In this document: positions 1 to 64,000 of the stretch, in pieces
Position numbering within the stretch: position 1 is the stretch's first letter
How the letters are laid out: every line of letters begins with the position of its first letter
Notes under the pieces: model-generated
What the model saw: only the letters and a program-made list of their open reading frames with translations
Told to the model about the DNA's origin: nothing
The model's database searches: none
Assembly (NCBI RefSeq): GCF_002205845.1
Contig: NZ_NISI01000005.1
Coordinates: 186,001-250,000 of the forward strand
Direction: 5' to 3'
Length of the DNA: 64,000 bases
Source of the DNA: Roseateles puraquae
Lineage (GTDB): Bacteria > Pseudomonadota > Gammaproteobacteria > Burkholderiales > Burkholderiaceae_C
Position numbers and translations under genes: made by a program

Positions 1-647
1 GCTGGCCAGGGCCGTGGCGAACAGGCCCTCGAAGCGCAGCAGCGCATGCAGCGCGAGCGCGGTGCTGGCCTGCGTGCCGTTGATGAGGGCCAGGCCTTCC
101 TTGGCAGCCAGCGTGAGGGGTGCCAGGCCCAGGCGGTCCAGCTCGCCGCGGGCTGGCATGCGCTGGCCCTTCACCAGCGCTTCGCCTTCACCCATCAGCG
201 CCAGCGTCAGGTGGGCCAGGGGCGCGAGGTCACCGCTGGCGCCCACCGAGCCCTGCGCGGGCACGTAGGGGATGAAGCCGGCATTGAAGGCGTCCAGCAG
301 CGACTGCACCACCACGCCGCGCACGCCCGAGTAGCCGCGCGCCAGGCTGGCGGCCTTGGTGGCCAGCATCAGCCGCACCACGTCGGGCGACATCGGTGCA
401 CCCACGCCCACGGCGTGGCTGCGGATCAGGTTGAGCTGCAGCGCGGCGAGCTGGTCCTTCGCGATGCGGGTGCTGGCCAGCTTGCCGAAGCCGGTGTTGA
501 CGCCGTAGACCGGGGCATCGCCCGCAGCGGCCGTGGCCACGCGCGCGGCGCTGGCATCCACGGCGGACCAGTCGTCCAGTTCGAGCCGCGCCTGGCCGGC
601 GGCGATGTCGGCCAGTTGGGCCAGGGTGAGGTGTCCGGGGATGAGCT

Positions 648-651
<4 letters not shown>
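1..651 (-). CDS. hutH: Histidine ammonia-lyase, N-terminal part (cut by window edge)
   Basis: Catalyses the first step of histidine degradation, L-histidine to urocanate plus ammonia, in the cytoplasm. The visible 217 residues match the N-terminal part of the family. The tripeptide Ala-Ser-Gly at residues 138-140, inside [14 protein letters not shown], is the one that cyclises to the MIO electrophile. The YGVNTGFG segment near residue 50 is also typical. The ATG at 649-651 overlaps the hutU stop as ATGA, so the two are translationally coupled. The C-terminal half lies beyond position 1. The identification is firm; only the missing end is unknown. Confidence 0.97.
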
Positions 652-2309
<1,658 letters not shown>

Positions 2310-2336
2310 GACGTCTCCTGGAAGGTCGGGGGACTC

Positions 2337-2354
2337 TACTTGTCTATACAAGTA
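2337..2354. promoter_or_regulatory. HutC operator (perfect 18-bp palindrome)
   Basis: TACTTGT-CTAT-ACAAGTA: seven-base arms match perfectly around a four-base centre. It lies in the 66-bp gap between hutU and hutC and closely resembles the CTTGTATNTACAAG-like sites bound by HutC in other proteobacteria. Urocanate normally releases HutC, so this one site could control both the hutUH operon and hutC with the downstream genes. Binding itself is inferred. Confidence 0.85.
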
Positions 2355-2375
2355 AGGTCAACTAGCATCCGGCCC

Positions 2376-3092
2376 ATGTCCAGAGCCACGTCTCCCGAGC
2401 CGCAGTACCTCAAGGTCAAGAACCATCTGCGCGAAGGCATTGCCAGCGGCCACTGGGTGGCGGGCGACCTGCTGCCCAGCGAGGGCGCACTCGTCACGCA
2501 GTTCGAGGTCAGCCGCATGACGGTGAACCGCGCGCTGCGCGAGCTGGTGCAGGAGGGGCTGATCGACCGCGTGCAGGGCGTGGGCAGCTTCGTGGCCCAG
2601 TTGCACCGCATCTCCAGCACACTGAACGTGCGCGATGTGCATGAGGAGATCGTCGAGCGCGGCGGCCAGCACGAGGCGGTGCTGCAGGCCCTGGTGCGCG
2701 GCAAGGCCACGCCGCAGCAGGCGGCGGAACTGGGCCTTAAGCGGGGCGCGCCGGTGTTTTTGAGCCTGATCGTGCACCTGGAGAACGGCGTGCCCATCCA
2801 GTGCGAGGAGCGGGCGGTGAACCCGGCCTGTGCGCCCGACTACCTGTCGCAGGACTTCACCCGCATCACCCCCACGCACTACCTGCTGGAGGTGGCGCCG
2901 CTGTCCGAGGCGCGTTACATGATCGAGGCCGCGCTGCCCGGTGAGGTGGAGGCGCGGCTGCTGGGTATCGCCCGGCGCGACCCCTGCCTGGTGGTCAAGC
3001 GCATCACCTACAGCCGTGGCGTGGCCGTCACTTCCGTGAAATTGACCCACCCTGGCGCACGTTACCAATTGCAAGGGAGCTTCTCGGCATGA
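2376..3092 (+). CDS. hutC: Histidine utilization repressor, GntR family
   Basis: A 238-residue GntR/HutC-type repressor. The N-terminal winged helix (about residues 8-75) contains LLPSEGALVTQFEVSRMTVNRAL, the standard GntR recognition region, followed by a VQGVGSF wing. The rest is a UTRA effector domain that in the family binds urocanate. The start at 2376 agrees with HutC homologues; the frame is open much further upstream, but that sequence is only the opposite side of hutU. It sits beside its presumed operator and is probably autoregulated. Confidence 0.95.
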   Translation: MSRATSPEPQYLKVKNHLREGIASGHWVAGDLLPSEGALVTQFEVSRMTVNRALRELVQEGLIDRVQGVGSFVAQLHRISSTLNVRDVHEEIVERGGQHEAVLQALVRGKATPQQAAELGLKRGAPVFLSLIVHLENGVPIQCEERAVNPACAPDYLSQDFTRITPTHYLLEVAPLSEARYMIEAALPGEVEARLLGIARRDPCLVVKRITYSRGVAVTSVKLTHPGARYQLQGSFSA

Positions 3093-3125
3093 GCTGATCC
3101 GCACGGAGCTGCGGACAATGTGCGG

Positions 3126-3141
3126 TTGCCTGTACAGCCAA
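3126..3141. promoter_or_regulatory. Imperfect palindrome before hutD
   Basis: TTGCCTGTACAGCCAA has an eight-base perfect core (CTGTACAG) and outer TTG/CAA arms, with one mismatched pair. It lies about 20 bases upstream of the hutD ATG. It resembles a HutC half-site only loosely, so it may be a weak secondary operator or chance. Confidence 0.25.
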
Positions 3142-3159
3142 GAGCGCAAGGACAAGAAC

Positions 3160-3699
3160 ATGAGTTGGAGCAGGGTCATCGCGGCTGACGTAGCGCCGCA
3201 GGCCTGGAAGAACCAGGGTGGCACGACCCGCGAGTTGCTCGCGTGGCCCCATGCCCATGACTGGGCGCTGCGCATCAGCGTCGCGCGTGTGGAACGCAAT
3301 GGGCCGTTTTCGGCCTACCCCGGCGTGCACCGCTGGATGGCCGTGATCCGCGGCGCCGGCCTGCGCCTGTTCGACTGGCCGCAGTCGGTGGGTGACGAGC
3401 CCCTGCGCTTTGACGGCGGCCTGGCGCCGGAGGCGGAGCTGATTCGCGGCGAGACCGACGTGTTCAACGTGATGGAGCGACGCGGCAACCTGGAAGTCGA
3501 GTCAGCCCACCACGTGCTGCTGCCGCGCACGCCCTGGGTGGGGCTCTTCACCGTCAGCGGTGGCTTGCTGGAGCACGGTCACCGCGCCATGCCCATGGCG
3601 CCGCTGACCCTGGCCTGGTGCGAGAACCCGGTGGCGCAGAGCTGCGTGTTCACCGGCGAGGGCAATGCCTGGTGGTTGACCTGGAGCGATGAGGCGTGA
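3160..3699 (+). CDS. hutD: HutD family protein
   Basis: A 179-residue cupin-like HutD protein. The family is found in hut operons and is thought to bind formylglutamate or a related intermediate and limit flux, but no enzymatic activity is established. The opening [26 protein letters not shown] and the [19 protein letters not shown] stretch are the conserved family blocks. The start at 3160 is preceded by AAGGA; an earlier in-frame ATG at 3118 would add 14 residues not seen in homologues. It lies between hutC and hutI, supporting its assignment to this pathway. Confidence 0.9.
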
Positions 3700-3703
3700 G
3701 GCC

Positions 3704-4903
3704 ATGAAGCTCTGGCGCGGCGGTCTGCTCGCCACCCTGGCAGGCGACAGCGGCTGGGGCCTCATCCCGGACGGCGCCCTGCTGGTGGACGACGCCGGTC
3801 GGCTCGCCTGGGTCGGGCCCAGCGCCGAGGCGCCGGCGGCGGCGGAGGTGGTGGAGTTGCAGGGCGCGCTGGTCACGCCCGGGTTGGTCGATTGCCACAC
3901 CCACCTGGTCTATGGCGGCAACCGCGCGCACGAGTTCGAGCAGCGCCTGCAGGGCGTCAGTTATGCCGACATCGCCCGGGCCGGCGGCGGCATCAAGTCC
4001 ACGGTGGCGGCCACGCGGGCGGCCGGCGAGGCGGAGCTGCTGGCGTCAGCCCAGCGGCGTGCGAGAGCGCTGCTGGCCGAAGGCGTGACGACGCTGGAGG
4101 TCAAATCCGGTTATGGCCTGGAGGCGGCCACCGAGGCACGCATGCTGCGCGTAGCCCGGCAGCTCGGTGCGCTCGGTGTTGACGTGCGCACCACCTTCCT
4201 GGGCGCGCATGCGCTGCCGGCCGAGTTCACCGACGCGCAGGCCTACATCGACGCCGTCTGTGCCTGGCTCCCAGAGCTGCACGCGGCCGGCCTGGTCGAC
4301 GCGGTCGATGCCTTCTGCGAGCACCTGGCCTTCAGCCCGGCCCAGGTCGCCTGCGTGTTTGAGGCGGCGCGGCGCCTCGGCCTGCCGGTCAAGCTGCATG
4401 CCGAGCAGTTGAGCGACCAGGGTGGCGCCGCTCTGGCAGCGCGTTATGGCGCCTTGAGCTGCGATCACCTCGAGTACCTGAGCCCCTCCGGCGTGCAGGC
4501 CATGGCCGCCGCCGGGACGGTGGCGGTGCTGTTGCCCGGTGCCTTCTACGCGCTGCGCGAAACGAAGCTGCCACCCATCGATGCCTTGCGCGCTGCCGGC
4601 GTGCCCATGGCCCTGGCCACCGACCACAACCCGGGCAGCTCGCCTACGCTGTCGCCGCTGCTGATGCTGAACATGGCCTGCGTGCTGTTCGGCCTGACGC
4701 CGGAGGAGGCGTTGCGGGGCCTGACGGTCAACGGCGCACGCGCGCTCGGGCTGCATGAGAGGGGGCAATTGGTCGCAGGTCAACGTGCCGATTTCTGTAT
4801 TTGGGCGGCTGGACACCCACGCGAGCTGGCTGCATGCTTCGGGCACAACCCGCTGATAGAACGGGTCTGTCAGGCCGAACAGGCTCCACAGGGAGAACCA
4901 TGA
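3704..4903 (+). CDS. hutI: Imidazolonepropionase
   Basis: Hydrolyses 4-imidazolone-5-propionate to N-formimino-L-glutamate. The 399-residue amidohydrolase has the metal-binding HTH at residues 65-67 ([11 protein letters not shown]), a KLHAEQLS motif, DHLEYLS and a late [10 protein letters not shown] with the conserved aspartate. The start five bases after the hutD stop keeps the operon tight. Its stop overlaps the hutG ATG by four bases (ATGA), indicating translational coupling. Confidence 0.97.
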
Positions 4904-5700
4904 GCGTCTTTCGCCTCCAGCAGGGCCGCGGACCCTTGCTGATCAGCCTGCCGCATGTCGGCACCGAGATTCCGCCCGAGCTGCACGACCGCCTCGTGCC
5001 CCGGGCCCTGGCCAGCGAGGACACCGACTGGCATCTGGAGCGCCTGTATGCGCCCCTGGCCGAGAAGCTCGGCGCCAGCCTCATCGTGCCGCGCTACAGC
5101 CGCTACGTCATCGACCTGAACCGGCCACCCAACGATGCACCGCTCTACCCCGGCGCCAGCGGCGGCACGGGCCTCGTGCCCACGCGCTTCTTCACCGACG
5201 ACCCCCTGTACCGCGCCGGCGCCGAGCCCGCGGCCGACGAAGTGGCCGCCCGCCGCGAGACCTACTGGCAGCCCTACCACTACGCGCTGCAGTCCGAGCT
5301 GATGCGCCTGCGTGACCGCCATGGCCGTGGCCTGCTGTTCGATGGCCACAGCATCCGCTCCGAGCTGCCCTGGCTCTTCGAGGGCGAGCTGCCGGCCCTC
5401 AATCTAGGCACCGCCGACGGCGACGCCTGCGACCCGGGCATGACGGCTCGACTGGCTGGTGTGCTGGCCGGGCAGGCGCAGTACAGCCATGTGGTCAACG
5501 GCCGTTTCAAGGGCGGCTTCATCACGCGCCACTACGGTCGGCCCGGTGACGGCCTGCATGCGGTGCAGCTCGAGATGTGCCAGCGCTGCTACATGGACGA
5601 GGCCGCCGACCCCGCCGGTGCCTACGACGAAGCCCGGGCGGCCCAGGTGCTGCCCGTCATCGAACAGCTGCTGCAGGAGATGCTCGCATGGCATCCCTGA
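4900..5700 (+). CDS. hutG: N-formylglutamate deformylase
   Basis: Last step of the five-step pathway: N-formyl-L-glutamate to glutamate plus formate. The 266-residue protein has family blocks [24 protein letters not shown] and FDGHSIRSE. It begins at the ATGA overlap with hutI, with AGGGAG upstream. It belongs to the formylglutamate amidohydrolase group, not the arginase-like HutG that releases formamide. The adjacent hutF, which makes its substrate, fits this. Confidence 0.95.
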
Positions 5701-7073
5701 AACGCCTGCACGCGCCACTGGCCTGGCTGGACGGCCGCTGGCAACGCAATGTCCTGCTGACGGTCGACGCCACGGGGCTCTGGTCGGAGATTGCGGCCGA
5801 CCAGCCGGCGGCGCCCGACGCCGAAAAGCTCGCCGGGCCGGTCATTCCGAGCCTGGTGAATGCGCACAGCCACGCCTTCCAGCGCGCCTTCGTCGGCATG
5901 GCGGAGCGCCGCGAGGCCGGGCAGGACGACTTCTGGAGTTGGCGCGACCGCATGTATGCGCTGGCGCTGCGCATCTCGCCCGAGCAACTGCGCGCCGTGG
6001 CCACCCAGCTGTATGCCGAGCTGCTGCGCGGTGGCTACACCCAGGTGTGCGAATTCCATTACCTGCACCATCCCGCGGAGGGCCAGGCCTTCGAAGACGA
6101 ACTCGACATGGCCTGGGCTCTGGTCGAGGCCGCGCAGGACGCGGGCATCGGCCTCACGTTGCTGCCGGTGGTCTACACGCGCAGCGGCTTCGGCGCGGCA
6201 GGCCTGCGGCCTGACCAGCATCGCTTTTCAGCCAGCGCCGACTGGGCCTGGCGTGCCTGCCAGCGCGTGCTGGCCGCCGGTGTGCCGCGGGTGAACGCCG
6301 GCGTCGCGCTGCATTCCCTGCGCGGCGCCTCCCCTGAGGACATCACCCGGCTGCTGCAGCAGGTCGGCAGCCATGACGTGCCGGTGCATATGCACATCGC
6401 CGAGCAGACGGCCGAGGTGGCGGACTGCCTGGCCGCCACGGGCAAGCGCCCGCTGCAGTGGCTGGCCGAAGCCGGCCACCTGGATGCCCGTTGGCAACTG
6501 GTGCACGCCACGCATGCCGAACCTGCGGAGATCGACGCGGTGGCGGCCCGCGGCGCCGGCATCGTCATCTGCCCCGGCACCGAAGCCAACCTCGGCGACG
6601 GCCTGCCCGACCTGCCACGCTGGCTGGCCGCGGGGGTGCCGCTCACGGTGGGCTCCGACAGCCAGGTCACCCGCGGCTGGGTGGAAGAGCTGCGCTGGAT
6701 GGAATATGGCCAGCGCCTGGTGCTGCGCCAGCGCAACGTGGCGTCCTTGCCGGAGCAGCAGCCGTCCAGCGGCGCGCGCTTGTTCGACGCGGCGGTCGCC
6801 GGCGGTGCCGCCGCGGCGGGCTTCGCGGCCTGGGGCCTGAAGGCTGGCGCCCGGGCCGACTTCATCGTGCTGAACCGTGAAGCCGATGCGCTGCGCGGCC
6901 TGCCCGACGACACCTTGCTGGATGCCGTCGTTTTCGGCAGCAACGGCTCGCCCTGGCAGTCCGTCTGGGTGGCCGGCCGGGCGCGCCCCTGGCGGGCGCC
7001 ACAGCGCGTGGGTGACGCCTTCGAAGCGGCGATGCGGGCGCTGTGGTGCGCAGGCGGCACTCCACCCACCTGA
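5688..7073 (+). CDS. hutF: Formimidoylglutamate deiminase
   Basis: Converts N-formimino-L-glutamate to N-formylglutamate and ammonia, feeding HutG. The 461-residue amidohydrolase has the metal-binding NAHSHAFQRAF near residue 60, HMHIAEQ, HATHA and GSDSQVTR, in the order expected for HutF. The ATG at 5688 lies within the last codons of hutG (13-base overlap), so this is the last gene of the rightward hut operon. HutF plus HutG marks the five-step route. Confidence 0.96.
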   Translation: MASLKRLHAPLAWLDGRWQRNVLLTVDATGLWSEIAADQPAAPDAEKLAGPVIPSLVNAHSHAFQRAFVGMAERREAGQDDFWSWRDRMYALALRISPEQLRAVATQLYAELLRGGYTQVCEFHYLHHPAEGQAFEDELDMAWALVEAAQDAGIGLTLLPVVYTRSGFGAAGLRPDQHRFSASADWAWRACQRVLAAGVPRVNAGVALHSLRGASPEDITRLLQQVGSHDVPVHMHIAEQTAEVADCLAATGKRPLQWLAEAGHLDARWQLVHATHAEPAEIDAVAARGAGIVICPGTEANLGDGLPDLPRWLAAGVPLTVGSDSQVTRGWVEELRWMEYGQRLVLRQRNVASLPEQQPSSGARLFDAAVAGGAAAAGFAAWGLKAGARADFIVLNREADALRGLPDDTLLDAVVFGSNGSPWQSVWVAGRARPWRAPQRVGDAFEAAMRALWCAGGTPPT

Positions 7074-7131
7074 GCTTGGCGATCCAGCCCGACGCGGCTA
7101 GGCTTTGCGCACAACATCTGCGGAGGGTGCG

Positions 7132-8685
7132 ATGAGGCTGAGCGATTTCACGATCAAGGCGCGGCTGCTCGCGCTGGCCGCCCTGGCGGTGCTGGCGATG
7201 GGGGTGGTGGGCATCCAGGGGCTGCGCAGCCTGGCCCAATCCAAGGCCGAGTTCGTGCACTACGTCGACAACGACGTCGCGGCTCTGACTCAGCTTGCGG
7301 GCGTGCGGGCTGGTGTGGGCAATCTGCGACGCTACGAGAAGGACCTCCTCATCAACCTGGCGGATGCCAAGGCCGTGGAGCGCTACCGCAAGGACTGGAC
7401 CGAGACCTTCGCCAAGGTCGACGAGAGCCTCGCCCGCATGGGCAAGCTCGATCTGCCGCCGGATATCCAGCGCATGCCCCCGGAACTGCAGAAATCCCTG
7501 CAGGACTACCGCAGCGGCTTCTCGGCGCTGGTCGAGCGCCTGGCCAAGGGCGAGTTCGCCGACACGGCCGCGGCCAACCAGGCCATGGAGCCGGTGAAGG
7601 GCCCGGTGCGGGCGGTCGACAAGACGCTGGGCGAGATGACGACGCTGATCGACAAGCATTCCGACACCCAGGTGGCCGCGCTGGACGAGCACGAGCAGGC
7701 CATCCGGCGCAACCTGGTGCTGGTGGTGATCGTGGCGGTGCTGCTGCTGGTGGGCTACACGGCGGTGAACATCCGCTCCATCCTGGCGCCGCTGGCGTAT
7801 GCGGTGCGCACCACCGATCGCATCGCCGGCCAGGACCTGAGCGAGCCGGTGCGGGTCGAGGGGCGCGACGAGACGGCGGCGCTGATGCGGGGCGTGGAGG
7901 CCATGCAGACGGCGCTCTCAGGCATCGTCGGCGGCGTGCGGCGCAGCACCGACAGCATCGCCCACGCCTCGCGCGAAGTCGCGGTCGGCAGCCAGGACCT
8001 GAGCGACCGTACCGAGCAGGCCGCGTCCAACCTGGAGGAGACCGCGTCGGCCATGGAGCAGCTCACGGCGAGCGTCACGCACAACGCCGAGTCGGCCCGC
8101 CAGGCCAACCAGCTGGCCACCGACGCGGCCGAAGTGGCGCGGCGCGGTGGTGCGGTGGTGGATGAAGTGGTGCAGACCATGGGCCGCATCAGCGCTTCGT
8201 CCAGCAAGATCGGCGACATCATCTCGGTGATCGACGGCATCGCCTTCCAGACCAACATCCTCGCGCTCAACGCCGCGGTGGAAGCCGCGCGGGCCGGCGA
8301 GCAGGGGCGCGGCTTTGCTGTGGTGGCCAGCGAGGTGCGCACGCTGGCGCAGCGGTCAGCCGAGGCGGCCAAGGAGATCAAGTCCCTCATCCTCAGCAGC
8401 GCCGAGAGCGTGGAAAGCGGCACGACGCTGGTGGCCAAGGCGGGCGAGACCATGCACGAGATCATCTCGGCGATTGCGCGGGTCAGCAGCATCGTCAGCG
8501 AGATCAGCCACGCGACCGGCGAGCAGAGCACCGGCATCAACCAGATCGGCCAGGCGATCGCCAACCTCGACCAGATGACCCAGCAAAACGCGGCGCTGGT
8601 CGAGGAATCTGCCGCGGCGGCGCAAAGCCTGCAGCAGCAGGCCGACGAGCTGTCCCGCTCGGTCGCGGTGTTCCGCCTGGGTTGA
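7132..8685 (+). CDS. Methyl-accepting chemotaxis protein
   Basis: A 517-residue inner-membrane chemoreceptor. Transmembrane segments lie near residues 10-30 and 194-212 and bracket a periplasmic helical domain of the four-helix-bundle type. A HAMP linker follows (about 214-267), then the cytoplasmic signalling domain. That domain holds the highly conserved hairpin tip around [20 protein letters not shown]. No NWETF-type tail for CheR/CheB docking is visible at the C-terminus, which ends in VAVFRLG. The ATG at 7132 has a CGGAGGG ribosome site. The ligand cannot be told from sequence. The hut operon precedes it, but a functional link is a guess. Confidence 0.93.
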
Positions 8686-8842
8686 AAGGGCGCCTGGGGG
8701 AGCGGGTGAGGGGGCTCGGAGCCCGCCGTCCACGCCGCCGGCTGTCGATTCGGCGCCCGGCTTGGCCATTCGTCGCCAGCCGCTCGCGGCGGGGCGGGGT
8801 GCGGCGCACGATGCGCTCATTGACAACCCCACGGAGCCCCTC

Positions 8843-9124
8843 ATGAACACCTCGACCCCCGACACCGACCTGCGCGCCCTCGCCCAACGCCGCGTGGACA
8901 TCAAGATGGGCTTCATCGGCCACCTTTGCGTGTTCGCGGCCGTCAACGGCGGGCTGGCGCTGTTTCACCTCCTGTCCCGCGGCAGCTTCCAGGTGCCCTA
9001 CCCGGTGTGGGGCTGGGGCATCGGCCTGCTCGCCCACGGCGTGGGCACGCTGGCCAGCCTCATGGGCACGGGCGTGCGCGAACGGCTGCTCAACGCCGAG
9101 ATGGCGGCGCTGCAGAAGCGCTGA
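8843..9124 (+). CDS. Small two-transmembrane-segment (2TM domain) protein
   Basis: A 93-residue protein of the 2TM domain family. Two hydrophobic segments (around residues 22-42 and 54-74) are followed by a charged C-terminus (RERLLNAEMAALQKR). ACGGAG precedes the ATG at 8843. The family is often fused to histidine kinases or LytTR regulators or stands alone, with no defined role. No partner is adjacent; the next gene runs toward it on the other strand. Confidence 0.75.
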   Translation: MNTSTPDTDLRALAQRRVDIKMGFIGHLCVFAAVNGGLALFHLLSRGSFQVPYPVWGWGIGLLAHGVGTLASLMGTGVRERLLNAEMAALQKR

Positions 9125-9151
9125 GGGCCAGGGCCGGCACGGCCCCCGGCG

Positions 9152-12100
9152 TCATGCCGCTGTCGTCTTGCCCGGCGCGAGGCGGCGCTTGCGGCTGAAG
9201 CGCTGGATCAGGTCGTCGACGATCTCGTAGAGCACCGGAATCACCAGCAGGCTCAGGAAGGTGCTGGTGATCAGCCCGCCGATCACGACGATTGCCATCG
9301 CGGCACGGAAGCTCGGGTCCGTGCCGAAGCCCAGCGCGATCGGCAGCATGCCTGCGCCCATGGCCAAAGTCGTCATCACGATGGGCCGGGCGCGCTTGTG
9401 GCAGGCATCCAGCAGCGCGTCCAGGCGTGACAGGCCGTGATCGCGCTGGGCAACGATGGCGTACTCGACCAGCAGGATGGAGTTCTTGGTCGCGATGCCC
9501 ATCAGCATGATCATGCCGATCATGGCCGGCATGCTGAGGTCGGTCTGCGTCACGAACAAGGCCAGGATGGCGCCGGGGATGGACAGCACCAGCGCCCCGA
9601 GGATGGTGACCGGCTGCACCCAGGCATGGAAGAGCAGCACGAGCACGATGTAGATGCAGGCCACGCCAGTGCCCATGGCCAGCGCGAAGCCCTGGCCGAG
9701 CTCGGCAAAGGCCTCGGCATCGCCGATCTCCGCCTTGCTGACGCCCGGCGGCAGGTTCACCACGCTGGGCAGCGCGTTGGCGGCCGCCTGCACTTCGGAC
9801 AGCGGCTGGCCGTTGAGCTCAATCTCGAAGGTCACGTTGCGCAAGCGGTCGTAGCGGTCGATCTGCGCGGGGCCGCTGGTCAGGCTCAGCTCGGCAACCT
9901 GGCGCACCGGTACCGGGCCGCGCGCGCCAGGCACGGTCAGCTCGCCGAGCAGGGCCAGGTCAGCCCGTGCGTGGTCGGGCAGGCGAACCACGATCGGCAC
10001 CTGTCGCTGGGCCAGGTTGAGCTTCGGCAGGAACTGGTCGTAGTCGCCCGCGGTGGCGATGCGAAGGGTGTCGGCAATCGAGGCCGTCGACACGCCGAGA
10101 TCCGCCGCCCGCGCGGCATCCGGCCGGATGATGAGTTCGGGCCGCTGCAGGCTCGAACTGCTGGTGACCTGGCCGATGCCGCGCAGGGTGCGCAACTCCT
10201 GTTCAACCTTGGCTGCGTGCGCTGACAGCTGCTCCCCGTCCTCGCCGGCCAGAACGAGCTGGTACTTGTTGTTGGAGCCCGCGAGGCTCACCTTGATGCG
10301 GGCGCCCGCAATGCCGGCGAGCTTCTCGCGCAACTCCTGCTCAATCTGCTGCTTGCTGGTGCCGCGGCGTTCCTTGCGGGGCGTCAGGTTGATCGTGAGG
10401 GCGGCCTTGCGGGCTTCGGGCGCACCTCCCATGGCGAAGGGGTCGGCGCCGGCGCTACCGCCGCCGATGGCGGTATAGACCAGCTTCACATGCGGGTGGG
10501 CCGCAGCCATGGCATAGGCCTGCTTGGCCACGGCCAGGGTCTCGGCGTACGTGCTGCCCGGCGGCAGCTCCAGGTTGATCTGGGTCTGGCTCAGGTCGTC
10601 CGGCGGCAGGAAGGCGCCGGGAATCTTCCCCAGGAAGAGCGGCGAGCAGGCGGCCATGCTGAGCGCCGCGGTGATGGCCATCGTCTTGCCCTTGTGCGTG
10701 AAGGCCCAGCGGGCCGCGCGCAGGTAAGCCGGCATCCAGAACGGCTCCTTGTGCTCGCGCTTGGGGGCGCGCAGCAGGTAGGCCGCCATCATCGGCGTGA
10801 GCAGTCGTGCCACCACAAGGGAGAAGAACACCGCGATCGACGCCGTCCAGCCGAACTGCACGAAGAACTTGCCCACGACCCCGCTCATGAAGGCAGTCGG
10901 CAGGAAGACCGCAATCAGCGTGAAGGTGGTGGCGATGACGGCCATGCCGATCTCGTCAGCCGCCTCGCGCGCTGCTTCCAGGGGCGTCTTGCCCATGGTG
11001 AGGTGGCGCATGATGTTCTCGATCTCGACGATGGCATCGTCCACCAGCACGCCGATGACGAGGGACAGCGACAGCAGCGTCACGACGTTGAGCGTGAAGC
11101 CCATCATCTCGATGATCCAGAAGGTCGGGATGGCCGACAGCGGCAGAGCCACCGCGCTCACCACCGTGGCCCGCCAATCGCGCAGGAAGAACCACACCAC
11201 CACCACGGCCAGGAAGGCGCCTTCCAGCAGCAGGTAGACGCTGCCGTGGTAGTTCTCGATGACCGGGTCCACGAAGTTGTAGGCCTCGGTCACGGTGATG
11301 TCAGGGTGGGCGGCCTTGAGCTCCTCCAGCGCGGCGCGGATGCGTTCGGTCACCTCGATCTCGCCGGCACCCTTGGCCCGCACGATCTCGAAGCCCACCA
11401 CCGGCTTGCCGTCCAGGAAGGCGCCGGAGCGCGTCTCGGCCACCGTGTCGCTGACGGTCGCGACCTGGTCCAGCCGCACCCGGCGGCCATCGGTCAGCGG
11501 GATGTCCATGGCCGCGAGCTGCTCGGCGCTTTGCACCGTGGCGATGGTGCGCAGCGACTGCTCGGCGCCGCCCAGCGTAGCCCGCCCGCCCGGGGCTTCC
11601 TGCTGCACCTGCTTGAGCTGGCGCGAGACCTCGGCGGCCGTGACGCCCAGCGCCAGCAGGCGCGACGGGTCGAGCTCCACGCGCAGCTCGCGACTCACGC
11701 CGCCCACGCGAGCCACCGAGCCGACCCCACGGACCGACAGCAGGCGCTTGGTCACCTGGTTGTCGACGAACCATGACAGGGCCTCGTCGTCCATGCGGTT
11801 GCTGGCGACGGTGTAGGTCAGGATGGGAGCGCCCGACAGGTTCATCTTGGTGATGACCGGGTCGCGCAGGTCGGCCGGCAGGTCGGCGCGGATGCGGCTG
11901 ACCGCATCGCGCGTGTCGTCCAGTGCTTCCTGCAGCGGCTTCTCAAGCCGGAACTCGGCCGTGATGGTGGCCGTGCCGTCCTGCACCTTGCTGTAGAGAT
12001 GCTTGAGGCCCTGGGCCGAGGCCAGCGAGTTCTCGATCTTGCGGGCCACCTCGGTTTCCATCTGCGCGGGTGCCGCGCCCGGCAGCGAGGCGGTGACGAC

Positions 12101-12238
12101 GATGGTGGGCAGCTCGATATCGGGGAACTGCTGGATCTTCATCTTGCTGAAGCCGTGCAGGCCGGCTGCGGTCAGCATGATGAACAGCATGATGGCCGGC
12201 ACCGGGTTGGCGATCGACCAGCGGGAGACGTTGAACAT
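9152..12238 (-). CDS. RND efflux pump inner-membrane transporter (HAE1 family)
   Basis: A 1028-residue proton-driven antiporter, the inner-membrane component of a tripartite efflux pump. The opening (FNVSRWSIANPVPAIMLFIML) and the FPDIELPTIVVTASLPGAAP segment are typical. The TM4 motif VIGVLVDDAIVEIEN carries the paired aspartates used for proton relay. Two large periplasmic loops and about 12 transmembrane helices fit the family. Last gene of the tetR-OMF-MFP-RND operon. The substrate cannot be inferred. Confidence 0.95.
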   Translation of the reverse strand: MFNVSRWSIANPVPAIMLFIMLTAAGLHGFSKMKIQQFPDIELPTIVVTASLPGAAPAQMETEVARKIENSLASAQGLKHLYSKVQDGTATITAEFRLEKPLQEALDDTRDAVSRIRADLPADLRDPVITKMNLSGAPILTYTVASNRMDDEALSWFVDNQVTKRLLSVRGVGSVARVGGVSRELRVELDPSRLLALGVTAAEVSRQLKQVQQEAPGGRATLGGAEQSLRTIATVQSAEQLAAMDIPLTDGRRVRLDQVATVSDTVAETRSGAFLDGKPVVGFEIVRAKGAGEIEVTERIRAALEELKAAHPDITVTEAYNFVDPVIENYHGSVYLLLEGAFLAVVVVWFFLRDWRATVVSAVALPLSAIPTFWIIEMMGFTLNVVTLLSLSLVIGVLVDDAIVEIENIMRHLTMGKTPLEAAREAADEIGMAVIATTFTLIAVFLPTAFMSGVVGKFFVQFGWTASIAVFFSLVVARLLTPMMAAYLLRAPKREHKEPFWMPAYLRAARWAFTHKGKTMAITAALSMAACSPLFLGKIPGAFLPPDDLSQTQINLELPPGSTYAETLAVAKQAYAMAAAHPHVKLVYTAIGGGSAGADPFAMGGAPEARKAALTINLTPRKERRGTSKQQIEQELREKLAGIAGARIKVSLAGSNNKYQLVLAGEDGEQLSAHAAKVEQELRTLRGIGQVTSSSSLQRPELIIRPDAARAADLGVSTASIADTLRIATAGDYDQFLPKLNLAQRQVPIVVRLPDHARADLALLGELTVPGARGPVPVRQVAELSLTSGPAQIDRYDRLRNVTFEIELNGQPLSEVQAAANALPSVVNLPPGVSKAEIGDAEAFAELGQGFALAMGTGVACIYIVLVLLFHAWVQPVTILGALVLSIPGAILALFVTQTDLSMPAMIGMIMLMGIATKNSILLVEYAIVAQRDHGLSRLDALLDACHKRARPIVMTTLAMGAGMLPIALGFGTDPSFRAAMAIVVIGGLITSTFLSLLVIPVLYEIVDDLIQRFSRKRRLAPGKTTAA

Positions 12239-12251
12239 GGCGGCTCCCGGC

Positions 12252-13358
12252 TTACTTCTGGACCTGCACGGTGTCGCCGTCCGCCAGGAAGCCCACGCCG
12301 GACTCGACGACCGCCGCGCCAGCGCTCAGGCCGCTGCGGATCTCGACCCGGTCCGCTTCCCGGCGGCCCACCTGTACCTTGGTCTGGCGCACCTTGCTGC
12401 CGTCGATCCGGAACACGTAGCTGAAGCCGTCGCGCAGCAGCACGGCGGTCTGAGGCAGGGTCAGGGCCGGGCTCTCGCCGAGCACAAAGTCGCCGCGGGC
12501 GAACAGGCCGGCGCGCAGCGCCTCACCCGCCTTGAGGTCGACGTAGACCAGGCCGTTGCGGGTCTGGGTGTCGATCTGCGGAGACACGCGGCGGACGCGG
12601 CCCTCGACGGCGGGTGCACCACTGGGCGCAAGCCGCACGAGCTGGCCGGCCTTCAGCCGGGCCAGCTCAGGCCCCGGCACTTCGGCGCGCCATTCCAGTC
12701 GTCCCTGGCGCTGCAGCCGGAACAACTCCTGGCCCGGCTGCACCAGGGCGCCGGGCGTGGCGAGGCGGGCGTTGACGACCCCGTCGTCAGGCGCGGTGAT
12801 CTGGGTGTAGGCCAGCCGCAGTTGGTCGGCCTGCACGCGCGCTCGGGCCGCAGCCACCCGCGCCTGCGCGGCCGCATCGGCGGCGAGCGCCTGGTCGATG
12901 GCCTGGGGTGACAGGGCGTCGCTACCCTGCAGCGTCTTCACGCGCTCGGCGGTCTGGCGCGCCTCGCGCGCCGAGGCCTCGGCTTCCAGCAGTGCGGCTT
13001 TGCTGGCCGCCAGGTCGGTCTCCAGCGTACCGGGGCTGAGCCGGGCGAGCAGCTGGCCCTTCTTCACCCGGTCGCCGACGTCCACCTTCAGCTCGGCCAG
13101 ACGTTGGCCCCCAATTTCGGCGCCAATGATGACCTCCTGCCAGGCGGCGATCGAGCCGGTGGCAGAGAGCGTCTGGGGCCAGGTGCTGCTCTGGGCGAGC
13201 ACCTGCTTCACGGTCAGGGCAGGCTTCGGTCCGGCGCTGGCCGCCGGGGCTTGCGCGGTGGCCGGGCCGGAGAGAGCCAGCACGCAGGCAGCCGCCAGGG
13301 CGAGCGTCAGGGCGGCAGCGGTCAGGACCGTGGGCAGGGAGGGCAGTCGGGTCTTCAT
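12252..13358 (-). CDS. RND efflux periplasmic adaptor (membrane fusion protein)
   Basis: A 368-residue adaptor bridging transporter and outer-membrane factor. It has an N-terminal signal or anchor (residues 1-40, ending in GPATAQA). A barrel-sandwich hybrid region follows, with the IIGAEIGGQRLAELKVDVGDRVKKGQLLARL lipoyl-like half-motif. The middle is an alanine-rich alpha-helical hairpin (ASKAALLEAEASAREARQ and onward). A beta-barrel C-terminal part completes it. The frame is open far upstream on this strand, but the ATG at 13358 starts the signal sequence and lies two bases after the OMF stop. Confidence 0.94.
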   Translation of the reverse strand: MKTRLPSLPTVLTAAALTLALAAACVLALSGPATAQAPAASAGPKPALTVKQVLAQSSTWPQTLSATGSIAAWQEVIIGAEIGGQRLAELKVDVGDRVKKGQLLARLSPGTLETDLAASKAALLEAEASAREARQTAERVKTLQGSDALSPQAIDQALAADAAAQARVAAARARVQADQLRLAYTQITAPDDGVVNARLATPGALVQPGQELFRLQRQGRLEWRAEVPGPELARLKAGQLVRLAPSGAPAVEGRVRRVSPQIDTQTRNGLVYVDLKAGEALRAGLFARGDFVLGESPALTLPQTAVLLRDGFSYVFRIDGSKVRQTKVQVGRREADRVEIRSGLSAGAAVVESGVGFLADGDTVQVQK

Positions 13359-13360
13359 GG

Positions 13361-14812
13361 TCAGCGGGCGGCAGGCGGGTTCGGGGCGGGGTTCGTGAGG
13401 GTGTCGGCGTTCCAGCCGCCACCCAGGCTGCGGTACAGGCGTATCCAGGCCTGCGCCTGCTCGGCGCGCACGCTGAGCACCGCATCGTTGGCGGCCAGGG
13501 CGTTGCGGAAGGTGGTGTTGCGCTGCACGCCGCTTTGCAGTCCGGCCTGGGCCTGGGCGAAGCTGCGTCGGGCGATGCCTTCCCATTCGCGGCGCACGGC
13601 CTCGATCTCGCGGGCTCGCTCGGCACTGGCGGCGAGGCGTTGCAGGGCGTCCTCCACCTCGGTCACGGCCAGCAGCCACTGCGCCTGCAGAGCCGCGGCA
13701 GCCTCGTCGGCGGCGGCCCGGGCGCTGTCGCCCGCAGCCACGAGCGCCCCACCATCGAAGATCGGCAACGTGAGGCTCGGTCCGAACGACCAGGTCGACC
13801 CCTGGGTGGTCTTGCCGCCAACGCGCAGCCGGGTGTCGCCCGCCATGGCCGCCAGACTCAGCTGGGGGTAGCGTTGCGCGTCCACGCTGCGGATCTGCTG
13901 CACGGCGGCCAGCCAGCGCTGGTGGGCGGCTGCCAGGTCGGGGCGCTGCGCCAGCAGATGGGCCGGCAGGGCCGTCACGTCGAAGCCCGGGGCGTGGGGC
14001 TGTGTGCGTCGCAGCTCGAAGCCTTCGGCCACCACGGGTGGCGGTGCGAGTTCGGCGGCCAGGGCGTCAGCGCGTTCGGCACAGAGCTGGGCCAGGCTGT
14101 GCAGCGCAATCTGCGCTTCGGCGCGCCACTGGCTGCGGGCGGCCGAAGCTGCGGCGCGGTCGGTGTTGAGCAGCGCGGCATCGCTGCTGCTGATGAGGCC
14201 TGCCTCGCGTTGCTGGCGGCCCCACTGCGCGATCTGCTCGGCGAAGCGCAGGTCCAGCTCGGCGGACTCCTCGCGCGCCTGCGCCAGACGCAGCTGCACG
14301 TAGGCCTGGGCCACGTCGGCAGCCAGACTGACACGGGCGGCGTGCCAGTCGGCCGAGGCGGCCGTGGCCTGGGCGGCGGCGGCTTCAGCGGCAGCCCGCT
14401 GGCCGCCGAAGAGGTCGATCTCCCAACTGGCACTGAACTGCACGCTGGCCTGGGTGCTGTCACCCGCCACGCCGTTGAGCGCGCGGCCGCGTTGCACCTG
14501 GGCGCCGATGCCGCCTTGCGGCAGCAGGCCGGCGCGGGCCTGTGCGGCGCTCGCCTCGGCCTGGCGGCGGCGCGCGGCCGCCTGGGCCAGCGTCGGGCTG
14601 GCGGCTTCGGCACGCGCGATCAGTCGGGCCAGTTGCGGGTCATCGAAAGCCTGCCACCAGGCCTGCAGGGCGGTGCTGCTGCCGTCATGCGGCAGCGGCG
14701 AGCGCCACGCAGCAGGCACCGCTGCCGGTGGCTTGGGGGGCGCCGGGGGCGGTGTCATGCAGGCGGTCAGGAGCGCCAGCAGCGGCGCGGCCAGGAGGGC
14801 GCGTGGAGTCAT
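13361..14812 (-). CDS. RND efflux outer-membrane lipoprotein (NodT family)
   Basis: A 483-residue TolC-like outer-membrane channel. The first 18 residues form a lipoprotein signal with lipobox LLTAC, so Cys18 should be acylated. Two tandem OEP repeats follow (about residues 60-260 and 275-470), rich in heptad-like alanine and glutamine helices. The ATG at 14812 overlaps the tetR stop as ATGA. It provides the exit duct for the pump encoded downstream. Confidence 0.93.
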   Translation of the reverse strand: MTPRALLAAPLLALLTACMTPPPAPPKPPAAVPAAWRSPLPHDGSSTALQAWWQAFDDPQLARLIARAEAASPTLAQAAARRRQAEASAAQARAGLLPQGGIGAQVQRGRALNGVAGDSTQASVQFSASWEIDLFGGQRAAAEAAAAQATAASADWHAARVSLAADVAQAYVQLRLAQAREESAELDLRFAEQIAQWGRQQREAGLISSSDAALLNTDRAAASAARSQWRAEAQIALHSLAQLCAERADALAAELAPPPVVAEGFELRRTQPHAPGFDVTALPAHLLAQRPDLAAAHQRWLAAVQQIRSVDAQRYPQLSLAAMAGDTRLRVGGKTTQGSTWSFGPSLTLPIFDGGALVAAGDSARAAADEAAAALQAQWLLAVTEVEDALQRLAASAERAREIEAVRREWEGIARRSFAQAQAGLQSGVQRNTTFRNALAANDAVLSVRAEQAQAWIRLYRSLGGGWNADTLTNPAPNPPAAR

Positions 14813-15459
14813 CGGGGCTGGGCGTGGCGTTCGCGTTCGTAGGCCACCAGGGCACAGCCCCAGTCAGCCAGGCGCACGCAGGTTTTCTCGAGCTGCGGGT
14901 CGTCGGCCAGCAACTCGGGGTGGAAGGCGTTCAGCAGGGGGCGCGACATGGAGTAGTCGTGCGCCATGGTCTGCAGGCCCATGGCCAACTGATGCAGGGC
15001 GGGAGTCGGTTCGTCCAGGCCTGCATGCCGCGCCAGCAGGCGGGCGAAGCGGTCGAACAGCGGGCCCACCTCCTGCGCCACCGTCTGCATGAAGACCGTG
15101 CTTGGTGCCTGCATTTCGCGAAAGAACAGCAGTCCGTGGCAGCCGTCATCCTCAAACAGGAAGGGGCGCAGGAAGCGGCAGATGGACTCGTGCAGGCTCA
15201 GGGCCGGATCATCGAAGCCTTCAAGTTGTGCCTTCAGCTCCTGCACGGGCTGGCGCAGCACCTCGGCGTACAGGCCATCCTTGTCACCGAAGTGGTAGTG
15301 GATGGCGCCAGGATTCACCCCGGCCGCTGCGCAGATCTCGCGCGTGGGCACCGCGTCCACGCCGCGTTCGCCGAACAGGCGCATGGCTTCAAGCAACAGG
15401 CGCTCGCGCGGCGGCAGCGGCGCGTCAACGGCGGCGGATGGAGGGCGCGGGGCGGGCAT
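14809..15459 (-). CDS. TetR-type regulator of the efflux operon (CerR/CecR-like C-terminus)
   Basis: A 216-residue TetR repressor. The N-terminal helix-turn-helix (about residues 15-60) reads GVDAVPTREICAAAGVNPGAIHYHFGDKDGLY. The C-terminal ligand domain resembles the CerR group (my reading from FDRFARLLARHAG and the overall layout). I placed the start at 15459: the alternative at 15486 would put the start codon inside the likely operator. It is the first gene of the operon and overlaps the channel gene by four bases, so it likely represses itself and the pump. Confidence 0.9.
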   Translation of the reverse strand: MPAPRPPSAAVDAPLPPRERLLLEAMRLFGERGVDAVPTREICAAAGVNPGAIHYHFGDKDGLYAEVLRQPVQELKAQLEGFDDPALSLHESICRFLRPFLFEDDGCHGLLFFREMQAPSTVFMQTVAQEVGPLFDRFARLLARHAGLDEPTPALHQLAMGLQTMAHDYSMSRPLLNAFHPELLADDPQLEKTCVRLADWGCALVAYERERHAQPR

Positions 15460-15480
15460 GGCGGCGGACTGTAGCAGACC

Positions 15481-15500
15481 AACCAAGCGCTTGCTTGGTT
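15481..15500. promoter_or_regulatory. TetR operator candidate (perfect inverted repeat)
   Basis: AACCAAGC-GCTT-GCTTGGTT: eight-base arms match perfectly about a four-base spacer, 22 bases upstream of the tetR start codon. Length, symmetry and place fit autoregulation by the adjacent TetR protein. Confidence 0.75.
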
Positions 15501-15576
15501 TGTTTTGCAGTCCTCGCCGGCGCGTGGAGCGTGTGTAGCGCGCGGGCTTGTCGCCAATCCCGGCACAACCGCGGCC

Positions 15577-16605
15577 TCAGGCCCTGATCGCGAGCGTCAG
15601 GGCGGGTCGAAGGGAGCCGACATCCAGCCCGCGCCAGTTGCGCAGGCGCAGGTGGCTGTAGCTGGCGAGCAGGTCGTCGTCGCTCTTCAGCAAGGCCGCC
15701 GCCACGGCGGCCATGGCGGCTTCAGCGGCGCGGGCAGCGCCGTCGTCGATCTTGAGGGCCACGCCGAGGCCGAGTTCAGGCAGGGCCGCGCAGTACACGC
15801 CCTCGGCCCCGATCTTGCAGAACAGGCGCTCGCCCCAGGCCTGCATCACGCGGGTGTCGAATCGGTCGGTGCCGCCCACCATGAAGGGCGCCGCGGCCGC
15901 CGCCTGACGCAGCCGGCGGGCCGCCCGCGCGTGGCCCTCGGACAGGCCCACGCCCGTGCCGCAGCGGGCGAAGGCCAGGGCCAGCGACCGCAAGGGCAGG
16001 GCATAGGTCGGGATGGAGCAACCGTCCGTGCCCCGGGGCGCGTTGTCGGCGTCGACGCCGGTCGTGGCCGACAGGGCCGCCGTCACTTCGCGCATCACCG
16101 GGTGTTCGGCCGCCACGTAGCCGCGCGCGAAAGCGGCGGGCTCGGCGCCCGCGTGGCGCGCCATCAGGCAGGCCAGGCAGACGAAGCCGCTGTGCTTGCC
16201 GGAGCAGTTGTTGTGCAGCGGCGTGGCCTGCTCGCCGCGGGCCGCCATGGCGCGCAGCACCGGCTCGCGGCTGGGCCACTGGGTGCCGCACTCCAGCGCA
16301 GTGGCGTCCAGCCCGAGCTTGGCCAGCACGCCCGCTGCGGTCGCCACGTGCTCGGGCTCCCCGCTGTGCGAGGCGCAGGCCAGCGCCAGCTCGGCATCGG
16401 TCAGCGCGAAGGTGTCGGCCGCGCCGCTGGCCACCAAGGGCAGGGCCTGCAGCATCTTCACGGCCGATCGCGGGAAGACGGGGCGGTCGATGTCGCCAAG
16501 GGCGGTGTGCACGGCACCGGAGGCGTCGACGACGGCGATGGCGCCAGTGTGGCAAGACTCGACGGCGGTGCCGCGCAGGACTTCGATCAGGACGGGGTTG
16601 GCCAC
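15577..16605 (-). CDS. L-asparaginase II family protein
   Basis: A 342-residue member of the plant-type/rhizobial asparaginase II family (PF06089), unrelated to the AnsA/AnsB type. Conserved blocks are VESCHTGAIAVVDASG, RSAVKMLQALPLV, CASHSGEP, NNCSGKHSGF and DGCSIPTYALPL. Homologues begin at about NPVLIEV. The best start is therefore the GTG at 16603-16605, with GGAG upstream, although the frame is open to an ATG at 16860. It should hydrolyse asparagine to aspartate and ammonia in the cytoplasm. It is monocistronic, reading away from the PEP-CTERM gene. Confidence 0.9.
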   Translation of the reverse strand: MANPVLIEVLRGTAVESCHTGAIAVVDASGAVHTALGDIDRPVFPRSAVKMLQALPLVASGAADTFALTDAELALACASHSGEPEHVATAAGVLAKLGLDATALECGTQWPSREPVLRAMAARGEQATPLHNNCSGKHSGFVCLACLMARHAGAEPAAFARGYVAAEHPVMREVTAALSATTGVDADNAPRGTDGCSIPTYALPLRSLALAFARCGTGVGLSEGHARAARRLRQAAAAAPFMVGGTDRFDTRVMQAWGERLFCKIGAEGVYCAALPELGLGVALKIDDGAARAAEAAMAAVAAALLKSDDDLLASYSHLRLRNWRGLDVGSLRPALTLAIRA

Positions 16606-16807
16606 AGGGGTCTCCGATAGCTTGATGACGGCGCCCGCCCCGACTGCGGGGGTCTTCCACAGCTCGCAGGCCAGGCATGACCCGGTCGCGGGGGCCGTCC
16701 CTAAGTCGTGGGCGCCGGCGCATTGTGCGGTGGACGTGGACCTGTCCCAATCGACTGCAGCCGGCACCAAGCCCGGCAGCGAACGAACCACCATTCGAAG
16801 GGGCGCC

Positions 16808-17737
16808 ATGACACTGACCCGTGCACTCTCGGCCTGCAGTCTCGCCTGGGCTTTGCTCACCTGCGCAGCGACGTCGGTCCAGGCCGCGCCGACCTACAGC
16901 TTCGGCCCCGATGGCTTCGGCATCGGCCGTGTCTTCAGCACGGTCGCACCCGGCACTTCCACCTCACTCGCCACGCTGGGTGATGGCAGCGTGGCGTTCA
17001 ACGGCGGCCTGGTGTACCGCGGCGCCACGGGCAGCTTCTTCGCCATCGGCAACGACGGGCTGGGTAACTCCAGCCTGGTGTCGTTCAGCGCCGCCGCGCC
17101 TGGGACCTTCACGCTGAACCAGGGCCTGTCGGTCGGCGGCTTCACCGGTGGGTTGGCCCTGGCGGGCAGCACGTTGTATGCGGTCAGCACCGACTTCAAC
17201 GGCAGCAGTTCGCTCTACAGCCTGGACCTCACCGGCGGCAGCCTCACGCTGCTGGGCGCGCTCAGCGGGGCCCTGTACACCGGCCTGACCTTCGATGCCG
17301 ACGACGGTCTGCTCTACGGCATCGCTGCCGACGAGTTCGGCATCGGCCGCTCGGTGCGGCGCATCAGCTTGGGCGGTGGCGTCAGCGATGTGGAGCTCTT
17401 TCGCCTCGGCGATGGCAGCGTCAGCTTAAACGGCGGTTTGGCGTACGACGACCAGGCCGACCTTTTCAACGTGATTGCCAACGACGCGGTGGCGACGAGC
17501 ACGCTGATGAGCTTTGACCTGACCGGCTCGGCCAGCCTGACCGCACTGGGGGGCAGCTTCGGCTTCGGCTTCCTGAATGCCGGGCTGGCGATCGGGCCTG
17601 CAGCCGGTGGCGGCGGCGGAGCTGGCGAGGGCGGGGGCGGTGGCAACACCGTGCCCGAGCCGGCCACGCCTGCACTGCTGCTGGCCCTTGCGCTGGCCTG
17701 GGCGGCTGGCGTGCGCGCCCGGCGCGGCTCGCACTGA
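16808..17737 (+). CDS. PEP-CTERM sorted secreted protein with internal repeats
   Basis: A 309-residue exported protein. A signal peptide covers about residues 1-25 (ending SVQAAP). The C-terminus has a VPEPATPALLL motif, a hydrophobic helix and a basic tail (RARRGSH), which is the PEP-CTERM signal processed by exosortase. The body has two related halves, each with an LGDGSV-x-x-NGGL-x-Y element and FGIGR, suggesting a beta-propeller-like fold. A Gly-rich linker precedes the sorting signal. No exosortase lies in the window. It may be anchored in or released to the extracellular matrix; function unknown. Confidence 0.85.
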   Translation: MTLTRALSACSLAWALLTCAATSVQAAPTYSFGPDGFGIGRVFSTVAPGTSTSLATLGDGSVAFNGGLVYRGATGSFFAIGNDGLGNSSLVSFSAAAPGTFTLNQGLSVGGFTGGLALAGSTLYAVSTDFNGSSSLYSLDLTGGSLTLLGALSGALYTGLTFDADDGLLYGIAADEFGIGRSVRRISLGGGVSDVELFRLGDGSVSLNGGLAYDDQADLFNVIANDAVATSTLMSFDLTGSASLTALGGSFGFGFLNAGLAIGPAAGGGGGAGEGGGGGNTVPEPATPALLLALALAWAAGVRARRGSH

Positions 17738-17786
17738 GCCGATGCCGCTTTCCTGCTTCCTCATTCCATTGACCGGAGACCTCGCC

Positions 17787-18311
17787 ATGAGCCACTACAC
17801 CTGCCTCGCTCGCCGCGCAGCCCTGGCCGCCTGCCTGCTGCCGCTGTCGGCCTTCGCCCAGTACTCCACGCCCATGCGTGATGTCGAGAACCCGGACCGC
17901 TCGCCCTACATGGAGAGCGGGTCCATGCAGATCGACCTCAACTTCCAGAACAACTTCATCCAGCTGCCGACGCCACCCGGCAAGCGCTATGTGATCGAGA
18001 ACGTGAACCTCTCGTGCGCCTCGCCGTCCACGTCCGACAGCTTTCCGCAGGCCTACTTGTCGGTGCTGAAGATGACCACCAGCTCGTCGTCGGTCGGCTA
18101 CACCCTCAGCCTTTCGCCTCTGGTGCGCACCGGGCCCGGCGCCTTCGGCGGCGCCGTCTGGACGAGCCACACGATCCTCAAGGCCTACTCGGACGCCAAC
18201 GGGTTCAACCCCGATGGGTCCGGGGCCGTCTACGTGAACATCTTCCACTCCGATTTCACGGCCCGCCCGAGCTGCCGGGCCACGGTGACCGGACACACCA
18301 TCACCCCCTGA
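17787..18311 (+). CDS. Secreted protein of unknown function
   Basis: A 174-residue protein with a clear signal peptide (about residues 1-25, ending SAFAQ). I recognise no family. The mature part is beta-rich in composition (Ser, Thr, Asn), with two cysteines in NLSCASP and SCRATV that could form one disulfide. ACCGGAG lies upstream of the ATG at 17787. It follows the PEP-CTERM gene by 49 bases and precedes another exported protein by 10 bases, so the three are probably co-transcribed. Confidence 0.65.
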   Translation: MSHYTCLARRAALAACLLPLSAFAQYSTPMRDVENPDRSPYMESGSMQIDLNFQNNFIQLPTPPGKRYVIENVNLSCASPSTSDSFPQAYLSVLKMTTSSSSVGYTLSLSPLVRTGPGAFGGAVWTSHTILKAYSDANGFNPDGSGAVYVNIFHSDFTARPSCRATVTGHTITP

Positions 18312-18321
18312 GGAGTGGGTC

Positions 18322-18849
18322 ATGAGAACCATTCCCTGTCGCCGGGTCGCAGGTCTGAGCTGGCTGATGGCCGCGTCCCTGCTGCCTTGCCTGTGCAGCG
18401 CGCAGATTGTGCTGCCCTCGCCCGACCAACCAGCACCGCGTCCCCTGCCCGACCCGCCGGGTCTCCAGGTCGTGCGCACGCCCGACGGGTCGTTGATCAA
18501 GCGCTTGCCGGGCGATGGAGGCTTGCCGGCCACTTCGGCTGCCCGCACCGCGAGCGCGACCGCGACGGTGCCCGCGGGGCTGAAGCTCGTCCAGAACGGC
18601 AATGTGCTGATGGCAGCGGGGCGTGAGGAGGCCGCTGCCGCGGTGCCGGGCAGGGCGTTGCCGCTGTCGGTCCGCCAGGTGGGGGACACCCGCGTGCTTG
18701 AACTGCGTGGGCTGCCGACGATCGGCTCGGAGCCTGCGTCGGCCGCGCAGGCGCTGCCTCGCGGGGTGCGTGTCGTGGACCTGCCCGCTGGGGCGCCCCT
18801 TCCCTTGTCGCCCGAACCCAACACCCTGTACCGCCGGCTGCGCGACTGA
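18322..18849 (+). CDS. Secreted proline/alanine-rich protein of unknown function
   Basis: A 175-residue protein with an N-terminal signal (about residues 1-27, ending LCSAQ). A proline-rich segment (about 30-47) and a low-complexity Ala/Val/Leu body follow. GAGGAG precedes the ATG at 18322. No family recognised. It lies 10 bases after the preceding secreted protein, so the two probably share a transcript. The end is close to the convergent diguanylate cyclase gene. Confidence 0.6.
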   Translation: MRTIPCRRVAGLSWLMAASLLPCLCSAQIVLPSPDQPAPRPLPDPPGLQVVRTPDGSLIKRLPGDGGLPATSAARTASATATVPAGLKLVQNGNVLMAAGREEAAAAVPGRALPLSVRQVGDTRVLELRGLPTIGSEPASAAQALPRGVRVVDLPAGAPLPLSPEPNTLYRRLRD

Positions 18850-18862
18850 CGCGCCACCGGCT

Positions 18863-20575
18863 TCAGTCCACGTGCACCCGGTTGCGCCCGCCGCGCTTGG
18901 CCGCATACAGCGCCCGGTCGGCGCGGTGCAGCAGGGTGTCGCCCGGCAGGTGCTGTTGGGGCGAGCCGCCGGCAATGCCCACGCTGATGCGCACCACCAG
19001 GCCCGGCGTGATGGCCGCCCAGTCGTGTTCCACCACGGCCAGCCGCAGCCGCTCGCAGATCTCGGCGGCCTGCGGTGCGGCGATGCCCACCAGCACCGCC
19101 ACGAACTCCTCGCCGCCGATGCGGCCCAGCAGGTCGGCGCTGCGCAGGCGGTGGCGCAGCAGCTGGGCGAGCTGCTGCAGCACCGCGTCGCCCACCGCGT
19201 GGCCGTGGGTGTCGTTGATCTTCTTGAAGTGGTCGACGTCCAGCGCCGCCACGCTGATGACCTGACCGGCCACGCGGGCGCCTTCGATCAGCAGCGGCAG
19301 CGCGAACTCCGCATGGCGGCGGTTGTGCAGCCCCGTCAGCACGTCTTCATGGGCAGCGCGATCCAGGGCCATGGCGTGCTCCCGCAGGCGTTGCTGCTCG
19401 CTCTCCAGGTGGGCCGCGCGGGCGCGCTCGCGGCGGGCGTCGGCCACGGCGCTGTCGGCCCGCGCCTGGGCCTGCTCGACCTGGTCGCGGATCAGGATCA
19501 CCTCGGTCTGCAGCACGAGGTTGTCGCGGGCGATCTGGCGGTCCAGCGCGACCAGTTCTTCCAGCGAGGCCAGGGCCTGGCGGTACTGGGCGCTGGCCTT
19601 GTAGGTTTCGTAGAGGCTGCGTAGCAGCAGCCGTCGCAATTGCGGCGGCGGTTCACTGCTGGCGTGCAGCAGGGCTTCGAGCATCTGCGCGGCTTGCAGC
19701 GGTGAGCCCTTGCGGCCGAGGAACACGGCGCGCTGCGCATCCGCCTCGATGGCCAGGCTGCGGTAGGCGTTGTCGTGCGCGATGTGGCCGAACTCGTTGA
19801 GCAGCGGCATGGCGTCGTCCAGCAGGTCGCCGGCCAGCAGGGCATTGACGAGGTTGGACAGGGCCACCGCCACCTGGAAGGGACTGCCGGCCTCGCGGGC
19901 CAGGTCCAGCGCCCGCTCGGCAGTGCGGCGGGCATTGGCCAGCGCGGCGGCCAGCATCGTGCTGTCGCCGCCCAGCGTCTTGGCTTCATCCACCCGGCGC
20001 AGCCAGAAGTAGGCCAGGTTGTTGCAGCAGGAAAAGCGCACTTCCTGCGAGTCGCCCAGCGCGGCGATCTCCATGGCCTGCTGCACCGAGGCGCAAGCCT
20101 GCGTCGGGTTCTCCAGGCTGCAGTAGGCCGCAGCCACGCGGTTGAGGGCCCAGGCCTCGCGCACCGGGTCGGCCAGGCGGCGCGCGGCGGACAGCGCCCG
20201 CATGCCCGATTCCAGCGCCTCGCGGCCCATCAGCAGCTGGGCATAGACATAGCACTGGCTCGTCAGCGCGTCGGCGCGCAGGCCATCGTCGTTGAGCCGC
20301 TCGGCCAGGGTCAGGGCTTCAGTGGCGCAGCGGGCGCTGGAGGTCAACTTGCCCAGCCGCGGGTACTGGTGCGCCAGCAGGGCCAGCACCTCGGCGCGGC
20401 GGGCTGCCTGGCTGGGCGGGCAGGTCAGCAGCAGGGCCTCCAGCGCATCGCAGGACGCTTGATAGCCGCCCGCGGCAGCGCGCTGGCGCTCGGTCAGCAA
20501 GGCGGCGTCGAAGGCTGCCGCATCGAAGCCGGCGTCGTCTCCGCGTGCTGAGGGGTGTTCAAGCAGAACTGCCAT
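18863..20575 (-). CDS. Diguanylate cyclase with TPR-like N-terminal region
   Basis: A 570-residue cytoplasmic protein. Residues about 30-370 are an alpha-helical repeat region of TPR type (recurrent Ala/Leu/Glu helices such as ALTLAERLNDDGLRADAL). A charged coiled coil follows (about 370-415), then a GGDEF domain. The active-site motif is GGEEF, in RIGGEEFVAVL, which is catalytically competent in other cyclases. RSAD sits five residues before it, matching the RxxD product-inhibition site. It should make c-di-GMP from two GTP. No membrane segment. It stands alone, convergent with the secreted-protein genes. Confidence 0.92.
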   Translation of the reverse strand: MAVLLEHPSARGDDAGFDAAAFDAALLTERQRAAAGGYQASCDALEALLLTCPPSQAARRAEVLALLAHQYPRLGKLTSSARCATEALTLAERLNDDGLRADALTSQCYVYAQLLMGREALESGMRALSAARRLADPVREAWALNRVAAAYCSLENPTQACASVQQAMEIAALGDSQEVRFSCCNNLAYFWLRRVDEAKTLGGDSTMLAAALANARRTAERALDLAREAGSPFQVAVALSNLVNALLAGDLLDDAMPLLNEFGHIAHDNAYRSLAIEADAQRAVFLGRKGSPLQAAQMLEALLHASSEPPPQLRRLLLRSLYETYKASAQYRQALASLEELVALDRQIARDNLVLQTEVILIRDQVEQAQARADSAVADARRERARAAHLESEQQRLREHAMALDRAAHEDVLTGLHNRRHAEFALPLLIEGARVAGQVISVAALDVDHFKKINDTHGHAVGDAVLQQLAQLLRHRLRSADLLGRIGGEEFVAVLVGIAAPQAAEICERLRLAVVEHDWAAITPGLVVRISVGIAGGSPQQHLPGDTLLHRADRALYAAKRGGRNRVHVD

Positions 20576-20613
20576 GGGAGCCAGGATTCTTGCCCAGCCC
20601 CAGAATGCCGGCC

Positions 20614-21426
20614 ATGTCTGATATTCGGGTTTTTGGGGTCGACTTCACGAGTGCGCCCCGCCGGGCCAAGCCGATCCGGGTGGCCGAAGGCCTGCGCCAC
20701 GGTGCCGTCGTTCGGCTGGGCGGAGTGGTAGCGCACCTCACGCTGGAGGATTTTTCTGCCTGGCTGTCCACGCCGGGGCCCTGGGTGGGCGGTTTCGACC
20801 TGCCCTTCGGGCTGCCGCGCGAGCTGGTCGAGCACCTGGGGTGGCCGACCGACTACGCCGCCTTGATGGCCCACTACGCCGCGCTGGGCCGCGATGAGAT
20901 CCGCGAGCGCTTCGCTGCCTTTTGCGATGCGCGACCCGCGGGCGGCAAGTTCGCCCATCGGGCCTGCGACGGGCCGGCGGGGTCCAGCCCAAGCATGAAA
21001 TGGGTCAATCCGCCGGTGGCTTTCATGCTGCATGCCGGCGTACCGCGTCTGCTGGCTGCCGGCGTGCAGCTGCCCGGGCATCTGCCGGGCACCGACTCGC
21101 GCATCGCGCTGGAGGCCTACCCGGGCCTGTTGGCGCGCGAGCTGATCGGCAGGCGCTCATACAAGAGCGACACCAAGGCCGCGCAGACGCCCGAGCGGCT
21201 GATCGCGCGCAAAGACATGGTCGACGCGCTGGAGCAGGGCCGCACGCGGCTCGGCCTGCGGCTCAAGCTCAGCCATGCCCAGCGTGACGAACTGGTGGCC
21301 GACGCCAGCGGCGACGCGCTGGATGCCGTGCTCGCCATGGTGCAGGCCGCGTGGGCGGCCCAGCAGCCGCGCTATGGCTGGCCGGCGGGCGTGGACCCGC
21401 TGGAAGGCTGGATCGTCGGCGCCTGA
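20614..21426 (+). CDS. DUF429 domain protein
   Basis: A 270-residue protein. The N-terminal VFGVDFTSAPRRAKP and the GGFDLPFGLPRELVEHLGWP and EAYPGL blocks are typical of DUF429, an uncharacterised RNase H-like fold family. The ATG at 20614 suits homologues; the upstream frame is the opposite side of the cyclase gene. The last 55 bases overlap the 3' end of the truncated hemoglobin gene on the other strand. No operon partner. Confidence 0.8.
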   Translation: MSDIRVFGVDFTSAPRRAKPIRVAEGLRHGAVVRLGGVVAHLTLEDFSAWLSTPGPWVGGFDLPFGLPRELVEHLGWPTDYAALMAHYAALGRDEIRERFAAFCDARPAGGKFAHRACDGPAGSSPSMKWVNPPVAFMLHAGVPRLLAAGVQLPGHLPGTDSRIALEAYPGLLARELIGRRSYKSDTKAAQTPERLIARKDMVDALEQGRTRLGLRLKLSHAQRDELVADASGDALDAVLAMVQAAWAAQQPRYGWPAGVDPLEGWIVGA

Positions 21427-21893
21427 GCGTTGCCGTCGGGGGCCGGCATGGGGCCGTGCCAGCCCCAGCGCACGATCTTCAGCCCCGGGGGCACGTCTCT
21501 GGGGCTGCGGGGGTAGGCCGTCATCCGTTCGTGTGTCGCCCACGCGAAGTAGCGGGACAAGGCCTCGCGCAGCGCGATGTCCTGCACACCGGCGTCGTCC
21601 AGGGCCTGGGTGAAGCAGGCAACGGCTCGGCGGTCCATCTCGTCGTGCTCGCCATTGCCGCTGTGCATGCGCACGACACGGCTCTCGTCGCCGAGGGCGG
21701 CGGTGTAGAGCGGCGGTCCGCCCCAGGCCTCGCTCCAATAGGCCGCGAGCCGTTCGGTATGCGCCGGGTGATAGCCGTGGCTGAAGGCGTGCGCCACGAT
21801 CTCGTCGGCCAGCACGCGCCGGTGCCAGGCCTGGGCCAACCGCTGCACGCCCGGCAGGCCACCCAGCGCCTGGAAAAGGGACTCTGGTCGCAT
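21372..21893 (-). CDS. Group II truncated hemoglobin
   Basis: A 173-residue protein of the group II trHb type. The core (about residues 1-140) has AHAFSHGYHPAHTERLAAYWSEAWGGP, VVRMHSGNGEHDEMDRRA with the likely proximal histidine, and YFAWATHERM with the conserved Trp of helix G. It probably binds O2 or NO for detoxification or redox chemistry. The ATG at 21893 has GGGAGG upstream; the GTG two codons earlier is less likely. The C-terminal tail of about 30 residues is Pro/Ser-rich and is encoded where the gene overlaps the convergent DUF429 gene. Confidence 0.88.
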   Translation of the reverse strand: MRPESLFQALGGLPGVQRLAQAWHRRVLADEIVAHAFSHGYHPAHTERLAAYWSEAWGGPPLYTAALGDESRVVRMHSGNGEHDEMDRRAVACFTQALDDAGVQDIALREALSRYFAWATHERMTAYPRSPRDVPPGLKIVRWGWHGPMPAPDGNAQAPTIQPSSGSTPAGQP

Positions 21894-22057
21894 GCACACC
21901 TCCCGAGATGGGTCGGGCCGATGCTAGCGGCGCCCGGCCTGTTGCGGCCAGCCGACGCTTCGGGTTTTTCGTGCGGCGCGGTGTGCGGCGCAGTTCTTGC
22001 TGGTTCCAGAATCGCGCACTTTTTCTCGCTTCCTTAACCCGACGAGGTGACTCCACT

Positions 22058-24742
22058 GTGAACACGACCCGCCGCCTGCCCCTGCTGCCGCTGGCCGCAG
22101 CCCTGCTGACCTGTTTCTCCCCGGCCCTGTGGGCCCAGGCCACGAGCGGTGATGGTGCGGCGGGTGGTGAAGGAGCCGACAAGGCGTCGCTCGCGCGGGT
22201 CACGGTCACGGGTTCCAACATCCGGCGCGCCAGCGCCGAGACGCCCAGCCCGGTGCAGAACCTGACCGCGGCCGACATCGCCCGCACCGGCTACAGCACG
22301 CTGGGCGAGGTGCTGCAGCACCTGTCGGCCAACAACATGGGCTCGCTCGGCCAGGCCACGCCCGGCGCCTTCGGTGCGGGCGGCAGCGGCATCTCGCTGC
22401 GCGGCCTGACGGTGGGCGCCACGCTGGTGCTGATCGACGGCCACCGCATGGCGTCGTACCCGCTGCCGGACGACGGCCAGCGGGACTTCGTCGACATCGC
22501 GTCCATCCCGGTCGAGGCGGTGGAGCGGGTGGAGGTGCTGAAAGACGGTGCCTCGGCCATCTATGGCTCTGACGCCATGGCCGGTGTGGTCAACGTCATC
22601 CTCAAGCGCAGCCACGAGGGCACGGCGCTGCAGGCCGAGATCGGCAGCTCCTCGCGCGGCGACGGGCGCATGGTGAAGGTGTCAGGCATCCGCGGCTTTG
22701 GCGACCTGACGCGCGACGGCGTGGCGGGTTATCTCAGCGCAGGGTTCCGGCGCCAGGGCAGCGTGCTGCTGAGCGACCGGCCGGCGCTGGGCGGTTCTGA
22801 CTGGACGCGCTACGGGGGCGAAGACCTGGGCCTCGTGGCCAACCCCGAGCTGCAGGTGGCGCCCGAGACCCGCACCTACAGCCTGCTCGGCAAGGTGACT
22901 GCCCTGCTGCCGCAGGACTGGACGCTGTCGGTCGCCGCGTCGGTGCTGGGCAGCCGGGCCACGCAGGTGGGCCTGCTCAACTGGGTGTCGCCCGAGGGCG
23001 GCATCACGACCTTCAACTTCGGCCCCAACCACCCGAACCCGCAGCCCACGGCGCTGAACGGCACGAATGTCATCGACCCGGCCACCGGCAGCCCGGTGGA
23101 CAACGAGTTCGGCGACCTGCCGGCCCAGCGCTCACAGACGTCCACGCAATCCCAGCGCCTGGTGGCCGAGCTGTCCGGTGGCATTGGCGGCTGGGATGTG
23201 CAGGCCACGCTCGGCCTCACGCGCGTGGCGACCGACCTCACGCTGAAGCACTTCATCAGCCTGCCCGCGCTGCAAGCCGCCTTGAACAGTGGCAAGTACG
23301 TCATCGGCGCCAACAACCCGGCCACCGTGCTGGCCAGCCTTACGCCTGAAGGCCGGTCCACGTCCACCAACACGCTGAACTTCATCTCGCTGCGCGCCAG
23401 CCGCGACCTGATGAAGCTCGGCGGTGGCAACCTGGCGCTCGGCACGGGCGTCGAATTCAGCAAGCGGTCTCTGGACGAGCGCTTCCCCGACGGCTTCTCC
23501 AGCGGTGCGCAGGCCAGCAACATCTACGCCTTCGGTGTGGGCAAGCAGACCATCTCGGCCGCCTATGTGGAGCTGGCAGCGCCGCTGACCCGGCAACTGG
23601 AGGTCGACGCCGCAGCGCGCGTGGACCATTACGACACCTACGGCTCGTCCGTCACGCCCAAGGTCGGCGCCAAGTACGTGCCGATCAAGGAGCTCACGCT
23701 GCGCGGCACCTGGGCAGGGGGCTTTCGCGCGCCCAACCCGGTGGAGATCGGCACCAGCGGGTCGAGCGCGGGCTACCTGCCGCCGCTGGTGGACACCGCC
23801 TTGTGCAACCTCGTCAAGCCGGGCCAGCCCTGCGACATCGGCGTGGGCGGCACCCAGCTGCAACTGCCAGGCAAGGACCTGAAGCCGGAGAAGTCGCGCT
23901 CGATGACGCTCGGCTTCATCCTGGAGCCGGTGCCGACCATGAACGTGTCGGTCGACTACTACGACATCAAGATCCGCAACCAGATCGTCTCGGTGGGCCT
24001 GTTCGGCCAGGGCCAGATCGATACGCCCGATGCCTACGGCACCAAGCTCTACCGCGTGAACAGCCCCACCACGCCGAATGCCGCGCCGACGAGCGCCGAC
24101 GACACCATCCTCTACGGCACCTATCCCTTCATCAACCTCGGCAGCGCCCGCACCAGCGGCGTGGACGTGGACCTGCGCATGAAGCTCAACGCCGGGGCCT
24201 GGGGCGAGTTCACGCCGCAGCTGCAGTGGTCGCACATGATCCGCTACACCATCGACCGCGGCCCCGGCCAGGTCTACGAGATGGCGGGCACGCACGGCCC
24301 CAGCTTCGTCTCCACCAACACGGGCACGCCCAAGGACCGCGCCTCGCTGGGCCTGGCCTGGTCGCGCGGGCCGGTGGAACTCAGCGGCACGCTGAACTAC
24401 ATCAGCGGCATGAAGGTGGAAGACAGCAGCTACAACCTGCCCGACTGCGCCGCGGCCCTCTCCACGATCTACCCCAACGGCTTGCCCGCGGGCGGCTCGC
24501 CGCTGTGCCGCGTGCCGTCCTTCACCACCTTCAACCTCAACGCCAGCTGGCAGGTCACCCCGGGCTTGAGCCTGCGCGCGTCGGTCACGAATCTGTTCGA
24601 CCGCACGGCGCCCATCGACGCCTTTGCATCGGGCTCCACGGGCGGCGGCGTGTCGTCGGGCGGAGCGCACTACAACCCGTCGCTGCACCAGGAGGGCGCC
24701 GTCGGCCGCTACCTGACGGTGGGGGCGAGCTGGCGGTTCTGA
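22058..24742 (+). CDS. TonB-dependent outer-membrane receptor
   Basis: An 894-residue receptor. It has a signal peptide (about residues 1-28, ending LWAQA), a plug domain beginning at VTVTGSNIRRASAETPSPVQ and a 22-strand-type barrel ending in YLTVGASWRF with a terminal aromatic. The GTG at 22058 is preferred, with GAGG ten bases before it; the upstream frame encodes an unlikely basic extension. The SNIRR plug motif is usual in receptors for complex organic nutrients, but the ligand is unknown. Monocistronic. Confidence 0.92.
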   Translation: MNTTRRLPLLPLAAALLTCFSPALWAQATSGDGAAGGEGADKASLARVTVTGSNIRRASAETPSPVQNLTAADIARTGYSTLGEVLQHLSANNMGSLGQATPGAFGAGGSGISLRGLTVGATLVLIDGHRMASYPLPDDGQRDFVDIASIPVEAVERVEVLKDGASAIYGSDAMAGVVNVILKRSHEGTALQAEIGSSSRGDGRMVKVSGIRGFGDLTRDGVAGYLSAGFRRQGSVLLSDRPALGGSDWTRYGGEDLGLVANPELQVAPETRTYSLLGKVTALLPQDWTLSVAASVLGSRATQVGLLNWVSPEGGITTFNFGPNHPNPQPTALNGTNVIDPATGSPVDNEFGDLPAQRSQTSTQSQRLVAELSGGIGGWDVQATLGLTRVATDLTLKHFISLPALQAALNSGKYVIGANNPATVLASLTPEGRSTSTNTLNFISLRASRDLMKLGGGNLALGTGVEFSKRSLDERFPDGFSSGAQASNIYAFGVGKQTISAAYVELAAPLTRQLEVDAAARVDHYDTYGSSVTPKVGAKYVPIKELTLRGTWAGGFRAPNPVEIGTSGSSAGYLPPLVDTALCNLVKPGQPCDIGVGGTQLQLPGKDLKPEKSRSMTLGFILEPVPTMNVSVDYYDIKIRNQIVSVGLFGQGQIDTPDAYGTKLYRVNSPTTPNAAPTSADDTILYGTYPFINLGSARTSGVDVDLRMKLNAGAWGEFTPQLQWSHMIRYTIDRGPGQVYEMAGTHGPSFVSTNTGTPKDRASLGLAWSRGPVELSGTLNYISGMKVEDSSYNLPDCAAALSTIYPNGLPAGGSPLCRVPSFTTFNLNASWQVTPGLSLRASVTNLFDRTAPIDAFASGSTGGGVSSGGAHYNPSLHQEGAVGRYLTVGASWRF

Positions 24743-24750
24743 GCTCGACA

Positions 24751-24776
24751 GGGGCGTTGGTGCGCCGCAACGCCCC
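24751..24776 (+). terminator. Hairpin after the TonB receptor gene
   Basis: GGGGCGTTG and CAACGCCCC form a perfect nine-base stem over an eight-base loop, nine bases after the receptor stop codon. No U-tract follows, so it may stabilise the mRNA end or act as a weak terminator separating the receptor from the attenuated operon downstream. Confidence 0.5.
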
Positions 24777-24788
24777 GTTGCCGACGCG

Positions 24789-24815
24789 CTTGCGTACGGT
24801 TGCTAACGCCCCCAT
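24789..24815 (+). promoter_or_regulatory. Possible sigma-32 (heat-shock) promoter
   Basis: CTTGCG at 24789-24794 and CCCCAT at 24810-24815 are separated by 15 bases. The sigma-32 consensus is CTTGAA, 13-17 bases, CCCCAT-T. The -10 element matches well and the -35 in four of six. It lies about 60 bases before the leader peptide of the AAA-M41 operon. A protease operon is a plausible sigma-32 target, but this is a by-eye match. Confidence 0.4.
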
Positions 24816-24873
24816 CATTCGCGCCCTTGCTGAAGGCGCCCACGACAGCGCCCGCATGTTGGAGATCCCTGCT

Positions 24874-24906
24874 ATGTCCTCCCTGTTCATCTCGACGATC
24901 GACTGA
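24874..24906 (+). CDS. Leader peptide (10 residues) of the attenuated protease operon
   Basis: A ten-codon reading frame encoding MSSLFISTID. GGAG at 24861-24864 is nine bases before its ATG. An in-frame ATG at 24856 would make it 16 residues, but that start has no ribosome site. The stop codon (24904-24906) directly abuts the 5' arm of the first hairpin of the downstream attenuator, as in translation-coupled attenuators. Ser is over-represented (three of ten), without a diagnostic run of one amino acid. Expression is inferred from layout alone. Confidence 0.5.
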   Translation: MSSLFISTID

Positions 24907-25010
24907 ACACGGTTCCCGAGCCCCGGCTGAACCGTGTCTGTTCACAGATACGGCCTCAGACCGCGCGGCAGCCAAAGCCCCGTGCGCTCCCATGAGCCGG
25001 GGCTTTTGCT
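24904..25010 (+). promoter_or_regulatory. Attenuator RNA with competing hairpins
   Basis: Three structures compete. Hairpin 1 pairs ACACGGTTC (24907-24915) with GAACCGTGT (24929-24937). Its loop contains AGCCCCGGCT (24919-24928), perfectly complementary over ten bases to AGCCGGGGCT (24995-25004). That second element includes most of the 3' arm of the terminator stem. In addition TGTTCA inside the leader peptide (24884-24889) and again at 24939-24944 can each pair with TGAACA (24904-24909). A ribosome paused at the leader stop codon would cover the 5' arm of hairpin 1. That frees the loop sequence to sequester the terminator arm. The pairing is read from sequence; the mechanism is inference. 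Confidence 0.6.
24974..25010 (+). terminator. Intrinsic terminator upstream of the AAA-M41 operon
   Basis: AAAGCCCCG (24974-24982) and CGGGGCTTT (24998-25006) form a perfect nine-base stem with a 15-base loop, followed by a U-rich run (TTTTGCTTTT). It lies only 14 bases before the ATG of the 80-residue protein, so it must be bypassed for expression. This supports conditional readthrough rather than a boundary between genes. Confidence 0.75.
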
Positions 25011-25023
25011 TTTCGGAAACCGA

Positions 25024-25266
25024 ATGAGTGACCAACTCCGCTCCCGCGCCTTGCAAGAAGGCCGGGTCAAGGCGCTGCGCCGCATGAAGCAACCCATGAC
25101 GCTGGTGCTCGAGACGAGCACCGGTGCGCGCGACCCCGTCGCCCGCGCCCTGCGTTCACGTGGCCTGCGAGGTGCGGGCGAGCACATCCAGAGCCGCGGC
25201 GCCCAGCGCCGCGCCGACCGCATCGCGCTGCAGGCGCTGCTGCGACGAAAGGACTGGGATGAGTGA
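25024..25266 (+). CDS. Small basic protein of unknown function, paired with the AAA-M41 protease
   Basis: An 80-residue arginine-rich protein, predicted mostly helical, with an acidic end (RRKDWDE) and a central TLVLETSTGARDP segment. No family recognised. The ATG at 25024 is just past the terminator; an earlier in-frame start at 24934 would lie within the attenuator structure and is unlikely. Its stop overlaps the ATG of the protease gene by eight bases, so the two should be made together. The pairing suggests an adaptor, substrate or inhibitor of the protease, but the sequence does not show which. Confidence 0.7.
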   Translation: MSDQLRSRALQEGRVKALRRMKQPMTLVLETSTGARDPVARALRSRGLRGAGEHIQSRGAQRRADRIALQALLRRKDWDE

Positions 25267-27178
25267 TTCCCGACACGAACTGCGCGCCAAGCTCGCGCAC
25301 AAGAACCGGCATCTGCAGGAGGTAGCCGCGCAGCTCAAGCGCGAGCTGTTCGGCATCGATGCCATCATCGACCGCGTCATCGACGCCGTGCGCGCCTGGG
25401 TGGTGATGCCCGAACTCGTGACGCGGCCCGTCATCGTCTGCCTGTGGGGCCTGACCGGCACCGGCAAGACCCAGCTGGTGCGGCGCCTCGCGCAGCTGCT
25501 GGGTTTCTATGACCGTTTCGTCGAGGTGCAGATGGACGGCTTCTCGCACGGCGCGTCCTGGCGCGGCGCGCAGAGCATCTCCGGCATGCTGTCGCAGTCG
25601 GGGGTGCGGGAGGGTGAACCCGGCATCCTGGCCCTCGACGAGTTCCAGCGTTTTCGCACCATCGACGGCAAGCGCAACGAGATGCGCGTGGAGCGATTTC
25701 AGGATGTCTGGGCGCTGCTGTCGGACGGCCGGCTGCCACCTTCGCTGTCTCTGCTGGGCGATATCGAGGCGTCACTGGCCGATGCGGCCTTCGATGCCGA
25801 ACGGGCCGATGCCGACGAGTCGCGGCACCGCTTTCGCCTGCGCCCCTGGGAGGCCCAGGAACTGCAGCGCAACCTGAAGCTGGACCTGCCGCTGATGGAA
25901 ATCATGGCGTGGACGCCCGAGCAGCTGCAGCAGCGACTGCGAGAGTTTCGCGACAGCGGCCAGCAGCAATGGGAAACCGACTACAGCCGGCTGCTGGTTT
26001 TCGTGTGCGGCAACCTCGATGAAATGTACGAGGACCTCGCCACCAGCGTGGACGACTGCGACAGCGACGCAGACACCTTCCACGCCATGACGGCCAAGCT
26101 CAGCGTCATCGACGTGAAGCAGGCGCTGAACCAGCGCTTCAAGCCGGAACAGGTGGCCCGGTTGGGCAATGAGCATGTGGTGTATCCGTCGTTGTCACGT
26201 CGTGCCTATGAGCAGTTGATCGAGCAGGGCTGCATGCGCTACGCCCGCGACACGGGCGAGCGCTGCGGTCTGCAGATCGACGTGGGTGCGAGCGTGCGGG
26301 AGCAGATCTATGCGAATGGCGTCTTTCCGGCGCAGGGCACGCGGCCGCTGTTTTCGTCGCTGCACGCCATCCTCGGTGCCACCCTGCCCAAGGCGGCGCT
26401 GTGGGCCATGGAGCAGGGCGCCGCGCCGGGCGATCTTGTGGCGCTGACGGCCGACGAGCGTGCCGTCGTCGTGCAGTGGCGCGACCGTATGCAGTCCATT
26501 GCAGCGCCGTTCGAGATCACGCGGCTGCGCCAGCGCAACAACCCTGACTTCCGCGCATTGCTCGCCGTGCACGAGGCGGGTCACGGGCTGGTGCATGCGC
26601 TGTTGTTCAGGCGTGCGCCGACCGAGATCAAGATCCATGTGGCGAGCTTCGAGGGTGGCTACAACGCCTACAGCTCGCGCAAGGTCTGGTCGCGCCAGAA
26701 CCAGCTGGACTCGATCTGCACGAGCCTGGCCGGCCGCGCGGCGGAGCTGCTGGTGTTCGGCCCCGGCATGGCCTCCAGCGGCGCGGAGAGCGACCTGCGC
26801 AAGGCGACCGAGTCGGCGGCGCGCATGCTGCGGCACCTGGGCCACGGGGAGCGCATCGGCCGGACCGACGTGTCCTGCGCGAGCGAAGACAACCTGTGTA
26901 CCGACGTGGAGGCAAGCAATGCGCCCATCGAGGCCTTGCTTCAGGTCGAACATGAACGCGCGCTGCGGCTGCTGCGGGGGCACCGGCGCGAGCTGCTGGG
27001 CCTGGTGGATGAACTGCTGCGCCAGGGGCAGATGACGCCGACGCGCTTTGCGCAGGTCACCGGCTTGGCCCTGGGGCGCGATCCGGATGTGCTGGACCCG
27101 TATGCGCAGCGCCTGGCGTCGTTCAGGGCTGCGGCGCAGGCAGCTGGTGGCGCCGAAGGCGTCCTGCTGGCGTTTTGA
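25259..27178 (+). CDS. Soluble AAA+ ATPase fused to FtsH-type M41 metallopeptidase
   Basis: A 639-residue protein with no transmembrane segment. The N-terminal half is an AAA+ module of Clp/HslU type. It shows Walker A GLTGTGKT (64-71), Walker B ILALDE (123-128), sensor 1 near Asn252 (LVFVCGNLDE), a box like the Clp arginine-finger region (LNQRFKPEQVARLG, Arg293) and sensor 2 GTRPL (360-364). The C-terminal half is an M41 peptidase. HEAGH (438-442) supplies two zinc ligands and SGAESDLRKAT (507-517) holds the likely third (Asp512). LAGRAAELLVFG is the M41 helix. Genuine FtsH has a membrane anchor and a classic-clade AAA domain, so this is a different combination. It probably unfolds and degrades proteins in the cytoplasm. 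Confidence 0.85.
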   Translation: MSDSRHELRAKLAHKNRHLQEVAAQLKRELFGIDAIIDRVIDAVRAWVVMPELVTRPVIVCLWGLTGTGKTQLVRRLAQLLGFYDRFVEVQMDGFSHGASWRGAQSISGMLSQSGVREGEPGILALDEFQRFRTIDGKRNEMRVERFQDVWALLSDGRLPPSLSLLGDIEASLADAAFDAERADADESRHRFRLRPWEAQELQRNLKLDLPLMEIMAWTPEQLQQRLREFRDSGQQQWETDYSRLLVFVCGNLDEMYEDLATSVDDCDSDADTFHAMTAKLSVIDVKQALNQRFKPEQVARLGNEHVVYPSLSRRAYEQLIEQGCMRYARDTGERCGLQIDVGASVREQIYANGVFPAQGTRPLFSSLHAILGATLPKAALWAMEQGAAPGDLVALTADERAVVVQWRDRMQSIAAPFEITRLRQRNNPDFRALLAVHEAGHGLVHALLFRRAPTEIKIHVASFEGGYNAYSSRKVWSRQNQLDSICTSLAGRAAELLVFGPGMASSGAESDLRKATESAARMLRHLGHGERIGRTDVSCASEDNLCTDVEASNAPIEALLQVEHERALRLLRGHRRELLGLVDELLRQGQMTPTRFAQVTGLALGRDPDVLDPYAQRLASFRAAAQAAGGAEGVLLAF

Positions 27179-27381
27179 AGGCCCGTCGCCGACGGGGCAG
27201 GCCAGGGACGATGGCCCGATCAGAGGAACCCGGATTGCCACGGGCTCGAACCGCTGGCAGAGTGCCCGGCGGGGTGCCGTTGTGCGCGCTTTTTGATGCA
27301 TCAGGGAGTAGCGCTTGACGGCAGGTTTCCGACGCTGACTTGGCGTTCTGCCCGAGTCGGAGTGTCTTGCACCGGGGTCTC

Positions 27382-28152
27382 ATGAAGTCGATCAAGCACA
27401 AGCTCCTTGACCACCTTGCGCCGTCCACGGTGATGCACCTGAAGGCGCTGGACCATTACTTCAACGGCGAGCCCGAGCTGAGGCTGCTCAAGACACTGGT
27501 CGATCCCAAGCGGCCGGCCATCGATGCCGGCGCGAACATCGGCACCTACTCCTACTTTCTGCGCAAGTACGCCGCCGAGGTGTTTGCCTACGAGCCCAAC
27601 CCGGATCTGGCGGCCGCGCTCAGGCAGGCCATGCCGACGGTCAAGGTGCGGCAGGTGGCGCTGTCGGACAAGCCGGCCGAGCTGATGTTCTCGGTGCCGG
27701 TCGATGAAGCAGGCCGGCCCAGCCATGAGCTGGGCAGCGTGGCCCAGGCCTTCTCGGGGCAGGTGCGGCAGTTTCCGGTCCAGTGCATCACGATCGATTC
27801 CGAGGCGCTGGGCGACGTCGGGTTCATCAAGATCGACGTCGAACAGCACGAGCGCGAAGTCTTGCGTGGCGGCCTGGCGACGATCGAGAGATGCCGGCCG
27901 ATCATCCTGATCGAGGTCTACCCGCTCAAGTACGACAAGCCCATCCAGGAGGAGTTCTCCTTCGTGCTCGACAAGGGCTACTGCGCCTGGTTCTGGTTCT
28001 CGGGCGCCTGGGTGCCGATGGACAGCTTCCAGCCCGACATCCACGCCGCGCCGCAGAACTTCGGCCAGAAGGATGGGTTCATGGGCAACAACCTGATCAT
28101 CTTCCCGCGCGAGCATCCGCTGGCGCAGGTCGGGCCCCTGGGCCGGCATTGA
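27382..28152 (+). CDS. FkbM family methyltransferase
   Basis: A 256-residue SAM-dependent methyltransferase. The SAM-binding motif I is AIDAGANIGTYSYFL (about residues 51-65), followed by VFAYEPNP (motif II) and the FkbM-typical IKIDVEQHEREVLRGG block. FkbM enzymes O-methylate sugars or polyketides, often in cell-surface glycans; the substrate here is unknown. The ATG at 27382 suits the family. The 202 bases before it hold a short CCCGTC/GACGGG hairpin after the protease gene but no clear promoter. Confidence 0.88.
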   Translation: MKSIKHKLLDHLAPSTVMHLKALDHYFNGEPELRLLKTLVDPKRPAIDAGANIGTYSYFLRKYAAEVFAYEPNPDLAAALRQAMPTVKVRQVALSDKPAELMFSVPVDEAGRPSHELGSVAQAFSGQVRQFPVQCITIDSEALGDVGFIKIDVEQHEREVLRGGLATIERCRPIILIEVYPLKYDKPIQEEFSFVLDKGYCAWFWFSGAWVPMDSFQPDIHAAPQNFGQKDGFMGNNLIIFPREHPLAQVGPLGRH

Positions 28153-28166
28153 ACTGATCGGCGTGG

Positions 28167-29375
28167 ATGCGGCCGATGACGGCCGCGCGCGCGGATGGCA
28201 CGCCCCTTGCACTGCAACGGGGCATGCCTGCCGCCGTCATCGACCTCCCGCCCCACGACGCCGCGCGCCGTTTGGCCCTGCTGCTGGAAAGCACCGGCGA
28301 GGGCATCTTCGGCGTGGACATGAGCGGTGCATGCACCTTCGTGAATCGCGCGGCCTGCGAGATGCTCGGCTGGCGCACCGAGGAGGTGCTCGGGCGGAAC
28401 ATGCACGAGCTCATCCACCACTCCTATGCCGACGGCCGGCACTACCCCGAGTGCGACTGCCCGATCTTCAACGCGTTCCGCCGCGGCATGCCCTGCCGCA
28501 TCGACGACGAGGTGATCTGGCGGGCTGACGGCACGCCGTTCGCGGTGGAGTACGCGAGCCACCCCATCGTCGAGAACGGCGTGGTGCAGGGGGCTGTGGC
28601 GAGCTTTGTCGACATCACCGCTCGCAAGCAGGCCGAGGCGCTGCTGCGGGCCAGCCACGACGAGCTGGAGCGTCGGGTGGCCGAGCGCACCGCGGAGATC
28701 CGGGAGCTGGCGCATCACCTGGAGGCGATGCGCGAGACCGAGCGCAAGCGCATCGCCCGCGAGATCCACGACGAGCTGGGTTCCATCCTGGTGGCCCTCA
28801 AGATGGATGTGAACTGGCTGGAGCGCCGCGTCGGCGACGCAGCCCAGCGTGAGGCCATGCAGGCCAAGTGCCATCGCATGGGCGGCCTGGTCGACACGGC
28901 GGTGGATGCGGTCGGGCGCATCATCACCGACCTGCGCCCGAGCATCCTCGACCATCAAGGCCTGTGGGCAGCCCTGGAGTGGCAGGCGCAGGAGTTCGAG
29001 AGCGCCTGCAGTGACGACACGGCGGTCGATTTCAAGATGCATGTGGCCGCCGACGTGGCGCCACCTGGCGGCGGCCTCGCGATCGCGGTGTTCCGCATCT
29101 TCCAGGAGGTGCTGTCCAACATCGCCCGGCATGCGCAGGCGCGCCAGGTGGCCATTCGGATCGACGTCGATGCGCCGCCGGCGCCGGTGCTCTATCTGCA
29201 GGTGCGCGACGATGGCCGGGGCGCGCCGCCCGAGGCGCTGGCCGACCCGCGCAGCTATGGCGTGATGGGCATACGAGAGCGTGCCGCCCAGTTCGGCGGG
29301 CGCCTGGGCATCGACAGCGCGCCGGGCCGGGGCACGACGGTGCGGCTGGTGATGCCGATTGGTGACGCGCCATGA
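28167..29375 (+). CDS. PAS-containing sensor histidine kinase, NarL-type
   Basis: A 402-residue cytoplasmic kinase. A PAS domain covers about residues 38-150 (ESTGEGIFGVDMSGACTFVN at its start), then a coiled-coil linker. A HisKA_3 dimerisation domain has the phosphorylated His201 in EIHDELGSILVALKMDV. The HATPase domain ends in GRGTTVRLVMP with DDGRG. The PAS region carries several cysteines (HYPECDCPIF, MPC), which could sense redox or hold a cofactor; this is only a suggestion. A later start at 28224 is possible. The stop overlaps the response regulator ATG (ATGA). Confidence 0.9.
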   Translation: MRPMTAARADGTPLALQRGMPAAVIDLPPHDAARRLALLLESTGEGIFGVDMSGACTFVNRAACEMLGWRTEEVLGRNMHELIHHSYADGRHYPECDCPIFNAFRRGMPCRIDDEVIWRADGTPFAVEYASHPIVENGVVQGAVASFVDITARKQAEALLRASHDELERRVAERTAEIRELAHHLEAMRETERKRIAREIHDELGSILVALKMDVNWLERRVGDAAQREAMQAKCHRMGGLVDTAVDAVGRIITDLRPSILDHQGLWAALEWQAQEFESACSDDTAVDFKMHVAADVAPPGGGLAIAVFRIFQEVLSNIARHAQARQVAIRIDVDAPPAPVLYLQVRDDGRGAPPEALADPRSYGVMGIRERAAQFGGRLGIDSAPGRGTTVRLVMPIGDAP

Positions 29376-30046
29376 TCCGCGTGCTCATCTGTGACGACCA
29401 CCTCATCGTCCGTGAGGGCATCAAGCAGATCCTGGCGGAAGCGGAAGACCTGCGCGTGGTGGGCGAGGCGGCCAACGGTGCCGATGCCCTGCGCGGCGTG
29501 CGAGCCGGCCGCGAGGCCGGGCAGGGGCCGGACGTGGTGCTGTTGGATATCGCCATGCCCCAGCGCGACGGGCTGGATGTGCTGAAGGCCTTGAAGAGCG
29601 AGTTCCCGAAGCTGCCCGTGCTGATGCTGTCGACCTACCCCGACCGTCAGTACGCGGTACGCAGCCTGAAGCTGGGCGCCGCGGGCTACCTCAACAAGAG
29701 TGCTGACAGTGAGCAGATGATCGACGCCATCCGCCAGGTCGCGCGAGGCCAGCTCTTCATCACGCCGAGCGTGGCCGAGCTGCTGGCCGGTGCCGTGGGG
29801 GCCGGTGGGCGCCATGCGGTGGACGACGCGCAGCCGCTGCATGAGCGCCTGTCGCACCGGGAGCACCAGGTCTACCAGCTGCTGGCCGCGGGTCGCAGCG
29901 TGGGAGAGATCGCGGAGCAACTCGTGCTGTCGCCGAACACCGTGTCCACCTACCGTGCGCGCGTGCTGGAGAAGATCGGCGTGCGCAACGACGTGGAGCT
30001 CGCCCTGTTCGCGGTGCGGCTGGAGCAGTCGGCGGGCCCCGCCTGA
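29372..30046 (+). CDS. NarL/LuxR-type response regulator
   Basis: A 224-residue regulator. The receiver domain (1-120) has phospho-acceptor Asp59 in DVVLLDIAMPQRDG, acidic DD at 8-9 and Lys in NKSADSEQM. The C-terminal HTH reads LSHREHQVYQLLAAGRSVGEIAEQL. Coupled to the kinase by ATGA overlap, it should be its cognate partner. Target genes cannot be named; the next gene is separated by 121 bases. Confidence 0.93.
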   Translation: MIRVLICDDHLIVREGIKQILAEAEDLRVVGEAANGADALRGVRAGREAGQGPDVVLLDIAMPQRDGLDVLKALKSEFPKLPVLMLSTYPDRQYAVRSLKLGAAGYLNKSADSEQMIDAIRQVARGQLFITPSVAELLAGAVGAGGRHAVDDAQPLHERLSHREHQVYQLLAAGRSVGEIAEQLVLSPNTVSTYRARVLEKIGVRNDVELALFAVRLEQSAGPA

Positions 30047-30167
30047 CATGCCGCGCCCGCTGGTCGAGCGATCACCGGCTTGATCAGATGCAAAGCCGGG
30101 AGCGGCACCGTTCGCGCTACATTGCCCGCCGCAACTCACCGGGCGCCGCGGCGCAGCCAGACACATC

Positions 30168-30953
30168 ATGAGCAACCCCCAAGAGATCTCTGCCCAGTTC
30201 ACGGCCGCGCGCGCAGCGGGCCGGTCGCTGCCCGCCTACCCGGGTACGCCGCCCGCCACCCTGGCTGAGGCGTATGCGGTGCAGGCCGCGGCCATCGCGC
30301 GCTGGCCCGACGCGGTGGCGGGCTGGAAGGTCGCCCGCGTGGGCCCGGCTTTCGCGACGCAGTTTCCGGAAGAGCGCCTGATCGGCCCGGCCTTTGCGCC
30401 CAACATCCACCGTCCTGCGGTGGGCGCCGTCGCCTCCTGCCCGGTGTTCGAGGGCGGATTCGCCGCGGTCGAGGCCGAGATCGTCATCGTCGTCGCGCAA
30501 GATGCGCCGGTCGGCAAGGCCGACTGGACGGCAGACACCGTGCTGCCCTTCGTCCAGTCCATGCACATCGGCGTGGAAGTCGCGAGCAGCCCGCTGGCCA
30601 CGCTCAACGACATCGGCCCCGGTGCGGTCATCTCCGACTTCGGCAACAACTGGGGCGTGGTAGTCGGGCCCGAGATCCCGAACTGGCGCGAGCTGGAGAC
30701 GATCGAGGCCGAGACCTTCATCGATGGCGTTTCTGTCGGCACCGGCAAGGCCGTCATCAAGCCGGGCCCGCTGGGTGCCTTGGCCTTCACGCTGAACAAG
30801 CGCGCGCAGCAAGGGGCGGTGCTCAAGGCGGGTGATGTGATCTCGACCGGCATGATCACCGGCGTGCACGACATCCGCATTGGCCAGCAGTCGCGGCACG
30901 TGTTTGCCGGCGTGGGCGAGGTGCGGGTGCAGATCACCCGAGCGGCCGGCTGA
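30168..30953 (+). CDS. 2-keto-4-pentenoate hydratase / FAH-family protein
   Basis: A 261-residue member of the fumarylacetoacetate hydrolase superfamily, hydratase subgroup. The FAAVEAEIVIVVAQDAP region has the acidic metal ligands. ISDFGNNWGVVVGPEI and LGALAFTLNKRAQQGAVLKAGDVISTG are typical. It probably adds water to a 2-oxo-4-enoate from aromatic ring cleavage, but no other ring-cleavage gene is nearby, so the pathway is unknown. The ATG at 30168 has no strong ribosome site. Confidence 0.82.
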   Translation: MSNPQEISAQFTAARAAGRSLPAYPGTPPATLAEAYAVQAAAIARWPDAVAGWKVARVGPAFATQFPEERLIGPAFAPNIHRPAVGAVASCPVFEGGFAAVEAEIVIVVAQDAPVGKADWTADTVLPFVQSMHIGVEVASSPLATLNDIGPGAVISDFGNNWGVVVGPEIPNWRELETIEAETFIDGVSVGTGKAVIKPGPLGALAFTLNKRAQQGAVLKAGDVISTGMITGVHDIRIGQQSRHVFAGVGEVRVQITRAAG

Positions 30954-30974
30954 GCCCGGCCCACGCTTGCCTCG

Positions 30975-33083
30975 CTAGCGCAAGGGCGGCAGCCCGAGCG
31001 GCACCCGCGCCACGCTGCGCACCGGCACCCAGACGGTCTGCAGGCTGGGCTGGGGCGGTGCCCAGGGCAGCGGCACGGTCTCGGTTTGCACCTGCAGGGT
31101 GTGACGGCCGGCCGCCACCGGGCCGAAGCTGAACTGCCCGGCGCCGTCGGTCCGGGTCAGGTAGCGGCCGTCGAGCACGACCACCACGTCGGCCGCGCCG
31201 TGTTCGCCGGCGTCCTGCCGCCCGTTGGCATCGGCGTCGAGGTAGACCGTGCCCTGGATGTCGCCCGCGCCATCGCCCGCCCGGCCGCCCAGCGGCGCGA
31301 CGGCGAGGCCTGCCTGGGCCTGGAAGCGCAGCAGCACCTGGGCAAAGTGTTGTTGGGTCGACGTGGCGGCCGGGGTCAATGCGGTCTCCAACGGTGACGT
31401 CACCGTTGGGGCGTTGCTGATGGTGCCGGTGCGGGCGTATCGCAGCGCCAGCGACCAGTCGGGGTGCAGCTGCCACTGCGCGGCGACATCCGCGAACCAG
31501 GTGCGCCGCTGCGGCCCGAGGGTGCCGGTCAGGGAGAGGTCGATCTGCAGGCGCGACAGCGGCGCATCGCTGAACAGCACACCCCAGCTCCATTCACCCC
31601 CGGTGTTGCCCGCGATGCCGCTGTGCTGCCAGCCGAGCGACGTGGTGAGCAGGCGCGTGGTGGTGCTGTGCCAGGCGTGGTCAGCGCCGATGAACTGGGT
31701 TCGGCCGACGGCGGTGTCCAGGCGCTCCAGGCGGGCCGTCGTCTGGCCCCAGGAGGACAGCGCATCCCAGCGCAGCTGCAGGGACTGCCCGCGGCCACTG
31801 CCGTCGCGGGCGCTCACGGTCGCGCCCACGGACTGGCGGGCGTCGAGCCGCCAGCTGCCGTAGGCGCTCGCGTAGCGGCTGCCGGCCGTCGCTCGCGTGG
31901 TTGGGCGACTGGCCTCCACCGTCCAGCCGGCGAACCAGCGCCGGGTCTGCATGCGGGCTCGCCAGTACCCGCCTTGCAGGTCGGCGAGCACGGGTGCGGT
32001 GCCCCACTGCAGGCCCGGTTGCAGGTGGTAAACGCCGGCGTTGTGGCTCAGTCGTTCCGTGCGCCAGTCGGCTTCGAGCCACCCGCCCCAGGGCGCCGCG
32101 CGGGCGCGGTCGAGCGCCGCGGAGGTCTGGCTGCGCAGCAGGCTGGCCTGAACGCGCATGCCCCCCGGCCGCTCCGCCGGCGGCAGCTCGGCCGATGCCG
32201 CCGTGCCGCTCCAGGGCGCGTTGCCTTCCCAGGCTGCCGTCACCCAGACGGCCCGGGTGCGCGCGAGACCAGGGCGGTTCTGGCCGCTCGTGTCGGCGGG
32301 CACGTCCCGGGCGTCGAGCAGCTGCGCCGCGAGGTCCAGGTGCGTGGCGCCGGGCGACGGGTCGCCCAGGCGGAGTTGCCCACCACCGCTGACGACACGG
32401 GCACGCCGCACGGCGAGGGGCCACCCGGCGGCCTCATCGCTGCCCGCCCAGGCGCTGATGGGGCTGAATGCCGTGGGTGACGATGCCCGGCCGGCCGCCA
32501 GGTTCAAGCTCGCCGTTTCACCCCGATGCCACTGCGCCGAGGCACCGGTGAGCGGCAACGGGGGCGCCAGCACGCGGGCATAGCCTTGGCCCACGTCGGG
32601 TGCGAGGGCCAGGATGTCCCCGGCAGCCAGGTCGGCCCAGGCGTCGGCATCCATCGGCACGCGGCGCCAGTCGAAGCGGGCCTTGGCGCAACCCGCCTGG
32701 CGGCGATCGGCGCGGCCGAACTCGGCCAGGCAGGCCAGCGACAAGGCGCCGTAGCCGGGTGGCTCCAGGTAGGCGCGCAAGGACAGCGACTGCGCGGGCG
32801 CATTCAGCCCCGTGGCCTGGGTCAACGCATAGTCCATCACCACGCCTCGCGGCCAGCCGCTGCGTGCGTCGGCACCGGCGCCCGGGGCGGGGTCGGGTTG
32901 CGGACCGTCGTCGAGCACACGGTCCACATAGGGCGCCGGCGCCGCCGGCGCGACAGCCGCTTGTGCCCACGCGCGCTCAGCCATCGCCAGGCCCAGCAGC
33001 GTGACCAGCAGCCCGCGAGCCCGTACGGTGAGTCGGTGGGCGGCCCGGCGCGGGGCCGGCGAAGGCCAGCCGCGCCGGCTCAC
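30975..33083 (-). CDS. Outer-membrane barrel, usher-like, with C-terminal SdrD-B-like domain
   Basis: A 702-residue exported protein. A signal peptide covers about residues 1-41 (ending AWAQA). The middle is a long beta-strand-rich region with alternating polar and aromatic residues (WRARMQTRRWFAGWTVEASR), typical of an outer-membrane barrel. The C-terminus has DADANGRQDAGE, a calcium-loop SdrD-B/CnaB-like domain. The gene begins within the chaperone stop (ATGA) and ends the fibre locus. An usher role is inferred from position next to a PapD-like chaperone. I do not see the standard PapC/FimD signatures, and it is shorter than common ushers of about 800 or more residues. Confidence 0.6.
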   Translation of the reverse strand: MSRRGWPSPAPRRAAHRLTVRARGLLVTLLGLAMAERAWAQAAVAPAAPAPYVDRVLDDGPQPDPAPGAGADARSGWPRGVVMDYALTQATGLNAPAQSLSLRAYLEPPGYGALSLACLAEFGRADRRQAGCAKARFDWRRVPMDADAWADLAAGDILALAPDVGQGYARVLAPPLPLTGASAQWHRGETASLNLAAGRASSPTAFSPISAWAGSDEAAGWPLAVRRARVVSGGGQLRLGDPSPGATHLDLAAQLLDARDVPADTSGQNRPGLARTRAVWVTAAWEGNAPWSGTAASAELPPAERPGGMRVQASLLRSQTSAALDRARAAPWGGWLEADWRTERLSHNAGVYHLQPGLQWGTAPVLADLQGGYWRARMQTRRWFAGWTVEASRPTTRATAGSRYASAYGSWRLDARQSVGATVSARDGSGRGQSLQLRWDALSSWGQTTARLERLDTAVGRTQFIGADHAWHSTTTRLLTTSLGWQHSGIAGNTGGEWSWGVLFSDAPLSRLQIDLSLTGTLGPQRRTWFADVAAQWQLHPDWSLALRYARTGTISNAPTVTSPLETALTPAATSTQQHFAQVLLRFQAQAGLAVAPLGGRAGDGAGDIQGTVYLDADANGRQDAGEHGAADVVVVLDGRYLTRTDGAGQFSFGPVAAGRHTLQVQTETVPLPWAPPQPSLQTVWVPVRSVARVPLGLPPLR

Positions 33084-33883
33084 GGCCCGATGCGCAGGTC
33101 GAGGTCTGCCGGCGGGGCCTCGCTGAGCTCCAGGCGGCCCTTCACCGTGACCGGGAAGCGCACCGCCACCTGCTGGCCACCGCCGCCTTGGCGTGAAGGC
33201 ACCAGCGGGATCACACGGGTCTCGCCCGGCAGGATGGGGGTGGTGGCGGGTTGGTAGTCCAGCGGCGTGCCGGCGGCATCGGTGCCGCTCAGAAAGCCCG
33301 CCACGCGCCCGTGCGCCAGGCCGTCGTTGCGCACGAGCAGGGCAGGCGTGCCGAGCTGGTTCAAGGTGCCGGTGGTGCTGCCGGCAACCCGCAGCACCGG
33401 GCGGGCGTCCCCCACGCGCAGGTACACGATCACCGCCACCTGGGCCGCGATCGGCAGGCGCAGGCCGTTCACATCCGCGGCGCCGCCATCACCCCCGAAC
33501 ATCAGCGCGAAGCGGCATTCGCGGGCCGGGGTGTCGGCGGGTGGCGTGACCTCGAACCGGAACTTGTACTGGCCGCCGGGTGCCAGGCTCACGCTGCGGC
33601 GTTCGATGGCCACCCACGGGCGGCAGCTGTCGGGGGCGAGTTCGTCGGTGAAGGCGGCGGTGCCATCAGGGGCCAGGCGCCAGTCGGCCGTGGACACCTG
33701 CAGGACGGTGGTCAGGGCGCTGCCGTTGTTCAGGGTGAGCGCATGCCGCGAAACCTGGCCGGCCCGGCCCTCGACCTCGAAGCGCGGCGGCGAGATCGCG
33801 ATGGCGAAATCGGCCCGGGCGGCAGGCATGCCCGTCAAGAGCAGGGCTGCGGTCAGGGTCATCCAGGTCTGGCGCGGCGTCAT
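33080..33883 (-). CDS. PapD-like periplasmic pilus chaperone
   Basis: A 267-residue exported protein. The signal is about residues 1-24 (ending AARADF). Two Ig-like domains follow. The first has AISPPRFEVEGRAGQVSRHALTLNN and the G1-like strand RLPIAAQVAVIVYLRV, which in PapD chaperones donates a strand to subunits. It should fold and cap the pilin-like subunits encoded upstream. Two cysteines (SCRPW, ARECRF) may form a disulfide. It overlaps both neighbours by four bases. Confidence 0.75.
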   Translation of the reverse strand: MTPRQTWMTLTAALLLTGMPAARADFAIAISPPRFEVEGRAGQVSRHALTLNNGSALTTVLQVSTADWRLAPDGTAAFTDELAPDSCRPWVAIERRSVSLAPGGQYKFRFEVTPPADTPARECRFALMFGGDGGAADVNGLRLPIAAQVAVIVYLRVGDARPVLRVAGSTTGTLNQLGTPALLVRNDGLAHGRVAGFLSGTDAAGTPLDYQPATTPILPGETRVIPLVPSRQGGGGQQVAVRFPVTVKGRLELSEAPPADLDLRIGP

Positions 33884-34392
33884 GCGGCCTCGGCCTCGAA
33901 GTGGAAGGCCAGCGGGCTGGTGCCGTCCCAGGTGCGCCCGTCGGCCAGCAACTGCAGGGCGAGGGTGTCGGTCAGCACCGGCGTGCGCATCACGCCTGTG
34001 AAGACCAGGGCTCGCTGCCCGGAGACCAGCGTGCCGGGCAGCAGCAGGCCCGCGCCCGCCCAACTCGCCTGCACGCGGCGGCCCGGCAAGGGCGCCAGCG
34101 CCAGGTACAGCCGCACCGGTTTTCCCAGCCACGGCGCCGTGTTCAGGCGGACACGCACCTCCACGGCGCCTTGCAGCGTGGCATCGGTCTGCCGCCCAGG
34201 CACGGGCTGGCGCCACTGCATGGGTGTGACCGGCCGGGCGACGACGGTGCCTTGGTCGTCCACCCGCACGGGCGTGGAAAGCGCCGTCGCGGGGCCTGCC
34301 GCAGCCAGCAGGACGAGGCTGCATGCGGCGGCGCGGCTTTGCCACCAGAAGGCCCTCTTGCGGTGCCACCGCGCCACCGAGCCTGGGCTCAT
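33880..34392 (-). CDS. Small exported protein of the fibre locus
   Basis: A 170-residue protein with a basic N-terminus and a hydrophobic signal (about residues 20-40, ending PATALS). No family recognised. The mature part is predicted all-beta (VEVRVRLNTAPWLGKPVRLYLALAPL) and may be a minor subunit or second chaperone. It starts at 34392 in the ATGA overlap with the upstream subunit gene and ends in an ATGA overlap with the chaperone gene. Overlap on both sides argues strongly for a shared function. Confidence 0.6.
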   Translation of the reverse strand: MSPGSVARWHRKRAFWWQSRAAACSLVLLAAAGPATALSTPVRVDDQGTVVARPVTPMQWRQPVPGRQTDATLQGAVEVRVRLNTAPWLGKPVRLYLALAPLPGRRVQASWAGAGLLLPGTLVSGQRALVFTGVMRTPVLTDTLALQLLADGRTWDGTSPLAFHFEAEAA

Positions 34393-35021
34393 GGCGCCGT
34401 CATGGTGTAGGTGGCACGGCCCGTGTAGGTGCCGGCGGCGGGCATGCTGTTGTTGGCGTAGCGGAAGGCAAGGCACGATTCGAACCAGGTGTTGGCCGGC
34501 ACGGCCAGCAAGGTCTGCGAGGCTCCGCCGACGAAGCTGCCGCTCGGAATGGTGGGCGTCACGTCACCAATGCCGCCGGACTGCCACGAAATGGTGTTGA
34601 ACGGCAGCGTGTTGCTGCCGCTCACCAGATTGGCCGGCGCGGTCACCGTCAGGCTGGCCGAGCCGGCATTGCCCGGGCCGCGAAAGAAGCCGGCCACGTA
34701 GACCTCGGCGGGCACCGAGCAGAAGACGAAGTTGTCGTACAGGCTGTTGGTGGTGCTGCTGTTGGTGGTCATGGCCACCGGGCCCCCGCCGAGGTTGGCC
34801 GCGCTCACGCTGGTGGAGACGGTGTTGATGGTCGCGTTGTTGCCCGGCGTGCCGCCCTGGTCATAGCGCGCGGTGATGTTGCCGTTGCCCACCACCATGT
34901 AGAGCGACCGCGAGCCGGAGGAGATGTTCACCGTGAAAGCCTGCGCGTGCGAGGCGGCGCAAGCGATGCTGGCGATGAGCCACCCGGCACGGCGGCGCAG
35001 GGCGGCGGGCGAGCCGGTCAT
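34389..35021 (-). CDS. Third pilin-like subunit (possible tip or minor)
   Basis: A 210-residue exported protein. The signal is about residues 1-28 (ending SHAQAF). The body is Ser/Thr/Asn-rich and beta-like, with two cysteines (FVFCSVP, FESCLAF). Its C-terminus, AAGTYTGRATYTMTAP, matches in pattern the PAGTY...GRVTYTATQL end of the two larger-copy subunits, like the terminal strand that pilus chaperones recognise. It is the first of four genes linked by ATGA overlaps. Confidence 0.65.
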   Translation of the reverse strand: MTGSPAALRRRAGWLIASIACAASHAQAFTVNISSGSRSLYMVVGNGNITARYDQGGTPGNNATINTVSTSVSAANLGGGPVAMTTNSSTTNSLYDNFVFCSVPAEVYVAGFFRGPGNAGSASLTVTAPANLVSGSNTLPFNTISWQSGGIGDVTPTIPSGSFVGGASQTLLAVPANTWFESCLAFRYANNSMPAAGTYTGRATYTMTAP

Positions 35022-35036
35022 CGTGGGGCGTGACCG

Positions 35037-35702
35037 TCAGAGCTGCGTGGCGGTGTAGGTGACGCGGCCGTTGTTGGCGACGGTGGCGCCATAGGTGCCG
35101 GCCGGCACGACGTTGGCATTGGTGTAGGTGAAGGTCCAGCGGCCTTCCTGGCGCACCAGCTTGCTCGCAGCCGTGAGGGTGGTGGCGGTGCCTGCACCCG
35201 TGGTGGCCGAGAAGGTCGGGTGGGTGATGGCGCCGTTGGTGTAGCCGGAGGTGCCGGTGGTCAAGGCCGCGGCGGCCACACCGATCTGGGCCCAGGGAAT
35301 GGTGTCGCCCGACCCGTTGGAGAGCTGGCCCGACACGCTGGAGTTCAGCGTGACATTGCTGCCCACATTGCTGAAGACGCGCACCGTCACGGCGCCGTTG
35401 GTCAGGTCACCGCTCGCGGCGGCGGCATTGATGACGGTGCCATCGCCCACATTGCCGGCGGGCACGGTGAAGTTGATGGCGTCGACCGTGGTGTTGTTGG
35501 TGGCCCCGACGCCGCTGCCGGTGCCGATCCGCAGGTACAGCACGGCGGGAATGACGACGGTGAAGTCCAGGCGCGCGGTGGCGGTCGAGCCGCTGGCAGC
35601 GGAGGTGGTGGATGTGGATTCGGCCAAGGTGGCCAGCGGGGTCAGCAGCAGCGCGCCGATCAGCAGGCCGGCGAGGGTGGTGGAAGCGAACGAGGGTTTC
35701 AT
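35037..35702 (-). CDS. Pilin-like subunit, copy 2
   Basis: A 221-residue exported subunit. The signal is about residues 1-28 (ending LATLAES). The body has FTVVIPAVLYLRIGTGSGVG near the start and ends in GRVTYTATQL. No cysteine is visible. It is a close paralogue of the gene immediately upstream; long blocks such as GAVTVRVFSNVGSNVTLNSS are identical. The 67-base gap between the two and the strong similarity point to tandem duplication. No known pilin family was recognised with certainty. Confidence 0.7.
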   Translation of the reverse strand: MKPSFASTTLAGLLIGALLLTPLATLAESTSTTSAASGSTATARLDFTVVIPAVLYLRIGTGSGVGATNNTTVDAINFTVPAGNVGDGTVINAAAASGDLTNGAVTVRVFSNVGSNVTLNSSVSGQLSNGSGDTIPWAQIGVAAAALTTGTSGYTNGAITHPTFSATTGAGTATTLTAASKLVRQEGRWTFTYTNANVVPAGTYGATVANNGRVTYTATQL

Positions 35703-35769
35703 GCGAAGGCTCCGTGAAGGCGGGGGATGGACAGAGTGCGTGGGCGGCGCAGCCCGGGCGGCCCAGGGG

Positions 35770-36414
35770 TCAGAGCTGGGTGGCGGTGTAGGTCACGCGG
35801 CCGTTGTTGGCCGCAGTGCTGCCATAGGTGCCCGCCGGCACGGTGTTGGCGTTCAGGTAGGAGAAGGTCCAGCGGCCCTCCTGCCGCACCAGCTTGCTTG
35901 CCGCCGTCAGAGTGGTGGCGGTGCCCGAGCCGGTGGTGGCGGAGAACGCCGGGTGCGTGATGGCGCCGTTGGTGTAGCCGGCGGTGCCGGTGGTCAATGC
36001 GGCGGCGGTCACGCCGATCTGGGACCAGTTGATGGTGTCGCCCGCCGTTGTCTTGAGTTGGCCGGTGACGCTCGAATTGAGGGTGACGTTGCTGCCCACG
36101 TTGCTGAAGACCCGCACGGTGACGGCGCCGTTGGTCAGGTCGCCACTGGCGGCGGAGGCGGCGACCGTGGTGCCGTCGCCGATGTTGGTGGCGGGCACCG
36201 TGAAGGTGAGCCCGTCGACCGTGGTGTTGTTGGCGGCCCCGACGCCGCTGCCCGTGCCGATGCGCAGGAACAGCACGGCGGGCACCGTGATGGAGAAATC
36301 GACCCGCGCTGTGGCCGTGGAGGCGGCAGCCGCGCTGCTGGTGGTGGTGGATTCGGCGTGGCCCAGGGTAGGCAGGAGGAGGCAGATCAGCGGGGAGATG
36401 AAGAGCTTGCGCAT
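35770..36414 (-). CDS. Pilin-like subunit, copy 1
   Basis: A 214-residue exported subunit. The signal is about residues 1-20 (ending LGHAES). It starts at 36414; the reading frame continues far upstream only because the opposite strand carries another gene. It is the promoter-proximal gene of the locus and hence likely the most abundant subunit. It shares the ITVPAVLFLRIGTGSGVG and PAGTYGSTAANNGRVTYTATQL elements with copy 2. Low charge and high Thr/Ser/Gly/Ala content suit a fibre subunit. Confidence 0.7.
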   Translation of the reverse strand: MRKLFISPLICLLLPTLGHAESTTTSSAAAASTATARVDFSITVPAVLFLRIGTGSGVGAANNTTVDGLTFTVPATNIGDGTTVAASAASGDLTNGAVTVRVFSNVGSNVTLNSSVTGQLKTTAGDTINWSQIGVTAAALTTGTAGYTNGAITHPAFSATTGSGTATTLTAASKLVRQEGRWTFSYLNANTVPAGTYGSTAANNGRVTYTATQL

Positions 36415-36542
36415 GGTGGTGTCGGCCGTGAGTTGCCAAAAGTTTGTGGTGCTGCCTCCGTCCTTGGGATGGTGAGTCGACGGAACTTCGTTTGCCGGGG
36501 GCCAAGCTTCCAAATTTGGGGCCGAGCGGTTGCTGCGGCTGC

Positions 36543-36558
36543 GTAGTGCCAGCACTAC
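36543..36558. promoter_or_regulatory. Palindrome upstream of the cyanate transport genes
   Basis: GTAGTGC-CA-GCACTAC has perfect seven-base arms. It sits in the 219-base gap between the divergent fibre and cyanate loci, about 75 bases before the substrate-binding protein start. A shorter ten-base palindrome CCAAATTTGG lies at 36510-36519. Either could be an operator for a nitrogen or cyanate regulator encoded elsewhere; no regulator gene is adjacent. Confidence 0.4.
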
Positions 36559-36633
36559 AGGAAGTCGCGGCTCTGCTCGATTCCGGCCTGAGACGCCGGC
36601 TCCTAGAGTCCGGTCACCCTCAGGAGCATCCCC

Positions 36634-38013
36634 ATGTCCCACGATCCCTACGACGCCGACCGGCCCCTGTTGATGCACTGCAGCTGCGGCCGGCATGCCA
36701 GCGCTGCCGAGCACGCGGTGGCCGAGCTCAAGACGCGCAGCGAGCAGGCCGACGTGGAGGCCGAGTCGCGGCAGTTCGTCGAGGCGGCGCTGGTGAAGGC
36801 CCTGTTTCCGCAGGACGCCGTGCGCCGTCGCTTCCTGAAGGCGGTGGGCCGGGGCACGGCCATGGCGGCCATCTCCAGCGTGCTGCCGGTGGCCAGCCTG
36901 CAGGCCATGGCGGCGGAGAAGGGGCCGCTGGAGAAGAAGGACCTGAAGATCGGCTTCATCCCCATCACCTGCGCCACCCCGCTGATCATGGCCCACCCGC
37001 TGGGCTTCTACAGCAAGCAGGGCCTGGACGTGCAGGTGGTGAAAACGGCGGGCTGGGCGCTGATTCGCGACAAGATGCTCAACAAGGAGTACGACGCGAC
37101 GCACTTCCTGAGCCCCATGCCGGTGGCCATCAGCCTGGGCCTGGGCGCGCCGGCCACGCCGATGCATGTGGCCACCATCCAGAACACCAATGGCCAGGCC
37201 ATCACGCTGGCGGTCAAGCACAAGGACAAGCGCGACCCGAAGGACTGGAAGGGCTTCAAGTTCGCCGTGCCCTTCGAGTACTCGATGCACAACTTCCTGC
37301 TGCGCTACTACGTGGCAGAAGCTGGCCTGGACCCGGACCGCGACATCCAGATCCGCGTGGTGCCGCCGCCGGAGATGGTGGCCAACCTGCGCGCGGGCAA
37401 CATCGACGGCTTCCTCGGGCCGGACCCGTTCAACCAGCGCGCGGTGTTCGAGGAGGTGGGTTTCATCCACCTACTGACCAAAGACCTCTGGAACGGTCAC
37501 CCGTGCTGTGCGTTTGGGACCAGCGCGGACTTCATCCAGAAGAACCCGAACACCTTCATCGCGCTCTACCGCGCGGTGCTCAATGCCGCCGCCATGGCCC
37601 GCGAGGCGCGGAACCGTGAGCTGATCGCCAAGGTGATCTCGCCGCAGGCCTACCTCAACCAGCCCGAGACGGTGGTGGCGCAGGTGCTCACCGGCAAGTT
37701 CGCCGATGGCCTGGGCAACGTCAAGGTCGTGCCCGACCGCGCCGACTTCGACCCCATGCCCTGGCAGAGCATGGCCGTGTGGATGCTCACGCAGATGAAG
37801 CGTTGGGGCTACCTCAAGGGTGACGTCGACTACAAGGCCGTCGCCGAGAAGGTCTTCCTGCTGACCGATGCGAAGAAGCAGATGAAGGCCCTGGACCTGG
37901 CGGTGCCCGAGGACAAGGCGGGCGGCTACCCGAAGTTCACCGTCATGGGCAAGACCTTCGACCCAGCGAAACCGCAGGCCTATATCGACAGCTTTGCCAT
38001 CAAGCGCAGCTGA
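36634..38013 (+). CDS. cynA: ABC transporter substrate-binding protein, NrtA/CmpA type (cyanate)
   Basis: A 459-residue periplasmic binding protein of the nitrate/bicarbonate/cyanate family. A twin-arginine signal sits unusually far in: RRRFLK at 64-69, then a hydrophobic core to about residue 92. The leader before it holds HCSCGRH (15-21), whose role is unknown. The mature domain begins LKIGFIPITCATPLIMAHPLGFY. Cyanate as substrate is inferred from the cyanase gene two genes after the permease. CAGGAG precedes the ATG. Confidence 0.85.
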   Translation: MSHDPYDADRPLLMHCSCGRHASAAEHAVAELKTRSEQADVEAESRQFVEAALVKALFPQDAVRRRFLKAVGRGTAMAAISSVLPVASLQAMAAEKGPLEKKDLKIGFIPITCATPLIMAHPLGFYSKQGLDVQVVKTAGWALIRDKMLNKEYDATHFLSPMPVAISLGLGAPATPMHVATIQNTNGQAITLAVKHKDKRDPKDWKGFKFAVPFEYSMHNFLLRYYVAEAGLDPDRDIQIRVVPPPEMVANLRAGNIDGFLGPDPFNQRAVFEEVGFIHLLTKDLWNGHPCCAFGTSADFIQKNPNTFIALYRAVLNAAAMAREARNRELIAKVISPQAYLNQPETVVAQVLTGKFADGLGNVKVVPDRADFDPMPWQSMAVWMLTQMKRWGYLKGDVDYKAVAEKVFLLTDAKKQMKALDLAVPEDKAGGYPKFTVMGKTFDPAKPQAYIDSFAIKRS

Positions 38014-38035
38014 ACCATGTCGCCACGAGCCATGA

Positions 38036-38127
38036 AACACAGCCACAGAGACACAGAGGCTCAGAGGCGCTCGGACCAGTGCCACCAGCCCGATCTCTCT
38101 GGGGCTCTGTGCCTCTGTGGCTGTGTT
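38036..38127. repeat. Dispersed inverted repeat, family A (copy 1)
   Basis: The outer 15 bases AACACAGCCACAGAG (38036-38050) are matched perfectly by CTCTGTGGCTGTGTT (38113-38127), with further imperfect CACAGAG/CTCTGTG pairing inside. A related copy lies at 54950-55032. It sits between the cyanate binding protein and permease genes and could form a long stem in their mRNA. Confidence 0.8.
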
Positions 38128-38162
38128 CTTCCGACTCACGACAGGCCAAGCGCCTCCATGAC

Positions 38163-39035
38163 ATGCAGAAGTCCCTGACCTTCCGCGCTGCACTGCTCTC
38201 GCTGCTGCTGCTCGCCTGCCTGCTCGGCCTGTGGCAGCTCGCCACGCAGGGCAGCAGCGCCAGCGCCGCGCCTGCAGCGGCCATGACGCCCGAGCAGATC
38301 GAGTACGCCAAGCTGATGGGCAAGCCGGTGGATGCCGTCCCCGCCACCACGAAGAGCGGCTTCCCAACCCCGGCGCAGATGGGCGCGACCATCGCGCGGC
38401 AACTGGCCGACCCCTTCTACGACCGCGGCCCCAATGACAAGGGCCTGGGCCTGCAACTGGCCTACTCCCTCGGTCGCGTGGGCCTGGGCTATCTGCTGGC
38501 GGCGCTGGTGGCCATTCCGCTGGGCTTCGTCATCGGCATGAGCCCGCTCATCTACCGCGCGCTCGATCCCTTCATCCAGGTGCTCAAGCCCATCTCGCCG
38601 CTGGCCTGGATGCCGCTGGCGCTCTACACGATCAAGGATTCGGCCGCGAGCGGCATCTTCGTGATCTTCATCTGCAGCCTCTGGCCCATGCTCATCAACA
38701 CGGCCTTCGGCGTGGCCGGCGTGCGCCGCGAGTGGCTGAACGTGGCGCGCACGCTGGAGGTGGGGGCCATGCGGCGAGCGTTCGAGGTGATCCTGCCGGC
38801 GGCGGCACCCACCATCCTCACGGGCATGCGCATCAGCATGGGCATCGCGTGGCTGGTCATCGTGGCCGCCGAGATGCTGGTGGGGGGCACGGGCATCGGC
38901 TACTTCGTGTGGAACGAGTGGAACAACCTCAGCCTGCCGAACGTGCTGATGGCCATCCTGGTGATCGGCGTGGTGGGCATGTTGTTGGACCTTGGTTTTG
39001 CGCGCTGCCAGAAGTGGGTGACCTATGCCGACTGA
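38163..39035 (+). CDS. cynB: ABC transporter permease, NrtB type (cyanate)
   Basis: A 290-residue inner-membrane permease. An N-terminal transmembrane segment (about 9-29) is followed by a loop and five further hydrophobic helices. The EAA-type coupling loop is in EWLNVARTLEVGAMRRAFEVILPAAAPTILTGMR. The ATG at 38163 follows the family A repeat. With the binding protein and ATPase it forms the uptake system; substrate assigned through the linked cyanase. Confidence 0.87.
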   Translation: MQKSLTFRAALLSLLLLACLLGLWQLATQGSSASAAPAAAMTPEQIEYAKLMGKPVDAVPATTKSGFPTPAQMGATIARQLADPFYDRGPNDKGLGLQLAYSLGRVGLGYLLAALVAIPLGFVIGMSPLIYRALDPFIQVLKPISPLAWMPLALYTIKDSAASGIFVIFICSLWPMLINTAFGVAGVRREWLNVARTLEVGAMRRAFEVILPAAAPTILTGMRISMGIAWLVIVAAEMLVGGTGIGYFVWNEWNNLSLPNVLMAILVIGVVGMLLDLGFARCQKWVTYAD

Positions 39036-39039
39036 CGTC

Positions 39040-39145
39040 CCACCCCCGAAGCGCCTGCGGCGCTCCCCCTCAAGGGGGCGCAGCCAGCGGCCCGGCAAAG
39101 CCGGTTCCGCGGCGGCCGCTGGAAGATCGACCGCCTTGGGCGCGT
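39040..39145. repeat. Dispersed intergenic repeat, family B (copy 1)
   Basis: Contains the palindromic core CCCCCTCAAGGGGGCG (39065-39080) followed by CAGCCAGCGGCCCGGCAAAG and a GCCGGTTCCGCGG stretch. Related copies lie at 40493-40605 and, inverted, at 56404-56491. It fills most of the 132-base gap between permease and ATPase genes. The outer borders are approximate. Confidence 0.8.
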
Positions 39146-39167
39146 CGATTTCAACGCTTGTTGACCT

Positions 39168-40052
39168 ATGAGCAGTCCGACTTTGGTGAACGTGGAGGCT
39201 TTGGCCAAGCGCTATGGCGATGCCACGGTCTTTGACGGCGTGAACTTCACGCTCAGCGAGGGCGAGTTCGTCTGCATCATCGGCCACAGCGGCTGCGGCA
39301 AGACGACCATCCTGAACGTGCTCGCGGGCCTGGAGCAGGCGAGCAGCGGCCATGTGTTCATGGCGAACCGGGAAGTGGTCGGCCCGGGGCTGGAGCGCGG
39401 CGTCGTGTTCCAGGGCCACGCGCTGATGCCCTGGCTCACCGTGCGCCAGAACATCGCGTTCGCGGTACGCAGCAAATGGCCGGAATGGAGCCGCGCGCAA
39501 GTCGACGCGCAAGTGGTGAAGTACGTCGAGCTGGTGGGCCTGGCCGCCCACCTCGACAAGAAGCCCAGCCAGCTCTCGGGCGGCATGAAGCAGCGCGTGG
39601 GCATCGCCCGCGCCTTCGCGATCGAGCCCCGCATGCTGCTGCTGGACGAGCCCTTCGGCGCGCTCGATGCACTCACGCGCGGCACCATCCAGGACGAGCT
39701 GCTGAAGATCTGTGCGGCCACGAAGCAGACGGTCTTCATGATCACGCACGACGTGGACGAAGCCATCCTGCTGGCCGACCGCATCCTGCTGATGGCCAAC
39801 GGGCCGCAGGCGCGCATCGCGGAGATCGTCGTGAACACCATGTCGCGCGACCGCCAGCGCGCCACGCTGCACCACGACCCGCAGTACTACCCGATTCGCA
39901 ACCACCTCGTCGACTTCCTCGTCGAGCGCAGTGCGACTCTCTCCCACGGCCGGGCGCCCGAGCACCCGCCGGAGGTCCGGCCCGGCCTGCCGCAACCGGC
40001 CGAAGTCATTTCTTTTGACACACACCCCGCCATCCACAGGAGCACCGCATGA
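39168..40052 (+). CDS. cynD: ABC transporter ATP-binding protein, NrtD type (cyanate)
   Basis: A 294-residue ATPase with Walker A GHSGCGKT, signature LSGGMKQRV and Walker B MLLLDEPFGALDALT, then the H-loop TKQTVFMITHDVDEA. A C-terminal extension of about 40 residues follows. No clear ribosome site precedes the ATG at 39168, which lies just beyond the family B repeat. The stop overlaps the cyanase ATG as ATGA. Confidence 0.9.
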   Translation: MSSPTLVNVEALAKRYGDATVFDGVNFTLSEGEFVCIIGHSGCGKTTILNVLAGLEQASSGHVFMANREVVGPGLERGVVFQGHALMPWLTVRQNIAFAVRSKWPEWSRAQVDAQVVKYVELVGLAAHLDKKPSQLSGGMKQRVGIARAFAIEPRMLLLDEPFGALDALTRGTIQDELLKICAATKQTVFMITHDVDEAILLADRILLMANGPQARIAEIVVNTMSRDRQRATLHHDPQYYPIRNHLVDFLVERSATLSHGRAPEHPPEVRPGLPQPAEVISFDTHPAIHRSTA

Positions 40053-40492
40053 GCCGCCTCGACGTCACCGAAAAGATCATCGCCACCAAGGTGGCCAAGG
40101 GCCTGAAATGGGCCGATGTCGCCGCCGAGATCGGCCTGTCCAAGGAATGGGTCACGGCCGGCTGCCTGGGCCAGATGACCTTCAACGACGAGCAGGCCGC
40201 CACGCTCGCCAAACTCTTCGACCTGACGGAGACCGAGACCCAGTGGCTCAAGGTGGTGCCGTACAAGGGCAGCCTGCCGACCTCGGTGCCGACCGACCCG
40301 CTGATCTACCGCTTTTACGAGCTGGTCAGCGTCTACGGCACCACGTTCAAGGAGCTGATCCACGAGGAGTTCGGCGACGGCATCATGAGCGCGATCGACT
40401 TCAAGATGGACCTGCAGCGCGAGGCCAATCCCGCTGGTGATCGGGTCTCGATCGTCATGAGCGGCAAGTTCCTTCCGTACAAGACTTATTGA
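40049..40492 (+). CDS. cynS: Cyanate hydratase (cyanase)
   Basis: Catalyses bicarbonate-dependent decomposition of cyanate to ammonia and CO2. The 147-residue length is near the family norm of about 156. An N-terminal HTH-like domain (about 1-75) precedes the catalytic part with Arg88 and Glu91 (LIYRFYELVSVYG) and Ser114 (GIMSAIDF), corresponding to the E. coli catalytic triad. Translationally coupled to the ATPase, it uses imported cyanate as a nitrogen source or detoxifies it. Confidence 0.96.
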   Translation: MSRLDVTEKIIATKVAKGLKWADVAAEIGLSKEWVTAGCLGQMTFNDEQAATLAKLFDLTETETQWLKVVPYKGSLPTSVPTDPLIYRFYELVSVYGTTFKELIHEEFGDGIMSAIDFKMDLQREANPAGDRVSIVMSGKFLPYKTY

Positions 40493-40605
40493 CCACCCCG
40501 TACCGGCTTCGCCGGCCCCCTCAAGGGGGCGCCGCCAGTGGCCTGGCGAAGCCAGTTCCACGGCGTCCGCTGGATGGATCGCTTCGCTGACGCGAAGCTC
40601 TTTGG
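40493..40605. repeat. Dispersed intergenic repeat, family B (copy 2)
   Basis: CCACCCCGTACCGGCTTCGC leads into CCCCCTCAAGGGGGCGCCGC and then GGCCTGGCGAAGCCAGTTCC. It closely matches the inverse of the copy at 56404-56491 and resembles the copy at 39040. It begins directly after the cynS stop codon and may serve as a 3' end structure. Confidence 0.82.
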
Positions 40606-40614
40606 AGTGCATTT

Positions 40615-41076
40615 GTGCGGCCACCCTTGCCCCCGTTTACTTTCGACAGCGCCGTGCAAAAGGTGCGCCTGGCCGAAGACGCCTGGAACAGCCGCGACCC
40701 GGACCGCGTTGTGGGCGTCTACACCGACGACACCGTCTGGCGCAACCGCGCGGAGTTTCCGGTGGGGCGCGAGCAGGTGCGGGCTTTCCTGGCGCGCAAG
40801 TGGGCGCGCGAACTGGACTACCGGCTCATCAAGGAGCTGTGGGCCTTCGGCGAGCACCGCATCGCGGTGCGCTTCGCCTACGAATGGCACGACGACTCCG
40901 GCCAATGGTTCCGCAGCTATGGCAACGAGAACTGGGAGTTCACGGCCGAGGGGTTGATGCGGCGGCGGTTTGCGAGCATCAACGACCTGCCCATCGCCCC
41001 CACGGCGCGGCTCTTCTTCTGGCCGCTGGGCCGGCGGCCTGACGAACACCCGTCCTTGAGCGAACTGGGGCTGTGA
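40615..41076 (+). CDS. DUF1348 / NTF2-like protein
   Basis: A 153-residue protein of the DUF1348 branch of the SnoaL/NTF2-like fold. Conserved blocks are [49 protein letters not shown] and [10 protein letters not shown]. The start is a GTG at 40615 with GGAG seven bases upstream. Function unknown. It follows the cyanate cassette, separated by the family B repeat. Confidence 0.82.
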
Positions 41077-41119
41077 GTGGCGCGGTAACCTGCGCGGCAC
41101 CGCGACGACGCCTGCCGCC

Positions 41120-42268
41120 ATGCGTGACCTCTTCCTGCTCGACCCCGATCTTGTCTTCCTGAACCACGGCTCCTTCGGTGCCTGCCCGCGCGAGGTGCTG
41201 CAGGCCCAGCAGCGCTGGCAGCTGGAGATGGAGCGCAACCCTGTGGAGTTTCTCGGCCGCCGTTCGGCCGCGTTGCTGGCGGCGGCGCGCGATCGGCTCG
41301 CGGCGGAACTTGGCGCGCAGGGGGCAGACCTCGTCTTCATGCCCAACGCGACCACGGGCGTGAACGTGGTCGCCCGATCGCTGGCCCTGCAACCCGGCGA
41401 CGAGGTGCTGTCCACCGACCTGGAGTACGGCGCCTGCGATGCCACCTGGCAGCGCGTCTGCGAAGCGGCCGGCGCCATCTACCGGCGCGTGCCCATGCCG
41501 CTGCCACTGGACAGCGAGGGCTTCGTGGCCCGGCTGGGCGAGGCGCTCACACCGCGCACACGGCTCGTCTACTGCAGCCACATCACGTCGACGACGGCCC
41601 TCATCCTGCCGGTGCAGGCCCTGTGCCGCATGGCGCGCGAGGCGGGGGTGCTCACCCTCGTGGACGGCGCGCATGCGCCCGGCCAGATCGACCTGGACCT
41701 CACGGCCCTGGGCGCTGACTTCTACGTGGGCAACTGCCACAAGTGGCAGTGCGCGCCCAAGGGGGCGGCCTTCCTGCATGCGGTGCCGAGCCAGCAGGCG
41801 GCGCTGCACGCCACCGTCACGAGTTGGGGTTATGCCGAGGGCACGGGCGGGCATGCCGGCTTCGAAGCCTATCTGGGCCACACGCCCTTCGAGCGCCGGC
41901 TGCAGTGGCAGGGCACGCGAGACCTGAGTGCCTGGCTCGCTGTGCCCGCGGCGCTGGACTTCCAGCAGCGCCACGGCTGGCCGACAGTGCGCGCCCGCTG
42001 CCATGCGCTGGCGGCGTCAGCCCTGAAGACGATGGTGGACCGCTTCGGCCTGCCGCCGCTCGGGGCCGACGAGGACTGGGCTCAGATGGTCGCGCTGCCT
42101 GTGCCCGCGCAGGACCCCGACCGGCTGCGCGCGCGGCTGTTCGAGGAAAGCGGCATCGAGATCCCGGTGACCTCGCACGCCGGGCGGGTGTTCGTGCGCT
42201 TGTCGGTGCAGGGCTACAACACGGAGGCGGATGTGGCGCGGTTGCTCGAGTCGCCAGCGTTGCAGTAG
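41120..42268 (+). CDS. Class V aminotransferase (isopenicillin N epimerase-like)
   Basis: A 382-residue PLP enzyme. FLNHGSFGACP at residues 13-23 is the usual start of this subgroup, followed by NATTGVNVV, VDGAHAPGQIDLDL and the PLP-binding lysine in VGNCHKWQCAPKG. The subgroup covers cysteine desulfurase-like and epimerase-like enzymes acting on unknown substrates. Starts 43 bases after the DUF1348 gene, so the two may be co-expressed. Confidence 0.88.
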   Translation: MRDLFLLDPDLVFLNHGSFGACPREVLQAQQRWQLEMERNPVEFLGRRSAALLAAARDRLAAELGAQGADLVFMPNATTGVNVVARSLALQPGDEVLSTDLEYGACDATWQRVCEAAGAIYRRVPMPLPLDSEGFVARLGEALTPRTRLVYCSHITSTTALILPVQALCRMAREAGVLTLVDGAHAPGQIDLDLTALGADFYVGNCHKWQCAPKGAAFLHAVPSQQAALHATVTSWGYAEGTGGHAGFEAYLGHTPFERRLQWQGTRDLSAWLAVPAALDFQQRHGWPTVRARCHALAASALKTMVDRFGLPPLGADEDWAQMVALPVPAQDPDRLRARLFEESGIEIPVTSHAGRVFVRLSVQGYNTEADVARLLESPALQ

Positions 42269-42334
42269 GGGCGGTGTCCGCCTCGCGGGCGCGCGATGCG
42301 ACCGCTTGATCCAAATTGCACAAGGGAGCAAGAC

Positions 42335-43000
42335 ATGTACAAGGCACTGATCTCTGATTTCGACGGCACCCTTTTCGACTCGCAAAGGGCAATTTCCGCA
42401 GTCCTGCTGGAAACCTTCAAAGAACGCGACGTTGCCCCGCCCACGATCGGCGCCATTGAGGCTTCGATTTCGATGGGCATCACGCTGGAAGAGACCTTGG
42501 AGGCGCTGCGCCCTGAGCTCAAGGGGCATCCCGAGCAACGCGACGCATGGGTGGTCCACTATCGCAAGATCTACAACGCCGGCCTTGGCATCACGGCGAG
42601 TTCCCCGTTTCCCGGCCTGGCTGCCATGCTCGAGGACCTGCGAGCCAAGGAGATTCCGGTCATCGTGGTGTCGAACAAGGGTGAGGCAGCGGTCTGGAAC
42701 ACGCTCAAGCACTACGCGGTTGACCACATGGTGTGCCAGGTGGTTGCAGCCTTTAGCGAATTGCCGACGAAGCCGCATCCGGACAGCTTCTTTCACCGAA
42801 TCCTGCCGAACTACGAGCACTTGCAGCCCAACGACTTCTTGGTTTTTGGTGACACCGCTACCGACATGAAGTACGCGCGCGCCATTGGCGCTGGCGCCGC
42901 CTACGCGTCGTACGGCTACGGCAAGCCGCAGGACAGCCTCAGCTATGAGCCTGATCTGGTGGTCACCGATATGCCACTCTTGCTGAGGGCCTTTGAATGA
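42335..43000 (+). CDS. HAD-family phosphatase
   Basis: A 221-residue haloacid dehalogenase-type hydrolase, phosphoglycolate phosphatase-like. Motif I is DFDGTLFDS (8-16), motif II VVSNKG, motif III lysine in PTKPHPDSF, motif IV VFGDTATDMKYARAIG. AAGGGAG precedes the ATG at 42335. Base composition is lower than neighbours: I count 33 G or C in the 60 bases at 42361-42420, where adjacent genes run near 70 percent. This hints at acquisition. The substrate is unknown. Confidence 0.88.
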   Translation: MYKALISDFDGTLFDSQRAISAVLLETFKERDVAPPTIGAIEASISMGITLEETLEALRPELKGHPEQRDAWVVHYRKIYNAGLGITASSPFPGLAAMLEDLRAKEIPVIVVSNKGEAAVWNTLKHYAVDHMVCQVVAAFSELPTKPHPDSFFHRILPNYEHLQPNDFLVFGDTATDMKYARAIGAGAAYASYGYGKPQDSLSYEPDLVVTDMPLLLRAFE

Positions 43001-43083
43001 AGTTGCAGGCGCTTGACCCCGCTGAGTGTGACCGCCTCGACACCCTCAGCTGCGACCTTCTGAAGTGGCCCTTGTTGCGGTAG
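42997..43083 (+). CDS. Possible 28-residue coupled reading frame
   Basis: A short frame beginning in an ATGA overlap with the HAD gene stop and ending in TAG at 43081-43083. The product (MKLQALDPAECDRLDTLSCD and eight more residues) matches nothing I know. It may be a remnant of a truncated gene brought in with the HAD gene, or non-coding. Listed only because of the overlap. Confidence 0.25.
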   Translation: MKLQALDPAECDRLDTLSCDLLKWPLLR

Positions 43084-43156
43084 CCAGGGCAGGGTGGGGA
43101 GCGCAAAACCACCAGCGCACCCCTGCCGGCGAGGCGCACCCGGCGCCCGCCACGCC

Positions 43157-44077
43157 TCACTTGCGCATCAGCGTGCTCTTGCCAAACAGCGACTCGATCA
43201 GATCCACCGCCACCAGCGCCGTCTGGTTCTTCACGTCCAGCGCCGGGTTCAGCTCCACCAGGTCCATGGAGGCCATGCGGCCGGTGTCGTGGATCATCTC
43301 CATGCACAGGTGGGCCTCGCGGTAGGTCGGGCCGCCGTTGACGGTGGTGCCGACGCCGGGTGCCATCACGGGGTCGAGGAAGTCCACGTCAAAGCTCACG
43401 TGCAGGTGGGTGTTGTCGTCCAGCGTGGCCAGCGCGAGCTCCATGGTGTGGCGCATGCCCATCTCGTCGATGAAGCGCATGTCGAAGACTTCGAGGTCCT
43501 GCTCGTGCACGAAGCGGCGCTCGCCTTCGTCGACGCTGCGGATGCCGATCTGGCGCACCCACTTCGGGCTGATGGCCGGCACCTTGCCGCCAATCTCCAC
43601 CAGTGCCTGCGGGCCGAAGCCGCACAGCGCCGCCACCGGCATGCCGTGGATGTTGCCGCTGGGCGTGAGCTCGCTGGTGTTGAAGTCGGCATGCGCATCC
43701 AGCCACAGCACGCGCAGCTTCTTGCCCACGTCGCGGCAGTGGCGGGCCACCGCGCTGATGGAGCCCAGGCCCAGGCAGTGGTCGCCGCCCAGCAGGATGG
43801 GCATGCGGCCGGTCTTGAGTTCGGCGTACACGGCCTCGTGCACGGTGCGGTTCCAGGCCACCACTTCGTCGAGGTGTCGATAGCCGTCCACCGGCGGCTG
43901 CCAGGGGTTGGACGGACCGTTCAGGTTGCCGCGGTCGATGACGTCCACACCGCGCGCCCGCAACGCTTCGGCCAGGCCGGCGACGCGCATGGCTTCCGGC
44001 CCCATGCTGGCGCCTCGGGCGCCGGCACCCACGTCGGTGGGGGCGCCGATGAGGGAGACGTGGCGGAGTTGGGTCAT
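43157..44077 (-). CDS. rocF: Arginase
   Basis: Hydrolyses L-arginine to ornithine and urea. The 306 residues show the binuclear manganese motifs GGDHCLGLGS, DAHADFNTSE and SFDVDFLDP, and the arginase-style opening SLIGAPTDVGAGARGASMGPEAMR. The SELTPSGNIHGMP loop favours arginase over agmatinase. The ATG overlaps the stop of the LOG-family gene (ATGA), so both are on one leftward transcript. Confidence 0.93.
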   Translation of the reverse strand: MTQLRHVSLIGAPTDVGAGARGASMGPEAMRVAGLAEALRARGVDVIDRGNLNGPSNPWQPPVDGYRHLDEVVAWNRTVHEAVYAELKTGRMPILLGGDHCLGLGSISAVARHCRDVGKKLRVLWLDAHADFNTSELTPSGNIHGMPVAALCGFGPQALVEIGGKVPAISPKWVRQIGIRSVDEGERRFVHEQDLEVFDMRFIDEMGMRHTMELALATLDDNTHLHVSFDVDFLDPVMAPGVGTTVNGGPTYREAHLCMEMIHDTGRMASMDLVELNPALDVKNQTALVAVDLIESLFGKSTLMRK

Positions 44078-44949
44078 GTCGGGCTCGCGTTGCAGAGTTC
44101 GGGTTGGCCTTGGATGACGGCCCAGGCTTCCTCGGCCGTCTCCACGTAATGGAAGAGCTTCTCGTCGCCCGGGCTGATCATGCCGGTCTCGAGCAGCAGG
44201 TCGACGTTGATCAGCCGGGTCCAGAAGTCGCGCCCGAACAGCAGGATGGGGCGCGGCCGGCTCTTGCCGGTCTGGATCAGGGTCAGCGTCTCGAAGAGTT
44301 CATCCAGCGTGCCGAAGCCGCCAGGGAAGCACACCAGCGCGATCGAGCGCATCAGGAAGTGCATCTTGCGCAGGCCGAAGTAGTGGAAGCGGAAGCACAG
44401 CTCCGGCGTGATGTAGGGATTGGGGTACTGCTCGTGCGGCAGCACGATGTTCAGGCCGACGCTCTTGCCGCCGGCTTCGAACGCACCGCGGTTGCCGGCT
44501 TCCATGATGCCGGGGCCGCCGCCCGTGGCGATGACGACCGGGCACCCACGCTCCGCGCAAGCCGAGGTGGCGATGTGGGCGAAGCGGCGGGCTTCTTCGT
44601 AGTAGCGGCTCATGGCCAGCTGGCGGCGTGCCTTGGCCGCACCGGCGTCGTCACCGCGGTCTTCAGCCACGGTGAGGAGGGCCTGCGCGGCCTCGGCCGG
44701 CAGGATGCGGGCGCTGCCGAAGATGACGATGGTGGCGTGCACGCCCTGTTCGTCGAGCAGCAGCTCCGGCTTCATCAGCTCCAGTTGCATGCGCACCGCG
44801 CGCATGTCCTGGCGCAGCAGGAAGCTCTCGTCCTTGAAGGCCAGCTCGTACGCACTGCCCGGCTTGTCGTAGTCCGGGTGGGGCTGGAGCGTGCGGCACT
44901 CTTCCTTGGCAGTGGGGAAGTTGCGTGTCGGGACGTCAGTGGGCTTCAT
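44074..44949 (-). CDS. LOG-family (TIGR00730) nucleotide phosphoribohydrolase
   Basis: A 291-residue protein. The Rossmann-like LOG core (about residues 70-270) has IFGSARI, GGGPGIMEAGNRGAFEAGGKS and the catalytic PGGFGTLDELFE. Relatives cleave ribose 5'-phosphate from cytokinin nucleotides or from AMP and similar nucleotides; bacterial members are mostly uncharacterised. The N-terminal 70 residues are an extension. Coupled by ATGA overlap to arginase. Confidence 0.88.
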   Translation of the reverse strand: MKPTDVPTRNFPTAKEECRTLQPHPDYDKPGSAYELAFKDESFLLRQDMRAVRMQLELMKPELLLDEQGVHATIVIFGSARILPAEAAQALLTVAEDRGDDAGAAKARRQLAMSRYYEEARRFAHIATSACAERGCPVVIATGGGPGIMEAGNRGAFEAGGKSVGLNIVLPHEQYPNPYITPELCFRFHYFGLRKMHFLMRSIALVCFPGGFGTLDELFETLTLIQTGKSRPRPILLFGRDFWTRLINVDLLLETGMISPGDEKLFHYVETAEEAWAVIQGQPELCNASPT

Positions 44950-45013
44950 CGGCGAGGATTGTCGGCAGGTCGGGGCTGGATTTTGTGCCGCGTTCAGGCG
45001 GCACGACGGGATT

Positions 45014-45763
45014 TCATGCGGTGCCGCAGACCGAGCAGCTGGCGTCCCGGTGCATGGCGATCTCGCTGAACTGCATGCGGCGTCCGTCCAGCATCAGCAG
45101 CCGGCCGGCAAGCGGCTCGCCCACGCCGGCCAGCAGCTTCAGCGCCTCGGCCGCCTGCAGGCTGCCGACGATGCCCACCAGCGGCGCGAACACGCCCATG
45201 GTGGAGCAGGCGGCGTCTTCAAAGCCTGACTCCGGCGGGAACAGGCAGGCATAGCAGGGCCCGTGGCGGCCCCGGCTGTCGTACACGCTGATCTGGCCAT
45301 CGAAGCCGATGGCCGCGCCCGACACCAGCGGTCGGCCATGGCGCACGCAGGCTGCGTTCACGCGGTGGCGGGTGGCGAAGTTGTCGGTGCAGTCGATGAC
45401 GACATCGGCGCCTGGCACCTCGAGGTCCAGCAGCGCCTCGTCGGCGCGCTGGGGCAGGGCGCGCACGCGAACGCCCGGGTTGAGCGCGGCCATGCGGGCG
45501 GCGGCAGACTCGACCTTGAGCCGGTCCAGGCTGGCCATGTCATGCGCGATCTGGCGCTGCAGGTTGGTGAGGGACACGGTGTCGTGGTCCACCAGCGTGA
45601 TCTGGCCGACGCCGGCCGAGGCCAGGTACAGCGCCACCGGCGAGCCCAGGCCGCCGGCGCCGATGACCAGGGCGCGCGCATCAAGCAGGCGCTGCTGGCC
45701 CTCGATGCCGATCTCGTCGAGCAGCAGGTGGCGGGAGTAGCGCAGCAGGTCGTCGTCCGTCAT
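45014..45763 (-). CDS. MoeB/ThiF/HesA-type adenylyltransferase
   Basis: A 249-residue E1-like enzyme that adenylates the C-terminus of a small sulfur carrier such as MoaD or ThiS. It has the ATP-binding GAGGLGSPVALYLASAGVG, NLQRQI, catalytic cysteine region DAACSTMGVFAP and two CxxC zinc pairs (CYAC, CSVC). No rhodanese domain, so MoeB or ThiF type. The start at 45763 opens MTDDDLLRYSRHLLL, typical of the family. MoeB versus ThiF cannot be settled because no moa or thi gene is adjacent. Confidence 0.9.
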   Translation of the reverse strand: MTDDDLLRYSRHLLLDEIGIEGQQRLLDARALVIGAGGLGSPVALYLASAGVGQITLVDHDTVSLTNLQRQIAHDMASLDRLKVESAAARMAALNPGVRVRALPQRADEALLDLEVPGADVVIDCTDNFATRHRVNAACVRHGRPLVSGAAIGFDGQISVYDSRGRHGPCYACLFPPESGFEDAACSTMGVFAPLVGIVGSLQAAEALKLLAGVGEPLAGRLLMLDGRRMQFSEIAMHRDASCSVCGTA

Positions 45764-45864
45764 ATCGGCAGGATAGCGCCGGGACCTTGGCGGCCGTGTG
45801 GCGGCGGCAGTGGCAGCCTGGGCGCGGGTGGGGTCTTGGGCGCAGGCGGCACACTGGCGGCCCC

Positions 45865-47049
45865 ATGCCTTCGCCCGCCGCCCCCGCACACCCCGCTCAC
45901 CTGAGCCCGGCCCTCACCCTGCTGCTCGCCACGGCCACCGGCCTGGCGGTGGCCAGCATCTATTACGTGCAGCCCCTGCTCGGCCTGTTGTCCGCACAGT
46001 TTGGCGTGGGCAGTGCCAGCATCGGGCTGCTGCCCACGCTGACGCAGTTGGGCTACGCAGCGGCCATCCTGCTGCTGTCGCCGCTGGGCGACCGGTTCGA
46101 CCGGCGTCGCATCATCCTCTGGAAGGCAGCCGCCCTGGTCGCGGCGCTGGCCTTCGCCGCATGGGCCCCCGGCTTTGGCGCGCTGTGCGTGGCCAGCGTG
46201 GCCATCGGCCTGATGGCCACGCTGGCGCAAGACCTGGTGCCGGCCGCGGCCACACTGGCGCCGGAGGCCGAGCGGGGCAAGCGTGTCGGCCAGGTGATGA
46301 CGGGGCTGCTGCTGGGCATCCTGCTGTCGCGCGTGGCGGCGGGGTCACTGGCTGCGGTGGCCGGATGGCGGGCGGTGTACGGCAGTGCCGCGGTCGCGGT
46401 GGCCGCCCTGATGCCCTTGCTGTGGTGGCGGCTGCCGCGCTTCGTACCGGCGACGCAGGCGGGTTACGGCGAACTGCTCGCGTCGATGGGGCGGCTGTGG
46501 CTGCAGCATGCGCCCTTGCGCCGCGCGGCCATGGCGCAGGGCCTGCTGTCGGTGGCCTTCAGCGCGTTCTGGTCGACGCTGGCCCTGGTGCTCGCCGGAC
46601 CCGATTTCGGCCAGGGCAGCGCGGTGGCGGGCGCCTTTGGCCTGGCCGGGGCGGCGGGTGCGCTGGCCGCGCCGCTGGCCGGCGGCATGGCCGACCGGCG
46701 CGGGCCGCAGGCCGTGATCCGTGTGGCGGCGCTGCTGGTGTTCCTGTCGTTCGCGGTGCAGGCGGTGGCGCCGGCGTCCCTGTGGCTGCTGGTGGCGGTG
46801 GCCGTGGTGTTCGACCTGGGCGTGCAGGCCGCGCTGGTGTCTCACCAGAGCGTGGTCTACAGCCTGGACCCTGCTTCACGCAGCCGGCTCAATGCGGTGC
46901 TGGTCAGCGGCATGTTCGTCGGCATGGCCAGTGGTGCGGCCTTGGGCTCGTCGCTGCTGGCGGCCTTTGGCTGGCGGGCGGTGCCGGTACTCGGTGCGGT
47001 GGCCGCGCTGGGGGCCGTGGTCGTGTCGCGCCACGGCCGCCGGGCCTGA
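45865..47049 (+). CDS. MFS transporter
   Basis: A 394-residue major facilitator with about 12 transmembrane segments. The loop 2-3 motif is SPLGDRFDRRRIILW and the mid-protein equivalent GGMADRRGPQAVI. It probably acts as a proton-coupled exporter, but the substrate is unknown. The ATG at 45865 suits the hydrophobic start. It is divergent from the MoeB-like gene across about 100 bases. Confidence 0.88.
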   Translation: MPSPAAPAHPAHLSPALTLLLATATGLAVASIYYVQPLLGLLSAQFGVGSASIGLLPTLTQLGYAAAILLLSPLGDRFDRRRIILWKAAALVAALAFAAWAPGFGALCVASVAIGLMATLAQDLVPAAATLAPEAERGKRVGQVMTGLLLGILLSRVAAGSLAAVAGWRAVYGSAAVAVAALMPLLWWRLPRFVPATQAGYGELLASMGRLWLQHAPLRRAAMAQGLLSVAFSAFWSTLALVLAGPDFGQGSAVAGAFGLAGAAGALAAPLAGGMADRRGPQAVIRVAALLVFLSFAVQAVAPASLWLLVAVAVVFDLGVQAALVSHQSVVYSLDPASRSRLNAVLVSGMFVGMASGAALGSSLLAAFGWRAVPVLGAVAALGAVVVSRHGRRA

Positions 47050-47063
47050 CAAGCACGGCCCGT

Positions 47064-47543
47064 TCAGCCTCCCGAGCGCGGCTGCAAAGGCGTAAATGTG
47101 ACGCCGGGCTCCGGGTGCAGCGACACGCTGCCGTCTTCTGCAATGCGATAAAGCGCGTTGGGTGTCGGGTTGGGCGCGTCGGTCGGGCCTTGACGGGGGA
47201 GCCAGTAGCGCACGTACAAGCCGTTGCCGCACCCGAGGCTGAACTCGCCCAGCGTCGGTGTCCGCGCCAGCGCCTGGCCCAGCGGTGTGTCGGTGATGTC
47301 GAGTTGCCGTTGGGCGCTGCCATCGTGGATGGTCAACTGCGTGTGACGCTGATCCGGGGTGGCGGCAGACGCGCTGCGACTGAGCACGAAGGTGCGCTGG
47401 CCACAGGCCGCGTCCAGCGTCTGCGTGAAAGAGGCAGGTGCGCGTGTGTGCAGCGTGCTGATCTGCACGTGCACATGACCCTCCTGGGCGAGCCCTGCGG
47501 CCTGCCAGCCGAGTGCGGCCAGCGTGATGACGAGCGTTCTCAT
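47064..47543 (-). CDS. Exported protein of unknown function
   Basis: A 159-residue protein with a signal peptide (about residues 1-19, ending AGLAQ). Two cysteines (ACGQRT, LGCGNGLYVRYW) may pair. No family recognised. The start at 47543 puts the signal at the N-terminus. It lies between the convergent MFS gene and the terminator of ctpA, so it needs its own promoter. Confidence 0.6.
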   Translation of the reverse strand: MRTLVITLAALGWQAAGLAQEGHVHVQISTLHTRAPASFTQTLDAACGQRTFVLSRSASAATPDQRHTQLTIHDGSAQRQLDITDTPLGQALARTPTLGEFSLGCGNGLYVRYWLPRQGPTDAPNPTPNALYRIAEDGSVSLHPEPGVTFTPLQPRSGG

Positions 47544-47611
47544 GTGTCCCCCATGGTGATGGCGATGGGTATGCTAACGCGAGCTCCAGGCTGACTCAGG
47601 TTTGTCGCGGC

Positions 47612-47640
47612 AAAAAAAGCGGGCCTCTTGCGAGGCCCGT
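47612..47640 (-). terminator. Intrinsic terminator of ctpA
   Basis: Read leftward, CGGGCCTC-GCAA-GAGGCCCG forms a perfect eight-base stem and is followed by seven Us. It starts 27 bases after the ctpA stop codon. It is one of the clearest terminators in the window. Confidence 0.92.
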
Positions 47641-47666
47641 TGTGCTTGGGTTGTGGAGCTACGGCG

Positions 47667-49100
47667 TTATTGTGTCTTCGCTTCAGCCTTGCGTTCCACT
47701 GCCGTTTTCGACGCAATGACAGGCTGACCTTTGAGTTGGTTCAGCGCCTGCACGAGCGGGAAGTCTTCCGACGAGCCGAACTCCGGCAGCGGCTTCAGGG
47801 GTTCCCGCTTGGCCATTTCGGCCTCCAGCTTCTGGCGGGCTTCTTCCCGCGCCTTGGCGCGAGCTTCATTGTCTTCCGCCTCGGGGCCGTTGTTCAAGTG
47901 CTTCTCGAGGTCGGCCTCGCGGGTGCGTAGCGCGGCGAACACGTTGCCCTCGGCGGTTTCGTCCAGCATGACGTCGGGCACGATGCCCTTGGCCTGGATG
48001 GAGCGGCCGCTTGGCGTGTAGTAGCGGGCCGTGGTGATCTTCAGCGCGCTTTCGGGGCCGAGCTGGCGCACGGTCTGCACCGAGCCCTTGCCGAAGGTCT
48101 GGGCGCCCATGATGGTCGCGCGCTTGTGGTCCTGCAGGGCACCGGCCACGATCTCGCTCGCGCTGGCGGAGCCTTCGTTCACCAGCACCACCAGCGGCAC
48201 GTTCTTCAGGGCGGCCGGCAGGCGCTTGATGGGGTCGTCACCGCTGCGGCGGCGGTAGTCGTCCGGCGTGGCGCGGTAGGTGGCCTGCTGGTCGGCCAGC
48301 TGGCCCTTGGTGGACACGACCTCGACGTTCTTGGGCAGGAAGGCCGCGGAGATGGCGATGGCGCCGTCCAGCAGGCCGCCCGGGTCATTGCGCAGGTCCA
48401 GCACCAAGCCCTTGAGCTGGGGCTCCTGCTTGTAGATCTCTTCGAGCTTCTTGGCGAAGTCGTCGACCGTGCGGTCCTGGAACTGACTGACGCGGATCCA
48501 GGCATAGCCCGGCTCGATGACCTTGGCGCGCACGCTCTGCACCTTGATCTCCTCGCGCACGATGGTCACCGGGAAGGTGCGGTTCTCCGCCTTGCGGTAG
48601 ATGCTCAGCGACACCTTGGTCGCCGGCTCGCCGCGCATCTTCTTGACCGCCTGGTCCAGGGTCAGGCCGCGCACGGCGCTGTCGTCGATGCGGGTGATCA
48701 GGTCGCCGCTCTTCAGGCCGGCGCGGAAGGCGGGCGAGCCTTCGATCGGGGAGACCACCTTGACGAGGCCGTCTTCCATGCCGATCTCGATGCCCACGCC
48801 GACGAACTTGCCGGTGGTGCCTTCACGGAATTCCTTGAAGGTCTTCTTGTCGAAGAACTGGGAGTGCGGGTCCAGGCCGGAGACCATGCCGGCGATCGCG
48901 TCGTTGATGAGCTTTTTCTCGTCCACCGGCTCGACATAGTCGCTCTTGATCAGGCCGAACACCGCAGCAAGCTGCTGCATTTCGTCCAGGGGCAGGGGCG
49001 ACAGGCTGCTGCGCGCATTGGCCTGCAGTTGCATCGTGGTGAGGGCACCTGCGACGGCGCCGAGGGCAACCCAACCGGCGACTTTCAATTTGGAGCTCAT
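47667..49100 (-). CDS. ctpA: S41 C-terminal processing peptidase
   Basis: A 477-residue periplasmic serine protease. An N-terminal anchor (about 7-25) is followed by a helical segment, a PDZ domain (around 80-165) and the S41 catalytic domain. The nucleophile serine is in NEGSASASEIVAGAL and the lysine in FGKGSVQTV. The charged C-terminus (residues 400-477) is Glu/Lys/Arg-rich. Members trim cell-wall hydrolases or other envelope proteins. The start at 49100 is chosen because the upstream extension lacks homology. Monocistronic with a strong terminator. Confidence 0.93.
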   Translation of the reverse strand: MSSKLKVAGWVALGAVAGALTTMQLQANARSSLSPLPLDEMQQLAAVFGLIKSDYVEPVDEKKLINDAIAGMVSGLDPHSQFFDKKTFKEFREGTTGKFVGVGIEIGMEDGLVKVVSPIEGSPAFRAGLKSGDLITRIDDSAVRGLTLDQAVKKMRGEPATKVSLSIYRKAENRTFPVTIVREEIKVQSVRAKVIEPGYAWIRVSQFQDRTVDDFAKKLEEIYKQEPQLKGLVLDLRNDPGGLLDGAIAISAAFLPKNVEVVSTKGQLADQQATYRATPDDYRRRSGDDPIKRLPAALKNVPLVVLVNEGSASASEIVAGALQDHKRATIMGAQTFGKGSVQTVRQLGPESALKITTARYYTPSGRSIQAKGIVPDVMLDETAEGNVFAALRTREADLEKHLNNGPEAEDNEARAKAREEARQKLEAEMAKREPLKPLPEFGSSEDFPLVQALNQLKGQPVIASKTAVERKAEAKTQ

Positions 49101-49279
49101 GAGGCCGAGTCCTGTATCAACGAAATCCTGCCGAAACAGCTTGACAGGTGCTCCGAGTGTAGCCCTCGACCTTGCGCCAGCCTTGCCCATTTACCCTGCA
49201 GAAACCCTTCATATCGGGTAGGCGAGTGACGAAATGCGCGTGGGCCGGTGTGCCGGAAGTCAGTGGTTACGGCGCCGTT

Positions 49280-50686
49280 TCAGCTGCAACGCAATTTCTG
49301 GCCCGCCAGGGTGCAGCGCGCGAGCGGCTGGCCCAGGGCATCGTAGGCTTGCACATGCCAGCCCTGCGGCGTGGCCGACAGCAGCGTGAGTCCGAACTCG
49401 GTGTGGCTGTGGAACGTCTCCAGCCGGGCACCGGGCACGGGCTCGGTCTTCAGGGCGGCGGCGGCGTTCACGCGGCCCGAGGCCGCCGAGCCGCCATTGC
49501 CGATGACCAGCGAGGCCGGGTGGTTGCTCGCAAAGCCCAGCGCCTCGTGGATGTGCAAGTGGCCCTGCAGCACGGCCTGCACGCCGGGCGGGTACAGGCG
49601 CGGGCCAAAGGCGTCCTGCAGCAGCGGGGTGAGCCCCGAGCGCGGCAGGCCGGGCGAACCCAGCAGGCTGGGCGCGAAGGCCAGACTCGGGTGGTGGCTA
49701 AGGAAGAGGCTTTGCGCCCGGTCCGCCGCCAGCGTGGCCACGACGTCCAGTTGCTGGCGCCAGCGCGCCCAGGCGGCGGAGTCCCGCGGCACCTTGCCGC
49801 CGCCGATCTCGGCCGAGTCGAACACGATCAGCTGGCTGCGCGGCGACAGCGGCACGGCGAAGGGCGGCGTGAAGTCGCCCGGATTGACCTGGCCCGAGGC
49901 CATCGCCGTCTCGCAGCGGCGTGCAGCGCCGGGTGTGGCGTCCAGGTAGCGCAGCCAGCCTTGGCCTGCGCGGTTGCAGGCTTCATGGTTGCCGCGCACG
50001 AACACCCAGGGTGCCGCCGCCAGCAGCGCCTTGGCGGGCTGGAAGAGGTCGGCCTGCCAGGTGTCGTCGCCATAGCCCCAGGGGCTGCCCGCGCAGCCGG
50101 CCATGTCGGCCGGGCACGGGCTTTCGCGGTAGTGGTAGTCGCCCACATGCACGACCAGGTCAGGCTTGAGCTGCAGCGCCTGGGCCAGCACGCGCGGGAA
50201 GGGCCAGCCGTAGGCGTCGTTGCAGGGCTGGAAATCGTTCTCAGAGGCCTTGAGCCGGCAGCCGGTGTCACCGATGACGACGATGCGCAGCAGCTCGCTG
50301 GCGGGCGCCTTGAGCGCGATGCCGCCCACGGTCAACGCGGCGACGCCCTGCGGCCACGGCGCCTCGCAGGCCCGCAGCGTGAAGCGTGAGGGCTTGCGCT
50401 CCGGCTGGCTGTTGCCGGGCGGCGGCGGCTCCAGCCCTGGCGCGCTGCGGGTCTGCATGGCCGCGCTTCCGCCGTCCCACTGCAGGGCGGGACAGCTGTC
50501 GTCGTCGGTCAGGGCGCGCACGGCCCAGCCCGGCCCGGCCACCGCCTGCACCCACGCCTCCTGCAGCCCGGTGCGCGGCGGCGCCGGTTCCGCGGGCGGT
50601 GGAGGTGGCGCGGCGCAGCCGGCCAGGGTCAGCGCCAGGGCTGGCAGCAGGAAACGCGCAAGATGAATCATGAGTCGATCAACCAT
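49280..50686 (-). CDS. Lipoprotein metallophosphoesterase
   Basis: A 468-residue lipoprotein with lipobox LAGC (Cys23 counted from 50686; a later start at 50671 is also possible). A calcineurin-type phosphoesterase domain covers about residues 130-420. It shows VIGDTGC, VVHVGDYHYRE, RGNHEACNRAG, SHHPS and QGHLHIHEAL, the five metal-binding motifs in order. Pro-rich and Ala-rich segments lie between lipid anchor and domain. It probably acts on a phosphoester in the periplasm or outer membrane; substrate unknown. Divergent from the pectate lyase gene. Confidence 0.85.
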   Translation of the reverse strand: MVDRLMIHLARFLLPALALTLAGCAAPPPPPAEPAPPRTGLQEAWVQAVAGPGWAVRALTDDDSCPALQWDGGSAAMQTRSAPGLEPPPPGNSQPERKPSRFTLRACEAPWPQGVAALTVGGIALKAPASELLRIVVIGDTGCRLKASENDFQPCNDAYGWPFPRVLAQALQLKPDLVVHVGDYHYRESPCPADMAGCAGSPWGYGDDTWQADLFQPAKALLAAAPWVFVRGNHEACNRAGQGWLRYLDATPGAARRCETAMASGQVNPGDFTPPFAVPLSPRSQLIVFDSAEIGGGKVPRDSAAWARWRQQLDVVATLAADRAQSLFLSHHPSLAFAPSLLGSPGLPRSGLTPLLQDAFGPRLYPPGVQAVLQGHLHIHEALGFASNHPASLVIGNGGSAASGRVNAAAALKTEPVPGARLETFHSHTEFGLTLLSATPQGWHVQAYDALGQPLARCTLAGQKLRCS

Positions 50687-50743
50687 GTGAGCGGCAATAG
50701 AGTAGCAATGTGCCTGACGGCCGGGGCGGCTAGATTGCCGGGC

Positions 50744-52072
50744 ATGTCTACTGCCTGTCGTGCCATGCCCGCTGTCCGCCGTCTCGTTACGCTTCTTCCG
50801 TTGGTGTTCGCGTTGTCTTCGCCCGTCTTCGCGGCGCAGATTGGCACGATTCCCCCGGCCGAGTCACTGACCACCGAGCGGGTGCAGGCCCTGCCCCCCG
50901 CGCAGCGGGACGCCTGGGCGGCCTACGTGGCTCGCTCTGACGCCCAGCGCGCCGCCGACCGCGCGGCGCTGGCAGCCGAGCGCGAAGGCATGAGCACCTG
51001 GCCGGCACGTCCCGAGGGTGGCCACAGCGAAGGCAGCATGCCGCTCGACAAGCCCGGCCACTGGTACGCCAGCGATGCTGCGCGCCTCGTGATTGCCAAC
51101 ATCCTGAGCTTCCAGACTCCCGCCGGCGGCTGGGGCAAGAACCAGCCGCGCGACCGGCCGGCTCGGCTCAAGGGCCAGGACTTCGTGGCGGACAACAGCA
51201 ACAAGAAGGCCACGCCCGGCGACTTCGATGCCGCCAAGGACCCGCAGTGGAGCTATGTCGGCACCATCGACAACGACGCCACCATCACCGAGATCCGCTT
51301 CCTCGCCAAGGCCGCGCCGCACCAGGAGCCCGAGCTCGCCAAGGCCTGCCGCGCGGCGGCCGAGCGCGGGCTGCGCTACCTGCTGGCTGCTCAGTTCCCC
51401 AACGGCGGCTGGCCGCAGGTGTGGCCGCTGCAGGGCGGCTACCACGACGCGATCACCATGAACGACAACGCGGTGGTGGAAGTGGCCGAGCTGATGGGCT
51501 GGGCCTCGCGCGGCGAGGCCGACCTCGGCTTCCTGCCGGCGGACCTGAAGGCCGCCGCCGCCGCGGCGCATGACCGCGCGGTGCAACTGCTGCTGGCCAC
51601 GCAGATCCGTGTCGACGGTCGCCTCACGCTCTGGGCCCAGCAGCATGATCCGCTCACGCTGGCGCCCAGCTCGGCGCGCAACTACGAGCCGCCCGCACTC
51701 AGCGCTGGTGAGAGCGCGCGGGCGCTGGAGTTCCTGATGCAGCTGCCCAAGCCCACGCCGGCCATCGTCGAGTCGGTGCGTGCGGGTGTTGCGGTGCTGC
51801 GCGAACTGCCCGTGCGCGGCCGCGCCTTCGTCAAGGTCGACGGCGCTCGTCGCCTGATCGATCAACCCGGCGCCGGCCCGCTCTGGGCTCGCTTCTACGA
51901 CCCGGCGACGCTCACGCCGGTGTTTGGTGACCGGGACAAGAGCCTGCACGACAACGTCAACGACATCAGCGCCGAGCGTCGCAATGGCTACTCCTGGTGG
52001 GGCACCTGGCCGGTCAAGACGCTGGCGGCCTACGACGCGTGGGCCGCGCGCTGGCTCAAGCCTGGGAACTGA
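50744..52072 (+). CDS. Pectate lyase, PL10 family
   Basis: A 442-residue exported enzyme that cleaves polygalacturonate by beta-elimination. The signal lies at about residues 1-33 (ending PVFAAQ). Family 10 motifs are AGGWGKNQPRD, NGGWPQVWPLQGGYHDAITMNDNA and ARNYEPPALS, with the calcium and catalytic residues. Start is uncertain: 50744 and 50765 both give good signals. The last 17 bases overlap the convergent MFS gene. The adjacent galactarate/glucarate genes suggest pectin breakdown feeds the pathway. Confidence 0.9.
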   Translation: MSTACRAMPAVRRLVTLLPLVFALSSPVFAAQIGTIPPAESLTTERVQALPPAQRDAWAAYVARSDAQRAADRAALAAEREGMSTWPARPEGGHSEGSMPLDKPGHWYASDAARLVIANILSFQTPAGGWGKNQPRDRPARLKGQDFVADNSNKKATPGDFDAAKDPQWSYVGTIDNDATITEIRFLAKAAPHQEPELAKACRAAAERGLRYLLAAQFPNGGWPQVWPLQGGYHDAITMNDNAVVEVAELMGWASRGEADLGFLPADLKAAAAAAHDRAVQLLLATQIRVDGRLTLWAQQHDPLTLAPSSARNYEPPALSAGESARALEFLMQLPKPTPAIVESVRAGVAVLRELPVRGRAFVKVDGARRLIDQPGAGPLWARFYDPATLTPVFGDRDKSLHDNVNDISAERRNGYSWWGTWPVKTLAAYDAWAARWLKPGN

Positions 52073-53411
52073 TCTCGAAGCGTTTGATCTCGCCGACGAC
52101 GAACAGGTAGCAGCACACCGCGACCAACGCGTTGGCGGCGACGAACACCAGCGCTGCGTTGAACGATCCCGTACCCTTGATCAGGTAGCCGATGATGATG
52201 GGCGTGGTGATGCCGGCCGTGTTGCCGAAGGTGTTGAACAAGGCGCCTGACAGCCCGGAGATCTCTCGCGGCGAGGTGTCCGACACCACGGCCCAGCCCA
52301 GGGCACCCAGGCCCTTGCCGAAGAACGCAAGCGACATGATGGCCACCACCACGGCGGAGCTCTCGACGAAGTTGCACAGGATCATGCTTGTCGACAGCAG
52401 CATGCCCACCACGATGGGGGCCTTGCGCGCCACGGTGAGGCTTTGGCCACGACGCAGCAGCCCATCGGAAACCAGGCCGCCGAGCACGCCACCCGCGAAG
52501 CCGCAGATGGCAGGCAGGGCAGCGACAAAACCGGCACTCAGGATGGACATGCCGCGCTCCTTGACGAGGTAGACGGGGAACCAGGTCAGGAAAAAGTAGG
52601 TCAGGGTGGTGATGCAGTACTGCCCCACGTACACACCCATCAGCATGCGGTTGGCCAGCAACTGGCGGATGTAGCCCAGCCGCGGTGACTCAGGCGCGAA
52701 GCTGCGACTTTGGGTGCCGGGCTGGTCCATGTTGACGAGGGCGCCGCCGGCCGCGAGGTACTCGAGTTCACCCTTGCTCACGCTGGGGTGGGTGCGTGGC
52801 GTGTAGACGGTCTTGAGCCAGACCAGGCTGAGCGCCATGCCGAGCACACCCATCACCACGAACACCGCTGGCCAGCCGTAGCGATGCGTGATCCAGCCCA
52901 TGAGCGGCGCGAACAGCACCGTGGCGAAGTACTGCGCCGAGTTGAAGATCGCCGAGGCCGTCCCTCGCTCGCTGGCTGGGAACCAACTGGCGACGATGCG
53001 GCCATTGGCCGGGAAAGACGGCGCCTCCGCCGCGCCGACCAGGAATCGCAGCGCGAACAGAACGACGACTGCCGTCGTTGCCGTGGCCGTGAGGAAGCTG
53101 ATGCCGCCCTGCAATAGCGTGAATACCGACCACAGCAGGATGCTCGCGGCATACACGCGCTTGGAGCCGAAGCGGTCCAGCAGCCACCCTCCCGGCAACT
53201 GGGCGATCACATAAGACCAGCCGAAGGCCGAGAAGACGTAGCCCATGGTCACGGCGTCGATGCCGAGTTCCTTGGAGATGGCCGGTCCGGCGATGGACAG
53301 CGTGGCGCGGTCGGCATAGTTGATCGTCGTCACGATGAAGAGCATCGCGAGGATCAGGTAGCGCTTTCGGGTGCGCACGGCGGACCGAGGCAGCGGGGTG
53401 ATGGTTGACAT
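52056..53411 (-). CDS. MFS importer of aldarates (GudP-like)
   Basis: A 451-residue member of the anion:cation symporter branch of MFS, with 12 hydrophobic helices. The opening RYLILAMLFIVTTINYADRATLSIAGP is characteristic of D-glucarate/galactarate and hexuronate importers, as are FGWSYVIAQLPGGWLLDRFG and FFLTWFPVYLVKERG. Glucarate or galactarate is inferred from the neighbours. Last gene of the leftward aldarate cluster. Confidence 0.86.
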   Translation of the reverse strand: MSTITPLPRSAVRTRKRYLILAMLFIVTTINYADRATLSIAGPAISKELGIDAVTMGYVFSAFGWSYVIAQLPGGWLLDRFGSKRVYAASILLWSVFTLLQGGISFLTATATTAVVVLFALRFLVGAAEAPSFPANGRIVASWFPASERGTASAIFNSAQYFATVLFAPLMGWITHRYGWPAVFVVMGVLGMALSLVWLKTVYTPRTHPSVSKGELEYLAAGGALVNMDQPGTQSRSFAPESPRLGYIRQLLANRMLMGVYVGQYCITTLTYFFLTWFPVYLVKERGMSILSAGFVAALPAICGFAGGVLGGLVSDGLLRRGQSLTVARKAPIVVGMLLSTSMILCNFVESSAVVVAIMSLAFFGKGLGALGWAVVSDTSPREISGLSGALFNTFGNTAGITTPIIIGYLIKGTGSFNAALVFVAANALVAVCCYLFVVGEIKRFEISSQA

Positions 53412-53474
53412 GAGTGTCTCCGGGCAATGCAGCGGCTCCGCCTCTTGACGGGCGGTCATGCGAAAAGAGGGCGA

Positions 53475-54920
53475 TCAGGCCTGGGTGTAAGCGGTCTTCA
53501 CCGTCGTATAGAACTCCGCCGCGTAGCGCCCCTGCTCACGCGGGCCGTAGCTGCTGCCCTTGCGGCCGCCGAAGGGCACGTGGTAGTCGACGCCTGCGGT
53601 GGGCAGGTTCACCATCACCATGCCGGCCTGCGAGTGGCGCTTGAAATGGGTGGCGTGCTTGAGCGACGTGGTGGCGATGCCAGCGGCCAGCCCGAAGGGC
53701 GTGTCGTTGGCCAGGGCCAGCGCGTGTTCGTAGTCGCGGGCGCGGATGACGCTCACCACCGGGCCGAAGACCTCCTCGCGGTTGATGCGCATCTCGGGCG
53801 TGGTGTCGGTGATGAGGGCGGGCGTCAGGTAGAAGCCGGGGGCGCCGTCGGCGTTGTGTTCCAGGCGGGCGCCACCGTGCGCCAGCCGGCCGCCTTCGGC
53901 CTGGGCGATGCCGAGGTAGTCGATGTCCTGGCCCAGCTGGCTGGCGTCGACCACGGGGCCGATGTCGGTCCCTGCCTTGCGGGCATCGTCCACCTTCAGC
54001 GTCTTCATCTTCTCCACCATGGCGGCCACGAATCGGTCGTGGATGCCGTCGGTCACGATGAGGCGGCTGGACGCGGTGCAGCGCTGGCCGGTCGAAAAGA
54101 AGCCGCTGTTGACGGCCGCGTTCACGGCCACGCCGAGGTCGGCGTCATCCAGCACCACCATCGGGTTCTTGCCGCCCATCTCCAGCTGGAACTTCGCCAT
54201 GCGCGCCACGCAAGCCGCCGCGACCTTCTGCCCCGTCGCGACCGAGCCGGTGAAGCTGACCGCGGCGATGCGCGGGTCGTTCAGCAGCTTTTCACCGACC
54301 ACCGAGCCGCGTCCCATGACGAGGTTGAACACGCCGGCCGGCAGCCCGCTGCGCGACAGGATCTCGGCGAGGGCCCAGGCCGACCCGGGCACGAGGTCAG
54401 CGGGCTTGAAGACGATGCAGTTGCCCCACGCCAGGGCCGGCGCGATCTTCCAGGCCGGGATGGCGATCGGGAAGTTCCAGGGCGTGATCAGGCCGACGAC
54501 GCCGACGGCTTCGCGGGTGATCTCCACCCCCACGCCCGGCCGCACCGAGGGCAGGCTCTCGCCGCCCGGGCGCAGGGCTTCGCCCGCGAAGAACTTGAAG
54601 ATGTTGCCGGCCCGCACCACCTCACCGATCGCCTCCGGCAGGGTCTTGCCCTCTTCACGCGCCAGCAGGTCGCCCAGTTCGGCCCGGCGGGCCAGGATCT
54701 CGCTGCCCACCGCATCGAGGATGTCGAAGCGCTGCTGCGGGGTGGACAGACTCCAGGCCGGGAAGGCGGCCGTCGCGGCGGCGATGGCGAGGTCGGCCTG
54801 GGCGGCATCGGCCTGGGCGTACTCACCGATCAGGTCGCGCGTGTCTGACGGGTTGATGTTGCGCGAGACGGCGGCGCCGTCGAGCCATTGGCCGTTGATG
54901 AGGTTCTTGTGCAGGGTCAT
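53475..54920 (-). CDS. 2-oxoglutarate semialdehyde dehydrogenase (2,5-dioxovalerate dehydrogenase)
   Basis: A 481-residue NAD(P)+-dependent aldehyde dehydrogenase. The catalytic Cys is in STGQRCTASSRLIV, the catalytic Glu in FQLEMGGKNP, and the cofactor loop in FTGSVATGQKVA. Placed beside glucarate dehydratase and the decarboxylating dehydratase, it should oxidise 2,5-dioxopentanoate to 2-oxoglutarate, the last step of the pathway. The family A repeat lies just upstream of its ATG at 54920. Confidence 0.9.
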   Translation of the reverse strand: MTLHKNLINGQWLDGAAVSRNINPSDTRDLIGEYAQADAAQADLAIAAATAAFPAWSLSTPQQRFDILDAVGSEILARRAELGDLLAREEGKTLPEAIGEVVRAGNIFKFFAGEALRPGGESLPSVRPGVGVEITREAVGVVGLITPWNFPIAIPAWKIAPALAWGNCIVFKPADLVPGSAWALAEILSRSGLPAGVFNLVMGRGSVVGEKLLNDPRIAAVSFTGSVATGQKVAAACVARMAKFQLEMGGKNPMVVLDDADLGVAVNAAVNSGFFSTGQRCTASSRLIVTDGIHDRFVAAMVEKMKTLKVDDARKAGTDIGPVVDASQLGQDIDYLGIAQAEGGRLAHGGARLEHNADGAPGFYLTPALITDTTPEMRINREEVFGPVVSVIRARDYEHALALANDTPFGLAAGIATTSLKHATHFKRHSQAGMVMVNLPTAGVDYHVPFGGRKGSSYGPREQGRYAAEFYTTVKTAYTQA

Positions 54921-54949
54921 GGGTAGGTCTTTGGCGGTGATGATGGATG

Positions 54950-55032
54950 CAGCCACACAGACACAGAGGCACAGAGAGGCAAGGGTGAGGGCGCCGACCC
55001 GCGGTCTCTGTGGCTCTGTGTCTCTGTGGCTG
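54950..55032. repeat. Dispersed inverted repeat, family A (copy 2)
   Basis: CAGCCACACAGACACAGAG (54950-54968) pairs with CTCTGTGTCTCTGTGGCTG (55014-55032) with one mismatch. It is related to the copy at 38036-38127 in arms and in the interior CACAGAG elements. It sits between the dehydrogenase and glucarate dehydratase genes. Confidence 0.8.
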
Positions 55033-55053
55033 TGTTTCTGGGCGCCCGGATGA

Positions 55054-56382
55054 TCAGCGCGCCAACGCCGGGCGTTTGGGGTTGAAGGTCCAGCCAGGCA
55101 TCAGGTACTGCATCGCGATGGCATCATCGCGCGCGCCCAGGCCGTGGCGTTGGTAGAGCTGGTGGGCCTTCTCGACCTCGGCCATGTCCAGCGTCACGCC
55201 CAGGCCGGGCTGCTGCGGCACCTTCACATGGCCGCCGATGATCTGCAGCGGGTCTTTCGTGAGGCGCTGGCCGTCCTGCCAGATCCAGTGCGTGTCGATG
55301 GCGGTGACCCGGCCGGGGGCTGCGGCGGCCACGTGGGTGAACATCGCCAGGGACACGTCGAAGTGATTGTTGGAATGCGACCCCCAGGTCAGCCCCCAGT
55401 CGCGGCAGGTCTGGGCCACGCGCACGCTGCCGGCCATCGTCCAGAAGTGCGGGTCGGCCAGCGGGATGTCCACGCTTTGCAGTGACAGGGCGTGGGTGAG
55501 CTGGCGCCAGTCGGTCGCCACCATGTTGGTGGCCGTGGGCAGGCCGGTCGCGCGGCGGAACTCGGCCATGACCTCCCGGCCCGAGAAGCCGTCTTCGGCG
55601 CCGCAGGGGTCTTCGGCATAGGCCATCACGCCGCGCAGATCGCGCAGCAGGCGGATGGCGTCTTTCAGCAGCCAGCCGCCGTTGGGGTCGAGCGTCACGC
55701 GGGCTTCGGGGAAGCGCTCGTGCAGCGCGCGGATGGCGGTCACTTCCTCCTCGCCGCGCAGCACGCCGCCCTTGAGCTTGAAGTCGTTGAAGCCGTAGCG
55801 CTCGTGCGCCGCCTCGGCCAGGCGCACGATGGCCTCGGGCGTCAGCGCCGCCTCATGGCGCAGGCGGAACCAGGCGTTGTCGGCGCCTTCGTCGCTGTCG
55901 TAGAGCAGGTCGGTGCGGCGGCGGTCACCGATATAGAACAGGTAGCCCAGCATCTCCACCGAGGCGCGTTGCTGGCCCTCGCCGAGCAGCGCCGCCACGG
56001 GCACGCCCAGGTGCTGGCCGAGCAGGTCCAGCAGGGCCGACTCCAGCGCGGTCACTGCGTGGATGGTGGTGCGCAGGTCAAAGGTCTGCAGGCCGCGGCC
56101 GCCCGAGTCGCGGTCGGCGAAGGCCTGCTGCACGCGCTGCAGCAAGCCGGCATGCGCGCCGATGGGCTGGCCCACGACGAGGCTGGCGGCGTCTTCCAGC
56201 GTGCGGCGGATCTTCTCGCCGCCGGGCACCTCACCCACGCCGGTGTTGCCGGCGCTGTCGGTCAGGATCAGCAGGTTGCGCGTGAAGAAGGGGGCATGCG
56301 CGCCGCTCAGGTTGAGCAGCATGCTGTCGCGCCCGGCGACCGGGATGACGCGCAGCGACGTGACGGTAGGTGTGGCGTTCAT
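55054..56382 (-). CDS. gudD: Glucarate dehydratase
   Basis: A 442-residue enolase-superfamily enzyme that dehydrates D-glucarate to 5-dehydro-4-deoxyglucarate. The general-base lysines are in [10 protein letters not shown], the metal ligands start with Asp in VTLDPNGGW, and the catalytic His is in [14 protein letters not shown] precedes the ATG at 56382; a start seven codons earlier (56403) is possible. Same strand as, and between, the binding protein and dehydrogenase genes, so part of the aldarate operon. Confidence 0.94.
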
Positions 56383-56403
56383 ATCTTCCGGGCCGTAGTG
56401 CAT

Positions 56404-56491
56404 GGTCGAGGCAAGCCCGCGGATCTGGCTTTGCCAGGCCGCTGGGCGCTGCCCCCTTGAGGGGGCCGGCGAAGCCGGTACGGGGTGGGCG
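56404..56491. repeat. Dispersed intergenic repeat, family B (copy 3, inverted)
   Basis: Read in reverse complement it runs CACCCCGTACCGGCTTCGCC, then CCCCCTCAAGGGGGCAGCGC and GGCCTGGCAAAGCCAGATCC, closely matching the copy at 40493. It occupies most of the gap between gudD and the Bug-protein gene. Confidence 0.82.
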
Positions 56492-56494
56492 TGT

Positions 56495-57466
56495 TCAATC
56501 TGCGGTGATCTTGCGGTCGGTGATGACCTTCTTCCAGCGCTCGAACTCCGCGTGCTGGAAGGCTGTGAACTGCTCGGGTGTGTTCGCCACGATCTCGAAG
56601 CCTTGTTCCAGCAGTTTGGGCTTCACGTCGGGGGCGTTCAGCGCCGCCACGATGCCCGCATGCAGCTTGGCCTTGATGTCGGCCGGCAGGCCCTTGGGTG
56701 CAGCCACGGCCTGCCAGGAGTAGACCTGCAGCCCCTTGATCCCGGCCTCCTCGGTCGTGGGCACGTCCGGCAGCACCGGCGAGCGCTTGGCGCTGGTGAT
56801 GGTGAGCGCGCGCAGCTTGCCGGCCTTGATCTGCGGCAGGGCGGTGTTGATGTTCATGAAGCTGGCATCCACCTGGTTGCCCAGCAGGTCGCTCATGACC
56901 GGGCCGCCGCCCTTGTACGGGATGTGCAGACCGGAGGTGCCGGTCTGCTGCCAGAAGAGTTCGGCCGTGATGTGGTCGCTGGAGCCGTTGCCGCTGGAGG
57001 CGAAGCTCATCTTCTCGGGGTTGGCCTTCAGGAAGGCCAGCACCTCGGCCAGGGTCTTGTGGGGCGAGGCGGCCGGCACCACCAGCACGTTGGGGGCCTG
57101 CACGGCCACCGAGACGTAGTCGAGGTCCTTGGTGGGGTCGTAGCCGATGTTCTTCAGCAGGTGGGGGCCGATCACCAGCGGGCCGAGCGAGGTGACGAGC
57201 ACCATGTAGCCATCCGGCGCAGCGCGCTTGACGGCGGCCGTGCCGATGGTGCCGCCGGCGCCACCCCGGTTGTCCACCACGAAGCTGCCCCCGAGCTTCT
57301 CCTGCAGCTTGTTGCCCAGCAGCCGGGCGATGGCATCGCTGGAGCCGCCGGGCGGGAAGGGCACCAGCAGGGTGACGGGCTTGGCGGGCCAGGCCTGGGC
57401 CAGGGCCGGGCTGGTGATGCCAAGGGCCGCGAGGCTCAGCAGCGCGGAGGTCAGCAGTCGCTTCAT
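56495..57466 (-). CDS. Bug-family (tripartite tricarboxylate transporter) binding protein
   Basis: A 323-residue periplasmic binding protein. The signal is about residues 1-23 (ending PALAQAW). The Bug fold signatures are [32 protein letters not shown] and [15 protein letters not shown] precedes the ATG. No TctA or TctB membrane subunit is nearby, which is common for the huge Bug families of Burkholderiales. It may bind aldarates for a remote transporter or for signalling. Confidence 0.9.
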
Positions 57467-57499
57467 GGGTTGTCTCCTGGGTTGTCGTGACGACGGTTC

Positions 57500-58411
57500 T
57501 TATTGGGGCCCGAGCTTGGCGATGAGTGCGGCGAGCTGCTCGACCTCGGCCGGCAGCAGATCGCTCAGCGGCGGCCGCACCGGGCCCGCGCTGTGGCCCA
57601 CCAGCGTCGCGCCCGCCTTCACGATGGACACCGCGTAGCCTTCGGCCTTGTTGCGGATGGCGATGTAGGGCAGGAAGAAGTCGCGGATCAGGCGGTCGGT
57701 GGTGGCGGTGTCGCCGGCCGCGTGGGCCCGGTAGAAGTCCATCGCCGTCTTCGGGATGAAGTTGAAGACCGCCGACGAATACACCGGGCAGCCCATGGCC
57801 TTGTAGGCGCCCGCGAACACCTCGGCCGTGGGCAGGCCGCCCAGGTAGGCAAAGCGGTTGCCCAGGGTCTGGCGGATGGACACGAACTTCTCGATGTCGC
57901 CCAGGCCGTCCTTGAAGCCGATCAGGTTGGGGCAGCGGTCGGCCAGCACCTGCAGGCTCTGCGGCGTCAGCTTGCAGGCGCCGCGGTTGTAGACCACCAC
58001 GCCGAAGGTCACGCTCTTGCAGACCGCCTCGACGTGGGCGATGAGCCCGGCCTGGCTGGCTTCGGTCAGGTAGTGCGGCAGCAGCAGGATGCCCTGCGCG
58101 CCGAGGCGCTCCGCTTCCTGCGCGTACTGGATGGCCACGCGGGTGCCGCCGCCGGCGCCGGCCAGGATGGGCGTGCGGCCGCGGCAGGTGTCCAGTGCCA
58201 CCTGGATGACGCGGCTGTACTCGCCCGGCTCCAGCGAAAAGAACTCACCCGTGCCGCCCGCGGCGAACAGCGCCGAGGCGCCATAAGGCTGCAGCCATTC
58301 CAGGCGCTCGGCATAGGCCCGGGGCGCGAAGTCGAGCTGGGCGTCGAAATCGGTCAGTGGGAAGGAAAGCAGGCCAGCTTCGAGGACGACCTTCAGTTCT
58401 TGGGGCGACAT
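57500..58411 (-). CDS. kdgD: 5-dehydro-4-deoxyglucarate dehydratase
   Basis: A 303-residue class I aldolase-type enzyme (DHDPS/NAL superfamily) that dehydrates and decarboxylates 5-dehydro-4-deoxyglucarate to 2,5-dioxopentanoate. The Schiff-base lysine is in [11 protein letters not shown] and the conserved tyrosine in [25 protein letters not shown] is the substrate-binding loop. The start at 58411 opens [22 protein letters not shown], typical of KdgD. Operators for the GntR protein lie just upstream. Confidence 0.95.
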
Positions 58412-58433
58412 GGCGTGGAGCTCCAGCGGTGAT

Positions 58434-58454
58434 GTTGTAGGTCATCGTACAACC
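58434..58454. promoter_or_regulatory. GntR operator candidate before kdgD
   Basis: GTTGTA-GGTCATCG-TACAAC (58434-58453) is an inverted repeat. Read on the other strand, 58440-58454 is GGTTGTACGATGACC, sharing GTTGTACGA with the site at 59277-59291. It sits 23 bases upstream of the kdgD start codon. Confidence 0.6.
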
Positions 58455-58490
58455 TACGTCGCGTCGCGGGAATACCCGGGTAAACCCCGG

Positions 58491-59225
58491 TCAGCCGTGG
58501 GCGGCCTGGGCCTTGCGGCGGCGCTCGCGACTGTTGCTCAGGTGGGTGCGCATGGCAGCGCGGGCCGACTCGGCGTCCTGCCGGGCGATCGCGTCCAGGA
58601 TGCTTTCATGCTCCGCATTCACGCGGCGCATATAGGCCTGGCGCTCCAGGCGCCGGGGCTCGTCCAGCTCGGCGGCTGGCTCCAGCCGGGCGCGGGGGAT
58701 GATCTGGGCGCCGAGCGTGGCCATCAGGTCGGCGAAATGGTCGTTCTGCGTCGCCCGGGCGATCTCCAGGTGGAACTGGAAGTCCGCCGCGACCGAGTCC
58801 TGCCCGGCTTCCACGGCCGCGATCACCGCATCCAGCGCGCGCCGCAGCGCTGCCAGATTGGCCTCGGTGCGCCTTTGTGCGGCCAGGCCCGCCGCCTCGG
58901 TCTCCAGGCCGATGCGCAGCTCAAGCACCGCGATCACGTCCTGCAGTGTGCTGAACTGCTCCGCCGAAATCTTGAATGAGGGCCCATCGCCCGGCCCGAT
59001 CACGAAGGTGCCGATGCCGTGGCGAGTCTCGACCAGACCGGCGGCCTGCAGCTTGGACAGGGCCTCGCGCACCACGGTGCGGCTCACCTCGAACTCGCCC
59101 ATGATGGCCGCCTCGGTCGGCAGCTTGGTGCCCGCAGCCAGCTCGCCGCCGCGGATGCGGTCACTGAACCGCTCCACCAGTTCAAGGGCGAGATTGCGGG
59201 GGCGGCGGCGGACGGGGGCGTGCAT
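58491..59225 (-). CDS. FadR-type GntR regulator of the aldarate genes
   Basis: A 244-residue regulator. The N-terminal winged helix (about 10-75) has KLPTEAAIMGEFEVSRTVVREALSKLQAAGLVETRHGIGTF. The C-terminal FCD domain has the Asp/His metal-ligand pattern (DFQFHLEIARAT, RRVNAEHESILDAI). The ATG at 59225 is chosen; the frame stays open for over 2.6 kb upstream only as a mirror of other genes. Located between kdgD and the divergent garD, with operator-like sites on both sides, it probably senses an aldarate intermediate. Confidence 0.92.
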   Translation of the reverse strand: MHAPVRRRPRNLALELVERFSDRIRGGELAAGTKLPTEAAIMGEFEVSRTVVREALSKLQAAGLVETRHGIGTFVIGPGDGPSFKISAEQFSTLQDVIAVLELRIGLETEAAGLAAQRRTEANLAALRRALDAVIAAVEAGQDSVAADFQFHLEIARATQNDHFADLMATLGAQIIPRARLEPAAELDEPRRLERQAYMRRVNAEHESILDAIARQDAESARAAMRTHLSNSRERRRKAQAAHG

Positions 59226-59276
59226 TCGCGGGTTTTCCCGGGGTCTTGGGTCAGGTGAGGCGTCTACAGTGAGGCC

Positions 59277-59291
59277 AGTTGTACGACAACT
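59277..59291. promoter_or_regulatory. GntR operator site 1, garD/gntR gap
   Basis: AGTTGT-ACG-ACAACT: perfect six-base arms with a three-base centre. It contains TTGT-N3-ACAA, the general TNGT-N3-ACNA pattern of FadR-subfamily operators. It lies in the 111-base gap between the divergent gntR and garD start codons. Confidence 0.75.
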
Positions 59292-59296
59292 TAGTT

Positions 59297-59307
59297 TCGT
59301 GCAACGA
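59297..59307. promoter_or_regulatory. GntR operator site 2, garD/gntR gap
   Basis: TCGT-GCA-ACGA is a perfect palindrome of the TNGT-N3-ACNA type. Its centre is 18 bases from that of site 1, so two dimers could bind on similar faces of the helix. It is 29 bases before the garD ATG. Confidence 0.6.
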
Positions 59308-59336
59308 CCCGCACTGTAGCCACTCCCTTGTCGGAC

Positions 59337-60926
59337 ATGAATGCCGTTTCTCCCCGCCCCCCGCTGACCCTGCGCATGCGCGCCGAGGACAACGTCGCCA
59401 TCGTGGCCAATGACGGCGGCCTGCCGGCGGGCACGGTGCTGCCGGCGGGCGTGCCCGGCGCGGGCCTGATGCTGCGCGACAAGGTGCCGCAGGGCCACAA
59501 GGTCGCGTTGCGTGACCTGGCCGAAGGTGAGGCGGTGCTGCGCTACGGCGTGCCCATCGGCTATGCATTGCAGCCCATCGCGGCCGGCAGTTGGGTGCAT
59601 GAGCGGCTGCTGCAGATGCCCTCGGCCCGGGCGCTGGAAGGCCTGCCCCTGGCCACGGTGAAACCGCCCGTGGCCGAGCCGCTCACCGGCTACACCTTCG
59701 AGGGCTACCGCAACGCCGACGGCTCGGTCGGCACGCGCAACATCCTGGCCATCACCACCACCGTGCAATGCGTGGCCGGCGTGGTGGCGCAGGCCGTGGC
59801 GCGCATCAAGGCGGAGTTGCTGCCGCAGTACCCGAACGTCGATGACGTCATCGGCCTGGAGCACAGCTATGGCTGCGGCGTGGCCATCGACGCGCCGGAT
59901 GCCGTCATCCCGATCCGCACGCTGCGCAACATTTCGCTGAACCCCAACTTCGGCGGCGAGGTGATGGTGGTGAGCCTGGGCTGCGAGAAGCTGCAGCCCG
60001 TGCGCCTGCTGCCGCCGGGGTCCTTCCCCATCGTTGACGAGCGCGACCCCGCCGCCGGCCCCGAGACCATCTGCCTGCAGGACGACGCGCACGTGGGCTT
60101 CATGTCCATGCTCGACGACATCGTGCAAAGCGCGCGCCCTCATCTCGAACGCCTGAACGCCCGCCGCCGCGAGACCGTGCCGGCCAGCGCGCTGGTGGTG
60201 GGCGTGCAGTGCGGCGGCAGCGATGCCTTCTCCGGCGTCACCGCCAACCCGGCCGTGGGCTTCTGCGCCGACCTGCTCGTGCGGGCCGGGGCCACGGTGA
60301 TGTTCAGTGAGAACACCGAGGTGCGCGACGCCGTGGAGCAGCTCACCAGCCGTGCCGCCACGCCCGAGGTGGCCGAGGCCATCGTGCGCGAGCTGGGCTG
60401 GTACGACCGCTACCTCGACCGCGGCCGCGTCGACCGCGCGGCCAACACCACGCCCGGCAACAAGGCCGGCGGCCTGTCCAACATCGCCGAGAAGGCGATG
60501 GGCTCCATCATCAAAAGCGGCAGCGCAGCCATCAGCCATGTGCTGTCGCCCGGCGACAAGCTGCGAGCCGACCAGCGCGGGCTGGTGTACGCCGCCACGC
60601 CGGCCAGCGACTTCATCTGCGGCACGCTGCAGCTGGCCGCCGGCATGAATTTGCACATCTTCACCACCGGCCGTGGCACGCCGTACGGCCTGGCGGAATG
60701 CCCGGTGGTGAAGGTCGCCACGCGCACGGACCTGGCCCGCCGCTGGCACGACCTGATGGACGTCAATGCCGGCCGCATCGCCGACGGTGACGCGAGCCTG
60801 GAAGACGTCGGTTGGGAGCTCTTTCACTTGTTGCTGGACGTGGCCAGCGGCCGGCGCAAGACCTGGGCCGAGCACTGGAAGCTGCACAACGCGCTGGTGC
60901 TGTTCAACCCGGCGCCGGTGACCTGA
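59337..60926 (+). CDS. garD: Galactarate dehydratase
   Basis: A 529-residue enzyme of the UxaA/GarD family that dehydrates galactarate (meso-galactaric acid) to 5-dehydro-4-deoxyglucarate. The N-terminal SAF-like domain (about 10-95) contains [20 protein letters not shown]. The main domain has [22 protein letters not shown] and [18 protein letters not shown] chose the ATG at 59337; a TTG at 59328 is in frame but less likely. Divergent from gntR, so regulated from the shared gap. Confidence 0.94.
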
Positions 60927-61001
60927 GCCGCCGCCTGACGCGCCACTGCGTGTGATACTGCCTCGCAGCATCCTGTGTTGGGTGCGCCTCACAGGTTGAC
61001 G

Positions 61002-63587
61002 ATGCAAGACCATGACGCGCCTCGTGGCGCCAGCGCAGCGCCGCCCGATGCCAGCCATCTCTTTCCCGCGGCCACGCCCTCGGCCGCGCTGCTGAGCGGG
61101 CACGACTGGACCGGGTCGTCGCTCGGGCCGCTGCCGCAATGGTGCCCGGCCTTGCGGGCCGCCGCTTCCTGGCTGGCCTCGTCGCCCGTGCCCAAGTGGT
61201 TGGCCTGGGGCGACGAACTGGCGCTGGTCTACAACGAGGCCTACGCCCGCATCCTGGGGCCCAAGCATCCGACCGCGCTGGGTGCCTCGCTGCGCACGGT
61301 GTGGGCCGAAGCCTGGCCGGCGCTGGAGGAACCCGTCACCGCCGCGCTGCGCGGCGAGGGCGTCTACCGCGAAGACTTCCAGCTCCAGGTCCAACAGGGT
61401 GACACGGTGTCGCCGGCCTGGTTTACGTTCTGGTACACGCCGCTGCACGACGAGCAGGGGGTGGTGCGCGGGCTGTTGGCCACCGTCTGGGAGACCACCG
61501 ACAAGGTCAAAGCCCAGCAGACCCTGGCTGACAAACAGGCGGCGCTGCAGACCCTGGCTGCCGGCAACTTGAAGCTGGAAGCCGAGCGCCTCGCGCAGCG
61601 GCAGGAGATCGCCGAGCGCTACCGCCTGGCCGCCCTGGCCACCAATGACGCCATCTGGGACTGGCAGCTCGCCGACGGGCAGGTGGTCTGGAACCCGGCC
61701 TTGGCCCGGCTCTTCGGCCACGCACTCGAACACACCGACGCCGAGTGGTGGTTGTCTCACATCCACCCCGACGACCGCCCCCGCATCGAGACCAGCATCC
61801 ATGCGGTCATCGACGGCCATGAGACGGCGTGGACGGGCGAGTACCGGTTCCGCTGCGCCGACGGCCACTACGCGCACGTATTCGACCGCGGCTCCGTGCT
61901 GCGCGACGCCCAGGGCCGCGCGGTGCGGATGATCGGGGCCATGCTCGACCTGTCATCGCGCAAGGCGGCTGAAGCCGCGCTGCGCTATAGCGAGCAGCAG
62001 TTCAAGGCGCTGTTCGAGCGCATCGACGAAGGCTTTTGCATCATCGAGTTCCTGGACGGCCCCCATGGCCCCATGAGCGACTATGTGCATGTGCTGGCCA
62101 ACCCCGCCTACCTCGCCAATGCCGGGATCGCCAACGTCGTCGGCCAGAAGGTGCGCGACATGGTGCCCGACGAGGCCGATGCCTGGGTCGACATCTATCG
62201 CCGCGTGCTGGTGACCGGCGAGCCGGTGCGCTTCGAACGCGAGCTGGTGAAGACCGCGCGCTACCTGGAGCTGGCGGCGTTTCGGGTCGAGCCGCCCGAG
62301 CTGCGCCAGGTGGCGGTGCTCTTCCAGGACGTGACCGCCCGCCATCGGGCCGAGATGGCGCTGCGTGAACTCAACGACACCCTGGAGCGCCGCGTGGCCG
62401 CCGAGGTGGCCGAGCGCCTGCGCACCGAGGAGGCGCTGCGGCAGTCCCAGAAGATGGAAGCGGTGGGTCAACTGACCGGTGGCATCGCCCACGACTTCAA
62501 CAACATGCTGGCGGTGGTGCTCAGCTCGCTGGACCTGCTGGACCGCAAGTTCCTGGCGGACGACCCACGGGCGCGGCGCTTCGTCGATGCGGCTCGCAAT
62601 GGCGCCCGGCGTGCGGCCCAGCTCACGCAGCGACTGCTGGCCTTCGCCCGGCAACAGCCCCTCAAGCCCGAGCCGCTGGACGTGAACAAACTCGTGGCCG
62701 GCATGTCGGACCTGCTGCGTCATTCGCTGGGCGGCGGCGTGCAGCTCGAGACCGTGCTCGCCGGCGGCCTGTGGCGCACCCACATCGACCCCAACCAGCT
62801 CGAAAGCGCCATCCTCAACCTGGCCGTGAATGCGCGGGATGCGATGCCCGAAGCGGGCGAAGGGCGCCTCACCATTGAAACCGCCAACTGCCACCTCAAC
62901 GAACGCTACGCCGCCGGACACCCGGGCGTGCAGGCGGGGCAGTACGTCATGGTGGCCGTGACCGACACCGGCACCGGCATGCCGCCCGATGTCGTGGCCA
63001 AGGCCTTCGAGCCGTTCTTCACGACCAAGGAAGTCGGCCGCGGCACGGGCCTCGGCCTGAGCCAGGTGTACGGTTTCGTGCGCCAGTCGGGCGGGCACGC
63101 CAAGATCTACTCCGAGCCCGGGCATGGCACCACCGTCAAGCTCTACATGCCCCGCCTGATGGGCGACGTGGTCGTGGTCGAGGACGTCGAGCAGGCGCCG
63201 GCCGGTCTGCATGGCGACGGGCAGGAGCTCATCCTCGTCGTGGAGGACGAGCCCTCGATGCGCGCGCTGTCGGTCGAGTCGCTGCAGGAGCTGGGCTACC
63301 GTGTGCTGGAGGCCGATGGCGCGGCGACAGCCTTGCGGCTGCTGGAGGCGCATGCCGACATCGCGCTGCTCTTCACCGACGTCGTCATGCCCGGCATGAA
63401 TGGCCGCAAGCTGGCCGACGAAGCCTGCAGGCGTCGCCCCGGGCTCAAGGTGCTGTTCACCACCGGCTATACGCGCAACGCGGTGGTGCACAACGGGGTG
63501 CTGGACGCCGGGGTCCACCTGATCGGCAAACCGTTCACGCTGGACGAACTCGCCAGCCGCGTTCGCGAGGTGCTGGACGCGGTGTAG
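61002..63587 (+). CDS. Hybrid sensor histidine kinase with PAS domains and receiver
   Basis: An 861-residue cytoplasmic kinase. Three PAS or GAF-like sensing segments come first (about 40-180, 205-330 and 335-455). A coiled coil and HisKA domain with the phosphorylated His in LTGGIAHDFNNMLAVV follow. The HATPase domain ends RGTGLGLSQVYGFVRQSGGH. The C-terminal receiver has phospho-acceptor Asp793 (LLFTDVVMPGMNG). No transmembrane segment. The input and the partner are unknown; no response regulator with an output domain is adjacent. Confidence 0.92.
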   Translation: MQDHDAPRGASAAPPDASHLFPAATPSAALLSGHDWTGSSLGPLPQWCPALRAAASWLASSPVPKWLAWGDELALVYNEAYARILGPKHPTALGASLRTVWAEAWPALEEPVTAALRGEGVYREDFQLQVQQGDTVSPAWFTFWYTPLHDEQGVVRGLLATVWETTDKVKAQQTLADKQAALQTLAAGNLKLEAERLAQRQEIAERYRLAALATNDAIWDWQLADGQVVWNPALARLFGHALEHTDAEWWLSHIHPDDRPRIETSIHAVIDGHETAWTGEYRFRCADGHYAHVFDRGSVLRDAQGRAVRMIGAMLDLSSRKAAEAALRYSEQQFKALFERIDEGFCIIEFLDGPHGPMSDYVHVLANPAYLANAGIANVVGQKVRDMVPDEADAWVDIYRRVLVTGEPVRFERELVKTARYLELAAFRVEPPELRQVAVLFQDVTARHRAEMALRELNDTLERRVAAEVAERLRTEEALRQSQKMEAVGQLTGGIAHDFNNMLAVVLSSLDLLDRKFLADDPRARRFVDAARNGARRAAQLTQRLLAFARQQPLKPEPLDVNKLVAGMSDLLRHSLGGGVQLETVLAGGLWRTHIDPNQLESAILNLAVNARDAMPEAGEGRLTIETANCHLNERYAAGHPGVQAGQYVMVAVTDTGTGMPPDVVAKAFEPFFTTKEVGRGTGLGLSQVYGFVRQSGGHAKIYSEPGHGTTVKLYMPRLMGDVVVVEDVEQAPAGLHGDGQELILVVEDEPSMRALSVESLQELGYRVLEADGAATALRLLEAHADIALLFTDVVMPGMNGRKLADEACRRRPGLKVLFTTGYTRNAVVHNGVLDAGVHLIGKPFTLDELASRVREVLDAV

Positions 63588-63656
63588 GCGGGGGCCTGCA
63601 CGCCGTGCGGACGGCGTCTGACACGCCGGGTCCCGGCGCTTGGGCAGCATCAGGGC

Positions 63657-64000
63657 ATGCGTGCCGCCCGACACCCGCTCGCCGGCCAGCCGGCACCGCC
63701 TGACGCGCTGATCGACCCGGAGGCGCTGCGCGAGGCCTACTTCTCGCGCCGCCCCGACCCCGCCAGCCCGGAGCAGGCGGTCGCCTTCGGCACCTCCGGC
63801 CACCGTGGGTCGTCTCTCGACGGGTCGTTCAACGAATGGCATGTGCTGGCCATCACCCAGGCCGTGTGCGACTACCGGCGCCGGGCCGGCATCCGCGGCC
63901 CGCTCTTCCTGGGGGCAGACACGCATGCGCTGTCGGCACCGGCGCTGGCGAGCACGCTGGAAGTGCTGGTGGCCCATGGGGTGGATGTGATGCTCGCGCC
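63657..64000 (+). CDS. pgm: Phosphoglucomutase, N-terminal part (cut by window edge)
   Basis: Interconverts glucose 1- and 6-phosphate. The visible 114 or so residues match the alpha-D-glucose-specific Pgm of enterobacteria. [10 protein letters not shown] carries part of the active-site region, [14 protein letters not shown] and [14 protein letters not shown] follow, and the phosphoserine segment lies beyond the window. The ATG at 63657 is in line with homologues. The gene continues to the right. Confidence 0.92.

What the first reader, a model, noticed from the sequence alone, without database searches (positions are those of the whole stretch)
24874..25010. Leader peptide and mutually exclusive hairpins: a candidate translation-coupled attenuator
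A 10-codon frame with a good ribosome site ends exactly where hairpin 1 begins. The loop of hairpin 1 (24919-24928) is complementary over ten bases to 24995-25004, overlapping the 3' arm of a perfect terminator stem with a U-tract. TGTTCA in the leader and after hairpin 1 can both compete for TGAACA at the stop codon. The terminator lies 14 bases before the next gene. Ribosome pausing at the leader end would open hairpin 1 and favour antitermination. The peptide has no run of one amino acid, so the trigger could be termination speed, antibiotic or stress rather than a single charged tRNA.
Basis: partly seen in the sequence, partly recalled or inferred. Interest (0 to 1): 0.85.

Follow-up and report, generated by a model that had tools for sequence, protein, structure and literature searches.

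The report
Conserved leader-peptide RNA switch
A stretch of RNA in front of a small-protein and protease operon carries a tiny reading frame and a set of competing hairpins that are conserved in many related bacteria, so it is very probably a real switch that lets protein synthesis control the genes behind it, although which way it switches has not been shown.

Summary
The 10-codon frame, hairpin 1 right after its stop codon, and the loop-to-terminator complementarity are where stated. 71 of 79 named AAA-M41 loci carry the element. In 40 loci anchored on the neighbouring small gene, all 40 have a short ATG frame stopping at hairpin 1 (0.73 expected). The loop/terminator helix has both-sided changes at 3 of 7 pairs (0 of 500 shuffles). 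The element tracks an undescribed 80-aa basic protein gene (30 of 31 genomes) more closely than AAA-M41 (28 of 31). The peptides share no residue, so no single charged tRNA is read. No Rfam match. I read it as a new variant of a known kind, a translation-status attenuator. Mechanism and sign are inferred.

The parts
24790..24818 (+). predicted sigma-70-like promoter TTGCGT-N17-CATCAT
   Evidence: at least 8 of 12 consensus matches in 19 of 40 loci (often TTGCCA-N17-CACAAT); this window only 7 of 12. The standard scan found no promoter in 24000-26500. Predicted only
24861..24864 (+). ribosome site GGAG of the leader frame
   Evidence: strong site in 33 of 40 loci
24874..24906 (+). leader frame MSSLFISTID*
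   Evidence: a 6-13 codon ATG frame stopping at hairpin 1 in 40 of 40 loci, 0.73 expected by shuffling
24907..24915 (+). S1 5' arm (region 1), starts right after the stop codon
24920..24927 (+). loop motif GCCCCGGC; 24921-24927 pairs with 24996-25002 (S2), and part of it pairs in S3
24929..24937 (+). S1 3' arm (region 2)
24925..24962 (+). S3, the alternative hairpin: GGCTGA 24925-24930 and CCGTGTCTG 24932-24940 with CAGATACGG 24945-24953, TCAG 24956-24959 and CC 24961-24962
   Evidence: z -4.0, 0 of 200 shuffles for this sequence; 29 of 40 loci pass shuffles at 5%; also in the MFE fold
24974..24981 (+). terminator 5' arm AAAGCCCC
24996..25002 (+). GCCGGGG: 3' strand of S2, overlapping the terminator 3' arm (24999-25006)
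25004..25013 (+). U-tract TTTTGCTTTT
   Evidence: at least 6 T in the 10 bases after the 3' strand in 100 of 109 entries (entries include loci held under two names; 61 distinct elements)
25024..25266 (+). gene for an 80-aa basic protein (P0001); no Pfam match above cut-off, no NCBIfam or PDB match
25259..27178 (+). AAA ATPase plus peptidase M41 protein (P0002), overlapping the small gene by 8 bases

Best explanation
A cis-acting, translation-coupled transcription attenuator. RNA starting near 24825 (inferred) carries a 7-11 codon leader frame whose stop codon touches hairpin S1. Region 2 (the S1 3' arm plus part of the loop) has two partners: region 1 (S1) or a downstream segment (S3). The S1 loop pairs with the 3' strand of the intrinsic terminator (S2), which excludes the terminator hairpin. 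Proposed working (inferred): when ribosomes translate the frame promptly and sit at the stop, region 1 is covered, S3 forms, part of the loop is taken up, the terminator forms and the operon is off. When the frame is not translated, or ribosomes stall before its end, S1 forms and presents the loop, S2 competes with the terminator and RNA polymerase reads into the small-protein and AAA-M41 genes. Since peptide sequence is not conserved, the input would be general translation status, not one amino acid. Supported by comparison: frame, S1, S2, S3, terminator and their linkage to the operon. Inferred: that termination is the output, the sign, and the trigger.
For: Frame stopping at S1 in 40 of 40 loci, with strong ribosome site in 33 (expected 0.73 and 0.03). 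32 distinct peptides with no residue common to all, stops TGA 39 and TAA 1. S1: 36 cells with both-sided change against 9.9 in shuffles (0 of 500 reach it), in 4 of 9 pairs (13 of 500 reach it). S2: 3 of 7 pairs change on both sides, 0 of 500 shuffles: T-A in G435, G762, G635, G703 (TCCCGGC:GCCGGGA), A-T in G554, T-A in G666 and G499, whose leaders are those of the Vandammella loci L117 and L078. S3: 29 of 40 pass shuffles at 5%, mean z -2.9. S2 has more Watson-Crick pairs than the hairpin use of the same strand in 23 of 40, equal in 17, fewer in 0. At least 6 T in 10 in 100 of 109 entries. A ribosome at the stop disfavours S2 in 32 of 39.
Against: S3 is much more stable than S1 and the computed S1-to-S3 barrier is low (median 3.6 kcal/mol, range 0.8-15.5), so S1 may not last long enough without a helping factor. 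The S2 state is the less stable one in 38 of 39 loci without a ribosome (median 4.3 kcal/mol, crude pseudoknot penalty), and a ribosome at the start or in the middle of the frame changes this in no clear direction (22 of 39 each). S1 passes its own shuffles at 5% in only 23 of 40 and S2 in 26 of 40. S2 could also form nested around the S3 core without S1. In five entries (G435, G762, G635, G554, G623) the U-tract is poor, yet S2 is kept, so termination cannot be the output everywhere. The loci are related, so counts are not independent. Nothing was measured.
Confidence: 0.6

Rival explanations
1. One reading: a ribosome pausing at the leader end opens hairpin 1, the freed loop pairs with the terminator 3' arm and the operon is switched on.
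For: Same helices; the loop has as many or more Watson-Crick pairs with the shared strand than the hairpin has in 40 of 40; S2 can in principle form without S1.
Against: Opening S1 frees region 2 for S3 (29 of 40 pass shuffles at 5%), which takes up part of the loop; masking the stop region disfavours S2 in 32 of 39 (small effect).
Confidence: 0.2
2. Translational rather than transcriptional switch: the S1 loop pairs with a strand about 20 bases before the downstream start codon and this pseudoknot or its alternative sets ribosome entry on the small-protein gene, as in plasmid repY-repZ systems (recalled).
For: The S2 3' strand ends 14-26 bases before the start codon in 38 of 40 loci; S2 is kept with both-sided changes where the U-tract is poor (G435, G762, G635, G554).
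Against: In G753 and G761 the strand lies 75 and 82 bases before the start codon with the terminator intact; at least 6 T in 10 in 100 of 109 entries; in the window the terminator hairpin does not cover the bases just before the start codon.
Confidence: 0.25
3. Protein-responsive leader: the basic 80-aa protein binds the S1/S2 pseudoknot and controls its own operon, with leader translation secondary.
For: Tight linkage of element and gene (30 of 31 genomes); basic protein; the S2 state needs some stabilising factor by the crude energies.
Against: L109, L110 and G783 have the element directly before AAA-M41 without a small-gene match; the frame at the stop would be unexplained; the predicted protein structure is of low confidence and says little (mean pLDDT 64.7).
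Confidence: 0.15
4. An ordinary terminator of the upstream TonB-receptor gene, or a trans-acting small RNA.
For: A terminator lies downstream of that gene; a terminated RNA of about 190 bases would be made.
Against: Only 1 of 79 named loci has the TonB gene in the stretch held (L057); the frame, S1 and S3 would be unexplained; loop changes are matched by changes in cis.
Confidence: 0.04

Closest known systems
Ribosome-mediated transcription attenuators (trp type; recalled)
   Same: Leader frame with ribosome site, 1:2 against 2:3 pairing, intrinsic terminator with U-tract before the operon
   Different: No run of regulatory codons; the antiterminating helix is loop-to-terminator-3'-arm, and by the anatomy 2:3 goes with termination instead of antitermination (inference)
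Sinorhizobium meliloti DUF1127 uORF attenuator (PMC12218461; abstract and Discussion read)
   Same: Leader frame whose translation lowers expression of the gene behind it, which codes for a protein of an arginine-rich family; read there as a sensor of translation efficiency and ribosome availability
   Different: There the authors propose Rho-dependent termination with elements inside and after the frame; here an intrinsic terminator and conserved alternative helices
LEU element upstream of leuA in Actinobacteria (PMC1262725; passages read)
   Same: Leader frame plus a conserved pseudoknot that excludes an alternative hairpin
   Different: [quoted passage not shown] here no codon run, a terminator, and the stop codon against S1
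ColIb-P9 / IncB / IncL/M rep leader peptide with pseudoknot (recalled; only titles seen, in the reference list of PMC10724649)
   Same: Leader translation plus hairpin-loop pseudoknot before the ribosome site of the regulated gene
   Different: Plasmid replication, antisense RNA target, translational output
toiL-topAI of E. coli (PMC12121999; abstract and section list read)
   Same: A uORF proposed to sense several classes of translation stress through RNA structure
   Different: There the structure occludes the ribosome site and termination is Rho-dependent; stalling is within the uORF

Membership tests
Translation-coupled transcription attenuator | short translated leader frame with ribosome site | tested here: met
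   40 of 40 loci have the frame, 33 of 40 a strong site; translation itself not measured
Translation-coupled transcription attenuator | mutually exclusive helices, one excluding the terminator | tested here: met
   S1 and S2 by covariation, S3 by shuffles (29 of 40 at 5%)
Translation-coupled transcription attenuator | intrinsic terminator with U-tract before the regulated gene | tested here: met
   window and 100 of 109 entries with at least 6 T in 10; poor in G435, G762, G635, G554, G623
Translation-coupled transcription attenuator | read-through depends on leader translation | not testable with these tools
   needs reporters
Amino-acid attenuator (trp, his, leu type) | run or enrichment of one codon type in the leader | tested here: not met
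   32 distinct peptides in 40 loci, no residue shared by all
Riboswitch | conserved unpaired bases forming a ligand pocket | tested here: inconclusive
   the invariant core (GCCCCGGC, GCCGGGG) is accounted for by S2 and S3 pairing, but the spacer before the terminator is poorly aligned; no ligand test
Rfam 15 families | covariance-model match | tested here: not met
   0 matches in the window at gathering score; one hit far below its cut-off, outside the element, in 24700-25150
repY-repZ type pseudoknot translational switch | pseudoknot strand at a fixed place just before the regulated ribosome site | tested here: inconclusive
   14-26 bases before the start codon in 38 of 40, but 75 and 82 in two
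LEU element | leucine-codon run pairing with the Shine-Dalgarno box | tested here: not met
   no leucine run in the 32 peptides
Burkholderiales-1 motif (Weinberg 2010, PMC2864571) | sequence and structure of that motif | not testable with these tools
   seen only as a line of the paper's table, without an Rfam number

The most novel reading that the evidence does not exclude
A family-wide RNA device of Burkholderiaceae-type bacteria that reads whether ribosomes can finish any short frame, whatever its codons, by letting a terminating ribosome choose between S1 plus a loop-to-terminator helix and S3 plus the terminator, and so ties a lineage-specific small basic protein and an AAA-M41 protease to translation stress. 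The S2 helix outlives the terminator in some lineages, so one switch would drive transcriptional output in some and translational output in others.
Probability: 0.4. Interest if true: 0.72.

Novelty: new variant of a known kind. Interest (0 to 1): 0.6.

Why it matters
It would be a well-conserved cis-regulatory RNA, not filed in Rfam 15, with a leader frame kept for being translated rather than for its codons, joined to a loop-to-terminator helix, in front of a small-protein family without a database match and an AAA-M41 protease. It gives a compact test bed for how a terminating ribosome is read by RNA structure, and a handle on what the operon answers to.

Tried and rejected
Rfam at gathering score (whole window) and at relaxed E-value (24700-25150): no family. 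Order-wide covariance search: 186 of 399 genomes match at E up to 0.1, the own genome's true element among them; I printed 13 weak-hit loci (two of the own genome, eleven of others) and by eye all 13 are ordinary GC-rich terminators, so weak hits are not counted as members. A first automatic S1 finder missed most hairpins and was replaced, which finds a loop with the full motif without being told it in 32 of 40; the other 8 can be drawn with internal loops. Plasmid searches with both proteins: no match. PADLOC and PHROGs: nothing useful for the small protein. Small-protein structure: low confidence, not searched further. Remote relatives of the small protein outside the family (5 of 330 genomes besides the own): in the four of five loci that I printed no element is seen. 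Literature: ten searches listed no paper whose title or shown abstract describes this leader; the library lacks most subscription papers, and Burkholderiales-1 could not be compared.

Rows dropped: 14 of 79 named loci failed the exact-motif search. Six of these were added later with variant or displaced motifs (L053, L063, L078, L082, L109, L117; L053 has no intact terminator), three are cut off too near the gene (L064, L065, L116), four lack both element and small gene (L086, L091, L095, L114) and one has the small gene without an element that I could find (L103). The 40-locus set is the 39 genomes with a strong small-protein match less G730 (element split), plus two weak-match genomes (G620, G385) in which I had seen the element; so '40 of 40' says 38 of 39 strong-match genomes plus two picked ones. 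Of the other weak-match genomes G688 was not fetched, G539 gave no small-protein hit in the fetched stretch, and G702, G757, G523, G612 show no element in the 330 bases printed. The stop codons of the 40 were picked by hand from the list, and the loop and strand variants counted were first seen by eye. Alignment A5 holds 45 of 61 distinct elements. G623 was left out for lack of upstream sequence.

Full report
What is there. Between a TonB-dependent receptor gene (22058-24742) and a two-gene unit, an 80-aa basic protein (25024-25266) and an AAA plus peptidase M41 protein (25259-27178), sits the leader. The details of the finding check out in position, but the next gene is the small one, not AAA-M41.

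More than chance in this sequence. The 165-base leader folds at -68.7 kcal/mol against -50.1 (sd 4.2) for shuffles, 0 of 200 as low. With the loop motif not used as input, hairpin 1 is reached by 0 of 60 shuffles, and its loop's best partner downstream is the terminator 3' arm, with 3 of 500 shuffles as good.

Conservation. A protein search gave 79 named loci of the AAA-M41 gene. Counting exact and later-added variant motifs, 71 of 79 have the element; 69 have element and small gene, 2 the element alone (L109, L110), 1 the small gene alone (L103), 7 neither, of which 3 are cut off. In a sample of 399 genomes of the family, 42 have AAA-M41 (E up to 1e-60), 31 have a match to a covariance model of the element (E up to 1e-7) and 39 have a strong small-protein match (E up to 1e-25; 47 at 1e-5). 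Of the 31 element genomes 28 have AAA-M41 and 30 the small gene (my comparison of the lists). G668 and G787 have the element and the small gene with no AAA-M41 match; G783 has the element 54 bases before the AAA-M41 match with no small-gene match; in G730 the two halves of the element lie on different contigs beside transposase-like sequence. So the element travels with this operon, most closely with the small gene. The TonB gene is found at 1 of 79 named loci, in the stretches held. In the order-wide search the weak hits that I printed are ordinary terminators, and small-protein relatives there are few and remote (6 of 330 including the own genome).

The leader frame. To avoid choosing loci by the loop motif I anchored on the small protein: 38 of the 39 strong-match genomes (the other is G730) plus two weak-match ones, 40 loci. 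All 40 have an ATG frame of 6-13 codons that stops at hairpin 1; 0.73 are expected from shuffled sequence; 33 of 40 have a strong ribosome site as well, 0.03 expected. The loci are related, so this is not 40 independent trials, but the peptides are of 32 kinds, 7 to 11 residues, with no residue common to all; the stop is TGA in 39 and TAA in 1; TAG occurs in L110. This looks like a frame kept for being translated and for where it ends.

The helices. S1: 36 cells with both-sided change against 9.9 in shuffles, 0 of 500 reaching it; 4 of 9 pairs involved, a number that 13 of 500 shuffles reach (this alignment was built from loci with the exact motif). Across 61 distinct elements 38 different 5' arms occur. 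Taken alone, S1 passes shuffles at 5% in 23 of 40. S2, loop to terminator 3' arm: on 45 of the 61 distinct elements 99.4% of cells pair and 3 of 7 pairs show both-sided change, 0 of 500 shuffles; slid registers show 0 or 1 such pair. The changes are TCCCGGC:GCCGGGA in G435, G762, G635, G703; CACCGGC:GCCGGTT in G554, where the outermost pair is lost; and CCCTGGC with GCCAGGG (G666) or TCCAGGG (G499, innermost pair lost), the leaders of the Vandammella loci L117 and L078. I noticed these variants by eye before counting. In the 32 loci where the automatic hairpin has the full loop motif, the loop's best partner starts 29-35 bases before the small gene's start codon in 29; 26 of 40 pass shuffles at 5%. 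S3: 29 of 40 pass shuffles at 5%, mean z -2.9, and in all 40 folds at least 9 of 20 loop-plus-arm bases pair downstream, a count for which no null was run. Terminator: 100 of 109 entries, some of them one locus under two names, have at least 6 T in the ten bases after the 3' strand.

How it would work. S1 and S3 share region 2; S2 and the terminator share the 3' strand; S3 and S2 share part of the loop. S1 with S2 has the form of an H-type pseudoknot, with 0 or 1 base between loop motif and 3' arm in 60 of 61 and 3 to 6 on the other side in 57 of 61. By ribosome footprints (recalled) a ribosome at the stop covers about ten bases beyond it, that is region 1. From this I infer: ribosome at stop, S3 and terminator, off; otherwise S1 and S2, on. 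A crude ensemble calculation gives the same direction in 32 of 39 loci, median 1.1 kcal/mol; a ribosome at the start or in the middle of the frame has no clear effect (22 of 39 each). Against it: S3 is far more stable than S1, the computed barrier is low (median 3.6 kcal/mol), and the S2 state is the less stable in 38 of 39 without a ribosome. Either kinetics, RNA polymerase pausing or a bound factor must help, or the sign is different. S2 can also be drawn nested around the S3 core without S1. I put the general reading (translation-coupled attenuator) well above the sign.

A transcriptional or a translational switch. In five entries the U-tract is poor (G435, G762, G635, G554, G623), and in four of those S2 carries a both-sided change, so S2 matters there without an evident terminator. 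In G753 and G761 the strand and a good terminator lie 75 and 82 bases before the start codon, which speaks for termination. Both outputs may exist.

What is known. No Rfam family matches. Close in behaviour is the DUF1127 leader of Sinorhizobium meliloti (PMC12218461, abstract and Discussion read), where translation of a leader frame lowers expression of the gene behind it and the authors propose a read-out of ribosome availability; they propose Rho-dependent termination. The actinobacterial LEU element (PMC1262725, passages) combines leader frame and pseudoknot but has a leucine codon run. The toiL uORF (PMC12121999, abstract and section list) is reported to sense several antibiotic classes. 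Plasmid repY-repZ leaders are recalled; only titles were seen. One published candidate, Burkholderiales-1, has no Rfam number in the table I saw and could not be compared.

Verdict. A real, conserved leader switch not filed in Rfam; a new variant of translation-coupled attenuation. The finding was good; its target gene and its sign need correction.

Noticed in passing
L166, L167, L172, just upstream of the AAA-M41 match: In one genus (g50; Variovorax is my guess) AAA-M41 shows no small gene before it in the stretch printed and a different leader frame of about 30 codons, and in G620 and G385 the element sits at a separate locus before a remote small-protein relative (L259, L260).
   Followed up: partly
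L221 and L258 (G730): The element is split between S3 and the terminator 3' arm, the halves lying on two contigs beside transposase-like sequence (by eye).
   Followed up: partly
window 25024-25266: An 80-aa basic protein family (conserved KHIRSQGAQRRAD-like stretch) without a Pfam match above cut-off, NCBIfam or PDB match.
   Followed up: partly
L063, L074, L098, L109 and others, 20-50 bases before the leader frame: Several comamonad leaders have a stretch like GCAACGAAYRACCTTGC, perhaps a 5' hairpin, before the ribosome site; not tested.
   Followed up: no
L103 2456-2515: The small gene is preceded by a CCCTGG/CCAGGG hairpin but no frame, S1 or loop motif that I could see; may be a lost element or an assembly fault.
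   Followed up: no
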